Source: Nocardioides ungokensis
Lineage (GTDB): Bacteria; Actinomycetota; Actinomycetes; Propionibacteriales; Nocardioidaceae
Direction: 5' to 3'
NCBI RefSeq assembly: GCF_013466985.1
Contig: NZ_CP059164.1
Coordinates: 1,993,001-2,057,000, forward strand
Length of the DNA stretch: 64,000 nucleotides
A model generated the notes under the pieces. That model was not told the origin of the DNA and searched no databases. It worked only from the letters and a program-made list of their open reading frames with translations. This document shows positions 1 to 64,000 of this stretch, one piece after another. Numbering within the stretch: the stretch's first letter is position 1; each line of letters begins with the position of its first letter. The translations under genes were made by a program, and so were the position numbers.

Positions 1-1
1 G

Positions 2-916
2 ACCCTGGGTGTCGCCGGCCGCTCGGTGCGCGAGCAGCGTGGCTTCGAGGACGCCCCGACGCGGATGGCTGTCGTGGCGATGGGGCGCTACGGCGGCTTC
101 GAGCTGTCCTACGGCAGCGACGCCGACGTGCTGTTCGTCCACGACCCGGAGCCGGGCGCCGACCCGCAGGCGGCGTCGTCGTACGCCACCGCCGTGGCCA
201 ACGAGCTGCGCCGGCTGCTCTCGCTGCCGGGCGCCGACCCGGCGCTCCAGGTCGACGCCGACCTGCGCCCCGAGGGCAAGCAGGGCGCGCTGGTGCGGAC
301 CCTCGACGCGTACGCCGCCTACTACGCCAAGTGGTCCAAGGTCTGGGAGTCGCAGGCGCTGCTCCGTGCCGACGCCGTGGTCGGGGACCTCGAGCTGCGC
401 CGACGGTTCGAGACGCTGATCGACCCGCTGCGCTTCCCCGAGGAGGGGATCTCCCCCGACGACGTGCTCGAGGTGCGCCGGATCAAGGCGCGGGTCGACC
501 AGGAACGGCTGCCTCGCGGCGCCGACCCCCAGACCCACCTCAAGCTCGGGCGCGGCGGGCTCGCCGACATCGAGTGGACCGTCCAGCTCCTGCAGATGCG
601 GTACGCCGGGCACGTCCCGGGCCTGCGCACCTCACGGACCCTCGAGGCCCTCGACGCGGCACGGGCCGCCGGGCTGGTCGAGGAGGACGACGCCGTAGAG
701 CTGGCCCACGCCTGGCGCACGGTGAGCCGGATCCGGAACGCGGTCACGCTGGTGCGCGGCAAGCCCGGCGACCAGCTCCCGCGCGACCCTCGGGAGAAGG
801 CCGCCGTCGCGACCATCCTCGGCTACCCGCCCGGCGCCTCCGACACGATGGTCAACGACTACCTGCGGATCACCCGGCACGCCCGCGCCGTCGTCGACAA
901 GGTCTTCTGGGAGTAG
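2..916 (+). CDS. glnE: Bifunctional glutamine synthetase adenylyltransferase/deadenylyltransferase, 3' part
   Basis: About 304 C-terminal residues of GlnE; the 5' part lies before the window. GlnE attaches AMP to, and removes it from, glutamine synthetase according to nitrogen status. The fragment starts in the second nucleotidyltransferase domain: the GRYGGFELSYGSDADVLFV stretch has the G-S-x-A/D-D-x-D/L-type metal and nucleotide pattern of the GlnE superfamily. It continues through the helical C-terminal region with KLGRGGLADIEWTVQLLQ, a GlnE hallmark. The reading frame is open from the first bases, so there is no sign of truncation other than the window edge. The next gene begins 145 bp downstream. 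Confidence 0.95.
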   Translation, partial: TLGVAGRSVREQRGFEDAPTRMAVVAMGRYGGFELSYGSDADVLFVHDPEPGADPQAASSYATAVANELRRLLSLPGADPALQVDADLRPEGKQGALVRTLDAYAAYYAKWSKVWESQALLRADAVVGDLELRRRFETLIDPLRFPEEGISPDDVLEVRRIKARVDQERLPRGADPQTHLKLGRGGLADIEWTVQLLQMRYAGHVPGLRTSRTLEALDAARAAGLVEEDDAVELAHAWRTVSRIRNAVTLVRGKPGDQLPRDPREKAAVATILGYPPGASDTMVNDYLRITRHARAVVDKVFWE

Positions 917-1060
917 CCCAGCCGGGCCGAACCGGGCCGAGCCGGCGTCGGTGGCGGGCTGTGACGCAGGTCCGGCCTCGCCGCGGTTTGCCGTGGGCAG
1001 GAACGGGAACCGTTGCTGGACCGGGCTTTCTCGCGGCAACGATCTCTGACGGGCGGCACC

Positions 1061-1950
1061 ATGGACTGGCTCATCGACAGGCAGCGCTCGCGGTCGGCCG
1101 AGCAGACCATGTCGCTGCTCGACGCCCACCTGCGACGGCACGCCGGCTCCGACCGCGGCGTGGACCAGGCCGTGGCCTCGGTGCGTGCCGTGGTCGAGAG
1201 CCTGGGCGCGGACGGGTGGGACCTGCTGCGCCTGCACCTGGCCTGGCACACCGACCGGCCCGTGGTGGAGCTGAGCCCGGTGAAGGATGCCGGCGACATT
1301 CCGCCGGGCCCCACGGTGCCGGCGAAGGACCGCCACCGGCTGGCCGCCGCCACCGGCGAGTCGGTCGTGCGGCTGGAGCTCGAGGTCGAGCCCGCAGTGC
1401 TGGAGCCCTTCGCCGAGGGGCCGCCGCCGATGACCCCGATCGACTCCCACCCGCAGCGCGACGGGATCGCCACCGTGGCGGTGGCCCTGTCCCGCGCCGC
1501 GGCCGACCACCCCAGCGCGAAGCCGGCCCAGCAGGCGTCCCTGGCCGGCGCCGCACTGGCCGACCAGGTGGCGGCCGACAGCCCGCCCACGGACGCGGCG
1601 GGCGTCGCCGGATGCTCGCCGAGACCCATCGGGCCCTCGGCAGCGACCTGGAGGTCCTCGCGGTGACCGACGAGGTCGTCGAGGTCGCCGTGGGCCGGTG
1701 TCCGTTCGGCAGCGGTGTCGGCGGCAACGATGCCCTCTGCCACGTCACGACGGGCCTGGCCGGTCGGCTCGGCGCACGGGTGAACGGCGCGGCCACCGTG
1801 GCCGCGCCCGAGCGGATCGCGGCCGGCGACGACGAGTGCCACCTTCAGGTGTGGCTGGGCTCGCCGGACGACCTCCGCGGCGAGCGGCACCAGTGGCCGC
1901 CCGTGACCGGACCGGCGAACGGCAGCGTGCCGCGGCTGACCTGTCGGTGA
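1061..1950 (+). CDS. Methanogen-output-domain-like protein, frame broken near 1611
   Basis: One gene read across a break. The first part runs in frame from ATG 1061. The homologous-looking remainder (MLAETHRALGSDLEVL onward) continues one frame over, and restoring one G in the CCGG run near 1611 joins them into about 296 residues. The C-terminal third has a conserved CPFG...LCHVTTGLAGRLGA pattern with two cysteines, which resembles the small ligand- or metal-binding output domain (MetOD1-like) found in archaeal and actinobacterial regulators; this assignment is by eye. The middle has no motif I recognise. The stop overlaps the next start (GTGA at 1947-1950), so it is translationally coupled to the ATPase gene and probably acts with it in signalling. 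The break is likely a sequencing indel but could be real. Confidence 0.55.
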
Positions 1951-2369
1951 ACCTGCCCCGGGAGACCGTCAGCGTCCCGGTCGTGCGACGGCTCGCGGCG
2001 CAGGCGCTGCGTGCCTTCGGGGTCGCCGACGACGACATCGACGACGTGCAGCTGGCGATCTCCGAGGCCTGCGCGAACGTGATCGACCACGCCGCCGACA
2101 CCGACTCCTACGAGGTGCAGGTCGAGCTCGCCGCCGACCGCTGCGCGATCACCGTGGTCGACCACGGCGGCGGCTTCGACGACTCGGCGGCGCTCGACGA
2201 GGCCCACCCGACAGCAGAGAGCGGCCGGGGCTTGATCCTCATGCAGGCGCTCGTCGACAACCTCGCCTTCACCAACGAGCCCCAGGCCGGGACGGTGGTG
2301 CACATGGTCAAGATGCTGGCGTACGACGCCTCGCACCCGCTGTGGCGCGACCAGCTGCGACCCGGCTGA
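1947..2369 (+). CDS. Anti-sigma-factor-type ATP-binding protein (RsbW-like HATPase)
   Basis: A 140-residue single-domain GHKL ATPase. The N-box (ISEACANVIDHAA, near residues 35-47), the G1-like VVDHGGGFDD and the G2-like SGRGLILMQALVDN are visible. This is the layout of RsbW/SpoIIAB-type serine kinases that bind sigma factors or phosphorylate anti-anti-sigma proteins. GTG 1947 is chosen because it overlaps the preceding stop by four bases and places the beta-strand NLPRETVSVPVVRR at the N-terminus, as usual for the family. Coupling to the preceding output-domain protein suggests a partner-switch module; no sigma factor or antagonist is seen nearby, so the target is unknown. Confidence 0.85.
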   Translation: MNLPRETVSVPVVRRLAAQALRAFGVADDDIDDVQLAISEACANVIDHAADTDSYEVQVELAADRCAITVVDHGGGFDDSAALDEAHPTAESGRGLILMQALVDNLAFTNEPQAGTVVHMVKMLAYDASHPLWRDQLRPG

Positions 2370-2414
2370 GCCGGAGGTGGCGCCGGGTCGTTCCGTGCGA
2401 GCGACACTGGTGCC

Positions 2415-3308
2415 GTGACCGGCCCGATGAGTCAGCCCGCCGGGCGCCGGGGCTTCCTGGTGGCGCTGGGCGCGATCGCGCTCGCGGGGTGCACGGACTC
2501 GTCCGCTCCCGGCCCCGTCGCGAGCTCGGGCTCGTCGACCCCGGACGTAACGCCCGGCACGACCCCGCATGACACCCCGGACGTGCGTCTGCCGAGGGCG
2601 CGTCGCTGGGTCCCGAGCCCTGCGGACGTCGACCCGGCCTGCAAGCTGGCCGCGGTGCGGACGGTCGAACGACACGGCAGGTCCACGACGACCGCAGTCC
2701 GGGTGATCGATGCGCAGTACGGCGGGATCCTCGACGACACCGCCAGCGTGCTCGTCGTGTGCCGTTCGTGGCGGCTCTCGCACGGCCGGGTGACGACAGA
2801 CGGTCACACGTTCGACGTACGCCTCTCGCGCGGACCCGGGCCCGCCTGGCGGGTGACAGCCATCCACCCCTCGAGGCCAGGGCCACCGGCGGGCCACACA
2901 CCGGCCGCCCGCCGGGTGCTGGCCAGCCACCGGATCGACCTGCCGCCCGCGGCGCGCGCCGACATCGCCTCGGGCCAGGTCCACGACAGCGTGCTCACCG
3001 CGATGCTCGGGCTGTCGAGGAGCTACCGGATCGGGGTCAGTGTCGTCAGGTCGGGCCACCCGATCCACGTCTTCGGCACGGACCGGCTCAGCGACCACCC
3101 GCAGGCACGGGCGTTCGACACCTGGCGGATCGACGGGCACCCTGTCGTCGATCCCGGCACCCCGGAGCGGCTGGTGACCGGCTACATGCGGGCGGCGGCC
3201 GCTGAAGGCTCCTACAACGTGGGCGGTCCGTACCTGCTCGGCCCGGCGCCGCAGTACTTCTCCGACGCCACCCACCACGACCACGTGCACGCCGGGTTCG
3301 CGACGTGA
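2415..3308 (+). CDS. Tat-exported lipoprotein with M15-peptidase-like zinc motif
   Basis: A 297-residue protein starting at GTG 2415. The N-terminus has a twin-arginine motif (GRRGFLVALG) followed by a lipobox-like LAGC, so it is probably exported folded and lipidated. After a Ser/Thr/Pro-rich linker the chain is poorly recognisable until the C-terminal third, where SDHPQARAFDTWRID and DATHHDHVHAGF resemble the H-x6-D and HxH zinc ligands of M15 (VanY-type) D,D-/L,D-carboxypeptidases. A cell-wall role is therefore plausible but inferred from spacing of His and Asp only. It stands alone between the ATPase gene and a leaderless-looking gene. Confidence 0.6.
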   Translation: MTGPMSQPAGRRGFLVALGAIALAGCTDSSAPGPVASSGSSTPDVTPGTTPHDTPDVRLPRARRWVPSPADVDPACKLAAVRTVERHGRSTTTAVRVIDAQYGGILDDTASVLVVCRSWRLSHGRVTTDGHTFDVRLSRGPGPAWRVTAIHPSRPGPPAGHTPAARRVLASHRIDLPPAARADIASGQVHDSVLTAMLGLSRSYRIGVSVVRSGHPIHVFGTDRLSDHPQARAFDTWRIDGHPVVDPGTPERLVTGYMRAAAAEGSYNVGGPYLLGPAPQYFSDATHHDHVHAGFAT

Positions 3309-3329
3309 GGTGGACGACGGCACGCCCGC

Positions 3330-3342
3330 TAGATTCGGGACC
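3330..3342 (+). promoter_or_regulatory. Leaderless-type -10 box before the PEP mutase-family gene
   Basis: TAGATT at 3330-3335 lies seven bases before the ATG at 3343, with no Shine-Dalgarno sequence between. This is the spacing expected when transcription starts at the initiation codon. The same layout recurs at several starts in the window. Confidence 0.45.
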
Positions 3343-4125
3343 ATGGCTGACCAAGCAACCTCTCTGCGGGGCGCCGAGCTGCTCCGCCTCCACCGTGACC
3401 CGAAGCTGCTGACCGTCGTCAACGTCTGGGACGTCGTCAGCGCCACCACCGTCGCCGCCGTCGAGGGCACCGCCGCCCTGGCGACCGCGAGCCACTCGAT
3501 CGCCGCCACCTTCGGCTACGAGGACGGCGAGAACATCCCGCTCGACCTGATGCTGGAGATGGTCGGCCGGATCGTCTCCGCGACCGACCTCCCGGTGACG
3601 GCAGACCTCGAGGGAGGGTACGGCGACCCCGCCGAGACCATCCGTCGCGCCATCGGCATCGGCGTGGTCGGCGCCAACATCGAGGACCAGCTGCGTCCGG
3701 TGAAGGAGGCCGCCGCCAACGTCGAGAAGATGATGAAGGTCGCCGAGCAGGAGGGCGTCGACTTCGTGCTCAACGCCCGGACCGACGCCTTCGCCCGAGC
3801 CCGTGACCGTGACCCGGCCGAGTCCCTGAAGGACGCGGTCGAGCGCGGCAAGGCGTTCCTCGACGCCGGCGCGCCCGTGGTGTTCGTGCCGGCCCGGCTG
3901 GACGAGGCCCAGGTCGCCACCCTGGTCGAGGCCTTCGGTCCGCAGCGCCTCACGATGATCGGCATACCCGGCACGCCCGCGCTGGCACGGCTCGAGGAGC
4001 TCGGCGTCGCCCGCGTCTCCTACGGGCCGATGGCGCAGAACGTCGCGCTCACCGCGCTGCAGGAGCTGGTCGAGGAGGTCCACCGCGGCGGCGGCGTGCC
4101 CCCGACGATGCGCATCCTCAACTGA
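3343..4125 (+). CDS. Isocitrate lyase/phosphoenolpyruvate mutase family protein
   Basis: A 260-residue TIM-barrel enzyme of the PEP mutase/isocitrate lyase superfamily. Visible features are NVWDVVSA at the N-terminus, TADLEGGYGD (the metal-binding acidic region) and NARTDAFARARDRD. The family includes carboxyphosphonoenolpyruvate mutases, 2-methylisocitrate lyases and oxaloacetate decarboxylase-like enzymes. The isocitrate-lyase KKCGH signature is absent, so it is one of the small C-C or P-C lyases of unproven substrate. ATG 3343 is preferred to an in-frame GTG at 3310, which would overlap the promoter-like TAGATT. It is convergent with the kinase gene, 18 bp away. Confidence 0.85.
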   Translation: MADQATSLRGAELLRLHRDPKLLTVVNVWDVVSATTVAAVEGTAALATASHSIAATFGYEDGENIPLDLMLEMVGRIVSATDLPVTADLEGGYGDPAETIRRAIGIGVVGANIEDQLRPVKEAAANVEKMMKVAEQEGVDFVLNARTDAFARARDRDPAESLKDAVERGKAFLDAGAPVVFVPARLDEAQVATLVEAFGPQRLTMIGIPGTPALARLEELGVARVSYGPMAQNVALTALQELVEEVHRGGGVPPTMRILN

Positions 4126-4143
4126 CCGGTCGTAGGGCAGGTC

Positions 4144-5466
4144 TCACAGGCGGGGGAGCCGGACCACGAAGACGGCTCCTCCGTCCCCGTCGGCGAGCTC
4201 CACGTCGCCGCCGATCGAACGAGCCACCCGGCGGGAGATGCCGAGCCCGAGGCCGGTGCCACCCCCGGGCCCGGCGATGCCCGGCGCGAACAGCGTGTCG
4301 CGCACCGACTCCTGCACCCCGGGGCCGTCGTCGCCGATCCGGAGCTCGACCGACGTCGCCGTCGCGACGGCCTCGAGGCACACGCGCGAGCGGGCGTGGC
4401 GCACGGCGTTCTCCGTCACGGGGGACACGGCGCGGACCACGAGGTCGCGCGGGGCCGCCAGCCGCAGCGAAGCCGCGTCGGTCACCCGGTTGTCGAGGAC
4501 CAGCTCGTCGGGCACGAGCGGGACCACCGCGTCCAGGACGTCGGAGAGCCGGCAGGTGGCGCTCTCGGGCGACTCACCGGCGCTGCGGGCCAGCTCCAGC
4601 AGCGTCGTGATCGTCTCGGCGGCCATCACCCGGGACGACGCCGCGATCTGCTCGAGGTCGACGCGGGCGTCCTCCGACAGCCCGCCGCGCAGCAGCGCGA
4701 GGTCCGCAGAGCCCTGGATCGCGGCGAGGGGGGTGCGCAGCTCGTGGGCGAGCTCGGCGGTGAGCCGCTGCTCGGCGCGGATCGTCATCGCCACCCGTTC
4801 CAGCAGCCCGTCGAGGGTCGCGCCGAGGGCGGAGATCTCGTTGGTCGGCGGGCCCAGCTCGAAGCGGCGACCGAGGTCGTGCTCGCTCCAGTCGGTGGCC
4901 CGCTCGGCCATCTGCGCCACCGGCGCGAGAGCGCGCGACGTCACCAGGCGTGCCACCAGCCCGACGGCGACCACCACCAGGACGCCGACGAGCAGGCTGG
5001 TGAGCATGATGTAGAGCTCGGCCTCCTCGTAGGCGTGCCGCGACTCGCTGACCACGACCACGCCACGCAACCCCGACTCGGTGGTGAACGGGGTGGCGTA
5101 GAGCCGGTACTTCTCGCCGACGGCCACGGTGCGTGGCGACGTCACCGTGGCGAGCTGCTTCATCTGGTAGCGGGCCTTGGGCCACGCCGTACCGGCGACC
5201 ACGTCACCGTGGTCGCCGAAGACGAGGACGCCGGGCTCGAGGACGTCGTCGGGGACCTTCAGGTGCCCGCTCGGGCTCGAGTCGACAACGGCGGTGACCG
5301 AGTCGGCCCGGTCGTGGAGGACCTGGTCGAGGTTGCCCTCGATGATGCGGTGCAGGATCAGCTGCAGACCCAGGGTGACCAGCACCATGCCGACGGCCGT
5401 GAGGGCCATGGTGGTGAGCACGAGCTGGGAGCGGAAGCTGGTCGCGAGCCAGCGGGGCGCTCTCAC
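4144..5466 (-). CDS. Membrane sensor histidine kinase (HAMP-HisKA-HATPase)
   Basis: A 440-residue two-component sensor. An N-terminal membrane helix (about 15-37) and a second one (about 150-175) flank an extracytoplasmic sensor domain; a HAMP region (about 175-230) follows. The HisKA box is AELAHELRTPLAAIQGSADL with the phospho-accepting histidine. The N-box (TENAVRHA), G1 (GDDGPGV) and G2 (GGGTGLGLGISR) of the ATPase are all present. The start is the GTG at 5466, whose GTGA overlaps the stop of the response regulator gene, so the two are translationally coupled partners. The stimulus cannot be read from the sequence. Confidence 0.9.
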   Translation of the reverse strand: MRAPRWLATSFRSQLVLTTMALTAVGMVLVTLGLQLILHRIIEGNLDQVLHDRADSVTAVVDSSPSGHLKVPDDVLEPGVLVFGDHGDVVAGTAWPKARYQMKQLATVTSPRTVAVGEKYRLYATPFTTESGLRGVVVVSESRHAYEEAELYIMLTSLLVGVLVVVAVGLVARLVTSRALAPVAQMAERATDWSEHDLGRRFELGPPTNEISALGATLDGLLERVAMTIRAEQRLTAELAHELRTPLAAIQGSADLALLRGGLSEDARVDLEQIAASSRVMAAETITTLLELARSAGESPESATCRLSDVLDAVVPLVPDELVLDNRVTDAASLRLAAPRDLVVRAVSPVTENAVRHARSRVCLEAVATATSVELRIGDDGPGVQESVRDTLFAPGIAGPGGGTGLGLGISRRVARSIGGDVELADGDGGAVFVVRLPRL

Positions 5467-6126
5467 CTGAGTGTGAAGCCGACGCCGCGCACGGTGCGCA
5501 GAGTGACGGGGGAGTCGAGCTCCTTGAGCTTCGCGCGGATCCGCCGGATGTAGGAGTCCACGGTGTTCTCACTGACACGGGCCCCGTCGGGCCAGGCCGC
5601 GGCGACGACGACCTGGCGCCGGACGACCTCCCCCGGGCGGGAGGTGATCGCGGCCAGCATCCGGAACTCGGTCGGGGTCAGGAGCACCTCCGCGTCCCCG
5701 TGGCGCAGTGAGTGCCGAGCCGGGTCGAGCACCAGCTCGCCGACCGGCTCGGCGGCCGGTCGGCCCCCGCCGGGACAGGGCGTCGACGCGAGCGATGAGC
5801 TCCTTCACGTCGAAGGGCTTGGGCAGGTAGTCGTCGGCACCGGCGCTGAACCCGGAGAGCCGGTCGTGGACGGCACCGAGGGCGGTGAGGAACAGCACCG
5901 GTGCGGACTGTCCCGCCGACCTGAGCGCCTGGCACACGTCGCGGCCGTCGGCGTCGGGCAGGCCGATGTCGAGGATGATCGCGTCGAGCACGGCGTCGGC
6001 GCCGAACCGTTGCAGCGCCTCCGTCCCGTTGTGGGCGGAGACGACGGAGTGACCCGTGAGCTCCAGCGCCTGCGTGACGACGCGCCGGATGGCGGGGTCG
6101 TCCTCGCAGAGGCCTACCGTGACCAC
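5463..6126 (-). CDS. OmpR/PhoB-family response regulator, frame broken near 5766
   Basis: Receiver domain at the N-terminus (CEDD acidic pocket, phospho-acceptor in ILDIGLPD, LFLTALG switch region, LPKPFD lysine) followed, after one frame change, by a winged-helix DNA-binding domain (LLTPTEFRMLAAI, VSENTVDSYIRRIRAKL, LRTVRGVGF). The break falls in a five-C run at about 5764-5768. Correcting one base joins SRRG to a normal linker (PAAEPVGELVLDPARHS) and gives a usual length near 220 residues. It precedes and overlaps the kinase gene, forming a two-component operon. A homopolymer sequencing error is the likeliest cause of the break. Confidence 0.85.
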
Positions 6127-6165
6127 GGGCCTCCTCCTCGTCCTGCGGCCCGGGCGGGCCGCCTC

Positions 6166-6693
6166 TCAGTTGCCGTTGCTGCTCCCCGCGCTGGAGGAGG
6201 AGACCTGGTCACCCCAGGCGGCGCGGGCGCCGGAGTCACCCACGCGGAAGACCTGCACGCTGGTCGCCAGCGCGGCGACCACGGCGAGGGCGGCCACGAC
6301 CTTCACGGCCGTCGACGACACGGCCGGCGAGGAGCCGCCCGCGGCGTGGGACGGCTCGGTGACGGCAGCGGCGGCCCGGTGACGACGGTCGAGCCACACC
6401 AGCACGACCGCCAGCACGAGCAGCGGGATCTCGAACCAGATCAGCTGGTCGCCGAGCTGTGCGTGCTGACCCGGGTCGCCCACGTGCTTCTCGAGGGCCT
6501 CGCCGCTCGACGTCGCCACCGGTGTCAGGACGCACGACAGGGCGGCAGCGACGACGACCAGCACGCCGTACCGGTGCCGCCAGGCGGGCCGGACCGCGAT
6601 GGCGATGGTGCCGAGCGCCGCCAGGGGCAGCAGCACCACGACCGCATGGACGACGAGCGGGTGGATGGGCAGACCGTTGATCAGGTCGAACAC
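6166..6693 (-). CDS. DUF2231 family membrane protein
   Basis: A 175-residue integral membrane protein with four hydrophobic segments. The opening (FDLINGLPIHPLVVHAVVVLLPLAALG) is the characteristic DUF2231 start, with a histidine pair in the first helix that could hold a cofactor; later segments are LVVVAAALSCVLTPVA, IPLLVLAVVLVWL and KVVAALAVVAALATSVQVF. The function of the family is not established; some members are linked to redox or haem-related membrane functions. It is the first gene of a run with the response regulator and kinase (40 bp gap), which suggests co-transcription. Confidence 0.85.
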   Translation of the reverse strand: MFDLINGLPIHPLVVHAVVVLLPLAALGTIAIAVRPAWRHRYGVLVVVAAALSCVLTPVATSSGEALEKHVGDPGQHAQLGDQLIWFEIPLLVLAVVLVWLDRRHRAAAAVTEPSHAAGGSSPAVSSTAVKVVAALAVVAALATSVQVFRVGDSGARAAWGDQVSSSSAGSSNGN

Positions 6694-6868
6694 GAGCTCT
6701 CCTCACGAAAGGGGGACGCCCACATCCTTCCCGACGCTACCTGCAACCAACCTGATTGCGCGTCGGTGCGGCACTTGAGGATTCCTTGCGCAAGTGGCCG
6801 CCCGAGCCTTGAGCACGGTCCGACAGGCTGGAGCCGTCAGGTGAGCGCCACCGTCCCAGGAGACCCCA
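6694..6868. promoter_or_regulatory. Divergent promoter region with CTTGCGCAAG palindrome
   Basis: A 175-bp non-coding stretch between the divergent DUF2231 and Hpt-like genes. It contains a perfect 10-bp palindrome CTTGCGCAAG at 6785-6794. No clear -35/-10 pair can be assigned by eye. It must hold the start signals of both genes. Confidence 0.35.
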
Positions 6869-7222
6869 ATGTCCGACCTCGCGACATTCGACGAGGCGGC
6901 GCTGCGCCGCCTGTCGTACGAGGTCGACGACCGTGTCTTCACCTGGCTCTTCGCGAACCGCTACCGGCGGATGCTCGTGGGTCGGGTCGCGCGCATCACG
7001 ACCGCGCTCCAGCGACTCGACGTCGAGGGCGCCCTGGACGCGGCGCTGAGCCTGAAGGTCGCCTCGGCCACGGTCGGCACCTGCGAGCTGGCTGCCCTCG
7101 CGCACGAGGTCGAGACCGAGGTGCGCCACCACGACGTGACCGCGGCGCGGACCACGGCCTCGTTGCTGTGGCCGGCCGCCGTGCGTGCTGACCAGGCGCT
7201 CGGCGCCTATCTCGCCCGCTGA
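6869..7222 (+). CDS. Hpt-like four-helix protein lacking the phospho-accepting histidine
   Basis: A 117-residue helical protein. Residues about 40-85 align by eye with histidine-phosphotransfer (Hpt) domains: the segment ALSLKVASATVGTCELAALAHEVE matches the family pattern H-x-LKG-x-S/A...G...LA...LE, but Leu60 stands where the histidine should be and Val64 where the glycine should be. It therefore cannot act as a normal phosphorelay protein; degenerate Hpt folds can still bind receiver domains. It sits between two response regulator genes on the opposite strand, making one of them its possible partner. The gene is intact and starts at an ATG with no strong ribosome-binding site. Confidence 0.55.
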   Translation: MSDLATFDEAALRRLSYEVDDRVFTWLFANRYRRMLVGRVARITTALQRLDVEGALDAALSLKVASATVGTCELAALAHEVETEVRHHDVTAARTTASLLWPAAVRADQALGAYLAR

Positions 7223-7268
7223 CGTCGAGTCCGGGCTGAGGCCTGGTCCGAACGCCGGGAGCGGCCGG

Positions 7269-7997
7269 TCAGGCCGGCTGCTCCATGCGGTAGCCCACGC
7301 CGCGGACCGTCCTGATGAAGCGTGGGCTGTCACGACCCTCGCCGAGCTTGCGGCGCAGGTTGCCGATGTGGACCTCGACCAGGTGCGTGTCGGTGGCCCA
7401 CTCGGTGTCCCACACCGACCGCAGCAGGGCCTCGCGGGTCCACACCCGCGCCGGTGTGCGCATCAGCTCGGTGAGCAGGTCGAACTCGGTGCGCGTCAGC
7501 GCGACCTCGGTGTCGTCGATGAAGGCGCGGCGTCCGTCGACGTCGACCTTCAGCGACCCGTGCCGCAGCACCTCGTGGCCTGCGTCCGCCGCCGGTGACG
7601 CCGCGCCCCGTCCGCGCCTCGGCCGGCGGAACATCGCGTTGACGCGAGCGTTCAGCTCGCGGGGGCTGAACGGCTTGGACAGGTAGTCGTCGGCCCCGGT
7701 CTCCAGCCCGATCAGCTTCTCGACCTCGTCGTCGCGGGCGGTGATCATCACGACGTAGGCGTCGCTGATCTCGCGGATCCGGCGGCAGGCCTCGATGCCG
7801 TCGATGCCGGGGAGGCCGAGGTCGAGCGTGACGAGGTCGGGGTCGTGGTCACGGACCGCATCGACCCCGGCCGTGCCGGTGTCGGCCGTCATCACCTGGA
7901 AGCCCTGGGTGCTCAGCGTGAACTCGATGAGCGACCGCATGTCCTCGTCGTCCTCGACGACGAGAGCTCGCCTGTCTTCTCCCGCCGCCGTGGACAT
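7269..7997 (-). CDS. OmpR-family response regulator (orphan)
   Basis: About 242 residues. The receiver domain shows VVEDDED, the phospho-acceptor in LVTLDLGLPGIDG, MITARDD and LSKPF. The winged-helix domain shows VALTRTEFDLL, DTHLVEVHIGNLRRKLGE and FIRTVRGVGYRME. ATG 7997 is chosen over an upstream in-frame GTG (8021) because the first conserved strand begins shortly after it. No kinase gene is adjacent; the only neighbouring signalling gene is the Hpt-like protein on the other strand. An 11-bp-spaced direct repeat upstream (8062-8080) is a likely binding site for this regulator. Confidence 0.92.
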   Translation of the reverse strand: MSTAAGEDRRALVVEDDEDMRSLIEFTLSTQGFQVMTADTGTAGVDAVRDHDPDLVTLDLGLPGIDGIEACRRIREISDAYVVMITARDDEVEKLIGLETGADDYLSKPFSPRELNARVNAMFRRPRRGRGAASPAADAGHEVLRHGSLKVDVDGRRAFIDDTEVALTRTEFDLLTELMRTPARVWTREALLRSVWDTEWATDTHLVEVHIGNLRRKLGEGRDSPRFIRTVRGVGYRMEQPA

Positions 7998-8061
7998 GGT
8001 GCAGATGATGCCAGAACCCACCCCTGCTCCGGTCCCGTTCCCGCTGCTTCGTCCTGCCGGA

Positions 8062-8080
8062 CTTCAGCGGGGCTTCAGCG
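8062..8080. promoter_or_regulatory. Direct repeat CTTCAGCG-N3-CTTCAGCG, probable OmpR-type binding site
   Basis: Two perfect copies of CTTCAGCG at 8062-8069 and 8073-8080, exactly 11 bp apart, lie between the divergent response regulator (start 7997) and secreted protein (start 8120). Tandem half-sites on one helical face with 11-bp periodicity are typical for dimers of winged-helix regulators of the OmpR/PhoB family, so autoregulation and control of the secreted protein are plausible. Confidence 0.5.
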
Positions 8081-8119
8081 CCCGCGGGTCATGCTCGGGA
8101 CTGATCCTGAGGAGGAGAC

Positions 8120-8856
8120 ATGAAGCCCATCAGCATCGCGGCCCTGTGCACCTCGGCGGCCCTCGCCGGCGGTGCCGTCGCCGCCACCCTGCCCGCCCAC
8201 GGTGCAGACCGTCCGGCGCGCACGGCGTCGACCGGCGTCGACCCGTCCCGGTTCACCCACCCGGCGGGCAACCCCTACTACCCGCTCCAGCCGGGGCTGG
8301 TCACCCGGCTGCGGGGGAGCGACGGCCCGCAGCGCTACCGCGAGCGGGTGCTCGTCACGCACCGGACGAAGACGATCCAGGGGTGCGGGCCCGGGTCGTC
8401 CTCGACACGCTGCGTCGTCTCGACGGCAGCGTCGCCGAGAAGACCCACGACTGGTACGCCGGCGACAACAACGGCAACGTCTGGTACTTCGGTGAGGACA
8501 CCGCGACCTACGACCGACACGGCCACGTGAGGAGCCGCGAGGGCTCCTGGCAGGCGGGGGTGGATGGCGCCCAGGCGGGCCTGATCATGCCCGCCGACCC
8601 GCGCCCGACCGATGCGTACCGCCAGGAGTTCCAGCACGGCTCGGCCGAGGACCAGGGCTGGATCGTGCAGAGGACCGCTGTCGTGCGCACGCCGTACCGG
8701 CGCTTCCACGACGCCGTGCGCGGCTTCGAGTGGTCGCGCCTCGAGCCCGGGGTGGTGTCGCAGAAGTTCTACGGGAAGGGCGTGGGCATCATCAGCGAGG
8801 AGGACGTCGCCGGCGGGCACGAGTCGTTCGAGCTCGTGGCGGTGCACCGTCCCTGA
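8120..8856 (+). CDS. Secreted protein of unknown function, frame broken near 8382
   Basis: Starts at ATG 8120 with AGGAGGAGAC nearby as ribosome-binding site. A signal peptide (ISIAALCTSAALAGGAVAATLPAHGA) is followed by a proline/tyrosine-rich start (HPAGNPYYPLQPG). The frame changes in the GGGG run at 8380-8383; adding one G restores TIQGVRARVVLDTLRR and a continuous product of about 245 residues. The second part carries NNGNVWYFGEDTATYD, seen in a family of actinobacterial secreted proteins I know only as hypothetical. No catalytic motif is obvious. Its promoter holds the direct repeat at 8062-8080. Confidence 0.65.
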
Positions 8857-8934
8857 GCCGCTGCTCCCGATGTCGTTGAACGCACCCGGGCCGACACACG
8901 TGTCATGGGTGCGGGGACGACAGAAGGAGAAGCA

Positions 8935-9483
8935 ATGCACACGCGGTCACGGTCCATGGCACTCGCCGGCGTCGCCGGCGCCGGGCTGCTGCTGATCTCG
9001 GCCTGTGGATCGGGCGGCAGCAGCTCGTCGAGCTCGTCCACCTCACCGAGCTCGTCGGGGAGCTCGAGCTCCACGTCGGGCACGGTCGCCCTGGCGAGCA
9101 CCTCGGCGGGCAAGGTGCTCGTCGACCCGAGCGGGATGACGCTCTACGCCTTCGCCAACGACACCCCCGGGCACACCACGTGCACGGGTTCGTGTGCGGT
9201 GTACTGGCCCCCGGTCCCGGGCTCGGACATGCCGCACGGCTCGGTGGCGGCCGTCACCGCGAAGTTCGGCACGATCAAGCGCTCGGACGGGTCCAGCCAG
9301 CTCACCGTCGACGGCTACCCGATGTACACCTACGCCGGCGACTCCGCTCCGGGTCAGGCCAACGGCCAGGGCAAGAACCTGTCGGGCGGCCTGTGGTGGG
9401 TCGTGGGGTCGGACGGCTCCTGGGTGAAGACGACGTCGAGCAGCTCGTCGAGCAGCTCCTCGGGTGCGCGGGGTGGCTACTGA
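8935..9483 (+). CDS. Secreted-repeat (PF03640-like) lipoprotein
   Basis: A 182-residue lipoprotein. The N-terminal signal ends at a lipobox (LLISAC), followed by a long serine-rich linker. Two copies of the secreted repeat are seen: VLVDPSGMTLYAFANDTPG with TCTGSCAVYWPP, and LTVDGYPMYTYAGDSAPGQANGQG. A second serine stretch ends the chain. Members of the family are extracytoplasmic proteins of unproven function, often near membrane redox proteins. ATG 8935 is preferred over ATG 8905 because a clear GAAGGAG lies about six bases upstream. Confidence 0.85.
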   Translation: MHTRSRSMALAGVAGAGLLLISACGSGGSSSSSSSTSPSSSGSSSSTSGTVALASTSAGKVLVDPSGMTLYAFANDTPGHTTCTGSCAVYWPPVPGSDMPHGSVAAVTAKFGTIKRSDGSSQLTVDGYPMYTYAGDSAPGQANGQGKNLSGGLWWVVGSDGSWVKTTSSSSSSSSSGARGGY

Positions 9484-9640
9484 CGGTCCGGCCGGCCAGG
9501 GATCTCCCCCATCTTCGGTATCCGCCCCGGCGCGGCCGCCACCCCGCGGGAGTCCTCCCTACGATCCGACCGATGACTGTCTGGGATGCGAGCGGGTCGA
9601 CGGCACCGGGGCTATCGTGGGGCGCGGTGGGAGAGGTGCC

Positions 9641-10234
9641 ATGGCTGACGATGCCGAACGCGCGCTGGGTGATGCCCGTCGACGTGACCGAGGTGGGTGC
9701 GATCGCGCGTTCGCGGCGCGCGCACTGACCGGGGCCGACGGGGCGACGTTCGTCGTGCGCGACGGCGACGACTGCTTCTACGCCGACGAGGAGGCGATCT
9801 CCCCGCTGTGGAAGGGGCAGCGCTTCCCGCTGGACCACTGCATCAGCGGGTGGGCCATGCTGAACGCCGCCACCGCCGTCGTCCCCGACGTCTCCCTCGA
9901 CCCGCGGATCCCGATGGAGGCCTACCGGCCCACCTTCGTGCGCAGCCTGGTCGTGGTCCCGATCGGTGTGGAGAAGCCGTCGGCGGCCCTCGGGGTGTAC
10001 TGGTCGGTGCGGCGGGTCCCGCACGCGGGCCTGATCCGGAACCTCGAGGCCCTGGCGGCGCACGCCGCCGAGGCGATCGACCGGGTGGGGGCTCGACAAC
10101 GCGCCCTGGGCACCCACGTTCCGCCGCAACCGCTGACGGGCCCAAGGAACGGCACAGGGAACGGCACGGGGAACGGCACAGGGGCCCTTGGCCCTGTCGC
10201 TGGGCCGCGCCCGCGGGCCATGGTCGGCGCATGA
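9641..10234 (+). CDS. GAF domain protein
   Basis: About 197 residues. A GAF domain is evident from ARALTGADGATFVVRDGDDCFY through PLWKGQRFPLDHCISGWAMLN to YRPTFVRSLVVVPIG and GVYWSVRR; such domains bind small ligands and signal to partners. Start ATG 9641 follows GGGAGAGG. Residues about 14-22 read poorly, while a neighbouring frame there gives DVTEVGAIARS, which fits GAF proteins better, so two compensating one-base errors between about 9672 and 9716 are suspected. The C-terminal tail is an NGT/G repeat followed by a short basic end. It overlaps the patatin gene by ATGA. Confidence 0.75.
   Translation: MADDAERALGDARRRDRGGCDRAFAARALTGADGATFVVRDGDDCFYADEEAISPLWKGQRFPLDHCISGWAMLNAATAVVPDVSLDPRIPMEAYRPTFVRSLVVVPIGVEKPSAALGVYWSVRRVPHAGLIRNLEALAAHAAEAIDRVGARQRALGTHVPPQPLTGPRNGTGNGTGNGTGALGPVAGPRPRAMVGA
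10146..10181 (+). repeat. Three tandem 12-bp units inside the GAF gene
   Basis: GGAACGGCACAG repeats three times with one change in the middle copy. It encodes the three Asn-Gly-Thr-Gly units of the GAF protein tail and is probably a variable-number linker. Confidence 0.8.
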
Positions 10235-11211
10235 CCTCGGTCGGGCTCGTCCTGGGAGCCGGCGGCGTCGTCGGTCAGGCCTACCACGCCGGTGTGCTCG
10301 CCGCGCTGGAGCACGACTGCGGCTGGGACCCGCGGACCGCCGACGTCGTCGTGGGCACCTCGGCCGGCTCGATCACCGGCACCCTGCTGCGCGTGGGGGT
10401 CCCGGCCTCCGAGCTGGCGGCGTGGGTCGTGCAGGCGCCCCTGTCGGACGAGGGACAGGTGCTGCACGACATGCTGGGCTCCGAGATCCCGGCCTTCGAG
10501 CCCTTCCGGGTGCTTCCCCTGCTGCGCCGGATCCCGGACCTGCCGGGCCGGGCGATGGTGCAGCGCGCGATCGTCCGCCCCTGGGCCTTCCGCCCGCTCG
10601 CCGCCGGGCTCGCCCTGCTGGCCCCCGGGCGTCTCGACATCGCCGAGCAGCTGGGGATGCTCCGCGAGGTGGAGGGACAGTCCTGGCCGAAGCGTGACCT
10701 GTGGATCTGCGCCGTCCGGCGCCGGGACGGCCGTCGGGTCGTCTTCGGCCGGCCGGGCACCCCCGCGGCGCCGCTGCACCTGGCGATCGCCGCGTCCTGC
10801 GCGGTGCCCGGCTACTTCGCGCCGGTGACGATCGCCGACCACACCTACGTCGACGGGGGAGCGCACTCACCCACCAACGCCGCCATCCTGCGGGAGCGCC
10901 AGCTCGACCTCGTCATCATCGTGTCGCCGATGTCCGGCCCGGTGCGCCTCCTGACCGACCTGTACGGCGTGTCCCGGGGCCACGCCGCGCGGCTGGCCCG
11001 GCGCGAGGCCCGGGCCCTGCGCGAGAGCGGCACGGCCGTGATCACGTTCCGGCCCGGCCGGGCCGAGCTGGCGGCGATGGGCAACGACTTCATGGCCCGT
11101 GACCGGGTGGACCGGATCGTCCAGGAGTCGTTCCTCGGCGCCGGCGCCTACGCCGCGCGGCCGGAGATCCGGACGCTCCTCACGGCGTCCGGACTGCACC
11201 GTCCCCGCTGA
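10231..11211 (+). CDS. Patatin-like phospholipase
   Basis: A 326-residue serine acyl hydrolase. The oxyanion-hole motif (LVLGAGGVVGQAYHAG) is at the N-terminus, the nucleophile elbow GTSAGS at about residue 45, and the catalytic aspartate in YVDGGAHSP near residue 210. This arrangement is complete, so the enzyme should be active on acyl esters, probably membrane phospholipids. It is translationally coupled to the GAF protein (ATGA overlap at 10231-10234), so a ligand-controlled lipase pair is possible. The SLATT gene follows 90 bp downstream on the same strand. Patatin lipases also serve as effectors in some bacterial immune systems, but this one resembles the general RssA-type too. Confidence 0.9.
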   Translation: MTSVGLVLGAGGVVGQAYHAGVLAALEHDCGWDPRTADVVVGTSAGSITGTLLRVGVPASELAAWVVQAPLSDEGQVLHDMLGSEIPAFEPFRVLPLLRRIPDLPGRAMVQRAIVRPWAFRPLAAGLALLAPGRLDIAEQLGMLREVEGQSWPKRDLWICAVRRRDGRRVVFGRPGTPAAPLHLAIAASCAVPGYFAPVTIADHTYVDGGAHSPTNAAILRERQLDLVIIVSPMSGPVRLLTDLYGVSRGHAARLARREARALRESGTAVITFRPGRAELAAMGNDFMARDRVDRIVQESFLGAGAYAARPEIRTLLTASGLHRPR

Positions 11212-11301
11212 CCTCACCGACGCGCGTGGCGAGCGGGACAGCAGAGAAGCAAGAGGCCTGAGGTCCTATCTCTGGACGGGGTCCACTGTCACGATCGAAG
11301 A

Positions 11302-12192
11302 ATGGCTGACTCGGGCTCCCGGGAGCTTGTCAACTCGGTCTGGCAGCACCAGAGCGTCTGGTCCACGACTGCCGACGCGTTGAAGGCGCGCATCGACCGG
11401 CTGCGCCTGGTGATGCTCGCGCTCGGAATCGCCTCCGCCGCCCTGACGACCCTGGCGGCCGAGGTCTCCTCGCTCAGCGAGGTCAGCGGCAAGGTGCTGC
11501 TGCTCGCGGCGGGGATCTCCGTCGGGCTGGTGCCCGTGGTCCGGGCCCGGCTGGGGGCTGACGCCGTGAGCCGGTGGACCCGCGCGCGGGCGGTGGCGGA
11601 GGAGCTGAAGTCGCAGGTCTACCGGTTCCTGGCCGGCGTCGAGCCGTTCCGTGGGCCGGACCCGGAGGCGGTGCTGGCCACGCGCTCGCACGCCGTGCAG
11701 GACACGGCCGCCGATCTCCTGGTGGACACGGCGGCGGGAGTGGCGCCGGCGACCCGGGAGGTGCCCGCGGTGGCCGACGTGTCGTCGTACGTGAGCCTGC
11801 GGCTGCTCCCGCAGGTGCGGTGGTACGAGAACCGGTCCGGACAGCTGGCCGGCTGGCTGGCCCGGGCCCGACGCGCCGAGCTCGTGCTCAGCGTCGTCGG
11901 CGTGGTGCTGGCCGCGACCGCGGCGACGTTCCGGCTCGACGTGGCGGCCTGGGTCGCGGTGGTGACCACGATGACCGCGGCGCTGAGCTCGCACGTGGCC
12001 GCCTCCCGGTGGGAGTACCAGCTGGTCGAGTACCTCCGCACCGCCGGCGAGCTGAGCCGGCTCCACGAGGAGTGGGCGGGTGCGGACACCAGCGACGAGG
12101 CGAGCGCCGACGTGCTGGTGGACCGCTGCGAGCAGGTGATCTCGGTCCAGAACAAGGGCTGGATGGCGAGATGGTCGGCGGACAAGACCTGA
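11302..12192 (+). CDS. SLATT/DUF4231 membrane protein
   Basis: A 296-residue protein. A short amphipathic start is followed by two membrane helices (about 35-57 and 62-80), then a cytoplasmic helical part containing RARAVAEELKSQVYRFLAGVEPF, typical of DUF4231/SLATT proteins, and a second helix pair (about 195-235). SLATT proteins are predicted pore-forming effectors that accompany nucleotide-signal or other conflict systems. The start ATG 11302 has no Shine-Dalgarno sequence; a CACGAT box six bases upstream suggests a leaderless transcript. The TIR-membrane protein gene follows after about 10 bp, so the two are almost certainly made together. Family assignment is by eye. Confidence 0.75.
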   Translation: MADSGSRELVNSVWQHQSVWSTTADALKARIDRLRLVMLALGIASAALTTLAAEVSSLSEVSGKVLLLAAGISVGLVPVVRARLGADAVSRWTRARAVAEELKSQVYRFLAGVEPFRGPDPEAVLATRSHAVQDTAADLLVDTAAGVAPATREVPAVADVSSYVSLRLLPQVRWYENRSGQLAGWLARARRAELVLSVVGVVLAATAATFRLDVAAWVAVVTTMTAALSSHVAASRWEYQLVEYLRTAGELSRLHEEWAGADTSDEASADVLVDRCEQVISVQNKGWMARWSADKT

Positions 12193-12202
12193 GGGGGCAG
12201 TG

Positions 12203-13615
12203 ATGGCGGAGCGGCCACGTCGTACGGCGACGCCCACCCAGCAGGTGCGCGTCTTCATCAACTACCGGCGCGCCGACACGGGGCACGCCGCGGGCCGGCT
12301 GCGGGACATGATCGTCACCCGTTTCGGCGAGAGGTCGGTCTTCGTCGACGTCGAGGACATCGAGCCGGGAACCGACTACGTCGAGGCCATCGACGGCTAC
12401 GTGAGCAGCTGCGTCGTCATGCTCGTCCTGATCGGCGACGAGTGGCTGACGGCGCGCGACCGCGACGGGAACCGGCGGATCGACAACCCCGCCGACCGGT
12501 TGAGGCTCGAGGTGGAGTCCGGCCTGCGGAACCGGACCAGGGTGGTCCCGGTGCTCGTGGACAACGCCTCGATGCCGAAGACCCCGGACCTGCCGCCGTC
12601 CCTGGTGCCGCTGTCGCGCCACCAGTCGGTGCGGCTGCGGCACGAGACGTTCCGCCCCGACGCCGAGCACCTCCTCGAGGCGATCGCGCACGTGGCGGAG
12701 GAGGCCGAGCCGACCCGGGCGACCACGTCCTCGGGGACCCCTCAGGCGACGGCCGGCGCGGGAGCGTCGTCCGCCACCGCGGCACGTCCGGCCCGGGCCG
12801 CGACCGGACGGATGTCGACCGCGCGCTGGGTGGCGCTCGCCCTCCTGGTGCTGGCGCTGCTGGTCCTCGTGGCCCGCACCAGCGCGCTGCAGGGACCGGA
12901 GCACGACAGCAGGCTGAACCTGCCCGACGGCGCATGGCCGGGCGCGCTGATCTGGTTGCTGCCGATCGCTCCGATGACCGTGGCGGCAGGGTTGGTGGTG
13001 GCCCGCCGGGCGCCAGGCCTGACGCTCGGCTGTGTCGGAGCGGCTGTGCTGTGGGTGCTGACCTCGCTGGTGCTCGTGCTCGCGGCTGCCCCCGACCTGG
13101 CCACGTTGCCGACGCACCTGCTGGTGCTGGGGCTGCTGCTGGGGGCCGGGGCCGCCGTCGTGGTCGCGGAGCCGGCGTTGCGCGCCCGGCCGTCCGCCAA
13201 CCGATGGGACCGGATGGTCGCCGCCTTGATCTGGATGGTTGCCGCGGTGGTCCTCCGGTCCCTCGCCCTGCCGATCGCCAAGAAGTCCGCAGGACTGCCC
13301 CCGGGCGCCATCGACTTCGGCGACGCCGGAACGTGGCTCTTCGTCCTCATCGCCGGGTTGATCTGCGTTCCTGCCGCGCTGCTGCTGCTCGGTCGCGAGC
13401 AGGCACGCACGTTGCGGGTCGCAGCGCTCCTGCAGGTCGTCTACGTCCTGATCCTGCGGTGCCTGACCTGGTCCTCTGCGATCCACACGCCCCGGCACGT
13501 GCGGGGAATCCTTGTCCAGGACGTGGTGCTGCTCGGTGCCGTGGTCTGCCTGGTGCTCGCCGTGCGCGCCGGTCAGCGTGAGAAGCGTCCGCGCGTCAGC
13601 GATGCGCGTGGGTGA
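12203..13615 (+). CDS. TIR domain protein with about eight C-terminal membrane helices
   Basis: About 470 residues. Residues about 15-165 form a TIR domain: RVFINYRRADTG, SVFVDVEDIEPG, SSCVVMLVLIGDEWL and DRLRLEVESGL, the last holding the glutamate (about residue 103) that corresponds to the NADase position in bacterial TIRs of this type. An Ala/Thr-rich linker leads to about eight hydrophobic helices between about 205 and 460. The preceding SLATT stop is ten bases away with GAGGGGG as ribosome-binding site; ATG 12203 or the adjacent GTG 12200 could start it. TIR domains act as scaffolds or NAD-consuming effectors; a polytopic membrane partner fused to TIR is uncommon. The 3' end overlaps the convergent LuxR gene by 20 bp. 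Confidence 0.8.
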   Translation: MAERPRRTATPTQQVRVFINYRRADTGHAAGRLRDMIVTRFGERSVFVDVEDIEPGTDYVEAIDGYVSSCVVMLVLIGDEWLTARDRDGNRRIDNPADRLRLEVESGLRNRTRVVPVLVDNASMPKTPDLPPSLVPLSRHQSVRLRHETFRPDAEHLLEAIAHVAEEAEPTRATTSSGTPQATAGAGASSATAARPARAATGRMSTARWVALALLVLALLVLVARTSALQGPEHDSRLNLPDGAWPGALIWLLPIAPMTVAAGLVVARRAPGLTLGCVGAAVLWVLTSLVLVLAAAPDLATLPTHLLVLGLLLGAGAAVVVAEPALRARPSANRWDRMVAALIWMVAAVVLRSLALPIAKKSAGLPPGAIDFGDAGTWLFVLIAGLICVPAALLLLGREQARTLRVAALLQVVYVLILRCLTWSSAIHTPRHVRGILVQDVVLLGAVVCLVLAVRAGQREKRPRVSDARG

Positions 13616-14225
13616 CGCCGTGCTGGACGCACCAGAGGACGGCCTGGGCCCGGTTGTTGACGCCCAGCTTGCGGTAGGCGCCACGGATGTAGGTCTTGAC
13701 CGAGTTCACGCTGAGGAAGCAGCGCTCCGCGATCTCGGCGTTCCGGAGGTCCTGCAGGATGTAGCCGAGCATCTCGGCCTCCCGCTCCGAGAGGCCCGCG
13801 GTCTCCCTGAGGTCTGCCGGGATCGTCAACCGGGGCGGGTTGCCGGTGCCCGGGTCGGCGTCGTCGTCGTACGACGCGGCGGCGGCCTCGATGGCGGCGA
13901 CCATCTCGTCCGCAGGTGCCTCCAGCGAGACCCACGCATCCGCACCTCTCGCCAGGGCGAGCGTCGTGAGGTCCGGCCGACCCTCACGGGCCAGCACCAG
14001 CAGGGCCGATGCCGACTCCTTCACGAGCAGGTCGAGCTCGTGTCCGTCGGAGCCGTGCAGGGCGATGGCGTCGAACAGGACGACGTCCGGCTCGACGTCC
14101 GACACGTCGCGGGGGAGTGGCACGATCTGCAGCCGGTCCGGGAAATCGGACACCAGGGCTTCCACTCCCCACGTGACGATGTCACGAGCCCCGGCGACGG
14201 CCAGCCTCACTGGACTGACGGACAC
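13596..14225 (-). CDS. LuxR-family regulator with atypical receiver domain
   Basis: A 209-residue regulator. The N-terminal 120 residues look like a receiver fold with an aspartate at the phospho-acceptor strand (VVLFDAIAL) but without the usual acidic DD pair at the start (VAGARD instead), so phosphorylation is doubtful. The C-terminus is a clear LuxR helix-turn-helix (LSEREAEMLGYI, NAEIAERCFLSVNSVKTYIRGAYRKLGVNNRAQAV). It is transcribed toward the TIR gene and the coding regions overlap tail to tail by 20 bp. Whether it controls the SLATT-TIR genes is unknown. Confidence 0.85.
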   Translation of the reverse strand: MSVSPVRLAVAGARDIVTWGVEALVSDFPDRLQIVPLPRDVSDVEPDVVLFDAIALHGSDGHELDLLVKESASALLVLAREGRPDLTTLALARGADAWVSLEAPADEMVAAIEAAAASYDDDADPGTGNPPRLTIPADLRETAGLSEREAEMLGYILQDLRNAEIAERCFLSVNSVKTYIRGAYRKLGVNNRAQAVLWCVQHGVTHAHR

Positions 14226-14350
14226 GGATCATCCCTCCTGTTCCCCCATGCATCCGCGAACACCAGACGTTGTCGGGCGAAGATCCTTCCCCGGGCGCGC
14301 GGGGTCAAACCGCCCAAAATCGGGGAAGTCGCAGGCTCGGGCGCGGAGCC

Positions 14351-15370
14351 CTAACGCCTGCTGGAGGCGGCCTGGTAGCCGGTCGGCTCGGTGAGGACAC
14401 GCAGGGCCAGCTGCGTGGTCGACACGACCCCGAGGTGACCCACGACCCGGGAGACCCGGTCGGCGTCGAGGGGGAGCAGCCCGGGGCTGCCGGGGACCTC
14501 GGGGGTCAGCCCCAGGTCGAGGTCGGTGCGCCCCGACATCAGGGACAGGTTGAACTCGTAGCGCTCCCGGGCGCCGGGTGCGGTGAGGCGCTTGAGCAGC
14601 CCGGCCCCCACCCGGCGTACGCCCATCTCCTCGCAGTAGGAGTCGAGGGTGGCGACCAGCGTCTCGCCGGCGCAGTGGTCGATGTCGGCCCAGACCGCCG
14701 GCATCGAGCCCATCTGGGAGAGCAGGATCGACGCGGTCTTCTCGCCGATGCCCTGCACGCCGGGCAGGTTGTCGCTGGCATCGCCCCGGAGCGCGGCGAA
14801 CGCCAGGTAGTGCTCGGCGTGGACGCCGTAGAGGCTGTGCAGCCGGGCCGGGTTGAGGAGGGGCGAGGCGGCGATGCCGCCGTTGATCAGGCGCAGCACC
14901 TGGGTGTGCTCGCTGATGTGGGCGAAGGCGTCCCGGTCGGAGGTGACGAGCACGCAGTTCCACCCGGAGCGCTCGGCCCAGGTCGCCGCGGACGCGTTCA
15001 CGTCGTCGGCCTCCAGTCCCGCGGGCGTGACAGTGCACAGGCCGAGGGCGTCGAGCAGCGCACCGGCGCGCTCGAGCTGGTCGACCAGGGCGGGGTCCTT
15101 CTCGGCCCGGCCCGCCTTGTAGAGGGGGTACGCCTGCTCCCGCACCGACGTGGTCCGGTCGTCCAGGCCGAAGACGACCGCGTCCGGGGCGAACTGGTCG
15201 ATCGCCTCCAGGATCTGCCGCAGCATCCCGTGCAGCGCCCACGCGGGCCGGCCACCGAGGTCCCGGAGCTCGGTCTCGGCGCGCGCGTGGTGGTTGCGGT
15301 GGAGGAGCGAGGGGGCGTCCACGGAGAGGAGCAGCGGCCGCTCGGCGGAGGGGAGTCCTGAGGTCTGCAT
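14351..15370 (-). CDS. 5'-3' exonuclease (PolA N-terminal-domain family)
   Basis: About 339 residues, homologous to the 5' nuclease domain of DNA polymerase I as a stand-alone protein. The metal-binding clusters are visible: LLLSVDAPSLLHR, VVFGLDD, GLEADDVNASA, LVTSDRDAF, and the helix-hairpin-helix GDASDNLPGVQGIGEKTA. It probably removes RNA primers or flaps. ATG 15370 is taken as start; GTG codons at 15385 and 15394 in frame are alternatives. It is followed by a 125-bp gap before the LuxR gene, in which no gene is seen. Confidence 0.9.
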   Translation of the reverse strand: MQTSGLPSAERPLLLSVDAPSLLHRNHHARAETELRDLGGRPAWALHGMLRQILEAIDQFAPDAVVFGLDDRTTSVREQAYPLYKAGRAEKDPALVDQLERAGALLDALGLCTVTPAGLEADDVNASAATWAERSGWNCVLVTSDRDAFAHISEHTQVLRLINGGIAASPLLNPARLHSLYGVHAEHYLAFAALRGDASDNLPGVQGIGEKTASILLSQMGSMPAVWADIDHCAGETLVATLDSYCEEMGVRRVGAGLLKRLTAPGARERYEFNLSLMSGRTDLDLGLTPEVPGSPGLLPLDADRVSRVVGHLGVVSTTQLALRVLTEPTGYQAASSRR

Positions 15371-15477
15371 GGGAGTGGGGCTCACCCTAGTCACACAGGA
15401 GGTTGACAGCGACGTCCGACCTGTCGCTCAGCGCAGCGGCCGAGTGTTCTCCTCGACGACAGCCTGAAGGAGACACC

Positions 15478-15977
15478 GTGAACGACATCACCGACAGCGG
15501 CAACCGCTGGGAGAACGCCCACCCGGCCGGCACCGACCCGCAGGGGGGTGCCCGGGCGCCTGCCGAGCCCGGCGGCGGGACCGTGGTCCAGGAACGCCCC
15601 GACCTCGACCCCGGCGCCGGTCAGCCGGCGCTGGCGCAGAAGCCGCCGCTGAGGGACCGCCTCCGCGAGGCGCCGACCGGCGCGAAGTGGGCGGCCGGCA
15701 GCGCGGCCGCGGTGGTCGCCCTGGCGGCCGTGGGCGTCGGTGGCTTCGCGATCGGGAGGGCCACCGCCTCGCACGGGGACACGGGTCCCGGCCAGCTCGG
15801 GCCCGGGGTTCGCCAGGCGGCCTCCCGCACGACGACGACGGCGAAGGCCAGGGCTTCGGCGCACCGGGTGGGCCGGGCGGCTCCGACAGCAGCGGGAGCA
15901 CCGCATCCGGCTCAGGGTCCGCGACGAGCTCCGCCTGGTACGTCGTCCCGGCGCCCGCCGGCGCCGAGGCGGCTTGA
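15478..15977 (+). CDS. Single-pass membrane protein with Gly/Ser-rich exterior, frame broken near 15808
   Basis: GTG 15478 follows AAGGAGACACC. A hydrophilic, proline-rich cytoplasmic part (about 75 residues) precedes one membrane helix (AAVVALAAVGVGGFAIGRAT). After the helix the frame shifts near the CCGGGG run at about 15803-15810; the other frame continues with a Gly-rich tail (DDDGEGQGFGAPGGPGG, then Ser/Gly and SAWYVVPAPAG) to the TGA at 15977. Such Gly-rich anchored proteins are common and poorly characterised in Actinobacteria. The first frame runs on into the next gene's 3' end, which is unlikely to be real. Confidence 0.55.
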
Positions 15978-16018
15978 GGTCACTGTCTCGAGGTCACTGG
16001 TCCAAGGTCACTGGGGCT
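15977..16018. repeat. Three 14-bp tandem repeats between convergent genes
   Basis: AGGTCACTG occurs at 15977-15985, 15991-15999 and 16005-16013, exactly 14 bp apart, with diverged five-base fillers. The first copy touches the stop codon of the upstream gene and the third contains the stop codon of the RDD gene on the other strand. Confidence 0.75.
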
Positions 16019-16532
16019 CGTTGCGGACCACCGTGTGCATGAGCTTGTCGGAGAAGGTCTGGCGCTTCGGGTCCCAGAGCGGCCACAGGTAGCCCAGGTA
16101 CAGCGGGAGCACGTCGACGATGTGCAGGAGGTAGCGCACGAACGCCCGACCGGGGCCGATCGTGGTGCCGGAGTCGTCCCCGACGAGCTTGATGCCCAGG
16201 ACGCCCTTGCCGATGGAGTAGCCGGTCCGGCCGGCGCGCAGGCACGTGTTCCAGACGAAGACGGCCAGGGCCAGGAGCGCGCCGATCACGACCAGGGTCG
16301 TGCTCGCCGCGTTGCTGCCGCCGGAGGCGGAGACGATGGCGCCGATGAACGCCGGGAAGTACGCGACCGTGACGAGGAGGCCGTCGATGAGGAAGGCCAC
16401 GACCCGCTTGAACCAGGAGGCGTACGGGTTCGGCTCGCGGGGCGGCAGGCCGTAGGGGTCGCTGCTCAGCCGCTCCCGGGGGAACGGGTCAGGCGGGCTG
16501 GTCCGGTGCGGGGTCGTGCCTTCGTTCGTCAT
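16008..16532 (-). CDS. RDD family membrane protein
   Basis: A 174-residue membrane protein. After a proline-rich cytoplasmic N-terminus, the RDD domain opens with ASWFKRVVAFLIDGLLV (here R-x5-ID rather than R-D-D exactly), followed by two hydrophobic segments and GYSIGKGVLGIKLV, then RAFVRYLLHIVDVLPLYLGYLWPLWDPKRQTFSDKLMHTVV, the typical C-terminal RDD block. Function is unknown; some members act in ion or substrate transport. ATG 16532 is preceded by GGAGGGACC. It is convergent with the Gly-rich protein gene. Confidence 0.85.
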   Translation of the reverse strand: MTNEGTTPHRTSPPDPFPRERLSSDPYGLPPREPNPYASWFKRVVAFLIDGLLVTVAYFPAFIGAIVSASGGSNAASTTLVVIGALLALAVFVWNTCLRAGRTGYSIGKGVLGIKLVGDDSGTTIGPGRAFVRYLLHIVDVLPLYLGYLWPLWDPKRQTFSDKLMHTVVRNEPQ

Positions 16533-16600
16533 GGTCCCTCCAGGAGCGACGGCCCCGGCGGCGGGCGGCTCCTCCACGGTAGGGACGGGTGACGGCGGGG

Positions 16601-17569
16601 TCATCCTCCGTCGGGGGTGATGTGACCGGGGCGGCGGACCATCACCGAGAGCAGCTCGTAGGCGACGTGCGAGGCGGCGATGCCGGTGACCTCCGCGTGG
16701 TCGTAGGCCGGGGCGACCTCGACGATGTCGGCGCCGACCACGTCGAGCCCGGACAGTCCGCGCAGCGTGGCGAGCAGCTCCCGGGAGGTCAGGCCGCCCG
16801 CCTCGGGGGTGCCGGTGCCCGGGGCCATGCCGGGATCCACGACATCGATGTCGACCGACACGTAGACCGCTCCGGCGCCGAGCCGCGCGCGCATGGCCGT
16901 GACGACCCCGTCCAGGCCGAGCCGGTCGTAGTCGGTGCACGCGATGACGCCGTAGCCCAGCTCCTCGGTGTCCGCGAGGTCGCCCGCGGCGTACAGCGGA
17001 CCGCGGATCCCGACGTGGAGGGACCGGTCGCGGTCGATGAGGCCCTCCTCGGAGGCCCGTCGGAACGGCGTCCCGTGGGTGTAGGGCTCGCCGAAGTAGG
17101 TGTCCCAGGTGTCGAGGTGGGCGTCGAAGTGCAGGACTGCCACGGGTCCGTGGCGCTTGTGCACCGAACGCAGCAGCGGCAGCGCGATGGTGTGGTCGCC
17201 CCCGAGCGTGAGCAACCGGTCGGCACGGTCGAGCAGCTGGTCCGCACCGGCCTCGACGGCGCGGACGGCGTCGTGGATGTCGAAGGGATTCGCGGCGATG
17301 TCCCCGGCGTCGGCGACCTGCTGCGCGGCGAACGGCGACACGTCCTGGGCGGGGTTGTAGGGACGCAGCAGCCGCGAGGACTGCCGGATGTGCGCCGGCC
17401 CGAACCGCGCCCCGGGCCGGTAGGAGACCCCGGAGTCGAACGGCACCCCGACCACCGCGACGTCGGCGTGGCCGACAGCGTCGAGGGAGGGGAGCCGGGC
17501 GAAGGTGGCGGGGCCGGCGAAGCGCGGGACCACGGTCGCGTCGACCGGTCCGACAGGGGACTGTTCCAC
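16601..17569 (-). CDS. speB: Agmatinase / arginase-family ureohydrolase
   Basis: A 322-residue binuclear manganese ureohydrolase. Metal ligands are present in order: [19 protein letters not shown] and [24 protein letters not shown]. The last motif and overall length fit agmatinase, which cleaves agmatine to putrescine and urea; guanidinobutyrase or another guanidino substrate cannot be excluded. It lies divergent from the unknown gene at 17671 and 68 bp before the RDD gene on the same strand. No other polyamine gene is next to it. Confidence 0.88.
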
Positions 17570-17670
17570 GGCGCTCCTCGGGGACGTCTCGACTCGCCAC
17601 AGCAGGCGTGGGCGACGCTACCGCCTCCGGCCTCCACGGACACGCGCGCCGGCGGGAGCATGATGACCCG

Positions 17671-19139
17671 ATGAGCCCCGACCAGCACGGAGTCGTCTTC
17701 CCCCTGTCCGGCGACGGCAGGCGCAGCACCACGTCGGTGGGACGGGCCGTCGTCGCCGACGCCCTGCGCACCTGCGATCCCACCGGCGCGCGGCATGCCG
17801 AGCAGGAGACCAGCTGGCGTCGGGCTACCTCCTGCACTTCCGTCGCCTCGTCGAGGCCGGGCTGGCGTCGAGGGACGCGAGCCTCGGCATCGCGACCGCG
17901 GGCCTCGACTCGCTCCGCTCCCGGATGACGGTCGTCGACGCGGACGGCGACGACCGCACGCTCGCGGAGTGGGCGGCCTCGGATCCGCAGCAGCGTCTCG
18001 GGACCGAGGAGGTGACCGGGACCGCCTCGCCCGAGCACGAGCTGTCACTGCCGTTCCACGGGCGGCGGCTGCGCGGGGATGCCCTGCACGACCGTCTCGA
18101 CAGCTGGGTCCTGTCCGGCGTGCTCGAGCCGTCGGCCGCCGACGCCGTACGCGCGGTGATGGCGAACCCCGACTGGTTGAGCCTCGACGGCCGCACGGTC
18201 GCCGTCCTCGGAGCCGCTGCCGAGATGGGGCCTCTGCAGGCGCTGCTCCGATGGGGCGCGCGGGTGGCCGCCGTCGACCTGCCCCGCCCCGAGCTCTGGG
18301 AGCGCCTCACGCAGACAGCGGCGGCGGGAGCCGGGACGCTGCTGGTCCCCACCCGCCCCGGTGGATCGGACTCCCTCGAGCGCCGTGCCGGGGCCGACTT
18401 GGTCACCGACGCTCCCGCGGTGGCCGGCTGGCTCGGCGACCTTCCGGGCCCGCTGGTCCTCGGCAACTACGTCTACGCCGACGGCGCCACCAACGTCCGC
18501 CTGTCGACGGCCGTCGACGCGCTCACCACGCGGTTGCAGGAGGCCCGCGACGACCTCGCGCTGGCGTTCCTGGCCACCCCCACGGACGTGTTCGTCGTCC
18601 CGCACGAGGCCGTCGAGCAGGCCACCCGCAACTACGAGAACCGGTCCCGCGGGGCTCGCCTGCTCGGCCGGCCGCTGCGCGCCGCCAGCGCGGGCCGGTT
18701 GCTGCGCCGGGCGTACGTCCCGGACGCCGACCCCGGCATCAACGACAGCCTGGTCCCGCAGCAGGGGCCCAACTACGCCCTGGCCAAGCGGCTGCAGCGG
18801 TGGCGTGCCGCTGTCGCCCGCGATGCCGGGGCCACGGTCTCGCTCAACGTCGCACCGCCGACCCGCACCCGGTCGGTCGTCAAGAACCGGGCCCTCGCCG
18901 CGGCGTACGCCGGCGCCCACCGCTTCGGCGTCGAGGTCTTCGAGCCCGCCACCGCCAACGTGCTGATGGCGGCGCTCCTCGTGCACGACCTGAACACCGG
19001 AGGCGGCCCGACGCACGCGCACCCCTGGGAGGACGAGGCCCACGCCGCCGTGCACGGCGGGCTGTGGCGCTCGGCGTACGCGCCCCGCAGCGCCCTCGGC
19101 CTGGCCGCGCTGCTCGGCTACGGCGCCTCCCGGAGCTGA
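17671..19139 (+). CDS. Conserved protein of unknown function, frame broken near 17814
   Basis: About 489 residues when one C is restored at AGCTGG (about 17814), which joins the ATG 17671 frame (MSPDQHGVVFPLSGDG) to ASGYLLHFRRLVEAGLASRD and onward. A Rossmann-like stretch, VAVLGAAAEMGPLQALLRWGARVAAVDLP, suggests a nucleotide-binding domain. Other conspicuous blocks are GNYVYADGATNVRLS, NDSLVPQQGPNYALAKRLQ and FEPATANVLMAALLVHDL. I recognise no enzyme family. The region upstream is a divergent promoter with the agmatinase gene. GGGAG precedes the start. Confidence 0.6.
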
Positions 19140-19169
19140 GCCTCGACTCAGCAGCGCGGGCTCGTGTGG

Positions 19170-20576
19170 TCAGACGCCGAGCTCGGCGGGGACCTCGCCC
19201 GCGGCGACGGCGTCGGCGAGACGCTGGTGGTCGAGCTCGTTCTGGTCGGCGTAGGCCGCGGAGAAGCGGGCGATCGCCCGGTCGAATCCGTGGCCGCGGC
19301 CGAGGTACGCCGCGATCGCCAGCCGGTCGCCGGAGCGGGCGTGGGCCCGGGCCAGGGACCAGCCGCAGGCACGGGTGTAGGCGTGCAGCCCCGACTGCGA
19401 CATCGTGGACAGGTCCATGGACGCCTTCCAGTCCCAGAGCTGGCGGACGTAGAAGTCGTGCTGCTTGCCGTCGAGGCCCTGCGCTCCCAGCCAGCCGAGG
19501 AAGATGTCGCTCGCGGCGTTGGTGATCCGCTGGCCACGGACCACCCGCTCGCCGTGGCTGGGGAACTCGCTCGCCCCGAGGTAGGGCTCGAGCACCGAGG
19601 CCTGGGCCTCCTTGGCCTGGAGGACCAGCGGGTCCCTTCCGCCGCGCCCCACGAGGAGGAAGATCCAGGCGCGGGTGCCGACGCTGCCCACTCCGACCAC
19701 CTTGCGTGCCATGTCGACGAACTCGTAGGTCCGGAAGAGGAACCGCCGCTCGTCATCGAGGCTCGCGGCGTACGCCGCCATCAGCTCGCGGGCGTAGCGC
19801 TCCTCCTCGTGGGTGGAGGATCCCTTCATCAGCTCGCGCAGCGGGACGAGCAGCGGTGGGACGCTGCGGAAGCGCAGGCGGCCGCCGACGCGCTCCGTGA
19901 GCTTCGTGACCGCCCGCACGCTGTTCTTCCGGCGTGCCCGCGCGAACGGCTTCTCGAACAGGATCCGGCCCTTCTTGCCCAGGCGCCCACCGAAGCGCTC
20001 GACCAGCTCGCTCGCGCTGAGCCGGTCGTACCAGACGTCGAGGTGGCTCTCGCCCGCGAAGCCGTGCATGCCGTCGCGGTACTCGCGCACGCAGTCGGTC
20101 ACGAGCCTGCGCCGGCGCTTCGCGGGCAGCCCGACGTCGCGCCCCGCGATCTCGACGCTGGCGGCCATCCGCTTGACGTCCCACTCCCACGGCCCGGGGA
20201 GCGTCTCGTCGAAGTCGTTGGGGCCGAAGACGAGTCGGCGATCCGCAGCCGCGAACCCGCCGAAGTTGGAGATGTGGGCGTCGCCGCACGCCTGGACGGC
20301 GACGTGGGAGTCCGGGGTGCCGGCGAGGTCGGCCGCCATGACGGCCGCGGCGCCACGGTAGAAGGCGAACGGCGAGGCGAGCATCCGCCCGTAGCGGATC
20401 GGCACCAGCTCGGGAACCCGGGTGGCGGCCTGGGCCCGCAGGACCTCGACCGGGTCGGGCCGCCCGGGCGCAGGTGCCCAGTCACCGTGCGCCGATCGCG
20501 GCGACCATGCCCTCGCCGCCCGACCGCGCTCGGTCGACTCGCCGGGCTGGAGTCTCGCCATCGCGTGTCCGGTCAT
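19170..20576 (-). CDS. DUF2252 domain protein
   Basis: A 468-residue member of DUF2252, a family distantly related to protein-kinase-like and aminoglycoside phosphotransferase folds with no proven role. Recognisable blocks are PIRYGRMLASPFAFYRGAA, ACGDAHISNFGGF, FGPNDFDETLPGPWEWDVKR (resembling the catalytic and DFD metal-binding motifs) and VGVGSVGTRAWIFLLVG. ATG 20576 has GGAGGTCC just upstream. It follows the formate-tetrahydrofolate ligase gene on the same strand after a 93-bp gap. Confidence 0.9.
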   Translation of the reverse strand: MTGHAMARLQPGESTERGRAARAWSPRSAHGDWAPAPGRPDPVEVLRAQAATRVPELVPIRYGRMLASPFAFYRGAAAVMAADLAGTPDSHVAVQACGDAHISNFGGFAAADRRLVFGPNDFDETLPGPWEWDVKRMAASVEIAGRDVGLPAKRRRRLVTDCVREYRDGMHGFAGESHLDVWYDRLSASELVERFGGRLGKKGRILFEKPFARARRKNSVRAVTKLTERVGGRLRFRSVPPLLVPLRELMKGSSTHEEERYARELMAAYAASLDDERRFLFRTYEFVDMARKVVGVGSVGTRAWIFLLVGRGGRDPLVLQAKEAQASVLEPYLGASEFPSHGERVVRGQRITNAASDIFLGWLGAQGLDGKQHDFYVRQLWDWKASMDLSTMSQSGLHAYTRACGWSLARAHARSGDRLAIAAYLGRGHGFDRAIARFSAAYADQNELDHQRLADAVAAGEVPAELGV

Positions 20577-20669
20577 GCGGACCTCCGGTCGTGGGAGCCG
20601 GTGGAGCGGCCTGCCGAGTCCTGTCGGCAGTGCCTCCAGACTAGGCCAGCCCGCCGCTCCTCGCGCTCG

Positions 20670-22349
20670 TCAGGACAGACCGAGGATGGTCCCGTCGTCG
20701 GCCAGGTCGATGCGTGACGCGGACGGGTCGCTGGGCAGCCCCGGCATGGTCATCATGTCGCCGCACACCACGACGACGAAACCGGCTCCCGCGGACAGCC
20801 GGACCTCGCGGACGTGGAGCTCGTGCCCGCTCGGGGCACCCAGCGCGGTCGGGTCCGTGGAGAAGGAGTACTGCGTCTTGGCGACGCACACCGGCAGCGC
20901 GTCGTACCCGTCCCGCTCGATGCGGAGCAGACGCCTCCGGGCCCTGGCATCCCAGGTGACCTGGCCCGCGCCGTAGAGCCGGGTCGCGATGGCCTCGACC
21001 TTCGCGGTGAGCGACAGGTCGTCGTCGTAGGTGAACGAGAACGAGTACGGCGAGGGCTCGTCGATCGCCTGCAGCACGCCCTTGGCGAGCTCCTGCGCGC
21101 CGAGCCCGCCGTCGGCGAAGTGCGTCGCCGGGAACGCCCGCACGCCTTCGGCCGCGACCAGCTCGACGACCTTGTCCACCTCGTCGTCGGTGTCGGTCGG
21201 GAAGCGGTTGACCGCGACGACGCAGGGGATGCCGTAGACCTCGCGGACGTTGTCGAGGTGCCTGCGCAGGTTGACCATCCCGGCCTCGACAGCGGGGAGG
21301 TCCTCCGCGCCGAGGTCGGAGAGCGGTACGCCGCCGTGGTACTTCAGGGCCCGCACCGTCGCCACGACCACCGCGACGTCGGGGCGCAGGCCGGACTTGC
21401 GGCACTTGATGTCCACGAACTTCTCCGCCCCGAGGTCAGCCCCGAATCCCGCCTCGGTGACGACCAGGTCGGCCAGCCGCAGCCCGGCCCGGGTCGCCAT
21501 CACCGAGCTGCAGCCGTGCGCGATGTTGGCGAACGGGCCCCCGTGCACGAAGGCCGGTGCGCCCTCGAGGGTCTGCACGAGGTTGGGGGCGAGCGCGTCC
21601 CGCAGCACCGCCGCCATCGCGCCGTCGGCGCCGAGGTCACGCGCGGTGACCGGCTGGGTGCCCCGGGTGTAGCCGATGACGATGTCGCCGATGCGTCGCT
21701 TCAGGTCGGACCACGACTCGGTGAGGCAGAAGATCGCCATCAGCTCCGAGGCGACGACGATGTCGAAGCCGTCCTCGCGCGGGAAGCCGTTGATGTGCCC
21801 GCCCAGGCCGACGACGACCTCGCGGAGGGCACGGTCGTTCATGTCGAGCACGCGCTTCCAGGTGACGCTGCGGACGTCGATGTCGAGCTCGTTGCCGTGG
21901 TGAACGTGGTTGTCGATCAGCGCCGCCAGCAGGTTGTTGGCCGCGGCGATGGCGGCGAAGTCGCCGGTGAAGTGCAGGTTGATGTCGGTCATCGGCACGA
22001 CCTGGCTGTAGCCGCCGCCCGCCGCGCCGCCCTTCATGCCGAACACGGGGCCCATCGACGGCTCGCGGAGGCAGGCGACAGTGCTGTGTCCCAGGCCGTG
22101 CAGCGCGTCGGTGAGGCCGACGGTGGTCGTGGTCTTGCCCTCGCCCGGGGGAGTGGGGGACAGGGCGGTCACCAGGACCAGCCTTCCGAGCGGCCGGTCG
22201 GCGAGGGTGGCCAGGTAGGTGAGGTCGACCTTGGCCTTGTAGTGGCCGTAGGGCACCAGGTGCCGCTCCTCGATGCCGAGCGTCCCGGCGGCCACCTCCC
22301 GGATCGGGCGCAGCGTCGCGGCATTGGCGATCTCGATGTCGGTCAGCAC
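20670..22349 (-). CDS. fhs: Formate--tetrahydrofolate ligase
   Basis: A 559-residue enzyme that makes 10-formyl-THF from formate, THF and ATP. The N-terminal P-loop-like motif [20 protein letters not shown] and the substrate region [27 protein letters not shown] are diagnostic. [13 protein letters not shown] and [27 protein letters not shown] also fit. Length is normal for the family. It lies downstream of the racemase gene (60 bp) on the same strand, so the two may be co-transcribed. It feeds one-carbon units to purine and serine/glycine metabolism. Confidence 0.97.
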
Positions 22350-22409
22350 GTTCGCCGCCCTCCCTGGTGGTCCCTGTTGTGCACGGTAGCCGAGGCAGGG
22401 CCCCGCAGG

Positions 22410-23114
22410 TCAGGACGAGACGGGGTGGCCCAGGGCGACGTCGAGGGCGGCGGTGGCGTGGATGCGGGTGGTCGGCAGCACCGGGACCGGGCTGTCGTCC
22501 GGCCCGATGAGCAGCTCGATCTCGGTGCAGCCGAGGATGACGCCGTCCGCTCCGTCCGCCACGAGGTCGGCGATGACGTCGCTGACCCGCCGTCGGGAGG
22601 TGTCGTCGACGACGCCCCGGCAGAGCTCCTCGTAAATCACCCGGTGGACCAGCGCGCGGCCGGCGGCGTCGGGGACGACCACCTCGAGGCCGTGGGCCGT
22701 GAGCCGGTCGCGGAGGAACGTCTGCTCCATCGTGTACGCCGTGGCCAGCAGCGCCACCCGGGACAGCCCCGCGCCCTCGGCCGCCGTGGCAGTGGTGTCG
22801 GCGATGTGCAGCAACGGGATGTCGACCGCGGCCTCGACCTGGTCCGCGACCTTGTGCATCGTGTTGCTGCATACGAGCAGCACCTCGGCGCCGGCGGCTT
22901 CCAGCAGGCGCGCCTCGCCCGCCAGCACCCGGCCGGCCTCGTCCCAGCGGCCCGCTGCCTGGAGCTCGGCGATCGCGGCGAAGTCGACCGACACCAGCAC
23001 GCAGTCGGCCGAGTGGAGGCCGCCGAGCCTGGCGGCGACGCCCTCGTTGAGGAGGCGGTAGTAGAGCGCGGTGCTCTCCCAGCTCATCCCGCCCAGCAGT
23101 CCGATCCGCTTCAT
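22410..23114 (-). CDS. Aspartate/glutamate racemase family protein
   Basis: A 234-residue cofactor-independent racemase. The two catalytic cysteines lie in VCSNTMHK (about residue 82) and LGCTEIELLI (about residue 196). The N-terminus KRIGLLGGMSWESTALYYRLLNE is typical of the broad-specificity aspartate racemase branch. The exact amino acid substrate is not readable. Its ATG overlaps the stop of a small upstream ORF by ATGA at 23111-23114, indicating translational coupling. Confidence 0.92.
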   Translation of the reverse strand: MKRIGLLGGMSWESTALYYRLLNEGVAARLGGLHSADCVLVSVDFAAIAELQAAGRWDEAGRVLAGEARLLEAAGAEVLLVCSNTMHKVADQVEAAVDIPLLHIADTTATAAEGAGLSRVALLATAYTMEQTFLRDRLTAHGLEVVVPDAAGRALVHRVIYEELCRGVVDDTSRRRVSDVIADLVADGADGVILGCTEIELLIGPDDSPVPVLPTTRIHATAALDVALGHPVSS

Positions 23115-23269
23115 CGGCCCGCTCCGGTGCTCTCCGGGCGGCCGGCCGGGCGTGCAGTGGCCCGGCCGGTGCGGTGGTGGCGGACCAGGCGGCGCCGGCC
23201 GTGCGCCTCGGCGGCCCGGAGGCGGCGGTCGATCTCGTGGCGGGCCAGGTCCGGGTTCAGCATGTTCAT
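23111..23269 (-). CDS. Small basic protein coupled to the racemase gene
   Basis: About 52 residues (MNMLNPDLARHEIDRRLRAA onward, ending in an Arg/His/Gly-rich tail). Either ATG 23269 or ATG 23263 could start it, with a longer in-frame start at 23302 less likely. The predicted N-terminal amphipathic helix is strongly charged. Its TGA overlaps the racemase ATG, which supports translation. Similar short MLNPxLAxxEI-type ORFs occur in Actinobacteria, but no function is known to me. Confidence 0.5.
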   Translation of the reverse strand: MNMLNPDLARHEIDRRLRAAEAHGRRRLVRHHRTGRATARPAGRPESTGAGR

Positions 23270-23354
23270 GACGACTCCGTTCGCGGTAGGTGGAGTCCTC
23301 ATCGTGCGCCGCCGGTGCCGGCCCTCGCCCCGGTGGGATCGCCGGGTTCCGGGC

Positions 23355-24304
23355 TCAGCCCATCGAGCCGATCTGCTCGCTGGCGCGCTCGCACGCGTCG
23401 ACCCCGCACCGCACGATGGCCGTCTTCCTCGTGCCGTAGGCAGTGATCAGGACCGACCGGTTGCTCTCCCAGGCGCCGGGGCCGAAGGAGCCGGGGGTGC
23501 GGTAGGTGGCGAGCCGGCGACCGTGGTCGGTGTACATCGAGAGCTGCCCCACGGGCCCGTCCGTCACCAGGGACTGCGTCAGCAGCCGGCGGCCGTTCGG
23601 CGAGGTGGCCAGGACCGCCTGCCGGCACGAGCGCCACAGGGTGGTGCGCGCTCCCGTCAGGGTCGTGACGTCGCCGCAGGCGGTGTCTCCCGGGGCTGCG
23701 ACGAAGGAGGCGAGGCGGTCGGCCCGGATGTCGGCGAAGTAGCCCTCGTCACCGTTGATCCGGGAGGTCGTGTCCGTGGCGGTGTTCCACCGGAAGGTCC
23801 GGCTCGGGGCCGACGCTCCCAGGACCGCACGTCCGGCGGCGGCGTCGAGCACACGGACGTAGCCACGGAAGGTTCGACCGGTCACCCGATCGCCGGTCGC
23901 CGCGTCCCGGACGGTCACCACCGAGCTGCCACTGCGCTGGACGGCCTCGAACAGCTGCAGCCCGTCGTCGGAGAGCAGGATGTCGCCCCTGATGCGGTCC
24001 ATGACCGGCGTGGTCGTGCCGTCGGCGGCGACCCGCTGGACGCTGCTGGTGCCGTCGCCGGGCCGGACGCCCACGACGTAGTCGTCCCGGAGGTGCCGAA
24101 AAGCTCGACCTCCTGGGCCGCCACCTCGATGCGGCGGTTGCCGTCGAGGATGCTGGTGCCGAGCAGCTGCGGGATGTGGGGGTCGTCCCCACGCTGGAGG
24201 GCCGCGGGCTTGACCGTGACGGCGGTCGCGGGCGCCGTGGTGCTGCCGAGTGTGACGAGGGCCAGGACGGCCGGGGCCAGGAGGCGGGCGGTACGAGAGC
24301 TCAC
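23355..24304 (-). CDS. Secreted protein of unknown function, frame broken near 24100
   Basis: GTG 24304 follows GAAAGGACC. A signal peptide (RTARLLAPAVLALVTLGSTTAPATA) is followed by a region of beta-strand-like repeats. The frame changes in the run of four A (T on the coding strand) at 24099-24102; one more base joins VELF to RHLRDDYVVGV and gives about 316 residues. The later part (GDILLSDDGLQLFEAV, GRRLLTQSLVTDGPVGQ, RKTAIVRCGVDACERA) resembles a beta-propeller-like exported protein with a C-terminal cysteine pair. No enzyme motif is seen. It is divergent from ctlX. Confidence 0.65.
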
Positions 24305-24462
24305 GAGGGTCCTTTCCGAGAGGGACGGGCGACCGAGCGGTCGCCCTGCCCCCCACTGACTCCGCGGGCGCGGGTGAGGTTGCGCCGCGATCCGGACTTT
24401 TCTCGGACAGGCGTGCGGCGGCGCGGGCCCGGGTGCCTTCGGAAGACGGACCGACGATGCTC

Positions 24463-24474
24463 TAGCCTCCAAAC
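24463..24474 (+). promoter_or_regulatory. Leaderless-type -10 box before ctlX
   Basis: TAGCCT at 24463-24468 lies six bases before the GTG start at 24475, with no ribosome-binding site between. This fits transcription starting at the initiation codon. Confidence 0.4.
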
Positions 24475-25512
24475 GTGAGTGCGCAGGCCCCTTCAGCTGT
24501 CATCCTGATCCGAGCGGAACGGTTCATCCCCAACCCCGCCACCGCCGCCGACAACGCCTTCCAGCGTGACGTGCCGGCGGGGCAGTCCGACGACGCGACG
24601 CAGTCCCTGGCGCTGGCCGAGATGGACGCCGTCGCCCAGGCCCTCCGCGACGCCGGCGTACGGGTCCACGTGTTCGCGGACGAGGACCACACGCGCCCGG
24701 ACAGCGTCTTCCCGAACAACTGGCTCTCCACGCACGCGGGTGGGAACGTCGCGGTCTACCCGATGTACGCCTCCAACCGTCGTCACGAGCGTCGCGCCGA
24801 CGTGCTGGAGATGCTCAAGTCTCAGTACCGGGTGCAGACGATCGTGGACTACTCGGGCCTCGAGCCCGACGGCATCTTCCTCGAGGGCACCGGCGCGATG
24901 GTCCTCGACCACGTGTCCCGGGTGGCCTACACGGCGGTGAGCCACCGAGCCGACACCCATGTGCTCGAGCGGTTCTGCACGGACTTCGGCTACGAGCCGA
25001 TGGCCTTCGACGCGGTCGACTCCGAGGGCGTGCCGGTCTACCACACCAACGTCATCGCCTGCATCGGCACCGACGTGGCGATGATCGCCCTGGAGATGAT
25101 CCCCGACGCGGTGCGTCGCGAGCAGGTCCGCGAGCGCCTCACGGTCAACGGCCGCAGGGTCGTCGAGCTCACCGAGGAGCAGATCCGCGAGTTCGCCGGC
25201 AATGCGGTGGAGCTGTGCGGTCGTACGCCGGAGGGCAAGCGCCGCTACATCATGGCCATGTCGGCCCGGGCCCGGCGCAGCCTGCGTCCGGACCAGGTGG
25301 CGGTGATCGAGGAGTCGTGCGAGATCGTCGACATCGACATCCCCACGATCGAGCTGGCGGGTGGGTCGGTGCGGTGCATGATCGCCGGTGTCCACCTGGA
25401 CCGGCGCCGCGCGGTGGAGCTCGAGCCCACGGCTGCCGTCGAGGCCATCGACGAGGACCCGCACACCCTCGACGGGCAGGACGTCGCGATGGCGGAGGCC
25501 CTCGCGGACTGA
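24475..25512 (+). CDS. ctlX: Citrulline utilisation hydrolase CtlX-like / arginine-deiminase-related protein
   Basis: A 345-residue member of the guanidino-modifying (pentein) superfamily. Typical blocks are PDSVFPNNWLSTHAGG, FLEGTGAMVLDHVSR, VYHTNVIACIG (catalytic-type histidine) and AGGSVRCMIAGVHL near the C-terminus, where the nucleophilic cysteine sits. Family members hydrolyse citrulline or related ureido/guanidino compounds. The gene starts at GTG 24475 and appears leaderless. The agmatinase gene 7 kb away also uses guanidino compounds, but there is no operon link. Confidence 0.88.
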   Translation: MSAQAPSAVILIRAERFIPNPATAADNAFQRDVPAGQSDDATQSLALAEMDAVAQALRDAGVRVHVFADEDHTRPDSVFPNNWLSTHAGGNVAVYPMYASNRRHERRADVLEMLKSQYRVQTIVDYSGLEPDGIFLEGTGAMVLDHVSRVAYTAVSHRADTHVLERFCTDFGYEPMAFDAVDSEGVPVYHTNVIACIGTDVAMIALEMIPDAVRREQVRERLTVNGRRVVELTEEQIREFAGNAVELCGRTPEGKRRYIMAMSARARRSLRPDQVAVIEESCEIVDIDIPTIELAGGSVRCMIAGVHLDRRRAVELEPTAAVEAIDEDPHTLDGQDVAMAEALAD

Positions 25513-25705
25513 TCCGCACACGGGTCGTCCTCCTGTCCGCAAGGACAAATTTGGGGATATCTGCTAGGCGGTGAGCCGGTGCCCCGCGTAGCGTGCATGC
25601 CCGTGTCCCACCCCCCGGCGCAGCGTTCCCCTGAGCCAACCGGCCGGGCGTCGGTCAGCACCGGCTCGGATCGCTGCTGCGGGATACCGACGAAAGAGAG
25701 ACCCC

Positions 25706-26464
25706 TTGAAGACACGCATCCTGATCCTGCTCGCTGCGGTGGTCGGCCTGCTCGCGCCCGTGGGCGGCGTGCTCGCACCCGCCGAAGCCTCGACCTGCTC
25801 CGATCCGAAGTTCGTGACCTCCGACCCGAACGGCATGTGGGGTGAGGGCGCCTACGTCGTGCACAACAACATGTGGAACGCCTCCGGGTACAACGTCTCC
25901 GAGAGGCTGAGTGCCTGCTCCCACAGGAACTGGTCGGTCCGCGCGAAGGCCAACAACAGCTCGGGCGACGGGGCCGTCAAGACCTACCCCAACGTGCACC
26001 GGGACTACCACAACTGGAACACCGACAAGGAGCCCCGGCTGAGCTCCTTCAAGACGATCAGGAGCTCGTTCGCGGCGAGGACCCCGCACGTCGGCATCTA
26101 CAACGCCGCCTACGACATCTGGCTCAACGGTGTGCCCGGCAACCGCGAGGTCATGATCTGGACCGACAACTACCGTCAGGTGCCTGCCGGCTCCGTGGTC
26201 GCCAAGAACCTGTCGTTCAGCGGTCACACGTGGAAGCTGTACGCGACGAAGGACAACCAGTACCTCGCCTTCAAGCCCGCCCACCGCATCACCAAGGACA
26301 CCCTCAACCTCAAGGCCATGCTCTCGTGGCTGGCCTCGAAGGGGCGGATCCCCGCCCGTTCGACGCTCGGCCAGATCTGCTTCGGCTTCGAGGTCGTGTC
26401 CACCGGTGGCGAACCCGCGACGTTCAAGGTCAACGACTTCTCGGTCAGCTCGAGCCGCCGCTGA
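25706..26464 (+). CDS. Secreted glycoside hydrolase family 12-like protein
   Basis: A 252-residue exported protein starting at TTG 25706 with GAAAGAGAG upstream. A signal peptide (ILILLAAVVGLLAPVGGVLAPAEA) is followed by a GH12-like beta-jelly-roll: YVVHNNMWNASGY, KTYPNVHRDY, YDIWLNGVPGNREVMIWTDN (with the candidate nucleophile Glu in EVMIW) and CFGFEVVSTGGEPATFKVNDFSV (with the candidate acid/base Glu near GFE). GH12 enzymes cut beta-1,4-glucans such as cellulose or xyloglucan. The region between ctlX and this gene (25513-25705) has no gene. Confidence 0.75.
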   Translation: MKTRILILLAAVVGLLAPVGGVLAPAEASTCSDPKFVTSDPNGMWGEGAYVVHNNMWNASGYNVSERLSACSHRNWSVRAKANNSSGDGAVKTYPNVHRDYHNWNTDKEPRLSSFKTIRSSFAARTPHVGIYNAAYDIWLNGVPGNREVMIWTDNYRQVPAGSVVAKNLSFSGHTWKLYATKDNQYLAFKPAHRITKDTLNLKAMLSWLASKGRIPARSTLGQICFGFEVVSTGGEPATFKVNDFSVSSSRR

Positions 26465-26486
26465 CCTGCCCGACGAGCCGCGGCAC

Positions 26487-26531
26487 GCAGAGGCCCCGCC
26501 GACAGATCCGTTCTGTCGGCGGGGCCTCTGC
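26487..26531. terminator. Strong bidirectional hairpin between convergent genes
   Basis: A perfect 20-bp inverted repeat (arms 26487-26506 and 26512-26531, left arm GCAGAGGCCCCGCCGACAGA) with a 5-base loop TCCGT. It lies between the GH12-like gene and the alcohol dehydrogenase gene, which converge, so it can stop transcription both ways. No long T run follows, as usual in high-GC Actinobacteria. Confidence 0.85.
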
Positions 26532-26540
26532 GCGCGTGCG

Positions 26541-27581
26541 TCAGGCGAGGGTGGCGGTGTCGATGACGAAGCGGTAGCGGACGTCGGAGGCGAGCACGCG
26601 CTCGTAGGCCTCGTTGACCTGGTCGGCCCGGATGACCTCGACCTCGGCGCCGAGGTGGTGCTCGGCGCAGAAGTCCAGCATCTCCTGGGTGAGGGCGATG
26701 CCGCCGATCATCGAGCCGGCGAAGGACCGGCGCGCGCCGATGAGCGAGAACACGTTGAGGCTCAGCGGCTCGGCCGGGGCGCCGACGTTGACCAGCGTGC
26801 CGTCGACAGCGAGCAGGCCGAGGTAGGCGTCGAGGTCGATCTTGGCGCTGACCGTGTTGACGATGAGGTCGAACCGCCCGGCGAGGTGCTCGAACGTGGC
26901 CGGGTCGGAGGTGGCGTGGTAGTCGTCCGCCCCGAGGCGCAGGCCGTCCTCCTGCTTCTTCAGGGACTGGGACAGCACGGTGACCTCGGCGCCGAGGGCG
27001 TGGGCGATCTTGACGGCCATGTGGCCCAGGCCACCGAGCCCGACGATGGCGACCCTCTTGCCCGGGCCGGCGCCCCACGTGCGCAGCGGGGCGTAGGTGG
27101 TGATGCCGGCGCACAGCAGCGGAGCGGCGGCGGCCGCGTCGAGGCCCTCGGGCACGGTCAGGACGTAGTCGGCGTCGACGACGACGTGGGTGGAGTAGCC
27201 GCCCTGGGTGGTGGTGCCGTCGCGGTCGGTGCCGGCGTACGTCGGGACCATGCCGTCCAGGCAGTACTGCTCGTCCCCGTTGCGGCAGTTGGTGCACTCG
27301 CCGCACGAGTTGACCATGCAACCGACGCCGACGCGGTCACCGACCTGGTGCCGCGTGACGTCGGGGCCGACCTCGGTCACGACGCCGACGATCTCGTGTC
27401 CCGGTACGACGGGGAACGGCTGCGGCCCCCAGTCGCCGTTGACGGTGTGGATGTCGGAGTGGCAGATGCCGGCGTACTGGATCTCGATCAGGACGTCGTT
27501 GGCGCCGACGTCACGACGCTCGATGGTGGTCGGGGCCAGCGGCTGGCCGGCGGAGGGTGCTGCGTAGGCGTTGACGCGCAT
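26541..27581 (-). CDS. Zinc-dependent NAD(P)-alcohol dehydrogenase (cinnamyl-alcohol-dehydrogenase type)
   Basis: A 346-residue medium-chain dehydrogenase. Catalytic zinc ligands are in GICHSDIH and PGHEIVG; the structural zinc cysteines are in [15 protein letters not shown]. The Rossmann motif [18 protein letters not shown] and the arrangement of blocks match the AdhC/YahK-CAD group, which reduces aldehydes with NADPH. It is the last gene of a run with the HTH regulator and the cupin protein. The strong terminator lies right behind it. Confidence 0.93.
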
Positions 27582-27644
27582 GCGGGAGCTGCTCCTTCAG
27601 GGGAGTTGGGTAGTGCGGTTGGGTGCTGTGAACGGGAGGGGTGG

Positions 27645-28055
27645 TCAGCTGACGGGAGGCGCGGCGGCGTACTCCTCGTCGGTCACGGGGGTGAGCCAGT
27701 GGACGACGTCGTGCTCGGCGTCGGCCTCGTTGAGGGCGAGGTGGACCATCAGCCGGTTGGGAGCGGCACCGTGCCAGTGCTCCTCGTCGGCCTCGAACAG
27801 GACCCGGTCGCCGGGGCGGATGACCTCGACGGGACCGCCGCGGCGCTGGCACAGCCCGACGCCCTCGGTGACGAACACGGTCTGGCTGAGCGGGTGCCGG
27901 TGCCAGTGCGTGCGGGCGCCGGGCATGAAGTGCACCAGGTTGGCCGTCAGCCGGGACGGCGGCGGGGCAGCGGCGACGGAGTCGATGTAGACGTCGCCGG
28001 TGAACCAGTCGCCGGGTCCCTTGGCGGTGTCGATCGAGCTACGCGTGATCTGCAT
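27645..28055 (-). CDS. Cupin domain protein
   Basis: A 136-residue single-domain cupin. The first motif is GARTHWHRHPLSQTVFVTEG (metal-binding H-x-H and E), the second PGDRVLFEADEEHWHGAA. Such proteins bind a metal and act as small dioxygenases, isomerases or sensors; here it most resembles the short cupins found beside dehydrogenases and reductases. Its ATG overlaps the end of the HTH regulator by 17 bp and the dehydrogenase follows 63 bp later. Confidence 0.88.
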   Translation of the reverse strand: MQITRSSIDTAKGPGDWFTGDVYIDSVAAAPPPSRLTANLVHFMPGARTHWHRHPLSQTVFVTEGVGLCQRRGGPVEVIRPGDRVLFEADEEHWHGAAPNRLMVHLALNEADAEHDVVHWLTPVTDEEYAAAPPVS

Positions 28056-28941
28056 CGGTTTCCTTCTGGCTGTCGGGGGTGGGGATCTCCGCCGGCGCTG
28101 CCCATGACGCGAGCAGCCGGAGCCGCTCTGCGGACGGAGAGCCGGGTTCGGCGGTGTAGACGAGGAGCACGAGACCGGGTTCGGCGGTGATGGCCAGCTC
28201 CTCGTAGGCGAGGGTGAGCTCGCCGACGACAGGGTGGTGGAACCGCTTGGTGCCGGCTCCGTGGGTGCGCACGTTGTGGTCGGCCCACAGGCGCCGGAAG
28301 GTCTCGCTCCGGGTGGAGAGCTCGCCGACGAGGTCCTGGAGGCCGCGGTCGTGCGGGTCGCGGCCGGCTTCGGCGCGCATCACGCCCACGCACATCTCGG
28401 CGAACAGGTCCCAGTCGGGGTAGAAGTCGCGCGCCGCCGGGTCGAGGAACTGGAACCGCGCGAGGTTGGGCACCCGACCGCCGTCCCCGATCACGGGGGA
28501 GTAGAACGCGCGGCCGAGAGCGTTGGTGGCCAGCAGGTTCTGGTGCGGGTCACGCACGAACGCGACCCCGTCGGTGATGGCCTCCAGCGCCCACTGCAGG
28601 CTCAGTCGCGAGGCGGCCTTGCCCGGCGTACGACGCCGGCGGCGGCCCGAGGTCGGGATGCCGTCCGCGGCGCGGGCGAGGTCGAAGAGGTGGGAGCGCT
28701 CCGTCTCGTCGAGCTGCAAGGCCCGCGCCAGCGCCTCCAGGACGCTCGACGACGCGCCGGCGATCTGACCGCGCTCCAGCCGCGCGTAGTACTCGACGCT
28801 GAGGCCGGCGAGGCCCGCGACCTCGCTGCGCCGCAGTCCGGGCACGCGTCGGGTCCCGGTGGTCGGCAGCCCGACCTGGTCCGGGGAGATGCGTGCGCGG
28901 CGAGTCGTGAGGAACTCGCGCACTTCCTGACGGTTGTCCAC
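28039..28941 (-). CDS. Helix-turn-helix regulator (XRE with MmyB-like ligand-binding domain)
   Basis: About 300 residues from GTG 28941. The HTH is RVPGLRRSEVAGLAGLSVEYYARLERG. The MmyB-like PAS-type region follows (VAFVRDPHQNLLATNALGRAFYSPV, NLARFQFLDPAARDFYPDW, FHHPVVGELTLAYEEL). Members often sit upstream of, and control, short-chain or zinc dehydrogenase genes. It is first in the run HTH - cupin - alcohol dehydrogenase and so likely controls them. Confidence 0.9.
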   Translation of the reverse strand: MDNRQEVREFLTTRRARISPDQVGLPTTGTRRVPGLRRSEVAGLAGLSVEYYARLERGQIAGASSSVLEALARALQLDETERSHLFDLARAADGIPTSGRRRRRTPGKAASRLSLQWALEAITDGVAFVRDPHQNLLATNALGRAFYSPVIGDGGRVPNLARFQFLDPAARDFYPDWDLFAEMCVGVMRAEAGRDPHDRGLQDLVGELSTRSETFRRLWADHNVRTHGAGTKRFHHPVVGELTLAYEELAITAEPGLVLLVYTAEPGSPSAERLRLLASWAAPAEIPTPDSQKETDADHA

Positions 28942-29032
28942 GCCGTCGAGACTAGGCGGCCTCGGCGCCCGACCGGGGCCACGAAGGATGCCCTGCTGGT
29001 ACACCCATCGGCGGTGACCCCCAGCCGGCCGG

Positions 29033-29439
29033 TCAGCCGGGTCGAAGAGGTCTGACCGCCTCGCCGAGTGCCGTCGGCCAGGCCGAGCGCTCGACGCCTT
29101 CGGCGACGTACAGGCCCGCCCACCCACCATGGGGCACGAGGACTGCCACGGCCGGATCGACTCCGTCGATCGACACCAGTCGCACCGAGGCAACCGCGGG
29201 GGCGGTGTGGACCGTCCCGCAGTCGACGACCTCGCCGCGGTCGATCTCGACTGCTCGTGCCGACCGCGTCACGGTGACGTCGTAGCGAGGCGCGTACATG
29301 ACGTCGTCGAACCGGACCCGCCCGACGCAGTCGCCGATGTCCCCTTGCCGGCGCAGGCCGTCAGGAGCGCGCAGGTGGCGGCCGTCGCGGTGATCGAGCC
29401 CACCACGACGGCGAGCGAAGGGCATCGCGTCGAGGACAT
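29033..29439 (-). CDS. Lipoprotein (DUF6281-like), frame broken near 29342
   Basis: ATG 29439 begins a lipoprotein signal (LAVVVGSITATAATCALLTAC, lipobox LTAC). The frame changes at the run of four C at 29341-29344; adding one base gives GKGDIGDCVGRVRFDDVMY and runs on to the stop at 29033, about 135 residues. The mature part has a cysteine pair (GDCVGR, VDCGTV) and a beta-rich pattern like small exported proteins of DUF6281. Function unknown. It is divergent from zwf. Confidence 0.6.
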
Positions 29440-29525
29440 GTCGTCAAGATGCCACGCATCGGGACCGGACGCGGCCGGAACCGAGCCGAGCGGCTCGCGA
29501 CGCTCTGGAACCAGCCTCCGCCACC

Positions 29526-29548
29526 GAATCACCCCAACCGGGGGATTC
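29526..29548. promoter_or_regulatory. GGGGTGAT-type palindrome upstream of zwf
   Basis: On the minus strand the core reads ATCCCCCGGTTGGGGTGAT, an imperfect palindrome with GAATC outer arms. It lies about 50 bp before the zwf start and matches 16 of 19 bases of the palindrome at 42735-42753. See the shared-motif finding. Confidence 0.5.
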
Positions 29549-29598
29549 TTCCGCCGGGAGGGGTTGGCATCGTCACGGATGAGCGAATGGAGCCCGCG

Positions 29599-31008
29599 AT
29601 GACAGCCACCGTCGACAGCACGACACCGCGTCCGGGAGACGTCCTGGTGGTCTTCGGGATCACCGGGGACCTGGCGCGGGTGATGACCTTCCGATCGCTG
29701 TACCGGCTCGAGGGTCGCGGGCTTCTCGACTGTCCGATCGTGGGCGTCGCGGCCGACGACTGGACGGTCGACCAGCTGGTCGAGCGGGCGCGTACCTCGA
29801 TCGAGGCCACGGGGGAGCAGCTCGACGAGGAGGTGTTCAAGCGCTTCGCGGACCGGCTGTCGTACGTCGGCGGCGACTTCACCGACCCCGCGACGTACGG
29901 ACGCGTCGGCGAGGCGATCAAGGGCGCTCAGACGCCGGTCTTCTACCTCGAGATCCCGCCCTTCCTCTTCGGGAATGTCGTCGCCGGCCTCGCCGGGGCC
30001 GACCTGAGCCAGGACGCGCGCATCGTGGTGGAGAAACCATTCGGTCACGACCAGCAGTCGGCCCGCGCCCTCGCCGCAGAGCTGCACCAGTACGTCGATG
30101 AGTCGCAGCTGTTCAGGATCGATCACTACCTGGGAAAGATGGGGCTGGAGGAGATCCTGCACCTGCGGTTCGCGAACGCGATCCTCGAGCCCATCTGGAG
30201 CCGCAACTACCTCGACTGCGTCCAGATCACCATGGCCGAGGACTTCGGCGTCGACGACCGCGGCAGCTTCTACGATCCGGTGGGGGCGCTGCGCGACGTG
30301 GTGGTCAACCACCTCATGCAGCTCGTCTCGGCCGCGGCCATGGAGCCTCCGTCTCGCGGCGACCTGCACTCGGTGAAGGAGTCGCAGGTCGCGCTGTTCC
30401 GAGCGGTCGTGGAAGCGGACCCGGCCCACTACGTCCGCGGCCAGTACGACGGCTACCAGGACATCAAGGGGGTGGCGCCCGGCTCCACCACGGAGACGTA
30501 CGCCGCGCTGAGGCTGGACATCGAGAACTGGCGCTGGGCCGGAGTGCCCTTCTTCATCCGCACCGGCAAGCGGCTCCCGTTCACCCAGACCGAGCTGCGA
30601 CTGGTGTTCAAGCGTCCGCCCCGGCTGGGGTTCTGGCCGAAGAACCACGACCCCGAGCCCAACCAGCTCGTCATCAAGCTCGACCCGTCCACCGGGATCC
30701 GCTTCCAGGTCGACGCGCGTCGCACCGACCTCGGGCGGATCGGACCGATCGAGCTCGAGATGGAGTTCACCGCCGAGGGCGGCGAGGGCGCGACGCCGTA
30801 CGAAACCCTCCTCCACGCCGCCTTGACGGGCGACAGCACGAGGTTCAGCCGCCAGGACGGGGTCGAGGAGACCTGGCGGGTCATGCAGCCCCTCCTCGAC
30901 GCGCCGCCACCGATCCACCCCTACGTCCCGGGAACCTGGGGGCCGTCTGCCGCCAACGACGTCACGGCCGGGATGGGCGGCTGGCGTACCCCATGGGTGC
31001 CGGGGTGA
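29599..31008 (+). CDS. zwf: Glucose-6-phosphate dehydrogenase
   Basis: About 469 residues; first enzyme of the oxidative pentose phosphate pathway. The NADP motif VVFGITGDLARVMT is at the N-terminus, the EKPFGHD motif near residue 145 and the active-site block RIDHYLGKMGLEEILHLRFAN near 175. KRLPFTQTELRLVFKRPP also fits the family. ATG 29599 has TGGAG six bases upstream; ATG 29587 is a close alternative. No opcA, gnd or tal gene is adjacent, so this is probably not the main pentose phosphate operon copy but a second, stress- or redox-linked one. Confidence 0.94.
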   Translation: MTATVDSTTPRPGDVLVVFGITGDLARVMTFRSLYRLEGRGLLDCPIVGVAADDWTVDQLVERARTSIEATGEQLDEEVFKRFADRLSYVGGDFTDPATYGRVGEAIKGAQTPVFYLEIPPFLFGNVVAGLAGADLSQDARIVVEKPFGHDQQSARALAAELHQYVDESQLFRIDHYLGKMGLEEILHLRFANAILEPIWSRNYLDCVQITMAEDFGVDDRGSFYDPVGALRDVVVNHLMQLVSAAAMEPPSRGDLHSVKESQVALFRAVVEADPAHYVRGQYDGYQDIKGVAPGSTTETYAALRLDIENWRWAGVPFFIRTGKRLPFTQTELRLVFKRPPRLGFWPKNHDPEPNQLVIKLDPSTGIRFQVDARRTDLGRIGPIELEMEFTAEGGEGATPYETLLHAALTGDSTRFSRQDGVEETWRVMQPLLDAPPPIHPYVPGTWGPSAANDVTAGMGGWRTPWVPG

Positions 31009-31105
31009 GCACGGGCTGGGCGCCGCTTCGCGACCGACGGACTCCTGGCCCTTGACAGGCGGGCTTCCTTGGAGCCCGTGGCCGGCCGGGCGTAGCGTCG
31101 TGAGG

Positions 31106-33346
31106 GTGGAGGGGGAGCACAGAGCAACCCCGTCGACCTCGTCGGGCCACGAGCCCCACCCGACCACGCCGGCGTACATTGCACCGGGTCCGCCGAGATC
31201 GGCGGCGCCCGAGTTGGTGGACGGGTCAAGGGTGGACAGGCTGCTCCGGGCCACGGAGCCGGTGATCGCGGTGACCGCCCCGCCCGGCTACGGGAAGACG
31301 ACCCTGCTGGCCGCCTGGGCGGAACGCTGCGAGTCGCCCGTCGCGTGGGTGTCGTGCGACCGGATCGGCGACGATCCCGAGTCGTTGTGGTCAGCAGTGA
31401 CCGACGCGCTCGGCACGGAGCAGGCGATGCCGGACATCCAGAGTCTTCTCGATCCGGACCGTCGCCGGGTCGAGCACCCCAACGGGTCACTGGTTGGCGT
31501 CCCTCCCCGTCCCGTTGCCGTCGTGCTCGACCAGCTGGAGGCGCTGGCCAGCCCGGACGTGCGGCGCTCAGTGGCGGCGTTCGCGACGTCCGCCCCCGCC
31601 GGGTGGACGCTGGCCCTGGCCTCGCGCGAGGAGCTGCCGCTGCCCGCGGCGCGCCTCCGCGTCGAGGGTCGCCTGCTCGAAGTGGGTGCCGACGACCTTG
31701 CACTGTCCCGCTCGGAGGCCGCCGGCCTGCTGGGCGCCGCCGGGGTCGGGCTGTCCGACGCGGAGACCGCCGAGCTCGTGTCACTGACCGAGGGCTGGCC
31801 GGCCGCCCTCCAGCTCGCTGCCCTGTCGCGGCAGGCGGCGGAGAGCAGCACGAGTCGGCCGTTCTCGGCCAACGACCGGCTGATGAGCGACTACCTCCGG
31901 TCCGAAGTGCTCGACCGGCTCTCCCGGTCGCAGCGCAAGCTCCTGGTCCGTACGTCGATCCTGGAGCAGGTGAGCGGGCCGCTGGGCGACGCCGTCGCGG
32001 GGGGCAGCAGGGCGGCCCGACAGCTCGACACGCTGCACCGCCGGACCCTCCTGGTCACACCGGTCGACGGAGAGGGGGAGTGGTATCGCTGTCACCCGCT
32101 CCTGCGCCAGCTGCTCCGGGCGACGCTCCGCGCTGAAGGCCCCGATCTGGCCGCCCGGCTGCATGCGCGGGCCGCCGCCTGGTTCGAAGCGCAGGGTGAC
32201 CCCGAGCGGGCCATCGACCACGCCTATCTCGCCGGCGACACCGAGGCGTTCGAACGGTTGGTCCTCGAGACGATGGAACCGGTCTGGGCGAGCGGCCACA
32301 TCCACACCGTCGAACGCTGGATGGAGCTGCTGGGTCGTCGCTCACCGCAACCCCACACGCCGGCGATGTTCGCGCACGGTGCGCTGATCTTTGCGCTGCT
32401 CGGCCGTCCGGGTGATGCGGAGCGTTGGGCGGCGGTCGCCGAGGAGCTGCCGGCCACGGGCACGCTCCCGGACGGTGACACCGTGGAGGGCACGCTGGCC
32501 TACCTGCGGGCGAACCTGTGCCGACACGGGGCAGCCGCGATGCGCAGGGATGCGGGCGAGGCGCTCGAGGGTCTCGGCCCCACCAGTCCCTACCGAGCCA
32601 CGATGATCCACACGCAGGGGCTGTCGTACCTGCTCGACGGCGACCTCGAGCAGGCCGACGCGTCCTTCGCCCATGCCTACGACCTGGCGACCAGCCTCGA
32701 CGCTTCGCCGGTGACCGCCCTGGTGCTCGCCGAGCAGGTCCAGGTCGCTGCGGCGCACGACGACTGGACCACTGCCGAGTCACTGGTCAAGCGGGCGCTC
32801 GAGGTGGTCGCCCGTGGCCCGTACGCCGAGTACTGGACCAGCGCCCTCGTCTTCGCGTCGGCCGCCCGTGCAGCGGCCCGTCGGGGCGACATGCCTGAGG
32901 CGCGACGCCAGGCTCAGCGCGCCGCTCGGTTGCGGCCCCTGCTCACCTACGCGCTGCCGGTGGTCGCGGTGCAGGCGCTGGCGGAGCTCGCACGCGCCTA
33001 CCTGACCCTCGTCGACCCGTCCGGAGCGAGGGCCGTGCTGGAGCAGGCCCACGGCATCCTGCTGCAGCGCCCCGACCTCGGGACCCTCGCGACCGCTGTG
33101 CGCGAGCTGGAGGAGCGGGTGGGCCAGATCACGGCTGCCACACCCCTGGGAGCGTCGTCGCTGACAGCTGCCGAGCTCCGACTCGTTCCGCTGCTGCCGA
33201 CGCACCTGACCTACCCGGAGATCGGGGAACGGCTCTTCATCTCCCGTCACACGGTCAAGACCCACGCCGGCTCGGTGTACCGCAAGCTCGGCGTCTCGTC
33301 GCGCGCAGAGGCGGTCGAGCGGATCATCGAGCTCGGGCTGGTCTGA
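31106..33346 (+). CDS. Large ATP-binding LuxR (LAL/MalT-type) regulator
   Basis: About 746 residues. A Walker A motif (APPGYGKTTLLAAWAE) is near residue 70, followed by a STAND-type NTPase region with WVSCDRIGDDPESLW and VLDQLEAL. The middle is a helical repeat region of TPR-like character. The C-terminus is a LuxR helix-turn-helix (LTAAELRLVPLLPTHLTYPEIGERLFISRHTVKTHAGSVYRKLG). TAGCGT at 31093-31098 lies seven bases before GTG 31106, favouring that leaderless start. Proteins of this kind sense small carbon compounds or stress. Its targets are unknown; zwf precedes it in the same direction. Confidence 0.9.
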   Translation: MEGEHRATPSTSSGHEPHPTTPAYIAPGPPRSAAPELVDGSRVDRLLRATEPVIAVTAPPGYGKTTLLAAWAERCESPVAWVSCDRIGDDPESLWSAVTDALGTEQAMPDIQSLLDPDRRRVEHPNGSLVGVPPRPVAVVLDQLEALASPDVRRSVAAFATSAPAGWTLALASREELPLPAARLRVEGRLLEVGADDLALSRSEAAGLLGAAGVGLSDAETAELVSLTEGWPAALQLAALSRQAAESSTSRPFSANDRLMSDYLRSEVLDRLSRSQRKLLVRTSILEQVSGPLGDAVAGGSRAARQLDTLHRRTLLVTPVDGEGEWYRCHPLLRQLLRATLRAEGPDLAARLHARAAAWFEAQGDPERAIDHAYLAGDTEAFERLVLETMEPVWASGHIHTVERWMELLGRRSPQPHTPAMFAHGALIFALLGRPGDAERWAAVAEELPATGTLPDGDTVEGTLAYLRANLCRHGAAAMRRDAGEALEGLGPTSPYRATMIHTQGLSYLLDGDLEQADASFAHAYDLATSLDASPVTALVLAEQVQVAAAHDDWTTAESLVKRALEVVARGPYAEYWTSALVFASAARAAARRGDMPEARRQAQRAARLRPLLTYALPVVAVQALAELARAYLTLVDPSGARAVLEQAHGILLQRPDLGTLATAVRELEERVGQITAATPLGASSLTAAELRLVPLLPTHLTYPEIGERLFISRHTVKTHAGSVYRKLGVSSRAEAVERIIELGLV

Positions 33347-33384
33347 CGATCATCGTGGTCGGTGCGGCCCCGACGTGGCCCTGC

Positions 33385-34938
33385 TCAGCGCAGCCGCTCC
33401 AAGAGGTGGTCGCCGACCCGCAGTGCGTTGGCGATGGCGGTCAGTGCCGGGTTGACCGCCCCGATGCTCGGGAAGAAGCTGGTGTCGACGACGTAGAGGT
33501 TGTCGAGCTCGTGGGTCTTGCAGTCGGTGTCCAGGACCGACGTCGCGGGATCGTTCCCGAAGCGCACCGTGCCGGCCTGGTGGGCGCAGCCGGCCACGGG
33601 GATGTCGTTCTTCATGTAGACGTCCCGCGGGATCAAGTGATGCGGGTGCATGCCGAGGTGGCTCAGGTGCTTCTTCACCCGGTGATAGAGCTGCTCCATG
33701 GGCTCCTGGTTGTTGGGTGTGTAGCTCAGGACGATGTTGCCGTCGCCGTCGAGCGTGACCCGGTTGTCGGGATCGGGCAGGTCCTCGACCGACAACCAGA
33801 AGTCGACGGCGTGGCCGGCGACGTCACGGAGTGCGATGGTCGGTGCGAGCTTGGTCTCGATGGGCTTCTCCCCGCGGTACATCGGCGCCGACGACTTGCC
33901 CACCATCTGCAGGTTGCCCATCGGGAACTCGAAGTCGGCGTCGCCGAAGTAGTAGTCGTTCAGCCCCAGCGTCTTCTGGAACCTGGTGTCGTTGCGCTCC
34001 TTCGACACCGCCAGGAACGCACGGCTGTTGTGGAACACGTAGTTTGCGTCCGACCTGGTCTGAGCCGTTGGCCAGACCGTGCGGGTGTGGTCGTTCGCGC
34101 TGGCGAGCAGCAGCCTGGCCGAGTTGGCAGCGCCGGCGGACAGGACCACGATGTCTCCGAGAAGCTGTGTTCCTCCCCGTCGACGTCTGCGACGACCGAG
34201 GTGACCGTGCGGCCCGAGGTGTCGGTCTCCAGGCGTCGCACGACCGCCTTGCGCACCAGGTCGACGTTGTCGTGCTGCAGCGCCGGCCGGACGGCGACCA
34301 CCTCGGCGTCGCTCTTGGCGTGCACCATGCACGGGAAGCCGTCACAGGTGGCACATCGGATGCACGGGCTGAAACGCGGGCTCGGCCTCGTCGAGCATGA
34401 TCCCGGACGGGAGTGGAACGGATGGAGCCCGATCTGGGTGAGGTCGTCGAACAGCCGCTGGATGCGCGGCTCGTGCGACACCGGGGGATGGGGGTACGGC
34501 GCCGACGCCGGCGGCTCGGTGGGGTCCTCACCCCGGGCGCCGTGCACCTGGTACAGCTCCTCGGCCTGGGTGTAGTAGGGCTCGAAGACGTCGTAGCCGA
34601 CAGGCCACGCCGGCGAGATCCCGCCGTGGTGCTTGAGCTCGCCGAAGTCACGCTCCCGCAGCCGGTACAGCGCGGCACCGTAGAACTTCGTGGCCCCCAC
34701 CGACGAAGTAGTGGACCTGGGGCTGGAAGGCCCTGCCCTTCGCGTCGAGCCACCGGTCCGTGGACACGTAGCGGTTGTCGACGAAGACCGCCTCGGCGTC
34801 CCAGTTCTCGATCTCGCGGGGGAGCCAGTCACCGCGTTCCAGGATCAGCACGCGCTTCCCGGACGGTGCCAGCCGATGGGCCAGCGTGCCGCCACCGGCC
34901 CCGGAGCCGACGATGACGACGTCGTAGTGGTCATTCAT
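33385..34938 (-). CDS. GMC-family FAD oxidoreductase with at least four frame breaks
   Basis: About 517 residues across breaks. The N-terminus (VVIVGSGAGGGTLAHRLAPSGKRVLILERG) binds FAD. A cysteine-rich segment RFSPCIRCATCDGFPCM follows. The C-terminal GMC domain has GCAHQAGTVRFGNDPATSV, with the catalytic-type histidine, and FPSIGAVNPALTAIANA, with the asparagine. Breaks fall at about 34696 (five C), 34411, 34379 (the last two compensate each other and restore LPSGIMLDEAEP) and 34157. All are single-base. The start ATG 34938 overlaps the end of the NDH-2 gene by 8 bp. Substrate unknown; sugar-type or sterol-type alcohols are usual for the family. Confidence 0.75.
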
Positions 34939-36274
34939 GTGTCGCTCCTCCTCGGTCGCCCTGACGGGGCGTCGTGGTGGTGGGTCGCTCGTCCAGTGAG
35001 ATGTGGGGGACGTCCGTCTCCCGGTCACCCCACGCGATCCGCTTCGGCGTCGAGGAGGCCTCGACGGTGGCCGCGTGGTCGCGGTCGAAGTAGTCCCACG
35101 CCCAGGTGAGGAAGGCGTCGGTCCTGCTGTGTGCACCGCTGAGCAGGCTCGCGTGCACGCCCAGCCAGGCCGCGAAGGCGAGCGGACCCTCGACCTGGTG
35201 CCGGCCCTTCCCGACCTCGGCCACCGCCGCGTTGCGACCGATCATCGCCATGATCCCCTTGTCCTTGTAGTGGAACGGCGTCGGGCCACTGCCGTGCCGC
35301 TCACGCAGGATGTTCTCCGCGGCCCACGTCCCGGACTGCTGGGCGACCGATCCGAGCTGGGGGAGTGCTGCGCCGTCGGCATCGGGGATGTTCGCGACGT
35401 CGCCGACCGCGTACACGCCGGGGAAGCCTTCGACGGTGAGGTCGGGCTGCGCGTCGACACGTCCGCCGCGGCCGGTCGGTGCGCCGGAGCCCTGAGCGAC
35501 GGCCGATCCCGACTCCCCGCCACCCCACACCACGGTCCGGGCACGGATGCTGGTCCCGTCGTCGATCTCCACGCGATCGACGTGCACGGCGGCCACGCCC
35601 GCCTCGAGCTTGACCGTCGCCCCGCGTTCGGACAACTTCTCGAGGGAGTACCGGTGGGCCTTCTTGTTGAAGGCACCGAGTAGCGCGTCGCCTCGGTCGA
35701 CCAGCGTGATCTGCCCCCGGTACGGCGTCAGCCCGGTCGTTGCCCACGCGGTCATGAGCTCGGCCAGGGCGCCGGTGGTCTCGACCCCGGTCGGCCCGCC
35801 GCCGACGACCACGACGTCCAATGTCCCGTCGTCCTCGGCCGCCCCCGACCCGGCTGCCCGCACCTGTTCCTGGAGATGGAGACGCAGCCGCTCTGCGTCG
35901 GCGACCGAGTAGAGCGGGAAGGCGTGCTCGTCCGCTCCCGGGACGCCGAAGAAGTTCGGCCGCGAACCGGCGGCCAGGACGAGGTGGGAGCCGGCGAGGG
36001 TACGCCCGTCCGCGAGCCTCAACGTGCGGTCGGCGAGCGAGACCTCCTCGACGTGGGCCGTGACGACCTCCACGGAGGGGTAGTCGCGGAAGATCGTCCG
36101 GTGCGGCCGGGCGATGTCCTCCGCGGGCAGCTGCGAGGTGGCCACCTGGTAGAGCAGGGGCTGGAACTGGTGGTAGTCGTTGCGGTCGACCAGCACCACG
36201 TCCACGCCCTCGTCCCCGAGCTTGTGAGCGCAGGCGACTCCGGCGAGTCCGCCGCCGAGCACCACGACCGTCAC
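34931..36274 (-). CDS. ndh: Type II NADH dehydrogenase (NDH-2) family oxidoreductase
   Basis: A 447-residue membrane-associated flavoprotein that passes electrons from NADH to quinone. The FAD motif (VVVLGGGLAGVACAHKL), the NADH motif (VVVVGGGPTGVETTGALAEL) and the second FAD site (VYAVGDVANIPD) are clear. The C-terminal part (HYKDKGIMAMIGRNAAVAEVG, then WLGVHASLLSGAHSRTDAFLTWAWDYF) is typical for NDH-2 and gives membrane attachment. GTG 36274 overlaps the stop of the GH15 gene by GTGA, so the genes are coupled. It forms a proton-neutral entry to the chain whose cytochrome bd oxidase is encoded nearby. Confidence 0.92.
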   Translation of the reverse strand: MTVVVLGGGLAGVACAHKLGDEGVDVVLVDRNDYHQFQPLLYQVATSQLPAEDIARPHRTIFRDYPSVEVVTAHVEEVSLADRTLRLADGRTLAGSHLVLAAGSRPNFFGVPGADEHAFPLYSVADAERLRLHLQEQVRAAGSGAAEDDGTLDVVVVGGGPTGVETTGALAELMTAWATTGLTPYRGQITLVDRGDALLGAFNKKAHRYSLEKLSERGATVKLEAGVAAVHVDRVEIDDGTSIRARTVVWGGGESGSAVAQGSGAPTGRGGRVDAQPDLTVEGFPGVYAVGDVANIPDADGAALPQLGSVAQQSGTWAAENILRERHGSGPTPFHYKDKGIMAMIGRNAAVAEVGKGRHQVEGPLAFAAWLGVHASLLSGAHSRTDAFLTWAWDYFDRDHAATVEASSTPKRIAWGDRETDVPHISLDERPTTTTPRQGDRGGATHE

Positions 36275-38157
36275 AGCGAGAGCTCCTCCAGGCGATCGGC
36301 CAGGATGATCCGGCCGGCGGCCTCGATCAGGGCCAGGTGTGAGAACGCCTGCGGGAAGTTCCCGAGGTGGCGAGCCCGCTCCACCTCGAACTCCTCTGCG
36401 TACAGGCCCAGCGGCGACGAGATCCGGAGCAGCCGCTGCATCAGGTTGTTGGCCTGCTCCATGTCGCCCGTCGCGGCGAGCGCCGAGACCAGCCAGAACG
36501 AGCAGATCAGGAAGGTCCCCTCCTTGCCCGAGAGCCCGTCGTCGGTCTCGTCGGTGCGGTAGCGCATCACGAAGCCGTTCTCCGTCAGCTCCTCCGAGAT
36601 CGCGGTCACGGTGTGGCGGATCCGCTCGTCGGTGCCGGGAAGGAACCCGAAGAGCGGCGCGAGGAGCGTCGATGCGTCGAGCGCATCGGTGTCGTAGTGC
36701 TGGCGCAGGACCCCGCGGTCGCTCACACCACGCGTGAGGATGTCCTGCTTGATCTCCTCGGCGATCTCCGTCCACTCCTTCTCCCGCTTGGGGTCGTCGC
36801 GGATCGCGGCCAGCTTCGCTGCGCGGTCCAGCGCCACCCAGCCCATCAGCTTGGACGAGACGTAGTGCTGGGGCTTGCCGCGCGCCTCCCAGATCCCCTG
36901 GTCGGGCTCGCGCCAGGCGGCGATGGCCCCGGTCGCCTGAGACTCCACCAGCGGCCAGAGCCTGCGTGGCAGGTGCTGGCTCCGCCGCGTGTGCAGGAGC
37001 AGCGAGTCCAGGACTGCGCCGAACACGTCGTTCTGGCGTTGGTCGAAGGCGCCGTTGCCGAGTCGTACCGGTCGGGCGCCTTCGTAACCGGACAGCTCGT
37101 CGCGGGTGGACTCGGTGAGGTCGCGCCGCCCGTCGATCCCGTACATGATCTGCAGGCTGCCGTCCGAGTTGGGCGCGAGGTCGGCGACGAACTGCATGAA
37201 CTCGTCGGCCTCCCAGTCGAGGTTCAGGTAGTGCAGCGCCTGCAGCGTGAAGGTGGTGTCGCGGATCCACGTGTAGCGGTAGTCCCAGTTGCGTTCGCCT
37301 CCGGGGGTCTCGGGGAGCGAGGTGGTCAAGGCCGCCACGGTGGCGCCCGTCGGCATGTAGGTGAGGCCCTTGATCGTGAGGGCTGACCGCTCGAGGGGGT
37401 GACGCAGGGCGTGGTCGGGGATCCGTGCGCGAGCCAGCCAGCTCCGCCAGAACCGAACGGTGGCGTCGATGTGCGCGGCGGCCTGGGCGGCATCGGCGGG
37501 CGTCGTGAGTCCTTCGGCCCAGGACAGGGCGCAGTACGCCGTGTCGCCCTTGGAGAGCACGTGGCGGGCGCGAGCCGTTCCGCCCTCGATGCCGATCAGC
37601 ATGTCCGTGCTGAGCCGGAAGACCGGGCCGCCGGAGTCGGCCGCGTCCGCCTGGTGGCCCGTGGCGTCGGCCAGGGTCCACGTGGCCTCGACCCGGCCGT
37701 AGTCGAACGCCGGTTCGCACATCACCTCCACCTCGACCGAACCCTCGAGGCACTCGACCGTGCGCACCAGCAGGTGCGCCGCGTCGTCGTCGGCCGGTGG
37801 CCTGGTGTGAGGAGTCACCGTGTCCGGTCCCTGGCGCGGTTCGACCACCAAGGCGTCGCGTACCAGGAGCCAGCCGCTCGGGGTGTGCCACGTGGTGGCC
37901 AGGACGTTGGTGCCCGGCACGTAGGTGCGCGCCGTCGGCACGTTGATGCCGTACGGACCGAACCTGAAGGAGCCCGCCCCCCGGTCGAGGATGTTGCCGA
38001 AGACGCTTGCCGAGTCGAACGCGGGAAGGCAGAGCCAGTCCACCGAACCGTCCGGAGCGACCAGGGCGCCGGTGTGGCAGTCCGAGAGGAAGCCGTAGTC
38101 CGCTATCGGTGGGAAGGGAGAGGTGGTAGGGCTCACGACGCCGTCCTTCGGATCCAT
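36271..38157 (-). CDS. Glycoside hydrolase family 15 protein (glucoamylase/trehalase-like)
   Basis: About 628 residues. Hallmarks are IADYGFLSDCHTGALVAPDGSVDWLCLPAFDS at the N-terminus, NWDYRYTWIRDTTFTLQAL in the catalytic (alpha/alpha)6 barrel, and DQGIWEARG with the general-acid glutamate. Actinobacterial members of this GH15 group include trehalases and glucoamylases; the substrate cannot be fixed here. It is the first gene of the coupled run GH15 - NDH-2 - GMC. A GGGGTGAT half-site lies about 57 bp upstream. Confidence 0.9.
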   Translation of the reverse strand: MDPKDGVVSPTTSPFPPIADYGFLSDCHTGALVAPDGSVDWLCLPAFDSASVFGNILDRGAGSFRFGPYGINVPTARTYVPGTNVLATTWHTPSGWLLVRDALVVEPRQGPDTVTPHTRPPADDDAAHLLVRTVECLEGSVEVEVMCEPAFDYGRVEATWTLADATGHQADAADSGGPVFRLSTDMLIGIEGGTARARHVLSKGDTAYCALSWAEGLTTPADAAQAAAHIDATVRFWRSWLARARIPDHALRHPLERSALTIKGLTYMPTGATVAALTTSLPETPGGERNWDYRYTWIRDTTFTLQALHYLNLDWEADEFMQFVADLAPNSDGSLQIMYGIDGRRDLTESTRDELSGYEGARPVRLGNGAFDQRQNDVFGAVLDSLLLHTRRSQHLPRRLWPLVESQATGAIAAWREPDQGIWEARGKPQHYVSSKLMGWVALDRAAKLAAIRDDPKREKEWTEIAEEIKQDILTRGVSDRGVLRQHYDTDALDASTLLAPLFGFLPGTDERIRHTVTAISEELTENGFVMRYRTDETDDGLSGKEGTFLICSFWLVSALAATGDMEQANNLMQRLLRISSPLGLYAEEFEVERARHLGNFPQAFSHLALIEAAGRIILADRLEELSL

Positions 38158-38212
38158 CGGCGAGCCGGCGCATCGCCGTACTTCCACGGTCAGCGGGGCG
38201 AACCCCGCGTGA

Positions 38213-38232
38213 CATCACCCCGATGAGATGAA
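38213..38232. promoter_or_regulatory. GGGGTGAT half-site upstream of the GH15 gene
   Basis: On the minus strand the site reads CATCTCATCGGGGTGATG. It lies about 57 bp before the GH15 start at 38157 and shares GGGGYGAT with three other intergenic sites in the window. Confidence 0.4.
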
Positions 38233-38246
38233 CTGTCGTGGCGGCC

Positions 38247-39290
38247 TCAGTCGGCGGGGCGATCCGCCACCCGATCGGCGGCGTCCGGCACGCCCTCCTC
38301 CGGAAGCAGGCGCCGCTGCGCCAGGACGTACAGGAGCACGAACGCGGGAAGCACGATGAGCACCGCGAGCACGACGTTGACGATCAGGACCCGCAACGTG
38401 CCGGACGGCGCGGCGGCTGCGGAGACGGAGAGGCTCTCGGGCAGCAGGTAGGGCCACTGCGCGACGCCCCACGCGAGGACGATCCCGGCCTGGGCGAGGA
38501 CCGCGAGCACTCGCGCTGCCCGGCTCGCGTCGCGGGCGAGGAGGACCAGTGCGCCCAGGCCGAAGGCGACCCCGACGATGACGACCGGGAGCGCTCGCCC
38601 GGTCATGCCGTCGAAGACGTACGGCGCGTCGCTGTGCAGCACCACCATGCCCACCGCGCCGACGACCGCGACCGCGACGGCCGACACCACCGCGCGGCGA
38701 CGGAAGTAGTCGGCCATCTCGGCGTCGTCGTCGCGCCTGGCCTCCCAGACGAGGTAGACGGCCGCGAGGTAGGCAACCGAGGTCACGGCGAGGACGCCGG
38801 TGACCACGGAGGTCGGGTTGATCCAGCTGTCGACCGGGTCGCCGGCCGTCCCACCGGCAGGGACACGGCCGGAGGCGATCCCGCCCGCGACAGCCCCCAT
38901 GCAGTAGGGCACGAGGACGGAGGAGGCGGCGAACGCGGCGCCGAAGAGCCTGCGGTTGCGGAGGCTGACCACGGACTTGCGGAACGCGAAGCTGGCTCCG
39001 CGCAGGACGATGCCGAGCGCTGCGATGGTCAGCGGGACGAACAGCGTCAGCATGATGGAGGCGTAGGCCTCCGAGAACGCCGTCCACGTCACCACGAAGA
39101 CGAAGATCAGCCAGACGTGGTTGGCCTCCCAGACAGGCCCGAGCGAGTGCTCGATCAGCTCGCGGGGTCGCCGTCCCTGCTCGGGGCCACCGGCGATGAG
39201 GTCCCAGAGCCCGGCACCGAAGTCGGCGCCGCCGAAGACGGCGTACGTCGTGAGCGCGAGCAGCAGGACGACGGCGACGGTGTCACTCAT
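38247..39290 (-). CDS. cydB: Cytochrome bd quinol oxidase subunit II
   Basis: A 347-residue polytopic membrane subunit. The opening ALTTYAVFGGADFGAGLWDLIAGG and the segment HSLGPVWEANHVWLIFVFVVTWTAFSEAYASIM are diagnostic of CydB/AppB. Eight or so further helices follow (SVLVPYCMGAVAGGIASG among them). Its ATG overlaps the cydA stop by ATGA at 39287-39290. With CydA it reduces oxygen with quinol electrons at high affinity. No cydCD transporter genes are in the window. Confidence 0.95.
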   Translation of the reverse strand: MSDTVAVVLLLALTTYAVFGGADFGAGLWDLIAGGPEQGRRPRELIEHSLGPVWEANHVWLIFVFVVTWTAFSEAYASIMLTLFVPLTIAALGIVLRGASFAFRKSVVSLRNRRLFGAAFAASSVLVPYCMGAVAGGIASGRVPAGGTAGDPVDSWINPTSVVTGVLAVTSVAYLAAVYLVWEARRDDDAEMADYFRRRAVVSAVAVAVVGAVGMVVLHSDAPYVFDGMTGRALPVVIVGVAFGLGALVLLARDASRAARVLAVLAQAGIVLAWGVAQWPYLLPESLSVSAAAAPSGTLRVLIVNVVLAVLIVLPAFVLLYVLAQRRLLPEEGVPDAADRVADRPAD

Positions 39291-40715
39291 CGGGTTGCCT
39301 CCTCGACCTGTGGCTCCGCGGCGGGGGACGCGGGAGGCCCGTAGGGGCTCTCGACGTCGTTGAACCCGCCGGCTCTCCGGAACCGTCGGCTCATCCCACG
39401 CAGCACGAGGATCGCGGTGACTCCGAGCGCGAGGTAGAGCACGGTGACGGCGATGAACGTGATCCAGACTCCGGTGTTGGCCGTCGCCGCGTCCTCGACC
39501 TTCATGTAGCCGTAGACGATCCAGGGCTGGCGACCGACCTCGGTGACGACCCAGCCGGCTTCCATGGCGATCACGGAGAGCAGGCCGGAGGCGGCGGCCA
39601 GGGTCAGGAAGGCCCGGTTGGTGGGCATCCGTCTTCGCAGGGCCCAGGTGAGGCCGTACCAGAGCGAGAGCAGGAACAGCAGGGTGCCGAGGCCGACCAT
39701 GATGTCCCACGAGAGGTGCACGATGTTGACCTCCGAGACGGTCGGGCGATCTCCTGCGGGGACGCTGTCGATCCCCTTCACCACCGTCGACTTGCCGGTC
39801 GCGGGATCGGAGAGCCACGACGCGAGGCCGGGGATCGGGATCCCACCCTGCACGGTGCCATTGCTGTTGAGCTTTCCGAGCAGGGTCTCCGGGACGTCGC
39901 TCGAGGTCTGGGGGACGAGCTCGATCGCAGCGAACTTCTCGGGCTGGTCGTTGTAGACCCAACGCGCCAATGCGTCGCCGACCCCCATCTGGACCGGGGT
40001 CGCGACCGCCGCGACGGTGAAGGCGATCACGAACCCGAGGCGGTGGTAACGGTCGCGTCGGCCCCGCAGCATGGCGCCGGCATAGACCGAGGCGATCATG
40101 AACCCCCCGACGAGGTAGGCCGCCACGAGCATGTGGGCGGCCTCGAGCGGCATCGCCTTGTTGAAGATGACCCCGACCGGGTCCACGGCGACGACCCTGC
40201 CCGAGGAGTCCAGCGTGAAGCCGGTCGGCGCGTTCATCCAGGAGTTCGCCGCGACCACGGACACGGCGCCGAGGATGCCGGCGAGCACGATGGTACGCCG
40301 GTCCAGAAATGTGCCCACGGCCGCATCCGCCGCCAGCCGTAGATGTAGATCGCGACGAAGATCGCCTCCGTGAAGAAGAACAGGCCCTCGAACCCGAAGG
40401 GCACCCCGAACGCCTCGCCCACTGACCCATGAACCGTGGCCAGAGCAGACCGAACTCGAAGCTGAGCACCGTGCCGGTGACCGCGCCGACTGCGAACGTG
40501 ACCGCCATGTACTTCGACCAGCGCTGCGCGAGGAGCAGGGCGTCCGCATCGTCGTGCTTGATCGCGCGGTAGTTGGCGATCAGCGTCATGAAGGCCCACG
40601 AGACCCCCAGCGGCACCAGGATGATGTGGAAGGCCAGCGTGAAGGCCATCTGCGAACGGGCCCACGGGACCGGGTCGACGGTGAGCGCGCTCAGGGCGTG
40701 GACGACGGGGTTCAC
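39287..40715 (-). CDS. cydA: Cytochrome bd quinol oxidase subunit I, two frame breaks
   Basis: About 477 residues after correction. The N-terminus (RSQMAFTLAFHIILVPLGVSWA) carries the haem b595-type histidine. Breaks at about 40419 (CCC run) and 40308 (AAA run) isolate the segment WGEAFGVPFGFEGLFFFTEAIFVAIYIYGW, which matches the conserved CydA second and third helices; restoring one base at each joins everything. The Q-loop and C-terminal region (EAGWVVTEVGRQPWIVYGYMK) are intact. The GTG at 40715 is taken as start. Loss of the gene by real mutation seems unlikely as every conserved block is present. Confidence 0.85.
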
Positions 40716-40814
40716 GACCTCATCGGCCTCCTCCCGGGTGCCTCGCTCTCTGCACCGGTCCCATCAGTGTCCGGCGACACCTACCGAGTCTCACCGGTGG
40801 CTCCCCGCGCCAGC

Positions 40815-40833
40815 ATCGCCCCATCGGGATGAG
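40815..40833. promoter_or_regulatory. GGGGCGAT half-site between cydA and the DUF4239 gene
   Basis: On the minus strand the site reads CTCATCCCGATGGGGCGATG. It lies about 100 bp before cydA and 107 bp before the divergent DUF4239 gene, in a 224-bp non-coding region with no other clear feature. The half-site GGGGYGAT is shared with three other promoters. Confidence 0.4.
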
Positions 40834-40939
40834 GTGCTCATCCGTGCTCGCGGCAGTAGTCTGCGGACATCCGGCAGCACCTGCGCCCCGTCGTACCGGG
40901 TGGAGGTCCGGTGTCGCCGGTCTCCTCGAGGAGGCTGCC

Positions 40940-41733
40940 GTGGTGCTGTTCCTGATTCCCACCGCGCTACTCATGGTGGGCCTGCTCGTGCTCATCGAAG
41001 GGTCGGCTGTCGCCGGCCTGCTCCTGGGGAAGCGGGCGCAGGAGCACCACGGCGGCCTCAGGGAGTCCTCGGGCGTGCTGCAGGGCGCCCTGCTGGGATT
41101 CATGGGGCTCCTCCTGGCGTTCGGCCTGTCGCTGGCACTCGGCCGCTACGAAGCGCGGCGGGCCGCGGTCGTGGATGACGCGAACAGCATCGGACCACCT
41201 ATCTGCGCGCACAGACCCTGTCGGAGCCCATGCGAGGTCGTTCCCTGCGCCTGCTGGTGAAGTACGCCGACGCCGAGCTTCGGCTCACCGACGAGGAACC
41301 GGGCAGCGACGCCGCCGACGCGACCGTCGCCGAGGGCTCGGCCCTGCAGCGACGGCTCTGGGCCTCGGCAGTACGGGCCGTCCGGGAGGAGCCGACGGCG
41401 AGCGCCCCCCGCCTGTACGAGGAGAGCCTGAACACGATGATCGACGAGCAGACGGTGCGCGTCACCGGACTCTCCAACCGGGTGCCGACCGAGGTGCTGC
41501 TGCTCGAGCTGGTCGGCTCGGCGATCGCCATGTTCCTGGTCGGACTCCATGTGGGCCTTCTCGGTCGCGGCTTGACACCTCTCCTGCTCGCGGCCGGTCT
41601 GGTCGCCTTCCTGCTCTTCGCCACGTTCGACCTGGACCGCCCCACGCGCGGCTTCATCGAGATCCCGGACACGCCCTTGACCGATCTCCGAGCGTCCATG
41701 AACGAGCCCCCTGTCGCGGGCGTGTCCCAGTGA
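40940..41733 (+). CDS. Bestrophin-like DUF4239 membrane protein, frame broken near 41196
   Basis: About 264 residues from GTG 40940, which follows GAGGAGG. Two N-terminal membrane segments (VVLFLIPTALLMVGLLVLIEG and LQGALLGFMGLLLAFGLSLALGRYEARRAAVVDDANSIG) and two C-terminal ones (LELVGSAIAMFLVGLHVGLLG, LTPLLLAAGLVAFLLFATFDLDRPTRGFI) match DUF4239. One missing base after ATCGG near 41196 restores IGTTYLRAQTLSEPMRG. The family is distantly like bestrophin anion channels; function not shown. It is divergent from cydA. Confidence 0.75.
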
Positions 41734-41774
41734 CACCCGTGCCTGACGCTGACCCGAGGGTCCGTGCGGTGGCG

Positions 41775-42683
41775 CTAGGGAGACTGGACGCAGCGGAACC
41801 CGACGTGGCTGGTGGTGTCGCGGGGTCCGTGGGCCTGGCGCGCGGCGGGGCGGTAGCGGTGGCAGTAGGACGGAGCGCACAGGTGTGAGCCGCCCTTGAC
41901 GACGAACCGGTCGTGCTCGCCGAGCGCGGTGTGTGGCCCGCAGCAGGGCGCCGCCGTTGCCTGCTGTGCGGACTCGGGTTCCTCGGCCGTGTGCCGCTCG
42001 GTCCAGCGGGAGTCGGTCCACTCCCAGACGTTGCCGGTCACGTCGTACAGGCCGTAGCCGTTGGGCCGGAACTTCTTGACCGGGGAGGTCCGGGTGTAGC
42101 CGTGCGGGGACGTGTTCTCGTACGGGAACCGCCCGTGCCAGGTGTTGGCCATGACCCGCCCGTCGGGCATGAAGTCCTCGCCCCAGGCGTACGTGGCGCC
42201 GTCGAGGCCGCCCCGGGCCGCGTGCTCCCACTCGGGCTCGCTGGGCAGCCGCTTGCCCGCCCAGGCGGCGTAGGCGAGCGCGTCCTCGAGGCCGACGTGC
42301 ACCACCGGGTGCAGCTCCTTGCCGTCCAGGGTTGAGCCGGGGCCGTCCGGGTGGCGCCAGTCGGCGCCCGGCACCCAGCGCCACCACTGCCTCCAGTCGT
42401 CGAGCGGCACCGGCCCCGGGGTGGGCGTGAACACCTGGGACCCGGGCACCAGCTGCGACGGGTCCGCGCCGGGGAAGTCGCGGGGGTCGGGAGCGGTCTC
42501 CGCGGTGGTCACGTGCCCGGTGTCCGCGACGAACCGACGGAAGGCGGCATTGGTCACCGGGTGATCGTCGACCCACAGGCTGTCGACGGCCACCGTGGTG
42601 ACAGGACCTTCCTCCGGGTAGAACCCGGTGCCGCCCATCCGGAAGACCCCGCCGGAGACCAGGGTCATGCCTTTGCGCAACAC
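41775..42683 (-). CDS. Formylglycine-generating enzyme (sulfatase-modifying factor)
   Basis: About 302 residues of the FGE-sulfatase domain, which oxidises the sulfatase active-site cysteine to formylglycine. Start region [22 protein letters not shown]; middle [16 protein letters not shown] and [15 protein letters not shown]-terminal [19 protein letters not shown] holds the catalytic cysteine pair, and [11 protein letters not shown] ends it. GTG 42683 or ATG 42668 could start it. It is divergent from a sulfatase with the CxPSR target, so it almost certainly matures that enzyme. Confidence 0.93.
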
Positions 42684-42734
42684 ACGCCCACTGTAGGCAG
42701 CGAGGTGCGCACCGGGCACCGACCGCGGTCGGGA

Positions 42735-42753
42735 ATCACCCGAATGGGGTGAT
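42735..42753. promoter_or_regulatory. Perfect palindrome ATCACCC-N5-GGGTGAT between FGE and sulfatase genes
   Basis: ATCACCCGAATGGGGTGAT has perfect 7-bp arms. It is 52 bp from the FGE start and 70 bp from the sulfatase start, so one bound protein could control both divergent genes. It matches 16 of 19 bases of the zwf upstream site. Confidence 0.6.
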
Positions 42754-42822
42754 CCACGATCGCTCGAGCCGAACCCAGCATGGAGGTTGGACGACTGCCG
42801 TCGCACGGTGAGGAGAGACGAG

Positions 42823-44388
42823 ATGGCCGACAAGCAGCCGAACATCGTGGTGTTCTTCTGGGACAACTTCGGGTGGGGTGAGATCGGCTGCTACGGCGGC
42901 GGGGTGCTCCGCGGGGCGCCGACGCCCCGGATCGACAGCATCGCCGACGAGGGCCTGAAGCTGCTGAACTTCAACGTCGAGGCGCAGTGCACGCCCAGCA
43001 GGTCTGCGATCCTCACCGGCCGGCACCCGATCCGTTCCGGCACGCATTCCGTACCGCTCGCTGGCGGCCCCGATGGCCTGACCCAGTGGGAGTTCACGAT
43101 CGCCCGCGCGCTGTCGGATGCGGGCTACGCGACCGGGATGTGGGGCAAGTGGCACCTGGGCAGCGACCCCGAGCAGCGCAGCCCGGTCGACTTCGGCTTC
43201 GACGAGGCGGTGTGGTCGCCCCGGACCGCCGACGAGGTGCTGTGGACGATGCAGTCCTACTTCCCCAACGGGAACGTCACCGCGGCGCCGTACGCCGGGA
43301 AGACCGAGATCCCTCTCGAACCCGAGCCGATCTACGCCCGCAAGAAGGGTGGCAAGCACGAGGTCGTAGCCACGTACGACGCGGAGTTCCGGGCCGGGTT
43401 CGACCGCAAGATCACCGGATGGGCCATCGACTTCATGCGCAGCTCGCACGAGCAGGGCAAGCCGTTCTACCTGTACCTGCCGTACACCCAGACGCACATC
43501 CCGACCATTCCCGACCCGGAATATGTCGGCAGGACGAAGCACGGCAACTGGGCCGACATCCTGACCCAGATGGACGACTTCACCGGTCAGGTCCTCGACG
43601 AGCTGGACACGCTCGGGCTGGCGGACGACACGATCGTGGTGTGGGCGTCCGACAACGGCGGCGATTCGACCTACCGGATGCCCGCGGGCGACCCGGACCC
43701 GTTCGGCGGGCTGTGGAACGGCTTCGGTGGCCCGTGGCGCGGCTCGCTGTTCACCTCGTTGGAGGGCTCGAACCGGACCCCCTGCATCATCCGCTGGCCA
43801 GGCAAGGTGCCCGCTGCCAAGGTGAGCAACGAGCTGGTGCACGAGGTCGACCTGTTCACCACCTTGGTCCTCGCGGGCGGCGGGACCGTGCCCACCGACC
43901 GGCAGATCGACGGCATGGACATGCGCACATTCCTGCTCGGCGACGCCGAGGAATCGGGTCGCGAGGTCGTCTTGTGCATGAACGGCAACAGGCTGCAGGC
44001 GGTGAAGTGGAGGCAGTGGAAGGTGCACCTCTTCCAGCAGGACGACTTCTACTCGACCTGGGCCCCGTACAGCATTCCTCGTCTCTACAACCTGGAGTGG
44101 GATCCCCGTGAGGAGAACGAGGTCGACTTCCCGCACGCCTGGGTCATGCACCCGATGGCCGCCGCCGCCGGCGCCTTCCTGAAGAGCCTGGCGATGGAGC
44201 CGCCGATCAAGCCGGGGACACCCGACCCCTACACCCCGCCCGCGCCCGGCCAGCTGGTCCCGCAGGAGCACGTGCAGATCGGCCCCATCGTCCAGTACGT
44301 CACCACGCTCCACCACCCGGACGGCCAGGCGGCCGACGTACGAGAGCACCAGCCCGAGCACGGGCTCAGCCACGCATCGGGCGCATGA
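42823..44388 (+). CDS. Arylsulfatase-family sulfatase (Cys-type)
   Basis: A 521-residue sulfatase. The formylglycine precursor motif is [11 protein letters not shown] with the cysteine at residue 56. [14 protein letters not shown] replaces the common DD metal pair with [38 protein letters not shown] and [12 protein letters not shown] follow in family order. No signal peptide is seen, so it is probably cytoplasmic or exported after folding by an unseen route. ATG 42823 follows GAGGAGAG. The FGE gene is divergent 139 bp upstream and the next gene overlaps by ATGA. Confidence 0.94.
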
Positions 44389-45485
44389 GCGGGCACGACG
44401 AGCTGCAGGTCGGGATGCTGCTGGAGTGCTTCGGCGAGCGCGCGGCGGCCGAGAAGGCGCGCCACGGCCTGGACGAGCAGCTCAAGTCCCAGGGCGACGA
44501 GCTGCTCGACAGCGTCGTCCTCGAGGTCGACGCGAAGCACCACGCGTCCGTGCACGACCCGCGCCGCGTCGTGCAGGGCACCTTGACCGCTGCCCTCACC
44601 TGGGGGGTGTTCGGCCTGGTGGCGGGCGGGCTCGAGAGCCTGGCTCTCTGGGCCGTCATCGGCGCGCTCTGCGGTGGCCTCTACGCGTACTACACCGAGC
44701 ACCTGCTCAGGAAGGACGAGCTGACCCGGATCGGCGCCCGGCTCCCGGCCGACTCCTCGGCACTGCTCACCTTCGTCGAGACCAGCGATCCCCGCAGCCT
44801 CGTCAAGGCCACCACCGGGCACGAGCCTGCCACCGCGAGCGTGGCCGGCATCGGCGACGACCTGGCCGCGCACGTCTTCAACGGCGCCACCGACCCCATC
44901 GAGCAGCCGGCCCGCCCCGCAGGAGCTGAGGCGACGCCGAACGAGAGCGCGCTGACCAGCATGATCCTGCTGCGCTACCCCGACCCCGAGACGGCCCGGC
45001 AGGTCGCCTCCCGGGCGGCCCCCACCGGGAAGAAGGCCGCCGGCCCGGTCCAGGTCGAGCTGGTGATCCGCGACGACGGGCACGGTCGACGGCACGTGGC
45101 CGACCCCAGCCAGGGCGTGAAGGCGTGGGCGAAGGCCGACGTGGTCAGCTGGGGGCTGTTCGGCGTGGTGGTCGGCGGCCTGGCCGGCGCCCTCGGCGAC
45201 GGCGCCCTGGGGACTGTCGGCGATGCGGTTGTCACCGGCCTCGCCTGGGCGGCATTCGGCCTGGTGGCGGGCGCCCTGTACGGCCTGTGGGCGGGGCGAG
45301 CCGTCTCCGCCCGTCGGCTCAAGGGCCTCCGTGGCCTGCTCACGCCCGGAAGCTCGATGCTGGTGGCCTGGGCCGAGGGGCCCCTTCGCCCGGAGACCCT
45401 GGGCGAGTTCGCCCTGCCGGGTTCTCAGCGACTGGTGCTGCGCTTCAATCCCGTCGACGGCGGCGCCGTCCTCGAGGCGGCCTAG
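44385..45485 (+). CDS. Internally duplicated membrane protein of unknown function
   Basis: A 366-residue protein made of two similar halves. Each has an alpha/beta part and glycine-rich membrane helices: TAALTWGVFGLVAGGLESLALWAVIGALCGGLYAYY in the first and VVSWGLFGVVVGGLAG plus VVTGLAWAAFGLVAGALYGLWAG in the second. The pattern recalls DUF1269-like stress-associated membrane proteins, but I am not certain. It overlaps the sulfatase stop by ATGA, so it is co-translated. Confidence 0.6.
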   Translation: MSGHDELQVGMLLECFGERAAAEKARHGLDEQLKSQGDELLDSVVLEVDAKHHASVHDPRRVVQGTLTAALTWGVFGLVAGGLESLALWAVIGALCGGLYAYYTEHLLRKDELTRIGARLPADSSALLTFVETSDPRSLVKATTGHEPATASVAGIGDDLAAHVFNGATDPIEQPARPAGAEATPNESALTSMILLRYPDPETARQVASRAAPTGKKAAGPVQVELVIRDDGHGRRHVADPSQGVKAWAKADVVSWGLFGVVVGGLAGALGDGALGTVGDAVVTGLAWAAFGLVAGALYGLWAGRAVSARRLKGLRGLLTPGSSMLVAWAEGPLRPETLGEFALPGSQRLVLRFNPVDGGAVLEAA

Positions 45486-45512
45486 GCGCGGGACCCTTTC
45501 GGAGGAGGTGTC

Positions 45513-46316
45513 GTGACAAGCCCCGAAATAGTGACCGCCGGGATCACCATGGGTGACTTCCAGTGGACCGGTGACTTCACCACGATCGACCTGATCGCGG
45601 CGTCGACCAACGCGCTGAACGGCGCGCTGCTGGCCCGTCGGCCTGACCACTACCGCAACTTCACCGTCGTCGGCATCTACCTGATGGCACTGCTGGGCGG
45701 CATCGGAGGCGGGGTCACCCGCGACGTCATCCTGAACAAGGTCCCGGGCGCCTTCATGAATCCGGCCTACATCCTGCTCTGCCTGGTGGCCGGCTTCGTC
45801 GGTTACCAGATTGCCTTCGCCTCCGGCCAGCTGTTCCGCGAGGGCCTGTTCCAGTTCATGACCTCCTTCTCCCTGCCCTGGTACGCCATCTCGGGGGCGA
45901 TGGCCGCCGAGGCTGCCCACCTGCCCGTCCTGGGAGTGCTCGCGCTCGCGGTCATCGGCCCCACCGCGGGCCGTTACTACATCGACGTGACCAGCGGCGT
46001 GCCGCCCAAACAGTTCGTCCGAGGCGAATGGTTCGTCGCGATCGCCGCGCTCACCGGTCTGGTCTGGGTGCTCTGTGACGCCGCCGGCCTGGCCGCCTGG
46101 TTGTCGGCCGCGATCTCCTTCGTCGTCGGCTTCACCGTCCGTCTCATCGCCCTCTACCGGGGCTGGGAAGAACCGCTGGCGAGGGAGCCCGCCGGCGTCT
46201 ACAAGCACTCGGACGGCCGACCGCTGCTGGGCCGCAAGATCGCCGGCAAGTCCCAGCGCGAGATGCGGGACCTGGGGCTTGTCGTGGACAAGCCGGCAAC
46301 GGGTGCCCCGGACTAG
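45513..46316 (+). CDS. TRIC cation channel family protein
   Basis: A 267-residue membrane protein with a duplicated three-helix unit. The signature GGIGGGVTRDVILNKVPGAF and its partner VIGPTAGRYYIDVTSGVPPKQFVRGEWFV identify the bacterial TRIC (UPF0126-related) family, trimeric potassium-type channels. GTG 45513 follows GGAGGAGG. It continues the run sulfatase - duplicated membrane protein - TRIC - DUF2254. Confidence 0.88.
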   Translation: MTSPEIVTAGITMGDFQWTGDFTTIDLIAASTNALNGALLARRPDHYRNFTVVGIYLMALLGGIGGGVTRDVILNKVPGAFMNPAYILLCLVAGFVGYQIAFASGQLFREGLFQFMTSFSLPWYAISGAMAAEAAHLPVLGVLALAVIGPTAGRYYIDVTSGVPPKQFVRGEWFVAIAALTGLVWVLCDAAGLAAWLSAAISFVVGFTVRLIALYRGWEEPLAREPAGVYKHSDGRPLLGRKIAGKSQREMRDLGLVVDKPATGAPD

Positions 46317-46327
46317 GAGACGGTGAG

Positions 46328-47674
46328 ATGTCGTGGGCCGGGTGGTTCAGGATCCGCCAGAACCTCAAGGAGAGCGTCTGGCCCATGGCCCTTCTCGGGG
46401 CCGTGCTCGGGCCGCTCGTGGCGCTGCTGACCCGACAGGCCGACAGGAATCTCGACGTTCCGAAGTCCTGGCAGTACGCACCATCGACCGCGACCGCGGT
46501 GTTGAGCACCACGGTCGGCGCGGCGGTGGGGTTGGCCGGTTTCGTCGTGACCGTGACGGTGCTGGCGATCCAGATGGCCACCGGGACGTTCTCCGCCCGG
46601 TACATGAGGATCCTGTACCGCGACCACCTCCTCAACGCGACGCTCGCGGTCCTCGCCGGGACGCTGACACTGTCGTTCTCGCTGCTGCGGCAGGTCGACG
46701 GCACCCGGGTGCCGAACATCGGGGTCAGCGTCGTCGGCCTCTGCCTGGTGTCGAGCCTCGGCTGCTTCCTGCTGTTCTTCGGGCGGTTCATCCGCCGTCT
46801 CAGGCCGGTGGCGGTGGCAGCCCTGGTCGGGCAGATGGCGAAGCGGGTGATCACCGACGTCACCCGGCAGGCCGAGACCGACACGGTCGAACCCGTCCTC
46901 GCCCCTCTCGGCGACCCGGTGCTCACCGTGGAGAGCCCACGTGACGGCGCCATTCAGGCGGTCAACGTCCATCGCCTGGTCGAGTGGGCTGGTGGACACG
47001 ACCTCTTCCTCGTGATGACGGCCGGTGTCGGCGACTCCGTGGCCGCCGGCCAGACCGTGATCGCGGTCCACGGCAAGGGACACGTCCCGCCGCAGGCCGG
47101 CCGCCGGCTGCAGGGGCTGCTGGCCGTCGGGACGGAGCGGACCATCGAGGAGGACCCGGCCTTCGCCATCCGGATCATGGTGGACGTCGCGGTCAAGGCC
47201 CTGTCCGCGGCCATCAACGACCCCACCACGGCCGTACAGGCCATGGACCACCTCTCGAACGTGCTCAAGCTCCTCGGCTCGACCCCGCTCAAGGGACCGC
47301 TCATGTTCGTCGACCGGGACGGCGCCCCGAGGCTGGCGTTGCCGGGACGCACCTGGGAGGACTACCTCACGCTGGGTGTCACCGAGATCCGCGAGTACGG
47401 CGCCAGCTCCATCCAGGTGGTGCGGCGCCTGCGGGCGATGCTCGAGGACCTGCAGGAAGCTGTCCTCCCCGAGCACCGCCCTGCGGTGGCGGCCGAGCTC
47501 GCCCGACTCGATGCGACCGTCGCCAGCGGGTTCGCCGGGTCGGTGGACAAGGACCGCGCGCAGACCGGCGACCCGCAGGGCATCGGCGGTCCAACGGCCG
47601 TGCACATCGCCTCGCAGGGGCCCCCTCCGACGGGCGACCGCGCCGCGTCCGAGGACGCTGTGCGTCGTTGGTGA
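46328..47674 (+). CDS. DUF2254 family membrane protein
   Basis: A 448-residue protein with four N-terminal membrane helices (for example VGAAVGLAGFVVTVTVLAIQMATGTFSARYMRIL, the clearest DUF2254 block) and a long soluble C-terminal part (VESPRDGAIQAVNVHRLVEWA, IEEDPAFAIRIMVDVAVKALSAAINDPTTA). Function unknown. It begins 11 bp after the TRIC stop and closes the four-gene run. Confidence 0.88.
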   Translation: MSWAGWFRIRQNLKESVWPMALLGAVLGPLVALLTRQADRNLDVPKSWQYAPSTATAVLSTTVGAAVGLAGFVVTVTVLAIQMATGTFSARYMRILYRDHLLNATLAVLAGTLTLSFSLLRQVDGTRVPNIGVSVVGLCLVSSLGCFLLFFGRFIRRLRPVAVAALVGQMAKRVITDVTRQAETDTVEPVLAPLGDPVLTVESPRDGAIQAVNVHRLVEWAGGHDLFLVMTAGVGDSVAAGQTVIAVHGKGHVPPQAGRRLQGLLAVGTERTIEEDPAFAIRIMVDVAVKALSAAINDPTTAVQAMDHLSNVLKLLGSTPLKGPLMFVDRDGAPRLALPGRTWEDYLTLGVTEIREYGASSIQVVRRLRAMLEDLQEAVLPEHRPAVAAELARLDATVASGFAGSVDKDRAQTGDPQGIGGPTAVHIASQGPPPTGDRAASEDAVRRW

Positions 47675-47683
47675 AGGCTCCCG

Positions 47684-48007
47684 TCAGGCCGCGGGCACCC
47701 GGCGGCGGGTCAGGCGCACGGCACCCCACCCGATGCCTGCCAGGAGCGGCATGATGACGGCGAGGGCAAGGTGGAACATGACGTCCTCGTGGTTGACGAT
47801 CCAGTCGGACCACGCCATGCCCAGCCCGGTGCTCGCCCACAGGACGGCGACCCACGGGTAGCCGACGCGGCGGGAGGCGAGGATCGCCCCGGTCACCGGT
47901 GGCGCGGCGAGGACGAGGGGGATGAACAGCGCGTCGATCCAGCCGAGCTGCGCGACCAGCTGGCCCAGGACGGCGGCGAGGACGAGGTTGCTGGTGATTC
48001 GGGACAT
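47684..48007 (-). CDS. Small membrane protein of unknown function
   Basis: A 107-residue protein with three hydrophobic helices (LVLAAVLGQLVAQLGWIDALFIPLVLAAPPVTGAIL, VAVLWASTGLGMAW, LALAVIMPLLAGIGWGAV). ATG 48007 has GGAGGTCACC just upstream. It converges with the DUF2254 gene and is divergent from the LuxR gene at 48146. No family is recognised. Confidence 0.7.
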   Translation of the reverse strand: MSRITSNLVLAAVLGQLVAQLGWIDALFIPLVLAAPPVTGAILASRRVGYPWVAVLWASTGLGMAWSDWIVNHEDVMFHLALAVIMPLLAGIGWGAVRLTRRRVPAA

Positions 48008-48133
48008 GGTGACCTCCGTGGCGGTGTGCGGGCTCCCAACCTCGGTCAGGACGGAGGGCCGGCACATCGCTCCGGCGAGCGATTCTGCTCAGCTCACTCT
48101 CGAGAGTGAGGCCCCGAGCAGCCTTTTGATGGG

Positions 48134-48145
48134 TACCGTCCGTCC
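48134..48145 (+). promoter_or_regulatory. Leaderless-type -10 box before the membrane LuxR gene
   Basis: TACCGT at 48134-48139 is six bases from ATG 48146 with no ribosome-binding site between, as for several other starts here. Confidence 0.4.
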
Positions 48146-48952
48146 ATGAGGGCGATCGTGGGTCGGCGGCCTACAACCGTGGACATGGTGCTGGCGGCCG
48201 CGCTGACGCTGGCGAGCCAGGCCGAGATCTGGGCGCCGCGGCTGCTGCCGGGGGTCGGCGACGTGACGGGGTCACGTCCGGTGCTCACGGTGACCACTCT
48301 CGCGATGACCCTGCCGCTGGTGCTGCGCCGCACCGCGCCGCTCCTGGTCCTCATGGTGGTGTTCGGGGCGGCGGTGCTCCAGAGCTGGCTCACCACACCG
48401 ACCGAAGGACTGTCGACGATGGCGGCGATGTTGGTCGCTGCCTACTCGAGCAGCGCCTTCGCCGCCGTCGGCAGGGCGGCGGTGAGTGCCGCGACGATGG
48501 TGGTGGCAGTCGCGCTGCTCGGGCTGGCCGAGGGTGATGGCGCCTTCATGGCGATCGTGTTCGGGTCGGCGTGGCTGATGGGGTTCGTCGTGGCGCAGCG
48601 ATCCGGGCAGCTGCAGCGGGCCTCGGGCGACAACCGCGAGCTGGCCGAACGCCTTTCCGAAGCGACGGCGCTGCTCGCCGAGGCGGAGCAGCGCCGGACC
48701 ACCGGCGCGCCGGCCGCAGCCCACAGTGGCCTGGCGGACCTGACCAGTCGGGAGCTCGAAGTGGCGCGGGCCATCGCGACCGGGATGACGAACGCGGAGA
48801 TCGCGGCCTCGCTGGTGATCAGCGAGTGGACGGTCAAGACCCACGTCGCCAGCATCCTGCGCAAGCTGGGGCTGCGGGACCGGACCCAGGTGGTTGTCGC
48901 CGCCTACGAGTCGGGACTCGTCAGGGTGGAACTGCCTCCCGACGTGCCGTAG
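48146..48952 (+). CDS. Membrane-tethered LuxR-type regulator
   Basis: A 268-residue protein. The N-terminal ~150 residues have about four to five membrane helices like the input region of NarL-pathway histidine kinases (PLVLRRTAPLLVLMVVFGAAVLQ and so on). A short coiled coil (DNRELAERLSEATALLAEAEQRR) follows, and then, in place of a kinase, a LuxR helix-turn-helix (LTSRELEVARAIATGMTNAEIAASLVISEWTVKTHVASILRKLGLRD). It thus joins the sensor part of a kinase directly to the output part of a regulator. It is intact. A target is not evident. Confidence 0.85.
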   Translation: MRAIVGRRPTTVDMVLAAALTLASQAEIWAPRLLPGVGDVTGSRPVLTVTTLAMTLPLVLRRTAPLLVLMVVFGAAVLQSWLTTPTEGLSTMAAMLVAAYSSSAFAAVGRAAVSAATMVVAVALLGLAEGDGAFMAIVFGSAWLMGFVVAQRSGQLQRASGDNRELAERLSEATALLAEAEQRRTTGAPAAAHSGLADLTSRELEVARAIATGMTNAEIAASLVISEWTVKTHVASILRKLGLRDRTQVVVAAYESGLVRVELPPDVP

Positions 48953-49074
48953 GACATCGACACAGCCGGGGACACCCGCAGCGCAGAACGGCGACTGACG
49001 CTGCACGGTGAAACCGCGTTCATCGCATCCTGCTTGCTTCGCGGAACGGCTTCTCCGAGTCCTTGGACGCGGCT

Positions 49075-49731
49075 TCAGTCCCCCACCCGGCCGGTGTCGT
49101 AGGCCCACATCGCGATCTCGACCCTGTTGCGGGCGCCGATCTTGGCCAGGAGGCTCGCGACGTGGGTCTTGGCGGTCGTCTGGCCGATGAAGAGATCGGC
49201 GGCGATCTCGGCGTTCGTGCGGCCACGGGCGACCAACGCCAGCACCTCCTCCTCGCGGTCGGTGAGCGGATCGATCGGTTGGGTACGTCGTTTCGACGGT
49301 TCCCTGGCGGCCAAGGTCGACAGCAGCCGCCGGGTGATGTTCGGCGCGATCAGGGCATCTCCGACGGCGGCGGCATGCACGGCCTGGACGAGCAGCTCCG
49401 GCCCGGCGTCCTTGAGCAGAAAGCCTCGGGCGCCAGCACGAAGCGCGCCGTGGACGTACTCGTCGAGGTCGAAGGTCGTGATCACCACCACCGCCATCGG
49501 GTCCGGGACGCCCCGCCCGGCGAGGAGCTCGGTCACCTCGATGCCGTCGAGCCCGGGCATCCGGATGTCGACCAGACACACGTCGGGGTGGAGCCGACGC
49601 GCCAGCTCGACCGCGGCGTGGCCGTCGGCGGCCTGACCGACGACCTGGATGCCAGGCTGCGCGTCAAGGATCATGGACAGGCCGGTACGCACCAGATCTT
49701 GGTCGTCGGCCACCAGCACCCGCACCGTCAT
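49075..49731 (-). CDS. NarL/FixJ-family response regulator
   Basis: A 218-residue regulator: receiver (VADDQD, CLVDIRMPGLDG with the phospho-acceptor, VITTFD, FLLKDAG) and LuxR HTH (LTDREEEVLALVARGRTNAEIAADLFIGQTTAKTHVASLLAKIG). ATG 49731 overlaps the kinase stop by ATGA (49728-49731). It is the partner of that kinase and probably controls the ABC transporter genes that follow on the other strand. Confidence 0.95.
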   Translation of the reverse strand: MTVRVLVADDQDLVRTGLSMILDAQPGIQVVGQAADGHAAVELARRLHPDVCLVDIRMPGLDGIEVTELLAGRGVPDPMAVVVITTFDLDEYVHGALRAGARGFLLKDAGPELLVQAVHAAAVGDALIAPNITRRLLSTLAAREPSKRRTQPIDPLTDREEEVLALVARGRTNAEIAADLFIGQTTAKTHVASLLAKIGARNRVEIAMWAYDTGRVGD

Positions 49732-50870
49732 CGGCGTACCTCGGTCGGCAGCTCGGCGTCGACCGCCCACCCGCCCTCGGGCGCCGGCCCCGCGAGCAGC
49801 GTGCCTCCCAGCAGCTGCACCCGCTCGGTCATCCCCAGCAGCCCGAAGCCGTGGCTCGCCGACCGCCCCGGGTCGATCTGGCCGTCGTCGGTCACGCGCA
49901 GCCGCAGCCTTCCTCCACCCTCGACGACCCGGATCTCCACACGCGAGGCGTTGCGGGCGTGCCGCAGCGCGTTGGTCAGCGCCTCTTGCGCCAGCCGGTA
50001 GACCGCCGCGTCGACCTGGAGCGGCAGTCCGTCCAGGTCACCCGGCACCTCCACGTCGACTACCGGCACCGGTTCGCGGCGGGCGAGGGACACCAGGTCG
50101 GCGACGCCAGCCTGGGGGGTGTACTCCGCCGGCGCTCCGTCGCGCAGCACCCGGACCATCGCCCGCATCTCCGCGAGCGTCCGCGACGCTTCTCCTTCGA
50201 TGGCCGCCAGTGCCTCGAGCCCCGCTTCGGGTCGCTGCCCGGCCATCGCCCGGCCCGCCTGCGCCTGCACCGCGATCGCCGAGACGTGGTGGGCGACCAT
50301 GTCGTGCAGCTCGCGCGCGAGGCCGACCCGCTCCTGGCTGCGGATCTGGTCCAACGCCCGGCGCCAGCTCTCGGCGCGGTAGCGGAACGCCGCTCCGCCC
50401 GCCGCCGCCGCCACGGTGATGCCGAACCCGCCGATGACGTCGGACGGGCCGGTGTAGTCGGCGACCGTACCGATGACCGCAGCGACCAGCACCACCGCCA
50501 GCCCGACCACGATCTCGCGCCCTGAGCCCCAGCGGACCAGCGCGTAGACGAGCACCAGGACGTAGATCATCGTGGTGAGGCCGATATGGGTGGGCCCGCC
50601 CGCCAGGGTCGCCAGCCCCAACCCCATCGCGGTACCCCAGGCCACCACGACGCAGGCCAACGGCCGGGTACGCCGCCAGAGCAGCACGGGCGCGAGCCCG
50701 ACCGCCACGATCGTCGCGAACGGCCGCCAGGCGACGTCGTCCCGGAGGACTCCCTCGAGCAGCGCCGTCACCATCAACGCGCCGACCAGCACCCAGTCGC
50801 GCGACACCCGTTCGGGAGCATCGGCTGCGCGGGGCTCGGCCCACAGCGAGCGCAGGGCGTTGGTGATCAC
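49728..50870 (-). CDS. NarL-type sensor histidine kinase (HisKA_3)
   Basis: A 380-residue kinase with about five N-terminal membrane helices, then the dimerisation and phospho-acceptor block (RVGLARELHDMVAHHVSAIAVQAQ) and a GHKL ATPase (EALTNALRHA, SHGFGLLGMTERVQLLGGTL). GTG 50870 is the start. The next start, of the ABC ATPase, lies 131 bp away on the other strand, so the two operons share a promoter region. Confidence 0.93.
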   Translation of the reverse strand: MITNALRSLWAEPRAADAPERVSRDWVLVGALMVTALLEGVLRDDVAWRPFATIVAVGLAPVLLWRRTRPLACVVVAWGTAMGLGLATLAGGPTHIGLTTMIYVLVLVYALVRWGSGREIVVGLAVVLVAAVIGTVADYTGPSDVIGGFGITVAAAAGGAAFRYRAESWRRALDQIRSQERVGLARELHDMVAHHVSAIAVQAQAGRAMAGQRPEAGLEALAAIEGEASRTLAEMRAMVRVLRDGAPAEYTPQAGVADLVSLARREPVPVVDVEVPGDLDGLPLQVDAAVYRLAQEALTNALRHARNASRVEIRVVEGGGRLRLRVTDDGQIDPGRSASHGFGLLGMTERVQLLGGTLLAGPAPEGGWAVDAELPTEVRR

Positions 50871-51001
50871 ACACCCAGCCTAGGGACCGCCGAGGCCTCG
50901 GGGACCGACCGAAAGAACGAGACCCCGCTCCTCCCAACGGCCGAGGAGGGTCCGGCCTCGACGCCGATGTGCGCACGCCGCGACGCGGCGAGGGTTTTCA
51001 C

Positions 51002-51901
51002 ATGATCACTGTTGAGTCACTGACCCGGAGGTACGCCGGCTTCACCGCCGTCGACAACGTCTCCTTCACTGCCCTGCCCGGTCGCGTCACCGGTTTCCTC
51101 GGTCCGAACGGTGCCGGCAAGTCCACCACGATGCGCGTGATGGTGGGTCTGACCGTCCCGACGTCCGGCACCGCGACCATCAACGGAGAACGGTTCGCCG
51201 ACCTCCCCAACCCCGGCCTCGAGGTGGGCGTCCTGCTCGACGCCTCGGCCCAGCACGTCGGTCGCACCGGACGCGAGATCCTCACGATCGCCGCCGACAC
51301 CATGGGTCTGCCCCGCACCCGGGTCGACGAGATGCTCGAGCTGGTGAGTCTGACCCCCACCGAGGCCAAGCGCCGGGTGCGCAACTACTCCCTCGGGATG
51401 CGTCAACGCCTCGGCATCGCCACCGCACTCCTCGGAGACCCCAAGGTGCTGATCCTCGACGAGCCCGCCAACGGGCTCGACCCCGCGGGGATCCGGTGGA
51501 TGCGCGACCTGCTGACGGACTTCGCCAGCCAGGGCGGCACCGTCCTGTTGTCCTCACACCTGCTCCACGAGATCGAGGTCATCGCCGACGACCTGGTCGT
51601 GATCGGCAACGGCAAGATCGTCGCGGCCGGCACCAAGGAAGAGCTGCTGGCCGCGGCCGGGACGCTCGCCCGCTCGACGTCACCGCGCGACCTCGCTCAC
51701 GCCCTCGAACAGGCAGGGATCCCCAGCACGCTCGCAGGAGACGGCTCGGTCCGCACGGACGCCGACCCCGCTCGGGTCGGATCCGTGGCCCTGACCGCCG
51801 GGATCCCTCTGACCGAGCTCCGGTCCGCCGAGGGCACCGGGCTCGAAGACATGTTCCTCTCGCTCACCGCCGACACCCAACGCGAAGGAGTTGCGGCATG
51901 A
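51002..51901 (+). CDS. ABC transporter ATP-binding protein (DrrA/BcrA type)
   Basis: A 299-residue ATPase. Walker A (FLGPNGAGKSTTMRVMVGL), the ABC signature (NYSLGMRQRLGIATALLGDPKVLILDEP, with Walker B) and the switch histidine (LLSSHLLHEIE) are all present. It resembles the ATPases of drug, bacitracin or lantibiotic exporters. The two-component genes next door are the usual control for this type of exporter. It overlaps the permease gene by ATGA. Confidence 0.95.
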   Translation: MITVESLTRRYAGFTAVDNVSFTALPGRVTGFLGPNGAGKSTTMRVMVGLTVPTSGTATINGERFADLPNPGLEVGVLLDASAQHVGRTGREILTIAADTMGLPRTRVDEMLELVSLTPTEAKRRVRNYSLGMRQRLGIATALLGDPKVLILDEPANGLDPAGIRWMRDLLTDFASQGGTVLLSSHLLHEIEVIADDLVVIGNGKIVAAGTKEELLAAAGTLARSTSPRDLAHALEQAGIPSTLAGDGSVRTDADPARVGSVALTAGIPLTELRSAEGTGLEDMFLSLTADTQREGVAA

Positions 51902-52710
51902 CCGCCACGATCATCCCTCCCGACACCATCGAGGCCGAGCCGGCCCGACGGACCGCCCAACCCATCCCGGCCACCCGACTCGTCAAGGTCGAGCTGCGCA
52001 AGATGTTCAACACCCGCTCGGGATTCTGGATGCTCATCAGCATCGGCGCCCTGTCGCCCATCTCGGCCGGGTCGCTCCTCGTCCTCGGCCTCAACAGCGA
52101 CGTCACCTATCAGAACTTCGTGAGGGCGAGCGGGTTCCCGATGTCAGTGATCTTGCCGATCATCGCGATCCTGGCCGTCACGGGTGAGTGGAGCCAGCGA
52201 AGTGGGCTAACCACGTTCACGCTGGTGCCGAGCCGCGAACGCGTGATCGGCGCCAAGGCGATCGCGACCCTCCTGGTGGGCCTCGGCGCCGTCTCCGTCG
52301 CCTTTGCGGTTGGCGCCCTCGGCAACGTGGCCGGGTCAGCACTCGCAGGCGTCGACACCGCGTGGGACATTTCGTTGTCCATGGCACTCCAGATGGTGCT
52401 CTACAACCTGGTGGGCATGGCCTTTGGCTTCGCACTCGGTGTCGTGCTGCGCAACTCCGCGGCCGCGATCGTGGGCTACTTCGTCGCTTCACTAGTCATG
52501 CCCGGCATTCTCGCGCTCCTGGCTCAGGTGCGTTCGTGGTTCGAGGACCTGCAGCCGTGGATCGACTGGCACTACACGCAGGTGGTGCTCCTCGATGGCG
52601 CCACGAACACCGGTAAGGAGTGGGCGATGCTCGGCTCGACCACGATGATCTGGATCGTCATTCCCCTCGTCGTCGGGCTGCTCGCCCTGCGCCGCTCCGA
52701 GGTCAAGTAG
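51898..52710 (+). CDS. ABC transporter permease
   Basis: A 270-residue permease with about six membrane segments (FWMLISIGALSPISAGSLLVLGL, FPMSVILPIIAILAVTGEWSQRSGLTTFTLVPSRERVIGAK, GVVLRNSAAAIVGYFVASLV among others). The pattern around GEWSQRSGLTTFTLVPSR is typical for ABC-2-type permeases. It forms the transporter with the preceding ATPase. Substrate unknown. Confidence 0.92.
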   Translation: MTATIIPPDTIEAEPARRTAQPIPATRLVKVELRKMFNTRSGFWMLISIGALSPISAGSLLVLGLNSDVTYQNFVRASGFPMSVILPIIAILAVTGEWSQRSGLTTFTLVPSRERVIGAKAIATLLVGLGAVSVAFAVGALGNVAGSALAGVDTAWDISLSMALQMVLYNLVGMAFGFALGVVLRNSAAAIVGYFVASLVMPGILALLAQVRSWFEDLQPWIDWHYTQVVLLDGATNTGKEWAMLGSTTMIWIVIPLVVGLLALRRSEVK

Positions 52711-53077
52711 CCCACACGTGGACAGGCGACCGCTCGCGCCAGATGAGCGCGTTCTGGGTTCAACCTCCACCGGCAGTGATGCGTCTTCAGCCAGAGCAAG
52801 GTGGTGACGGTCTGAGGAGTGTCTATGGCGATCCGACGCCAGGAAAGTCGTCTCGGCCCTCTCTGAGTGTCGGTCCCAGGTCTCACACAACGAGTCGAGG
52901 ACCTCCGTGGGATCAAACCAGCCCGTTGGCCAAGGGGCTCGGCCAGGGGACAGCGTCCAACCTCTCGACGTAGATAGGTCCACGGCGGTTCCACCGCCCA
53001 CGTGGGGCACGTAGCGTGAGTAAGCAGAGTGAAGACGGACCAGCCCGGGGTTTCGGTGACGGGAGGGGAGCGCGGTG
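52711..53077. other. 367-bp intergenic region without a gene
   Basis: No ORF with coding character was seen on either strand. It holds a small hairpin (GGCGG-TTCCA-CCGCC at 52984-52998) and directly after it a perfect palindrome CCCACGTGGG at 52997-53006. It must contain the start signals of the lipid kinase gene and the end of the ABC transporter transcript. Confidence 0.5.
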
Positions 53078-54022
53078 ATGGAGCAGCAGCTGCAGCACCC
53101 TGGCTGGCGGCCCGTCGACCCGCCACGACGGCCGGTGTTGGTGGTGAACCCGAGGTCGGGTGATGGCGCGGCGGCCCGCGTCAAGGTCGTTGAGCGGGCA
53201 CGGGACCTGGGGATCGAGGTGGTCATCCTGACTCCCCGTCAGAGCTTGGTGGCGCTCGTCCGTTCGGCCGTGGAGAGGGGAGCGGACGCACTGGGGATGG
53301 CTGGTGGCGACGGGTCGCTTTCGGTCGTGGCCGAGGTGGCAGCTTCGCACGGGCTGCCGTTCATCTGTGTTCCGGCCGGGACGCGTAATCACTTCGCGCT
53401 CGACCTGGGCGTGGACCGGCGTGATGTGCTGGGCGCGCTCGAGGCGTTCACCGAGGGAGTGGAGCGCGAGGTGGACGTGGCCGAGGTGAACGGTCGCCTG
53501 TTCCTCAACAACGTCTCGCTCGGGGTCTACGGCGAGGCCGTCCGCCGATCGGCCTACCGCGATGCGAAGGCGCGCACTCTCGTCGCGACCGCGGACAAGG
53601 TGCTCGGTCCGCACGGGCACGTACCCTCGCTGCGCCTCGTCGACGATGCCGGACGGGAGCACGCTCAGCTCGCCGTCGTGCTGGTGTCGAACAACCCGTA
53701 CTCGCTGGACCGGCCTCCCGTGGGCACCCGCCCGGCTCTTGACAGCGGCCGGCTCGGGGTCATCGCTCTCGACGCTCCGGGGGGCGGCCCGCACGCTCCG
53801 GGGCGGGCCTGGAGCGCACCGCACCTGGAGGTTCTTGCCACGGCGCCAGTCCATGCCGGTACGGACGGCGAGGCGGTCGATCTCGACCCACCGCTGCATT
53901 TCGCGATCCGGCCGAAGGCGCTGCGCGTCCGAATCTCGAGCCGCCATCCCGGCGCCTCACCCTCGGCAGCCCTGTCGCGGGCTGCCCCGCGCCTCCCCAT
54001 GCCGCGGCCCCCCAAGCCCTAG
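53078..54022 (+). CDS. Diacylglycerol/lipid kinase family protein
   Basis: A 314-residue member of the DAGK catalytic family. PVLVVNPRSGDGAA, GMAGGDGSLSVVAEVA (the GGDGT-like phosphate loop, here GGDGS), FICVPAGTRNHFALDLG and FLNNVSLGVYGEAVR are in family order. It phosphorylates a lipid such as diacylglycerol or sphingosine-like bases. A GTG at 53075 is an alternative start. The C-terminal tail is Arg/Pro-rich. It is convergent with the small membrane protein gene 5 bp downstream. Confidence 0.9.
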   Translation: MEQQLQHPGWRPVDPPRRPVLVVNPRSGDGAAARVKVVERARDLGIEVVILTPRQSLVALVRSAVERGADALGMAGGDGSLSVVAEVAASHGLPFICVPAGTRNHFALDLGVDRRDVLGALEAFTEGVEREVDVAEVNGRLFLNNVSLGVYGEAVRRSAYRDAKARTLVATADKVLGPHGHVPSLRLVDDAGREHAQLAVVLVSNNPYSLDRPPVGTRPALDSGRLGVIALDAPGGGPHAPGRAWSAPHLEVLATAPVHAGTDGEAVDLDPPLHFAIRPKALRVRISSRHPGASPSAALSRAAPRLPMPRPPKP

Positions 54023-54026
54023 GTAC

Positions 54027-54260
54027 TCACGTGGGTCGGCGCGTGCCTTCCTCCGGTGCCACCTCGCCATGCGTGGACTGGTAGACCACCTCGTACCTCT
54101 TGCCACTGTTCTTCACCATCGCGGTGATCAGGGCCGCGAGGGGCATGGCCATGAAGGCGCCCATGGGTCCCGCAGCAAGGCCACCTGCGAGGGTGCGCCA
54201 AAGGCCACCGCCGCCTGACCGGAGAGGCCGGCGGCGGACCTTGCCGTTCGGGCGCGTCAC
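54027..54260 (-). CDS. Small single-pass membrane protein coupled to HdeD-like gene
   Basis: A 77-residue protein starting at GTG 54260, which overlaps the stop of the HdeD-like gene (GTGA at 54257-54260). A basic N-terminus (TRPNGKVRRRPLRSG) precedes one hydrophobic helix (GGLAAGPMGAFMAMPLAALITAMV) and an acidic tail. Function unknown; coupling suggests it works with the HdeD-like protein. Confidence 0.6.
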   Translation of the reverse strand: MTRPNGKVRRRPLRSGGGGLWRTLAGGLAAGPMGAFMAMPLAALITAMVKNSGKRYEVVYQSTHGEVAPEEGTRRPT

Positions 54261-54840
54261 GCGGCCAGTCGGTCCGCCTGCTCGCCGACCTGCCGCAGGG
54301 TGAAACCGGCGAAGATCTCGATCACCCCACGACAGATGGCCCACACTCCGACGAGGGTCACCAGTGTCACCAGCGAGCGCTCCCACGAGCGGGCTGCCCA
54401 CACCCCGAGCACCAGCTCGGAGATGCCGAGCAGCAGCCCGGTCCACCACCAGGGCAGCTTGGCGCCGGCCAGCGCGTTGATCACGTGATCGTGCCGAACA
54501 CGATCAAGTACCACGCCACGAGGATCGAGACGGCATAGAGGGTGACGCCTGGCCAGACAATGGTGACGACGCCGGCGGCCACTCCCAATGTCCCGCCCAC
54601 GATGGACAGCCAGCGCAGGGTGGGCACCCGACTGGCCACCGCCAGCTGCGTGATGCCGCCGAACACGAATGCCACTCCGACAAATGTCGCCACCGCGACC
54701 AGGCTGCCCACCTTGAAGGACAGCACGAACATGCCGAACCCGACCCACAGGGCCCCCAGGGCCACGAGCCACCACCAGGTCGCCGACGCGTCCCGGACCG
54801 TCTCGCGGAGCAGGTCCGGGGTCTTCAAGTCACTTGTCAT
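54257..54840 (-). CDS. HdeD/DUF308 family membrane protein, frame broken near 54486
   Basis: About 193 residues. Six short membrane helices in the HdeD pattern: WWWLVALGALWVGFGMFVLSF, LVAVATFVGVAFVFGGITQLAVA, LSIVGGTLGVAAGVVTIVWPG, then after one restored C near 54486, HVINALAGAKLPWWWTGLLLGISELVLGVWA and VTLVGVWAICRGVIEIFAGFTLRQVG. The family is linked to acid and envelope stress. ATG 54840 has AGGAGATTTGTA upstream. Confidence 0.8.
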
Positions 54841-54953
54841 TACAAATCTCCTATGGTGTGGGCCGCGGCAGGCAAGGCGTCCACCATTCCCTGCCTGCCG
54901 CGGCGCGAGTGTTGACGGGCGTGGGGCCTGATGGCCACCAGCCGCTCGGGGCG

Positions 54954-55409
54954 CTACGAGTTGGCCGCGGCCCGGGCGAGTGTGTCGGCGTAGGCACGGG
55001 CGTGGATGGCATCGAGCATCGTCAGCTGGGCGCTCTCGACCGCCCAGTCGGCGAAGTCGAGGGCTTCGGCCGCGTCGGCTTCCGCCCAGTCCGCGTCGGA
55101 TGCGGCGACCTTGGCGTCCACCTGGCGGGTCCGCTTGTCGATGTTCGCCTTGACGTCGCTCATCTTGGCCGCCGCGTCAGTCTTCATCTGCGCCCACTTC
55201 GCCCGAGCGCTGTCGGCGGCCTGGGAGGCCTCGTCGCGTGCGTTCTCGACTGACTGGTCCAGCTCGGCCTGGGCCTGATCGATCCGCTGCCTGAGCTGGG
55301 CATCGGACTCGGCGGCGGCAGACTGCACCGCCGACCTGGCCGTCGCGACGCGCTGCTGCAGCTCGTCGAGTCGCGTAGAGAAATCGTGTGCTGCTTCATG
55401 TGTAACCAC
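54954..55409 (-). CDS. Alanine-rich coiled-coil protein, phasin candidate
   Basis: A 151-residue, mostly helical protein without hydrophobic segments. Residues about 10-110 form a long heptad-like coiled coil (LDELQQRVATARSAVQSAA, IDQAQAELDQSVENAR). The C-terminus (FADWAVESAQLTMLDAIHARAYADTLA) is amphipathic. Size and character fit phasins, which coat PHA granules, though no sequence signature proves it. Its promoter carries a large palindrome (55447-55478) that shares its core with the site before phaC, and phaZ and phaC lie directly upstream on the same strand. Confidence 0.6.
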   Translation of the reverse strand: MVTHEAAHDFSTRLDELQQRVATARSAVQSAAAESDAQLRQRIDQAQAELDQSVENARDEASQAADSARAKWAQMKTDAAAKMSDVKANIDKRTRQVDAKVAASDADWAEADAAEALDFADWAVESAQLTMLDAIHARAYADTLARAAANS

Positions 55410-55446
55410 CTTCTTGGTCGGGCCCCGAAGGGCACGTGGAATTGTT

Positions 55447-55478
55447 CCGCAGTTCTGACGATAACGTCAGAACTGCGG
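55447..55478. promoter_or_regulatory. 32-bp palindrome with TGACG-ATAA-CGTCA core (operator A)
   Basis: Perfect 14-bp arms (CCGCAGTTCTGACG and its reverse complement) around ATAA. The core at 55456-55469 equals the core of operator B at 58202-58215. It sits about 38 bp before the phasin-like gene. It could also act as a terminator of the phaC-phaZ transcript, but the identical core elsewhere argues for protein binding. Confidence 0.7.
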
Positions 55479-55606
55479 ACAGCGCAAGAGGTTAATGACG
55501 AAATCTCAGTTAGTGCGTCAGCCCCGCCGGGCGGCCGGTCGCGGTGGGCGGGTCTGCTCGATCGAGCCCTCCGCCGTCGTCATGGCCGGAGCGGGACAGC
55601 GAGTCG

Positions 55607-56436
55607 TCAGCTGCTCTTCGAGGCGTTATCGCTGCTGGGAGAGGCCAGGAACCGCGAGACGAGGGGGCCGAGCTCGTCGGCTGAGGTGATCAGCCCGAGG
55701 TGGCCGTCGTCGAAGACGTGGAGGGACGCGTGGGGGAGCAGCGAGCGCATGATCCGCGCGTTCACCAGCGGGATGATCGGGTCGTCGTTCCCGGCGAGGA
55801 TCAAGGTGGGCTGCCGGATGAGCGGCAGCGCGGGAAGGCTCGACCAGCCGATCCCGGCGAGGAGCTGGAGGACGTACCCGGCTGTGGGCCCCAGGCGCTC
55901 CTGCTCGTGCATCACGTGCCAACCTCGTCGGGCTGTCGGCGCATTCGGCCGCCGTACATCTCCGCTGCGATGGCCCGGGCGTACGTCGGATCGCGGTAGC
56001 GCCTCGGGGTGAGCATCTTGCTGAGCACGCTGAGGCGGGCGGGCACCATCAGCATGCCGGTCCCGGTACTGGCCAGCACCAGACGCCGGCAGCGACGCGG
56101 GTACTGGAACGCCAGCTGCTGGGCCAGGCCGCCGCCCCAAGAGATGCCGAGGGCGTCGAACTGGTCGTGGCCCAGCCGGTCGACCAGGGTCCCGACCAGC
56201 CAGGCCAGCAACGCGAAGTTGTAGGGCACCTTGGGTGCCGGCGAGCCCCCCACGCCGGGTACGTCGAACCGGATCACTTCGATCCGTGGGTCGACCTCGT
56301 CGACGAACGGCTGGAGCAGGTCGAGGCGGGCGCCGATGCCGTTGCAGAGCACCAATGGCGGCCCGGGGGCCGTGCCCGGCCGGACGGCGACCCGGACGTC
56401 GTGGCCGAGGACCCGGAGCCGGAGGTGCCTGGTCAC
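55607..56436 (-). CDS. phaZ: Poly(3-hydroxyalkanoate) depolymerase, frame broken near 55922
   Basis: About 276 residues of an alpha/beta hydrolase of the intracellular medium-chain-length PHA depolymerase type. PLVLCNGIGARLDLLQPFVD, VIRFDVPGVGGS, ALGISWGGGLAQQLAFQYP (nucleophile serine in GISWGG), PTLILAGNDDPIIPL (acid) and VFDDGHLGLIT (histidine) match this family closely. One missing base near 55922 separates the last third. GTG 56436 overlaps the phaC stop by GTGA. It releases monomers from stored polymer. Confidence 0.85.
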
Positions 56437-58117
56437 TTGTCCAGGACGTAGGTGCCGGGCGCCTCCGCGAGCACGCTCAGGCGGTGCGACCCGAGGGTCT
56501 GGGGCGCCGGACGCTGGGCGCCACTGCGTTCGTCGAGCCACAGGCCGAGGTCGGTCCACCAGGTGCCCGGGTGGACCTCGGTGCCGTCGAGCCAGGCCTC
56601 GGCGTCGGCCGCCAGATCGTCGTTGGTGTGGAAGGACGCCTTGGCGTTGCCTGGTGGGTTGACCAGGGCGGCGATGTGTCCACTGGTGGACAGCACGAAT
56701 CGGGTCGTGCCGCCGAAGAGCTGGGCGCTCCGATAGCAGCTCTCCCAGGGGGTGATGTGGTCGGCCATGCCGGCCACGAGGTAGGAGTCCACCGTGACGG
56801 CGCCGAGGTCGATCGGAACGCCGAGGACGGTGAGCTCGCCCGGGCGGGTCAGCAGGTTCTCCATCGCCAGGTCGACGAAGTCGGCGTGCAGGGCGGCGGT
56901 CATTCGCGTGGTGTCGGAGTTCCAGAACAGGATGTCGAAGGCGGGAGGTCGCTTGCCCAGCAGGTAGTTGTTGACCCAGTAGTTCCACACCAGGTCGCGG
57001 GGCCGGAGCCACGCGAACACCTCGGCCAGCGCCCGGCCGTCGAGGTAGCCCTTGCGCGCGGACTTCGCCTTGGCCCGGCCCGCCAGCTGCTCGTCGACGA
57101 GGGCGGAGACCGACCCGGCATCGTGGTTGTCGATGACCGTCACGGCCAGGCAGAGCGCGGCCAGCCGGTCCTGCCGGCCGGTGCCGGCGAGGTACGCCGC
57201 TGCCATGCTCGCGAGGATGCCACCGGAGCACACGCCGCCGAGCACCGTCCGGTGGCTGCCCGTGATCTCCTCAACGGCGTCCAGGGCCTCGAGCACCGCA
57301 CGAACGTAGGTGTCGAAGTCCATGAGGCGTGTCGAGCGTCGGGGTTGCGCCAGGAGATGACGAACATCTGTCTGCCCTGCCGGACGCCGAACTCCACGAG
57401 GCTGCGCTCCGGGGCGAGATCGATCGCGTAGAACTTGTTGATCGTGGGCGGGACCACCAACGCGGGAACCTCGTAGACCTCGTCGGTCTGCGGCGCGTAC
57501 TGGATCAGCTCCAGCACGTCGTTGCGAAACACGACCCCGCCCGGCGTCGCAGCGACGTTGTCGCCCACCGCGAACCCGGTGCCGTCGACCATCTCGGGGA
57601 TGCGCGGTGCCGAGGTCAGGTCCTTGACCAGCTGCCTGCCTCCGCGCGCCAGGCTCAGCCCCGCGGAGTCGACCGCCGCCTTCGCCGAGGCCGGGTTGAC
57701 CAGCGGGACGTTGCTGGGAGCGGTCGCCTCGATGAGGTTCTCCAGGCAGAACTGCACCCGCTTTCGGTCGCGTGGCGCGATGTCGGCATCGAGCACCAGC
57801 TGCTCGAGGGTCCGGCCGCTGGCCAGGTAGAGCTGGACCAGCCGCTTCAGCAGGGGGTTCGAGGTCCACGCGACGTCGGTGAACCGGCGGTCCCCGCGCA
57901 GCGGTGCGACCGTGGAAGTGCCGGTCAGGATGCGCCCGGCTTCGGCGCCCAACCCGCCCAGCCGTCGCGCCGTGATACCCGGTCTGCGGGCAAGGGAGAC
58001 CGCCCACTTCGCCGTCGACCTGTCGGGTACGAAACGTCGGACCGGGCCGAGCGCCGAGTCGACCAGCAGGACATCGAGGGGAGCGGCCCTCTCGGGGAGG
58101 GGGGTGGTGGCGGTCAT
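56433..58117 (-). CDS. phaC: Polyhydroxyalkanoate synthase (class II-like), frame broken near 57326
   Basis: About 562 residues. The catalytic cysteine is in the lipase-like box GGVCSGG; the aspartate is in GMADHITPWESCYRS and the histidine in SGHIAALVNPPGNAKASF. The N-terminal half (FTDVAWTSNPLLKRLVQLYLAS, VPALVVPPTINKFYAIDL) is typical of class I/II synthases. One C missing near 57326 breaks the frame between RNPDARHA and MDFDTYVRAV. ATG 58117 follows GAGGAGCTCC. Operator B lies 84 bp upstream. It polymerises hydroxyacyl-CoA; the long single-subunit form with a PhaZ neighbour favours medium-chain substrates, which is inference. Confidence 0.9.
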
Positions 58118-58200
58118 GGGAGGAGCTCCTCATGGTTGGGGGGCGGCGAAGTCGAGCCGGGCCTCCCGGTCCAGCCGCGTGGCTGAGGAAAGCCTCATGT

Positions 58201-58216
58201 CTGACGATAACGTCAG
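58201..58216. promoter_or_regulatory. CTGACG-ATAA-CGTCAG palindrome (operator B)
   Basis: A perfect 6-bp-arm palindrome in the 207-bp gap between the TetR gene and phaC. Its 14-bp core TGACGATAACGTCA is identical to that of operator A. It is 84 bp before the phaC start. Confidence 0.65.
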
Positions 58217-58324
58217 TATGAGGGTGAGACCACTCCTGAGGCAGAAACGTTGGCAACGTCACGGGGCACCAGAGCGCCGGGCATGGCCGTCGCCGACCTC
58301 CGACCCGGGTCGGCGCGGCCGTGG

Positions 58325-58975
58325 TCAGGAAGCTGTGGGGACGGTGAGGTCGGGTAGCGGGAGGTTGCAGATGCGCCGAGCCGTCGTGGCCCGCATGCCG
58401 AACATGCGCAGAAGCTCTTCGGTCACCCGGTCGGTGGTCTCCTCGGCATCGCGCTCCGGCTGGTCCTGCAGCAGCTGGCCAAGGGCGATGAGGGCTCCGG
58501 CGGCCATCGTCACCGCGACCTCGAGGTCCTCGACGTGGAAGCGGCCGGCATCCATGGCGGCCTTGATGTCGCGCCGGGCTCGTGGCGCCAGACCGTTGTC
58601 TGCGCTGAGCAACCGGAGCACGTTGTTGAGGAAGACCCGGCTGAGCTCGGGCTCCCTGCGTTGCAGCCGTCCGGTGAGGCGGAAGCTGCAGGCGAACACC
58701 TCTGCGGGGTCCTCGATGTCCTTGGTCAACTGGTCGAGCAGTTGGCCGTAACCGTCCATCACTGCCTCGACGGCGGCCTCGAAGAGCTCTTCCTTCGTCG
58801 CGAAGTGGTTGTAGAAGGAGCCCATCCCGACGTCGGCGGCCTGGGTGATCTCCAGGATCGGCGCGTTCGTCCGGCCCTCGGCGATGAGCAGTTGAGCAGC
58901 CCGGATGAGAGCTGCCCGGGTCTGGGCCTTGCGGCGGTCCAGCCGGTTGGGCTCCTGGGTTGTTGCGTTGCTCAT
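58325..58975 (-). CDS. TetR-family transcriptional regulator
   Basis: A 216-residue repressor. The N-terminal HTH is ILEITQAADVGMGSFYNHFATKEELFEAAVEA, preceded by the usual helix (KAQTRAALIRAAQLLIAEG). The rest is a helical ligand-binding and dimer domain. It lies upstream of phaC on the same strand and is divergent from the catabolic operon, with palindromes on both sides, so it is the likely binder of operators A, B and C. A hydroxyacyl-CoA or aromatic intermediate as ligand is conceivable but unproven. Confidence 0.92.
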   Translation of the reverse strand: MSNATTQEPNRLDRRKAQTRAALIRAAQLLIAEGRTNAPILEITQAADVGMGSFYNHFATKEELFEAAVEAVMDGYGQLLDQLTKDIEDPAEVFACSFRLTGRLQRREPELSRVFLNNVLRLLSADNGLAPRARRDIKAAMDAGRFHVEDLEVAVTMAAGALIALGQLLQDQPERDAEETTDRVTEELLRMFGMRATTARRICNLPLPDLTVPTAS

Positions 58976-59058
58976 GACCGCTCCTCGGTGTCCTCGGTGG
59001 ATGGTGCGCGTGCATTCTAGCGCAGCGCAGTCAGCAATGACGATTTCCTCAAAAACTC

Positions 59059-59097
59059 TTGACTGAACATATATTCGTAAGTGACGATCTCGTCACT
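59059..59097 (+). promoter_or_regulatory. Promoter with overlapping AGTGACG-ATCT-CGTCACT palindrome (operator C)
   Basis: TTGACT (59059-59064) is a good -35. Eighteen bases on, GACGAT (59083-59088) can serve as -10 and lies inside the palindrome whose core TGACG-ATCT-CGTCA spans 59082-59095 and whose arms extend to AGTGACGA/TCGTCACT (59080-59097). Binding there would block the promoter of the dioxygenase operon starting at 59120. Confidence 0.6.
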
Positions 59098-59119
59098 AAC
59101 GCACTTCGAGGAGCGACAG

Positions 59120-60253
59120 ATGACCAGTCACCACGGGACCCACAACGACCTGCACAGCGAGCAGGGCGCGCGGCGCGGCGAGCACCCGGGACGCGCGAAG
59201 AACCCCGTCATCAAGGTGCTCGACCTGGCCTGGCTCGAGTTCACCAAGCCCGACCTTGCGGCCTCGGAGCGGTTCGCGCAGGCGTTCGGCTTCACCACCG
59301 TGAGCCGGACCGCGGACGAGCTGCAGCTGCGCGGGACCGGCACCGGAGCGGCGTGCGTGATCGTCCGCCGTGGACCGCGCTCGAGGTACTTGGGTGCGGC
59401 CTTCAGAGCCGCGGACTCCGCCGACGTGGTCCGGCTCGCCGACGCCACGGGGGCGAAGGTCGAGAAGTTGCCGGAGAGCATCGGCGGGCTCGCCGTGGAC
59501 CTGACCGACCCGACCGGCCTGCTGGCACGGGTGGTCGCCGACACCCATGAGCTCGCCGCCCTGCCGGACCAGCCGACGCAGGTGTTCAACTTCGGCGACG
59601 AGACGCCCCGGGCGAATCGCCCGCAGCGCCCGCCCCGCGAGCCCGCGAGGATCCAGCGACTCGGGCACGTGGTGCTCCAGACCACGGCCTACATGGAGAC
59701 CCTGAACTGGTACCTGCAGCACCTGGGTCTCATCGTCAGCGACTTCAAGTACTACGAGGGCCAGCGTGAACGGGGGCCCACGATGGGCTTCATCCGCTGT
59801 GACCGTGGCGCGACCGCGACCGACCATCACACCCTGGCGATGACGCTCGGCCCGCGGAACCGGTACGTGCACTCGGCCTACCAAGTGGGCGACCTCGACG
59901 CCTTGGCGGCCGGCGGGGAGTACCTCCGCGAGCGGGGCTTCCAACACTCCTGGGGCATCGGCCGGCACATCGAGGGCAGCCAGATCTTCGACTACTGGCG
60001 CGACCCGGACGGCCTCCTGGTCGAGCACTTTGCCGACGGCGACCTGTTCGACTCCACCCTGGAGCCCGGCTGGTCCCCGATGACGGCTTCGGGGCTGGCG
60101 CAGTGGGGACCGCCAGTCACCAAGGACTTCCTCGGCCTCGCCCCCGGACCCGAGGCCCTGCGCGAGCTGGTGTCCATGGCTCACGCGCTGCGCGACGACA
60201 ACGAGTTCGATCTGACCCGCCTTCGCGGCCTCCTGAAAGTAGCCACCTCATGA
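59120..60253 (+). CDS. Extradiol dioxygenase-like VOC protein
   Basis: A 377-residue protein with two vicinal-oxygen-chelate modules (about 30-150 and 170-330), the size of catechol 2,3-dioxygenase-type enzymes. The second module holds the three candidate iron ligands: His in RLGHVVLQT, His in TDHHTLAM and Glu in LLVEHFADGD. It should cleave a substituted catechol by ring opening next to the hydroxyls. ATG 59120 follows GAGGAGCG. It is the first gene of a tightly coupled operon and has operator C in its promoter. Confidence 0.85.
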   Translation: MTSHHGTHNDLHSEQGARRGEHPGRAKNPVIKVLDLAWLEFTKPDLAASERFAQAFGFTTVSRTADELQLRGTGTGAACVIVRRGPRSRYLGAAFRAADSADVVRLADATGAKVEKLPESIGGLAVDLTDPTGLLARVVADTHELAALPDQPTQVFNFGDETPRANRPQRPPREPARIQRLGHVVLQTTAYMETLNWYLQHLGLIVSDFKYYEGQRERGPTMGFIRCDRGATATDHHTLAMTLGPRNRYVHSAYQVGDLDALAAGGEYLRERGFQHSWGIGRHIEGSQIFDYWRDPDGLLVEHFADGDLFDSTLEPGWSPMTASGLAQWGPPVTKDFLGLAPGPEALRELVSMAHALRDDNEFDLTRLRGLLKVATS

Positions 60254-61188
60254 GCATCACCCTCCTTCGGACCGCCGACGCCTGGTGGGTCCGCACGCCC
60301 CGCGGCGCGGCCCGCGTCGAGACCGACGCCAGGACCACCCGCGAGCTCCTCGCCGCACCGGAGAAGATCCACACGGCGTCGAGCAGCCCGACGACCGTCG
60401 ACGAGGCCACGCTCGCTCTGCAGTCTCCCGTGACGGCACCCTGCCGCCTGGTGGCCCAGATGACGAACTTCGCCAGCCACGTCAAGGACTCAGGTCTCGA
60501 CCCCGAGACCATCCCGCTGACCTTCTTCCGCAAGACCTCGGGCTCGATCAGCGGCCCGCTCGACCACATCGTCCGCCCGGACCACGTCCGCTGCCTGGAC
60601 TACGAGGTCGAGATCGGCCTGGTGCTCGGCCGAGAGCTGCCCGTCGGCACGCACGTCACCGAGGAGAACTGGACCTCGTTCGTCGCCGGCCTCGTGGTGA
60701 CCAACGACGTGTCGGCCCGCGACGTGCAGCTGCCGAAGACCCAGTTCTTCGAGTCCAAGTCCTACCCGACCTTCACCCCCGTCGGACCTTCGCTCGTGCT
60801 GCTGGACCAGGACGAGCTGAAGCGGTTCGGTGACCTGCGCCTCCGCCTGTGGGTCAACGGCGAGCTGCGCCAGGACTCCCTGGTCGATGACGACATGATC
60901 TACCCCCCGGTGGTGGCTTTGCAGGCGCTGAGCCGGTTCCAGCGACTCGACGTGGGCGACCTGCTCCTGACCGGGACCCCGGAAGGGACCGCCCTGAGCG
61001 CGCCGCCGAAGCCCGTCGAGATCATCGCCGCGCTGCTGCCGCCCGCGCTGAAGTGGAAGCTCTTCTTCCAGCGCCAGGAACGGAACCCCAAGTACCTCAA
61101 GGCCGGCGACCTCGTCGAGCTCGCGATCGGGACCGACGACGGCGCCATCGACCTCGGCCGCCAGCGCACCGTCGTCAGGAGCGCCTGA
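60250..61188 (+). CDS. Fumarylacetoacetate hydrolase family protein
   Basis: A 312-residue enzyme. The metal-binding block DYEVEIGLVLGRELP, VTNDVSARDVQL, GPSLVLLDQ and LLTGTPEGTALS are standard for the FAH fold, which includes hydratases, decarboxylases and C-C hydrolases of meta-cleavage pathways. In this operon it probably processes the ring-cleavage product. ATGA overlap with the dioxygenase gene and TGATG overlap with the ligase gene. Confidence 0.9.
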   Translation: MSITLLRTADAWWVRTPRGAARVETDARTTRELLAAPEKIHTASSSPTTVDEATLALQSPVTAPCRLVAQMTNFASHVKDSGLDPETIPLTFFRKTSGSISGPLDHIVRPDHVRCLDYEVEIGLVLGRELPVGTHVTEENWTSFVAGLVVTNDVSARDVQLPKTQFFESKSYPTFTPVGPSLVLLDQDELKRFGDLRLRLWVNGELRQDSLVDDDMIYPPVVALQALSRFQRLDVGDLLLTGTPEGTALSAPPKPVEIIAALLPPALKWKLFFQRQERNPKYLKAGDLVELAIGTDDGAIDLGRQRTVVRSA

Positions 61189-63065
61189 TGAATGACCTGC
61201 TGTGGCCAACGTACGACGGCCCACGCCACCTCGCCGCCATCGAGGAGGTGGCCCTGACCGACCGTGGCCTGCCCGGCACGACGTACGACCTGCTGGTGCG
61301 GGCCGCCCGTCTGTGGCCGGACCGGGTCGCCCTGTCCGTGCTGCCGGACGGCGAGCGGTGGGAGCAGCCGACGGAACGTACGTTCGCCGAGCTGCTGGCC
61401 GACGTGCACCGCTACGCCAACGCGTTCCACGCACTCGATGTGCGCCGCACGGACGGGGTCGCCTGCTGGCTCCGAACTGTGACGAGCTCATCACCGCGAC
61501 CCTCGCGGCCGAGCTCGCCGGCATCGCCGCGCCGATCAACGGTGGCCTGCCGGGCAGCACATCGTCGAACTGCTGCGCAGGTCGGGCGCGCGGGTCCTCG
61601 TCGCTGCAGGCCCCGACCTCGCACCCGAGGTCTGGACCAAGGCCCGGGGGATCGCCCGCGAGGCCGGCATCGAGACGCTGCTCGCCCTGTGTCCGACCGG
61701 GGGCGGCGCGGGGGAGCGGGACTGCCCCCGCTCGACGGCGTCCGGGTCGGCCACCTGTCGGCGCTGGCGGCGGAGCAGCCGCACGAGTGCTTCGTGGGGG
61801 AGCCGCCCTCGGCCACCGACCTCGCCGCCCTCTTCCACACCGGTGGTACGACGGCACGCCGAAGCTCGCGGCGCACACCCACGCCAACGAGGTCGCCGAC
61901 GCCTGGATGATCGCGGCGATCGGGGTCCTGGACGTTGAGTCCGTGGCCTTTGCCGCGTTGCCCCTCTTTCACGTGAACGCCCTCGTCGTCACCCTGCTCG
62001 CGCCGCTGTTCAAGGGGCAGCGGGGGGTGTGGGCGGGACCCCTCGGGTACCGCGACACGTCGCTGTTCGCCAGCTTCTGGAAGGTGGTCGAGCGGTACGG
62101 CATCAGCTTCATGAGCGGCGTCCCGACGATCTACGGGGTCCTCGCCGACCGCCCCGTCGATGCCGACATCGCCAGCCTGCGATTCGCCCTCGTCGGCGCG
62201 TCCGCCCTGCCGAAGGCGGTCCGCGAGCGGTTCGAGTCAGCTACCGGGGTGCCTCTCCTGGAGGGCTACGGCCTGACCGAGGCGACCTGCGCGAGCGCCC
62301 GCAGCTTCGTGGAGCACCCCGTCCCCGGGACGGCGGCCAGCGTCTGCCCTACCAGCAGGTGAAGACCATCGAGGTCACTGCAGAGGGGAATGGGTCGACC
62401 TGCCGACCGGTGAGATCGGGGTGCTCGCGATCGGCGGGCCGACCGTCTTCCCCGGCTACGTGGTCGACCGGGGTCCCGACGGGCCGGTGCTGGACGGGCT
62501 GGGCAAGCTGCGCCAGGGCTGGTTGGACACCGGCGACCTCGCCCGGATCGACGGTGACGGGTTCGTCCACCTCACCGGCCGCGCCAAGGACCTGATCATT
62601 CGAGGCGGTCACAACATCGACCCGGCCGTGATCGAGAACGCGTTGATGACACACCCGGCGGTCACGGCCGCGCAGGCCGTGGGTCGTCCCGACGTCCACG
62701 CCGGAGAGGTGCCGGTCGCGTTCGTCACTCTCGCCCCCGGCGCCGACGTGCGCCCCGTGGACCTGCGGGCCTGGGCGTGCGATCGCGTGCCCGAGCAGGC
62801 CGCGGCACCCAGGGCAGTCACCGTGCTGGACGCGCTTCCCGTCACCCCGGTGGGCAAGCCGTTCAAACCCGCCCTGCGCGCTGCGGCCACCGGTGAAGCC
62901 ATCGCCGACGCCCTCCGGGACATGCCCGCGATCACGGGTGTGCGGGGAGAGCTCGATGAGGGGGTCGTCGTCGCGATCGTCAGCCTGGCCCGTGGCGCCG
63001 ACGAGAGCGCGGTCAAGGAGGCGCTCAACCGCTTCGCCATCACCTGGAGATTGGAACTGTCATGA
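61188..63065 (+). CDS. AMP-forming acyl-CoA ligase, about six frame breaks
   Basis: About 625 residues read across breaks near 61468, 61555, 61720, 61852, 62340 and 62386. All core motifs of the adenylate-forming family are found in order: LFHTGGTTG-TPKLAAHTH (P-loop, needing one G at about 61852), FHVNALVV, EGYGLTEATCA, GWLDTGDLARIDGDGFVHLTGRAKDLIIRGGHNI, and LPVTPVGKPFKPALR with the catalytic lysine. It should activate an aromatic or aliphatic acid as CoA ester. Six breaks in 1 kb is more than elsewhere, so either a poor-quality stretch or a true pseudogene is possible; the coupled starts favour a functional gene. Confidence 0.75.
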
Positions 63066-63619
63066 CCCCAACACCGATTCTCGCGGGCCTTCTGGTCGTC
63101 GCGTTCGCGGCCGCCGGCTCGGCCAAGCTGGCGGCCGTGCCCACCATGCGCGCCCGAGCCGAACACGTCGGCTTCAGCGTCGCGGCGTACCGGCGGATCG
63201 GCCTGCTCGAGGTCACCGCCGTCCTCGGGCTGCTCGTCGGCGCGTTCGTCCCGGCGATCGGCGCCCTGGCCGCCGCGGGACTGCTGATCCTGCTCGGTGG
63301 GGCGATCGTCGCCCACCGTCGCAGCGGGGACGGCGTGCGCGAGGTCGCCCCGGCCCTCGTTCTAGGTCTGGCGACCCTGAGCTTCCTCCTCCTCGTGCTC
63401 GGAGACCTCGATGAACGGTTCGCATCGCCCGCACGACGACCCTGTCCCCGTCGTCATCGTGGGGGCCGGCCCCGTCGGCGTCACCGCCGCCACCCTCCTC
63501 GGGCAGTACGGCGTCGAGTGCCTCGTCCTGGACCGCTGGGACGGCGTCTACCACCAGCCCCGGGCGGTGCACCTCGACGACGAGATCTACCGGATCCTCG
63601 TACGCCTCGGCATCGGTGA
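63062..63619 (+). CDS. DoxX-like membrane protein
   Basis: Starts with an ATGA overlap at 63062. About 120 residues form four membrane helices (ILAGLLVVAFAAAGSAKLAAV, YRRIGLLEVTAVLGLLVG, FVPAIGALAAAGLLILLGGAIVAH, VAPALVLGLATLSFLLLVLG), as in small DoxX proteins. The open frame then continues as Arg/Pro-rich nonsense over the next gene, so the true end is probably near 63414, where a one-base change would give an ATGA overlap. Function in the pathway is unclear. Confidence 0.6.
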   Translation: MTPTPILAGLLVVAFAAAGSAKLAAVPTMRARAEHVGFSVAAYRRIGLLEVTAVLGLLVGAFVPAIGALAAAGLLILLGGAIVAHRRSGDGVREVAPALVLGLATLSFLLLVLGDLDERFASPARRPCPRRHRGGRPRRRHRRHPPRAVRRRVPRPGPLGRRLPPAPGGAPRRRDLPDPRTPRHR

Positions 63620-64000
63620 GCAGTTTGCCGCCGTGACCCGACCCACCAGCGGCCTGCAGCTGCTCGACCGCAACCACCGGGTCTTCGCGGTGTTCGACCG
63701 GCGCAGCACCCACGGCCGTCACGGGCACCCACAGGCCAACCTGTTCGACCAGCCCGAGCTCGAGCACCTGCTGCGCACCAACCTCAAGGACCAGACCACG
63801 GTCAGCCTGCGCGGCAACGTCGAGGTCACCGACGTCGCCCAGGACGGCCAGGGTCGCGTACTGGTGGACTTCACCGACCGGCTCACCGGCGAGCAGGAGT
63901 CCGTCCTGGCCACCTACGTCCTGGGTTGCGACGGGGCCAACAGCGTGGTCCGCACCGCAATCGGATCCACTATGGAGGACCTCGAGTTCGAGCAACGCTG
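63411..64000 (+). CDS. FAD-dependent aromatic hydroxylase (MhpA-like), 5' part
   Basis: Runs off the window end; 196 residues are seen. FAD-binding GxGxxG in VVIVGAGPVGVTAATLLGQYGVECLVLDR, PRAVHLDDEIYRIL, and the DG motif in YVLGCDGANSVVRTAIG identify a group A flavin monooxygenase like 3-(3-hydroxyphenyl)propionate hydroxylase. It would make the catechol cleaved by the dioxygenase at the start of the operon. ATG 63411 lies inside the open frame of the DoxX gene. Confidence 0.85.
   Translation, partial: MNGSHRPHDDPVPVVIVGAGPVGVTAATLLGQYGVECLVLDRWDGVYHQPRAVHLDDEIYRILVRLGIGEQFAAVTRPTSGLQLLDRNHRVFAVFDRRSTHGRHGHPQANLFDQPELEHLLRTNLKDQTTVSLRGNVEVTDVAQDGQGRVLVDFTDRLTGEQESVLATYVLGCDGANSVVRTAIGSTMEDLEFEQR

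Follow-up and report, generated by a model that had tools for sequence, protein, structure and literature searches.

In actinobacteria that store PHA, few granule proteins have been recognised. The window analysed here (the whole stretch of 64,000 nucleotides from Nocardioides ungokensis) contains genes for a PHA synthase (phaC) and an intracellular PHA depolymerase (phaZ), followed by the gene of a small helical protein (CC). The question raised by this locus is whether CC is a phasin of an unrecognised type, and which regulator would control its synthesis. The locus supplies a defined candidate for a granule protein together with its probable regulator and operators, and relatives such as Kribbella rubisoli are suited for testing.

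Gene layout and frame changes

The reading of the ORFs and the domain searches of the window place phaC, phaZ and CC as consecutive genes (Table 1), as the original prediction had proposed. The CC ORF encodes 151 amino acids and is Ala-rich. As predicted, it has no phasin match and follows phaZ, at a distance of about 200 bases from the stop of that gene. The gene order and the operators of the predicted cluster are therefore retained, to which a third operator, a TetR family gene and several frame changes, all missed at that stage, are now added. The true start of CC is probably the ATG at 55399; here, too, the frame changes within a few codons.

Table 1. Genes and candidate operators of the cluster, with their positions in the window.
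Feature	Position	Strand	Basis and remarks
DUF308 (HdeD-like) membrane protein	54257..54840	-	domain match; frame change ~54487
CC, 16-kDa Ala-rich helical protein	54954..55409	-	ORF; matches no phasin profile
Candidate operator TGACGATAACGTCA upstream of CC, inside a longer dyad	55456..55469		exact match; arms covary
phaZ, intracellular PHA depolymerase (TIGR02240-type)	~55607..56436	-	frame change ~55920
phaC, PHA synthase nearest class II	56433..58117	-	frame change ~57320; intact in L007 and L009
Candidate operator TGACGATAACGTCA upstream of phaC	58202..58215		exact match
RolR-like TetR, putative repressor	58325..58975	-	PF00440 and PF21306
Second, weaker candidate operator TGACGATTTCCTCA	59038..59051		44 bp upstream of the 59082 copy
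Candidate operator TGACGATCTCGTCA, promoter of the divergent dioxygenase operon	59082..59095		exact match; same place in relatives
Extradiol-dioxygenase-like protein (glyoxalase/VOC superfamily)	59120..60253	+	PF00903 above cut-off; NCBIfam extradiol models match, all below their cut-offs
Fumarylacetoacetate-hydrolase (FAH)-type enzyme	60250..61188	+	83-85% identity to L071/L075 orthologues; PF01557 in orthologue
Acyl-CoA synthetase (AMP-binding)	61188..63062	+	frame broken in the window; intact L075 orthologue passes NF005714
DoxX-like membrane protein	63062..63409	+	comparison with relatives
MhpA-like FAD hydroxylase, start	63411..64000	+	continues past the window; L075 orthologue passes NF004829

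The ORF at 57140-58117 (minus strand) carries a PhaC_N domain (PF07167, 2.8e-52, far above the Pfam cut-off). The second half of the synthase is found at 56433-57329 (TIGR01839, 1.2e-105) and its translation contains a GGVCSGG lipase-type box. The assignment to a class is approximate, as the intact phaC orthologue of locus L009 misses the NCBIfam cut-offs of class II (588.8 vs 855.4 required for TIGR01839) and of class I (499.9 vs 622.65). The intact phaZ orthologue of L009 scores 285.2 with TIGR02240, above the cut-off of 250.6; the phaZ of the window, with its broken frame, gives two partial TIGR02240 matches, each under the cut-off. The ring-cleavage operon is divergent from the TetR-phaC side and has its own operator at the promoter.

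Relative to intact relatives, the reading frame changes in phaC, phaZ, the DUF308 gene, the CC start, the AMP ligase and the FAD hydroxylase. Such changes in six neighbouring genes are what a decaying locus might display, with phaC, phaZ, DUF308 and the ligase as pseudogenes and no PHA made. This is a question separate from the role of CC, and decay is considered quite improbable. The break corresponds to one missing base at phaZ, DUF308 and the CC start, for which the coordinates were worked out, and the six adjacent genes are broken yet conserve their frames on either side of the breaks. In addition, TetR, the dioxygenase, FAH and DoxX match their relatives in one piece, and the completeness of 91.66% for an assembly formed by a single 4.62-Mb contig fits uncorrected long-read error. 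The changes in phaC, phaZ, DUF308 and the CC start are probably sequencing errors.

A probable RolR-like regulator and its candidate operators

The TetR gene is likely the regulator of the cluster's operators, as judged from sequence comparison. The best solved-structure match of its product is 3aqs/3aqt (1.2e-34), which we take to be RolR from Corynebacterium glutamicum. Counted along the alignment, residues D81, R132, R135 and D136 of the TetR protein align with D94, R145, R148 and D149 of RolR. In PMC3086911, these four RolR residues are described as the resorcinol recognition network. A search of 391 genomes of the order (E <= 1e-40) yielded 35 TetR relatives in 30 genomes. Among the 30 matches with loci, on which the neighbourhood counts are based, a dioxygenase gene adjoins TetR in 22 and the exact operator core is present in 15.

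Exact matches to TGACGATNWCGTCA occur three times in the window, all within the cluster. In the 4.62-Mb genome, the 10-base core TGACGNNNNCGTCA is found at 13 sites, as against none for the reversed control pattern; outside the cluster, the same spacer type recurs at a single site (C1:3711121), inside a coding ORF. Across the three Kribbella genomes, counts of the bare core exceed those of the control little or not at all (25 vs 18, 15 vs 18 and 16 vs 19). The core alone is thus unspecific, and the argument is carried by its conserved position, on which a chance origin of the operators was rejected. The core is located just upstream of CC in all eight CC orthologues, and precedes phaC in its exact form also in L007, L009 and L128; in Terrabacter, no exact core was found before phaC. 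Both phaC and CC carry the exact operator in the window, L007 and L009, and CC alone in L010. The sites also tend to be paired: 13/15 TetR loci with an exact core have a further site, with no more than one mismatch, at a distance of 43-45 bp, and pairs 48-50 bp apart are observed at six of the eight CC promoters.

These observations bear on the operator that phaC and CC were predicted to have in common. The sequence is indeed the same, whereas a single shared site is not what is found, since CC has its own copy at 55456-55469. Co-regulation of phaC and CC through a common operator type is well supported by the sequence comparisons. A phaC gene beside TetR together with an operator-bearing CC orthologue was identified in five genomes, which are five of the six with CC orthologues and most of which came to light through CC. 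Without selection through CC, it is 3/3 among the 391 order genomes (G000, G348 and G372). CC is directly behind phaZ in four of these five genomes. In the fifth, Nocardioides guangzhouensis, it is about 14 kb away and the operator is present at both phaC and CC.

Distribution and properties of CC

CC is a small, acidic and Ala-rich protein of 16.3 kDa, for which four helices are predicted (mean pLDDT of the five models from 39 to 82). The original prediction that it lacks a phasin signature holds: phasin profiles are absent both from the families listed up to E 10 for the window protein and from the 25 commonest ones listed for all 11 CC members, out of 57 families in Pfam and 53 in NCBIfam. 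The apolipoprotein family PF01442, on the other hand, matches 11/11 members and 0/10 shuffles, with a best value of 2.9e-06 that is below the curated cut-off. The PDB profile search gave no significant match; its weak rows include 1szi (E 1.1), which is the perilipin mannose-6-phosphate receptor binding protein 1, and apolipoprotein A-I (E 5). The Foldseek search of the CC model returned no match below E 1. A second fold comparison gave middling Z values, mostly over residues 34-96, and the absence of a phasin structure among its listed rows carries no weight.

The hydrophobic moment of CC is no outlier (72 to 245 of 500 shuffles reach the same value, depending on the member), its helical periodicity is weak, with a spectrum peak near 99 degrees in most members, and no strongly hydrophobic stretch is present (maximum 19-residue Kyte-Doolittle mean of 0.64). 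No choice between a heptad coiled coil and an 11-residue repeat was based on this spectrum, since its peak over the first 98 residues is equalled in 74 to 465 of 1000 shuffles. With a moment at shuffle level and a weak periodicity, a lipid-surface role for CC rests on the sub-threshold profile match.

The eight CC orthologues are distributed over six genomes and have 72-86% identity. In the order, CC is present in 15 of 391 genomes. PhaC_N is found in 9/15 genomes with CC and in 48/376 without it (Fisher 4e-5, relatedness uncorrected, with the weakest CC match, G381 at E 8.4e-4, included). Three genomes of genus g28 (inferred to be Kribbella) have a distant CC 12-14 kb from a phaC. PhaC_N is missing in the other six of the 15 order genomes and in 7/7 CC-bearing genomes tested at the class level, these being seven of ten further genomes after leaving out G564, G761 and G810, with partial CC matches only. 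Kribbella sp. VKM Ac-2568, with no PhaC_N match, contains two operator-bearing CC copies. The plasmid collection searched with CC gave no match.

The gene neighbours of CC were counted over 23 loci, several of which share a genome with another. A DUF308 gene occurs within 5 kb of CC in 12/23 loci against 0/44 control loci, and within 250 bp in 8/23; phaC is within 3 kb in 4/23. The DUF308 scan covered 31 CC loci; the eight not counted among the 23 had flanks of just 1.5 kb, and none of them showed DUF308. Of the six ORFs used to build the DUF308 profile, five come from counted loci (L013, L074, L080, L082 and L084) and the sixth from L075, the same place as L012, where an intact 198-aa DUF308 orthologue is directly behind CC. 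When the count is restricted to the eight orthologues, phaC lies within 3 kb of CC in four and DUF308 occurs in two, and short DUF308 remnants are found at two more of these loci. No convincing phaC remnants were detected between TetR and CC in L012, and in L006 a C-terminal remnant of phaZ shows a deletion.

The proposal that CC is an unrecognised type of phasin is supported in part, well for the co-regulation with phaC and less so for the phasin identity, as CC also occurs in PhaC-less genomes. A true phasin of this kind, coating the granules of the adjacent PhaC and made on derepression of phaC-phaZ, is a tentative alternative, less probable than the reading preferred below. The five genomes with phaC beside TetR, together with the 3/3 count free of CC selection, the co-occurrence with PhaC_N, the proximity in the g28 genomes and the commoner phaC neighbourhood among the orthologues are in its favour, and the size and predicted helices of CC are compatible with it. 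In Rhodococcus jostii RHA1, according to passages of PMC2667194, the authors could not say whether small ORFs beside PHA synthases are phasins. The missing phasin profile, the amphipathicity no higher than in shuffles, the prevalence of DUF308 over phaC across the 23 loci and the PhaC_N-free genome with two CC copies argue against a phasin. The same is true of 17 other phaC-phaZ loci, where a composition filter found no similar small ORF behind phaZ; two of these genomes (G302 and G366) have a distant CC elsewhere. A candidate substitute phasin in L137, an Ala-rich charged ORF elsewhere, was rejected as DksA-like by eye. The occurrence of CC relatives in PhaC-less bacteria indicates that CC is probably no dedicated granule coat.

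The frequent DUF308 neighbour, within 250 bp of CC in about a third of the loci, suggests another role, in which CC would be a stress protein acting with DUF308 away from PHA and lipid bodies, and its co-regulation with phaC would reflect no more than the recruitment of these two to an aromatic-stress regulon. Judging by the hydroxylase and dioxygenase genes, the substrates would be phenolic, and the sll1863 stress family weakly matches 8/11 CC members (best 0.0013). In the member shown, this match is below the cut-off (16.6 vs 35 bits), and DUF308 was not found near CC in 11/23 loci, including six of the eight orthologues. A stress role is regarded as unlikely.

A possible aromatics-type regulon including PHA storage

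We favour, at about even odds, a regulon of the aromatics type that has drawn in PHA storage and in which CC is a co-induced helical protein of lipid or membrane surfaces and no dedicated phasin. The RolR-like TetR repressor would bind palindromic TGACG-N4-CGTCA operators at three promoters, those of the ring-cleavage operon (FAD hydroxylase, extradiol dioxygenase, FAH-type hydrolase and acyl-CoA synthetase), of phaC-phaZ and of CC-DUF308. We infer that an inducer with a dihydroxy-aromatic ring would release the repressor. Carbon from the ring and the side chain would then be converted to acyl-CoA, of which PhaC may store a part and PhaZ release it. CC would be made together with aromatic catabolism and may sit on a lipid or membrane surface. 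The unenriched core in Kribbella, the Terrabacter phaC without the exact core and the broken phaC and phaZ of the window speak against this reading, as do the orthologue loci, where DUF308 is beside CC in two and phaC in four of eight.

The likeness to RolR, a TetR family regulator of resorcinol catabolism in C. glutamicum, includes the structure match, the four identical ligand residues and the adjoining aromatic operon. The window differs in that its operon is of the extradiol cleavage type and that phaC-phaZ and CC also carry the same candidate operator. In Pseudomonas, as outlined in sections of the review PMC9049629, the TetR-like PhaD is tied to the promoters of the PHA synthase and of a phasin (PhaI/PhaF). 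A TetR-like protein tied to a synthase promoter and to a small-protein promoter would be common to both systems. PhaD is described as an activator, whereas the TetR of the window is RolR-type, presumably a repressor, and also serves an aromatic operon; CC matches no phasin profile. If the PHA synthase is indeed controlled by a repressor of the aromatics type, phenol-type carbon would be tied directly to bioplastic storage. No report of such a link was found in the literature searched, which was mostly open-access and included sections of that review.

Among actinobacterial proteins, the GA14 phasin of Rhodococcus ruber is likewise small. Its granule binding is attributed, in passages of PMC5658603, to two C-terminal hydrophobic patches, and CC, with no strongly hydrophobic stretch, is set apart by this description. 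For HBHA, the best profile match given in PMC6176652 is apolipoprotein A1/A4/E. The presence of an apolipoprotein match in all 11 CC members, as reported for HBHA, makes a lipid-surface role possible, PHA granules included. HBHA, TadA and MLDS are tied to storage-lipid bodies and resemble CC by the apolipoprotein profile alone; these bodies hold triacylglycerol, unlike PHA granules. With low probability, CC may found a new actinobacterial family of lipid-inclusion coats, apolipoprotein-like and under RolR-type control, in which the breakdown of lipid-bearing phenols such as alkylresorcinols, PHA storage and coating would start together.

Operators common to phaC and CC

The operator TGACGATAACGTCA lies upstream of both phaC (at 58202) and CC, the small Ala-rich helical protein (at 55456), and TGACGATCTCGTCA precedes the divergent dioxygenase-like gene at 59082. 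A pattern search of the window placed exact TGACGATNWCGTCA matches at these three positions only. The operator core also stands immediately upstream of CC in 8/8 orthologous loci, and the operator core common to phaC and CC that the original prediction had proposed was borne out.

Features of the locus (window coordinates)
Feature	Coordinates	Strand	Order
TetR gene	58975-58325	minus	first of minus-strand series in transcription order
phaC	58117-56433	minus	second, after TetR gene
phaZ	about 56436-55607	minus	third, after phaC
CC, 151-aa Ala-rich ORF	55409-54954	minus	fourth, after phaZ
DUF308 membrane protein	54840-54257	minus	fifth, after CC
Extradiol-dioxygenase-like gene	59120-60253	plus	divergent from minus-strand series
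FAH-type hydrolase, acyl-CoA synthetase, DoxX-like protein		plus	after dioxygenase-like gene
MhpA-like FAD hydroxylase		plus	last of divergent series; extends past window end

Genome-wide (4.62 Mb), the 10-base core TGACGNNNNCGTCA was counted 13 times and the reversed pattern 0 times; one further genome site of the same spacer type (C1:3711121) is within a coding ORF. In five relatives, core versus control counts were 25 vs 18, 10 vs 1, 15 vs 18, 24 vs 3 and 16 vs 19, and the bare core is not specific in Kribbella, since its counts there resemble those of the control.

The CC orthologues (72-86% identity) occupy 8 loci in 6 genomes: the window's, Kribbella steppae (two loci), K. rubisoli, Terrabacter sp. 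Root181, Nocardioides guangzhouensis and Kribbella sp. VKM Ac-2568 (two loci). Three more distant alignment members (43-52% identity) have no operator core. Operator pairs are 48-50 bp apart at 6/8 CC promoters, the exceptions being the window and L008. Across 8 related sequences, the 13-pair inverted repeat at the CC operator carries both-side changes in 5/13 pairs, a level reached by 3/500 shuffles; the core is almost invariant and the arms covary. This dyad could be a hairpin in phaZ read-through RNA or a wider DNA contact. The repeat, at 55450-55475 and at the same place in loci L006-L012, outreaches the core, as if the dyad itself were conserved.

The probable RolR-like regulator and its partners

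Among solved structures, the TetR protein matches 3aqs/3aqt best (1.2e-34), an entry labelled as a TetR-family protein and corresponding to RolR. In RolR, D94, R145, R148 and D149 recognise resorcinol, partly via waters (PMC3086911). Counted along the 3aqs/3aqt alignment, these align with D81, R132, R135 and D136 of the window TetR.

At E <= 1e-40, TetR relatives gave 35 matches in 30/391 order genomes. Among the 30 loci examined, a dioxygenase adjoins TetR in 22 and the exact core is found in 15, with operator pairs 43-45 bp apart in 13 of these; phaC falls inside the 1.5-kb flanks at 2, and a third phaC neighbour, from K. steppae, is visible in L131. TetR thus pairs as a rule with the dioxygenase; phaC-phaZ and CC appear to have been added.

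In the CC-orthologous loci, TetR (>= 78% identity) shares the locus in 6/8, phaC lies <= 3 kb from CC in 4/8 (window, L007, L009, L010) and DUF308 is present in 2/8 (window, L012); L010 and L011 retain short pieces of it. The phaC gene adjoins this TetR in 5/6 genomes, in N. guangzhouensis ~14 kb from CC, and the exact operator precedes it in four of these five (absent in Terrabacter); the sixth, Kribbella sp. VKM Ac-2568, has no PhaC_N match. Most genomes with phaC, TetR and CC were found via CC, a selection bias; in the order search free of it, phaC adjoins TetR in G000, G348 and G372, each of which also encodes a CC orthologue. A single genome there, G364, has CC orthologues without PhaC_N. 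The conservation makes a shared regulon well supported, with repressor binding and inducer as predicted elements.

One K. steppae copy (L006) keeps a mere phaZ C-terminal remnant (1136-1277) between TetR and CC, showing phaC-phaZ to have been deleted there with operator and CC kept; L007 is the second, complete copy. A truncated third CC copy at a K. steppae contig end (L154 1443-1650) has the exact operator upstream and lies behind another TetR copy.

Nature and distribution of CC

CC (16.3 kDa, pI 4.65, 28% Ala) has no strongly hydrophobic stretch. AlphaFold predicts four helices for it, with poor agreement among the five models (mean pLDDT from 82 to as low as 39). As originally noted, CC carries no phasin signature: no phasin family is among the Pfam/NCBIfam matches listed for the window protein and 11 members. 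The apolipoprotein profile PF01442 matches 11/11 members and 0/10 shuffles, scoring on window CC 24.5, far below the 90-bit cut-off. Depending on the member, 72 to 245 shuffles out of 500 attain its mean hydrophobic moment. In its PF01442 match, sub-threshold in window CC, the protein is like HBHA, which acts in lipid inclusions and whose best reported profile match is apolipoprotein A1/A4/E (PMC6176652).

The family search used an alignment of the 11 members. At order level, CC occurs in 15/391 genomes, PhaC_N in 57/391 and both in 9 (Fisher 4e-5, relatedness of the genomes ignored); PhaC_N is missing from 6 of the 15. At class level, CC matches 12/394 genomes (3 partially), and 7/7 full-match genomes besides G000 and G011 are without PhaC_N. 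The distant CC of G302, G352 and G366 lies 12-14 kb from a phaC, which speaks for a PHA link.

The proposal that CC is a phasin stands in part. The operator and the phaC linkage favour it; no phasin profile was among the matches listed and the CC family is not confined to PHA-synthase genomes, and CC was for that reason not classed as one. A dedicated phasin seems doubtful. The favoured view, with about an even chance for the picture as a whole, is that CC is a helical protein of a lipid or membrane surface, induced together with aromatic catabolism. The arrangement somewhat recalls Pseudomonas, where a TetR-like protein is reported to serve synthase and phasin promoters alike (PMC9049629), one TetR here being tentatively assigned to the phaC and CC promoters.

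A DUF308 ORF lies <= 5 kb from CC in 12/23 loci (<= 250 bp in 8/23) and in 0/44 control loci (279.5 kb total), a contrast of overstated significance, the profile having been built on six ORFs near CC and some loci sharing a genome. In the same 23 loci, phaC is <= 3 kb from CC in 4. CC and DUF308 may, judging by gene neighbourhood, form a separate module. Behind phaZ (within ~2.5 kb), no P/G-poor charged small ORF was found in 17 phaC-phaZ loci without adjacent CC. Distant CC relatives adjoin DUF308 in L074 (10258-11286) and L080 (9351-10387), with no phaC match in the 20-kb stretch. The Pseudonocardia metagenome-assembled genome of L013 (G875) holds five PhaC_N matches.

Frame changes

Against intact relatives, the reading frame shifts near 57320 in phaC, 55920 in phaZ and 54487 in DUF308; the acyl-CoA synthetase (61188-63062) has more than one frame change and the FAD hydroxylase one. 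Most CC relatives begin MTQHTNF or MTQHTDF, and the window ATG at 55399 reads MKQHT before the frame is lost; the GTG start at 55409 is thus probably wrong. The assembly is a single contig, yet its completeness is just 91.66%, and the breaks are probably sequencing errors, left by uncorrected long reads; genuine decay of the locus genes is conceivable. The apparent single-base losses (54487, 55399, 55920, 57320, 61188-63062) hit genes that are whole in relatives. The phaC of Terrabacter sp. Root181 (L010, near 4801) has a frame shift ~50 codons short of its end.
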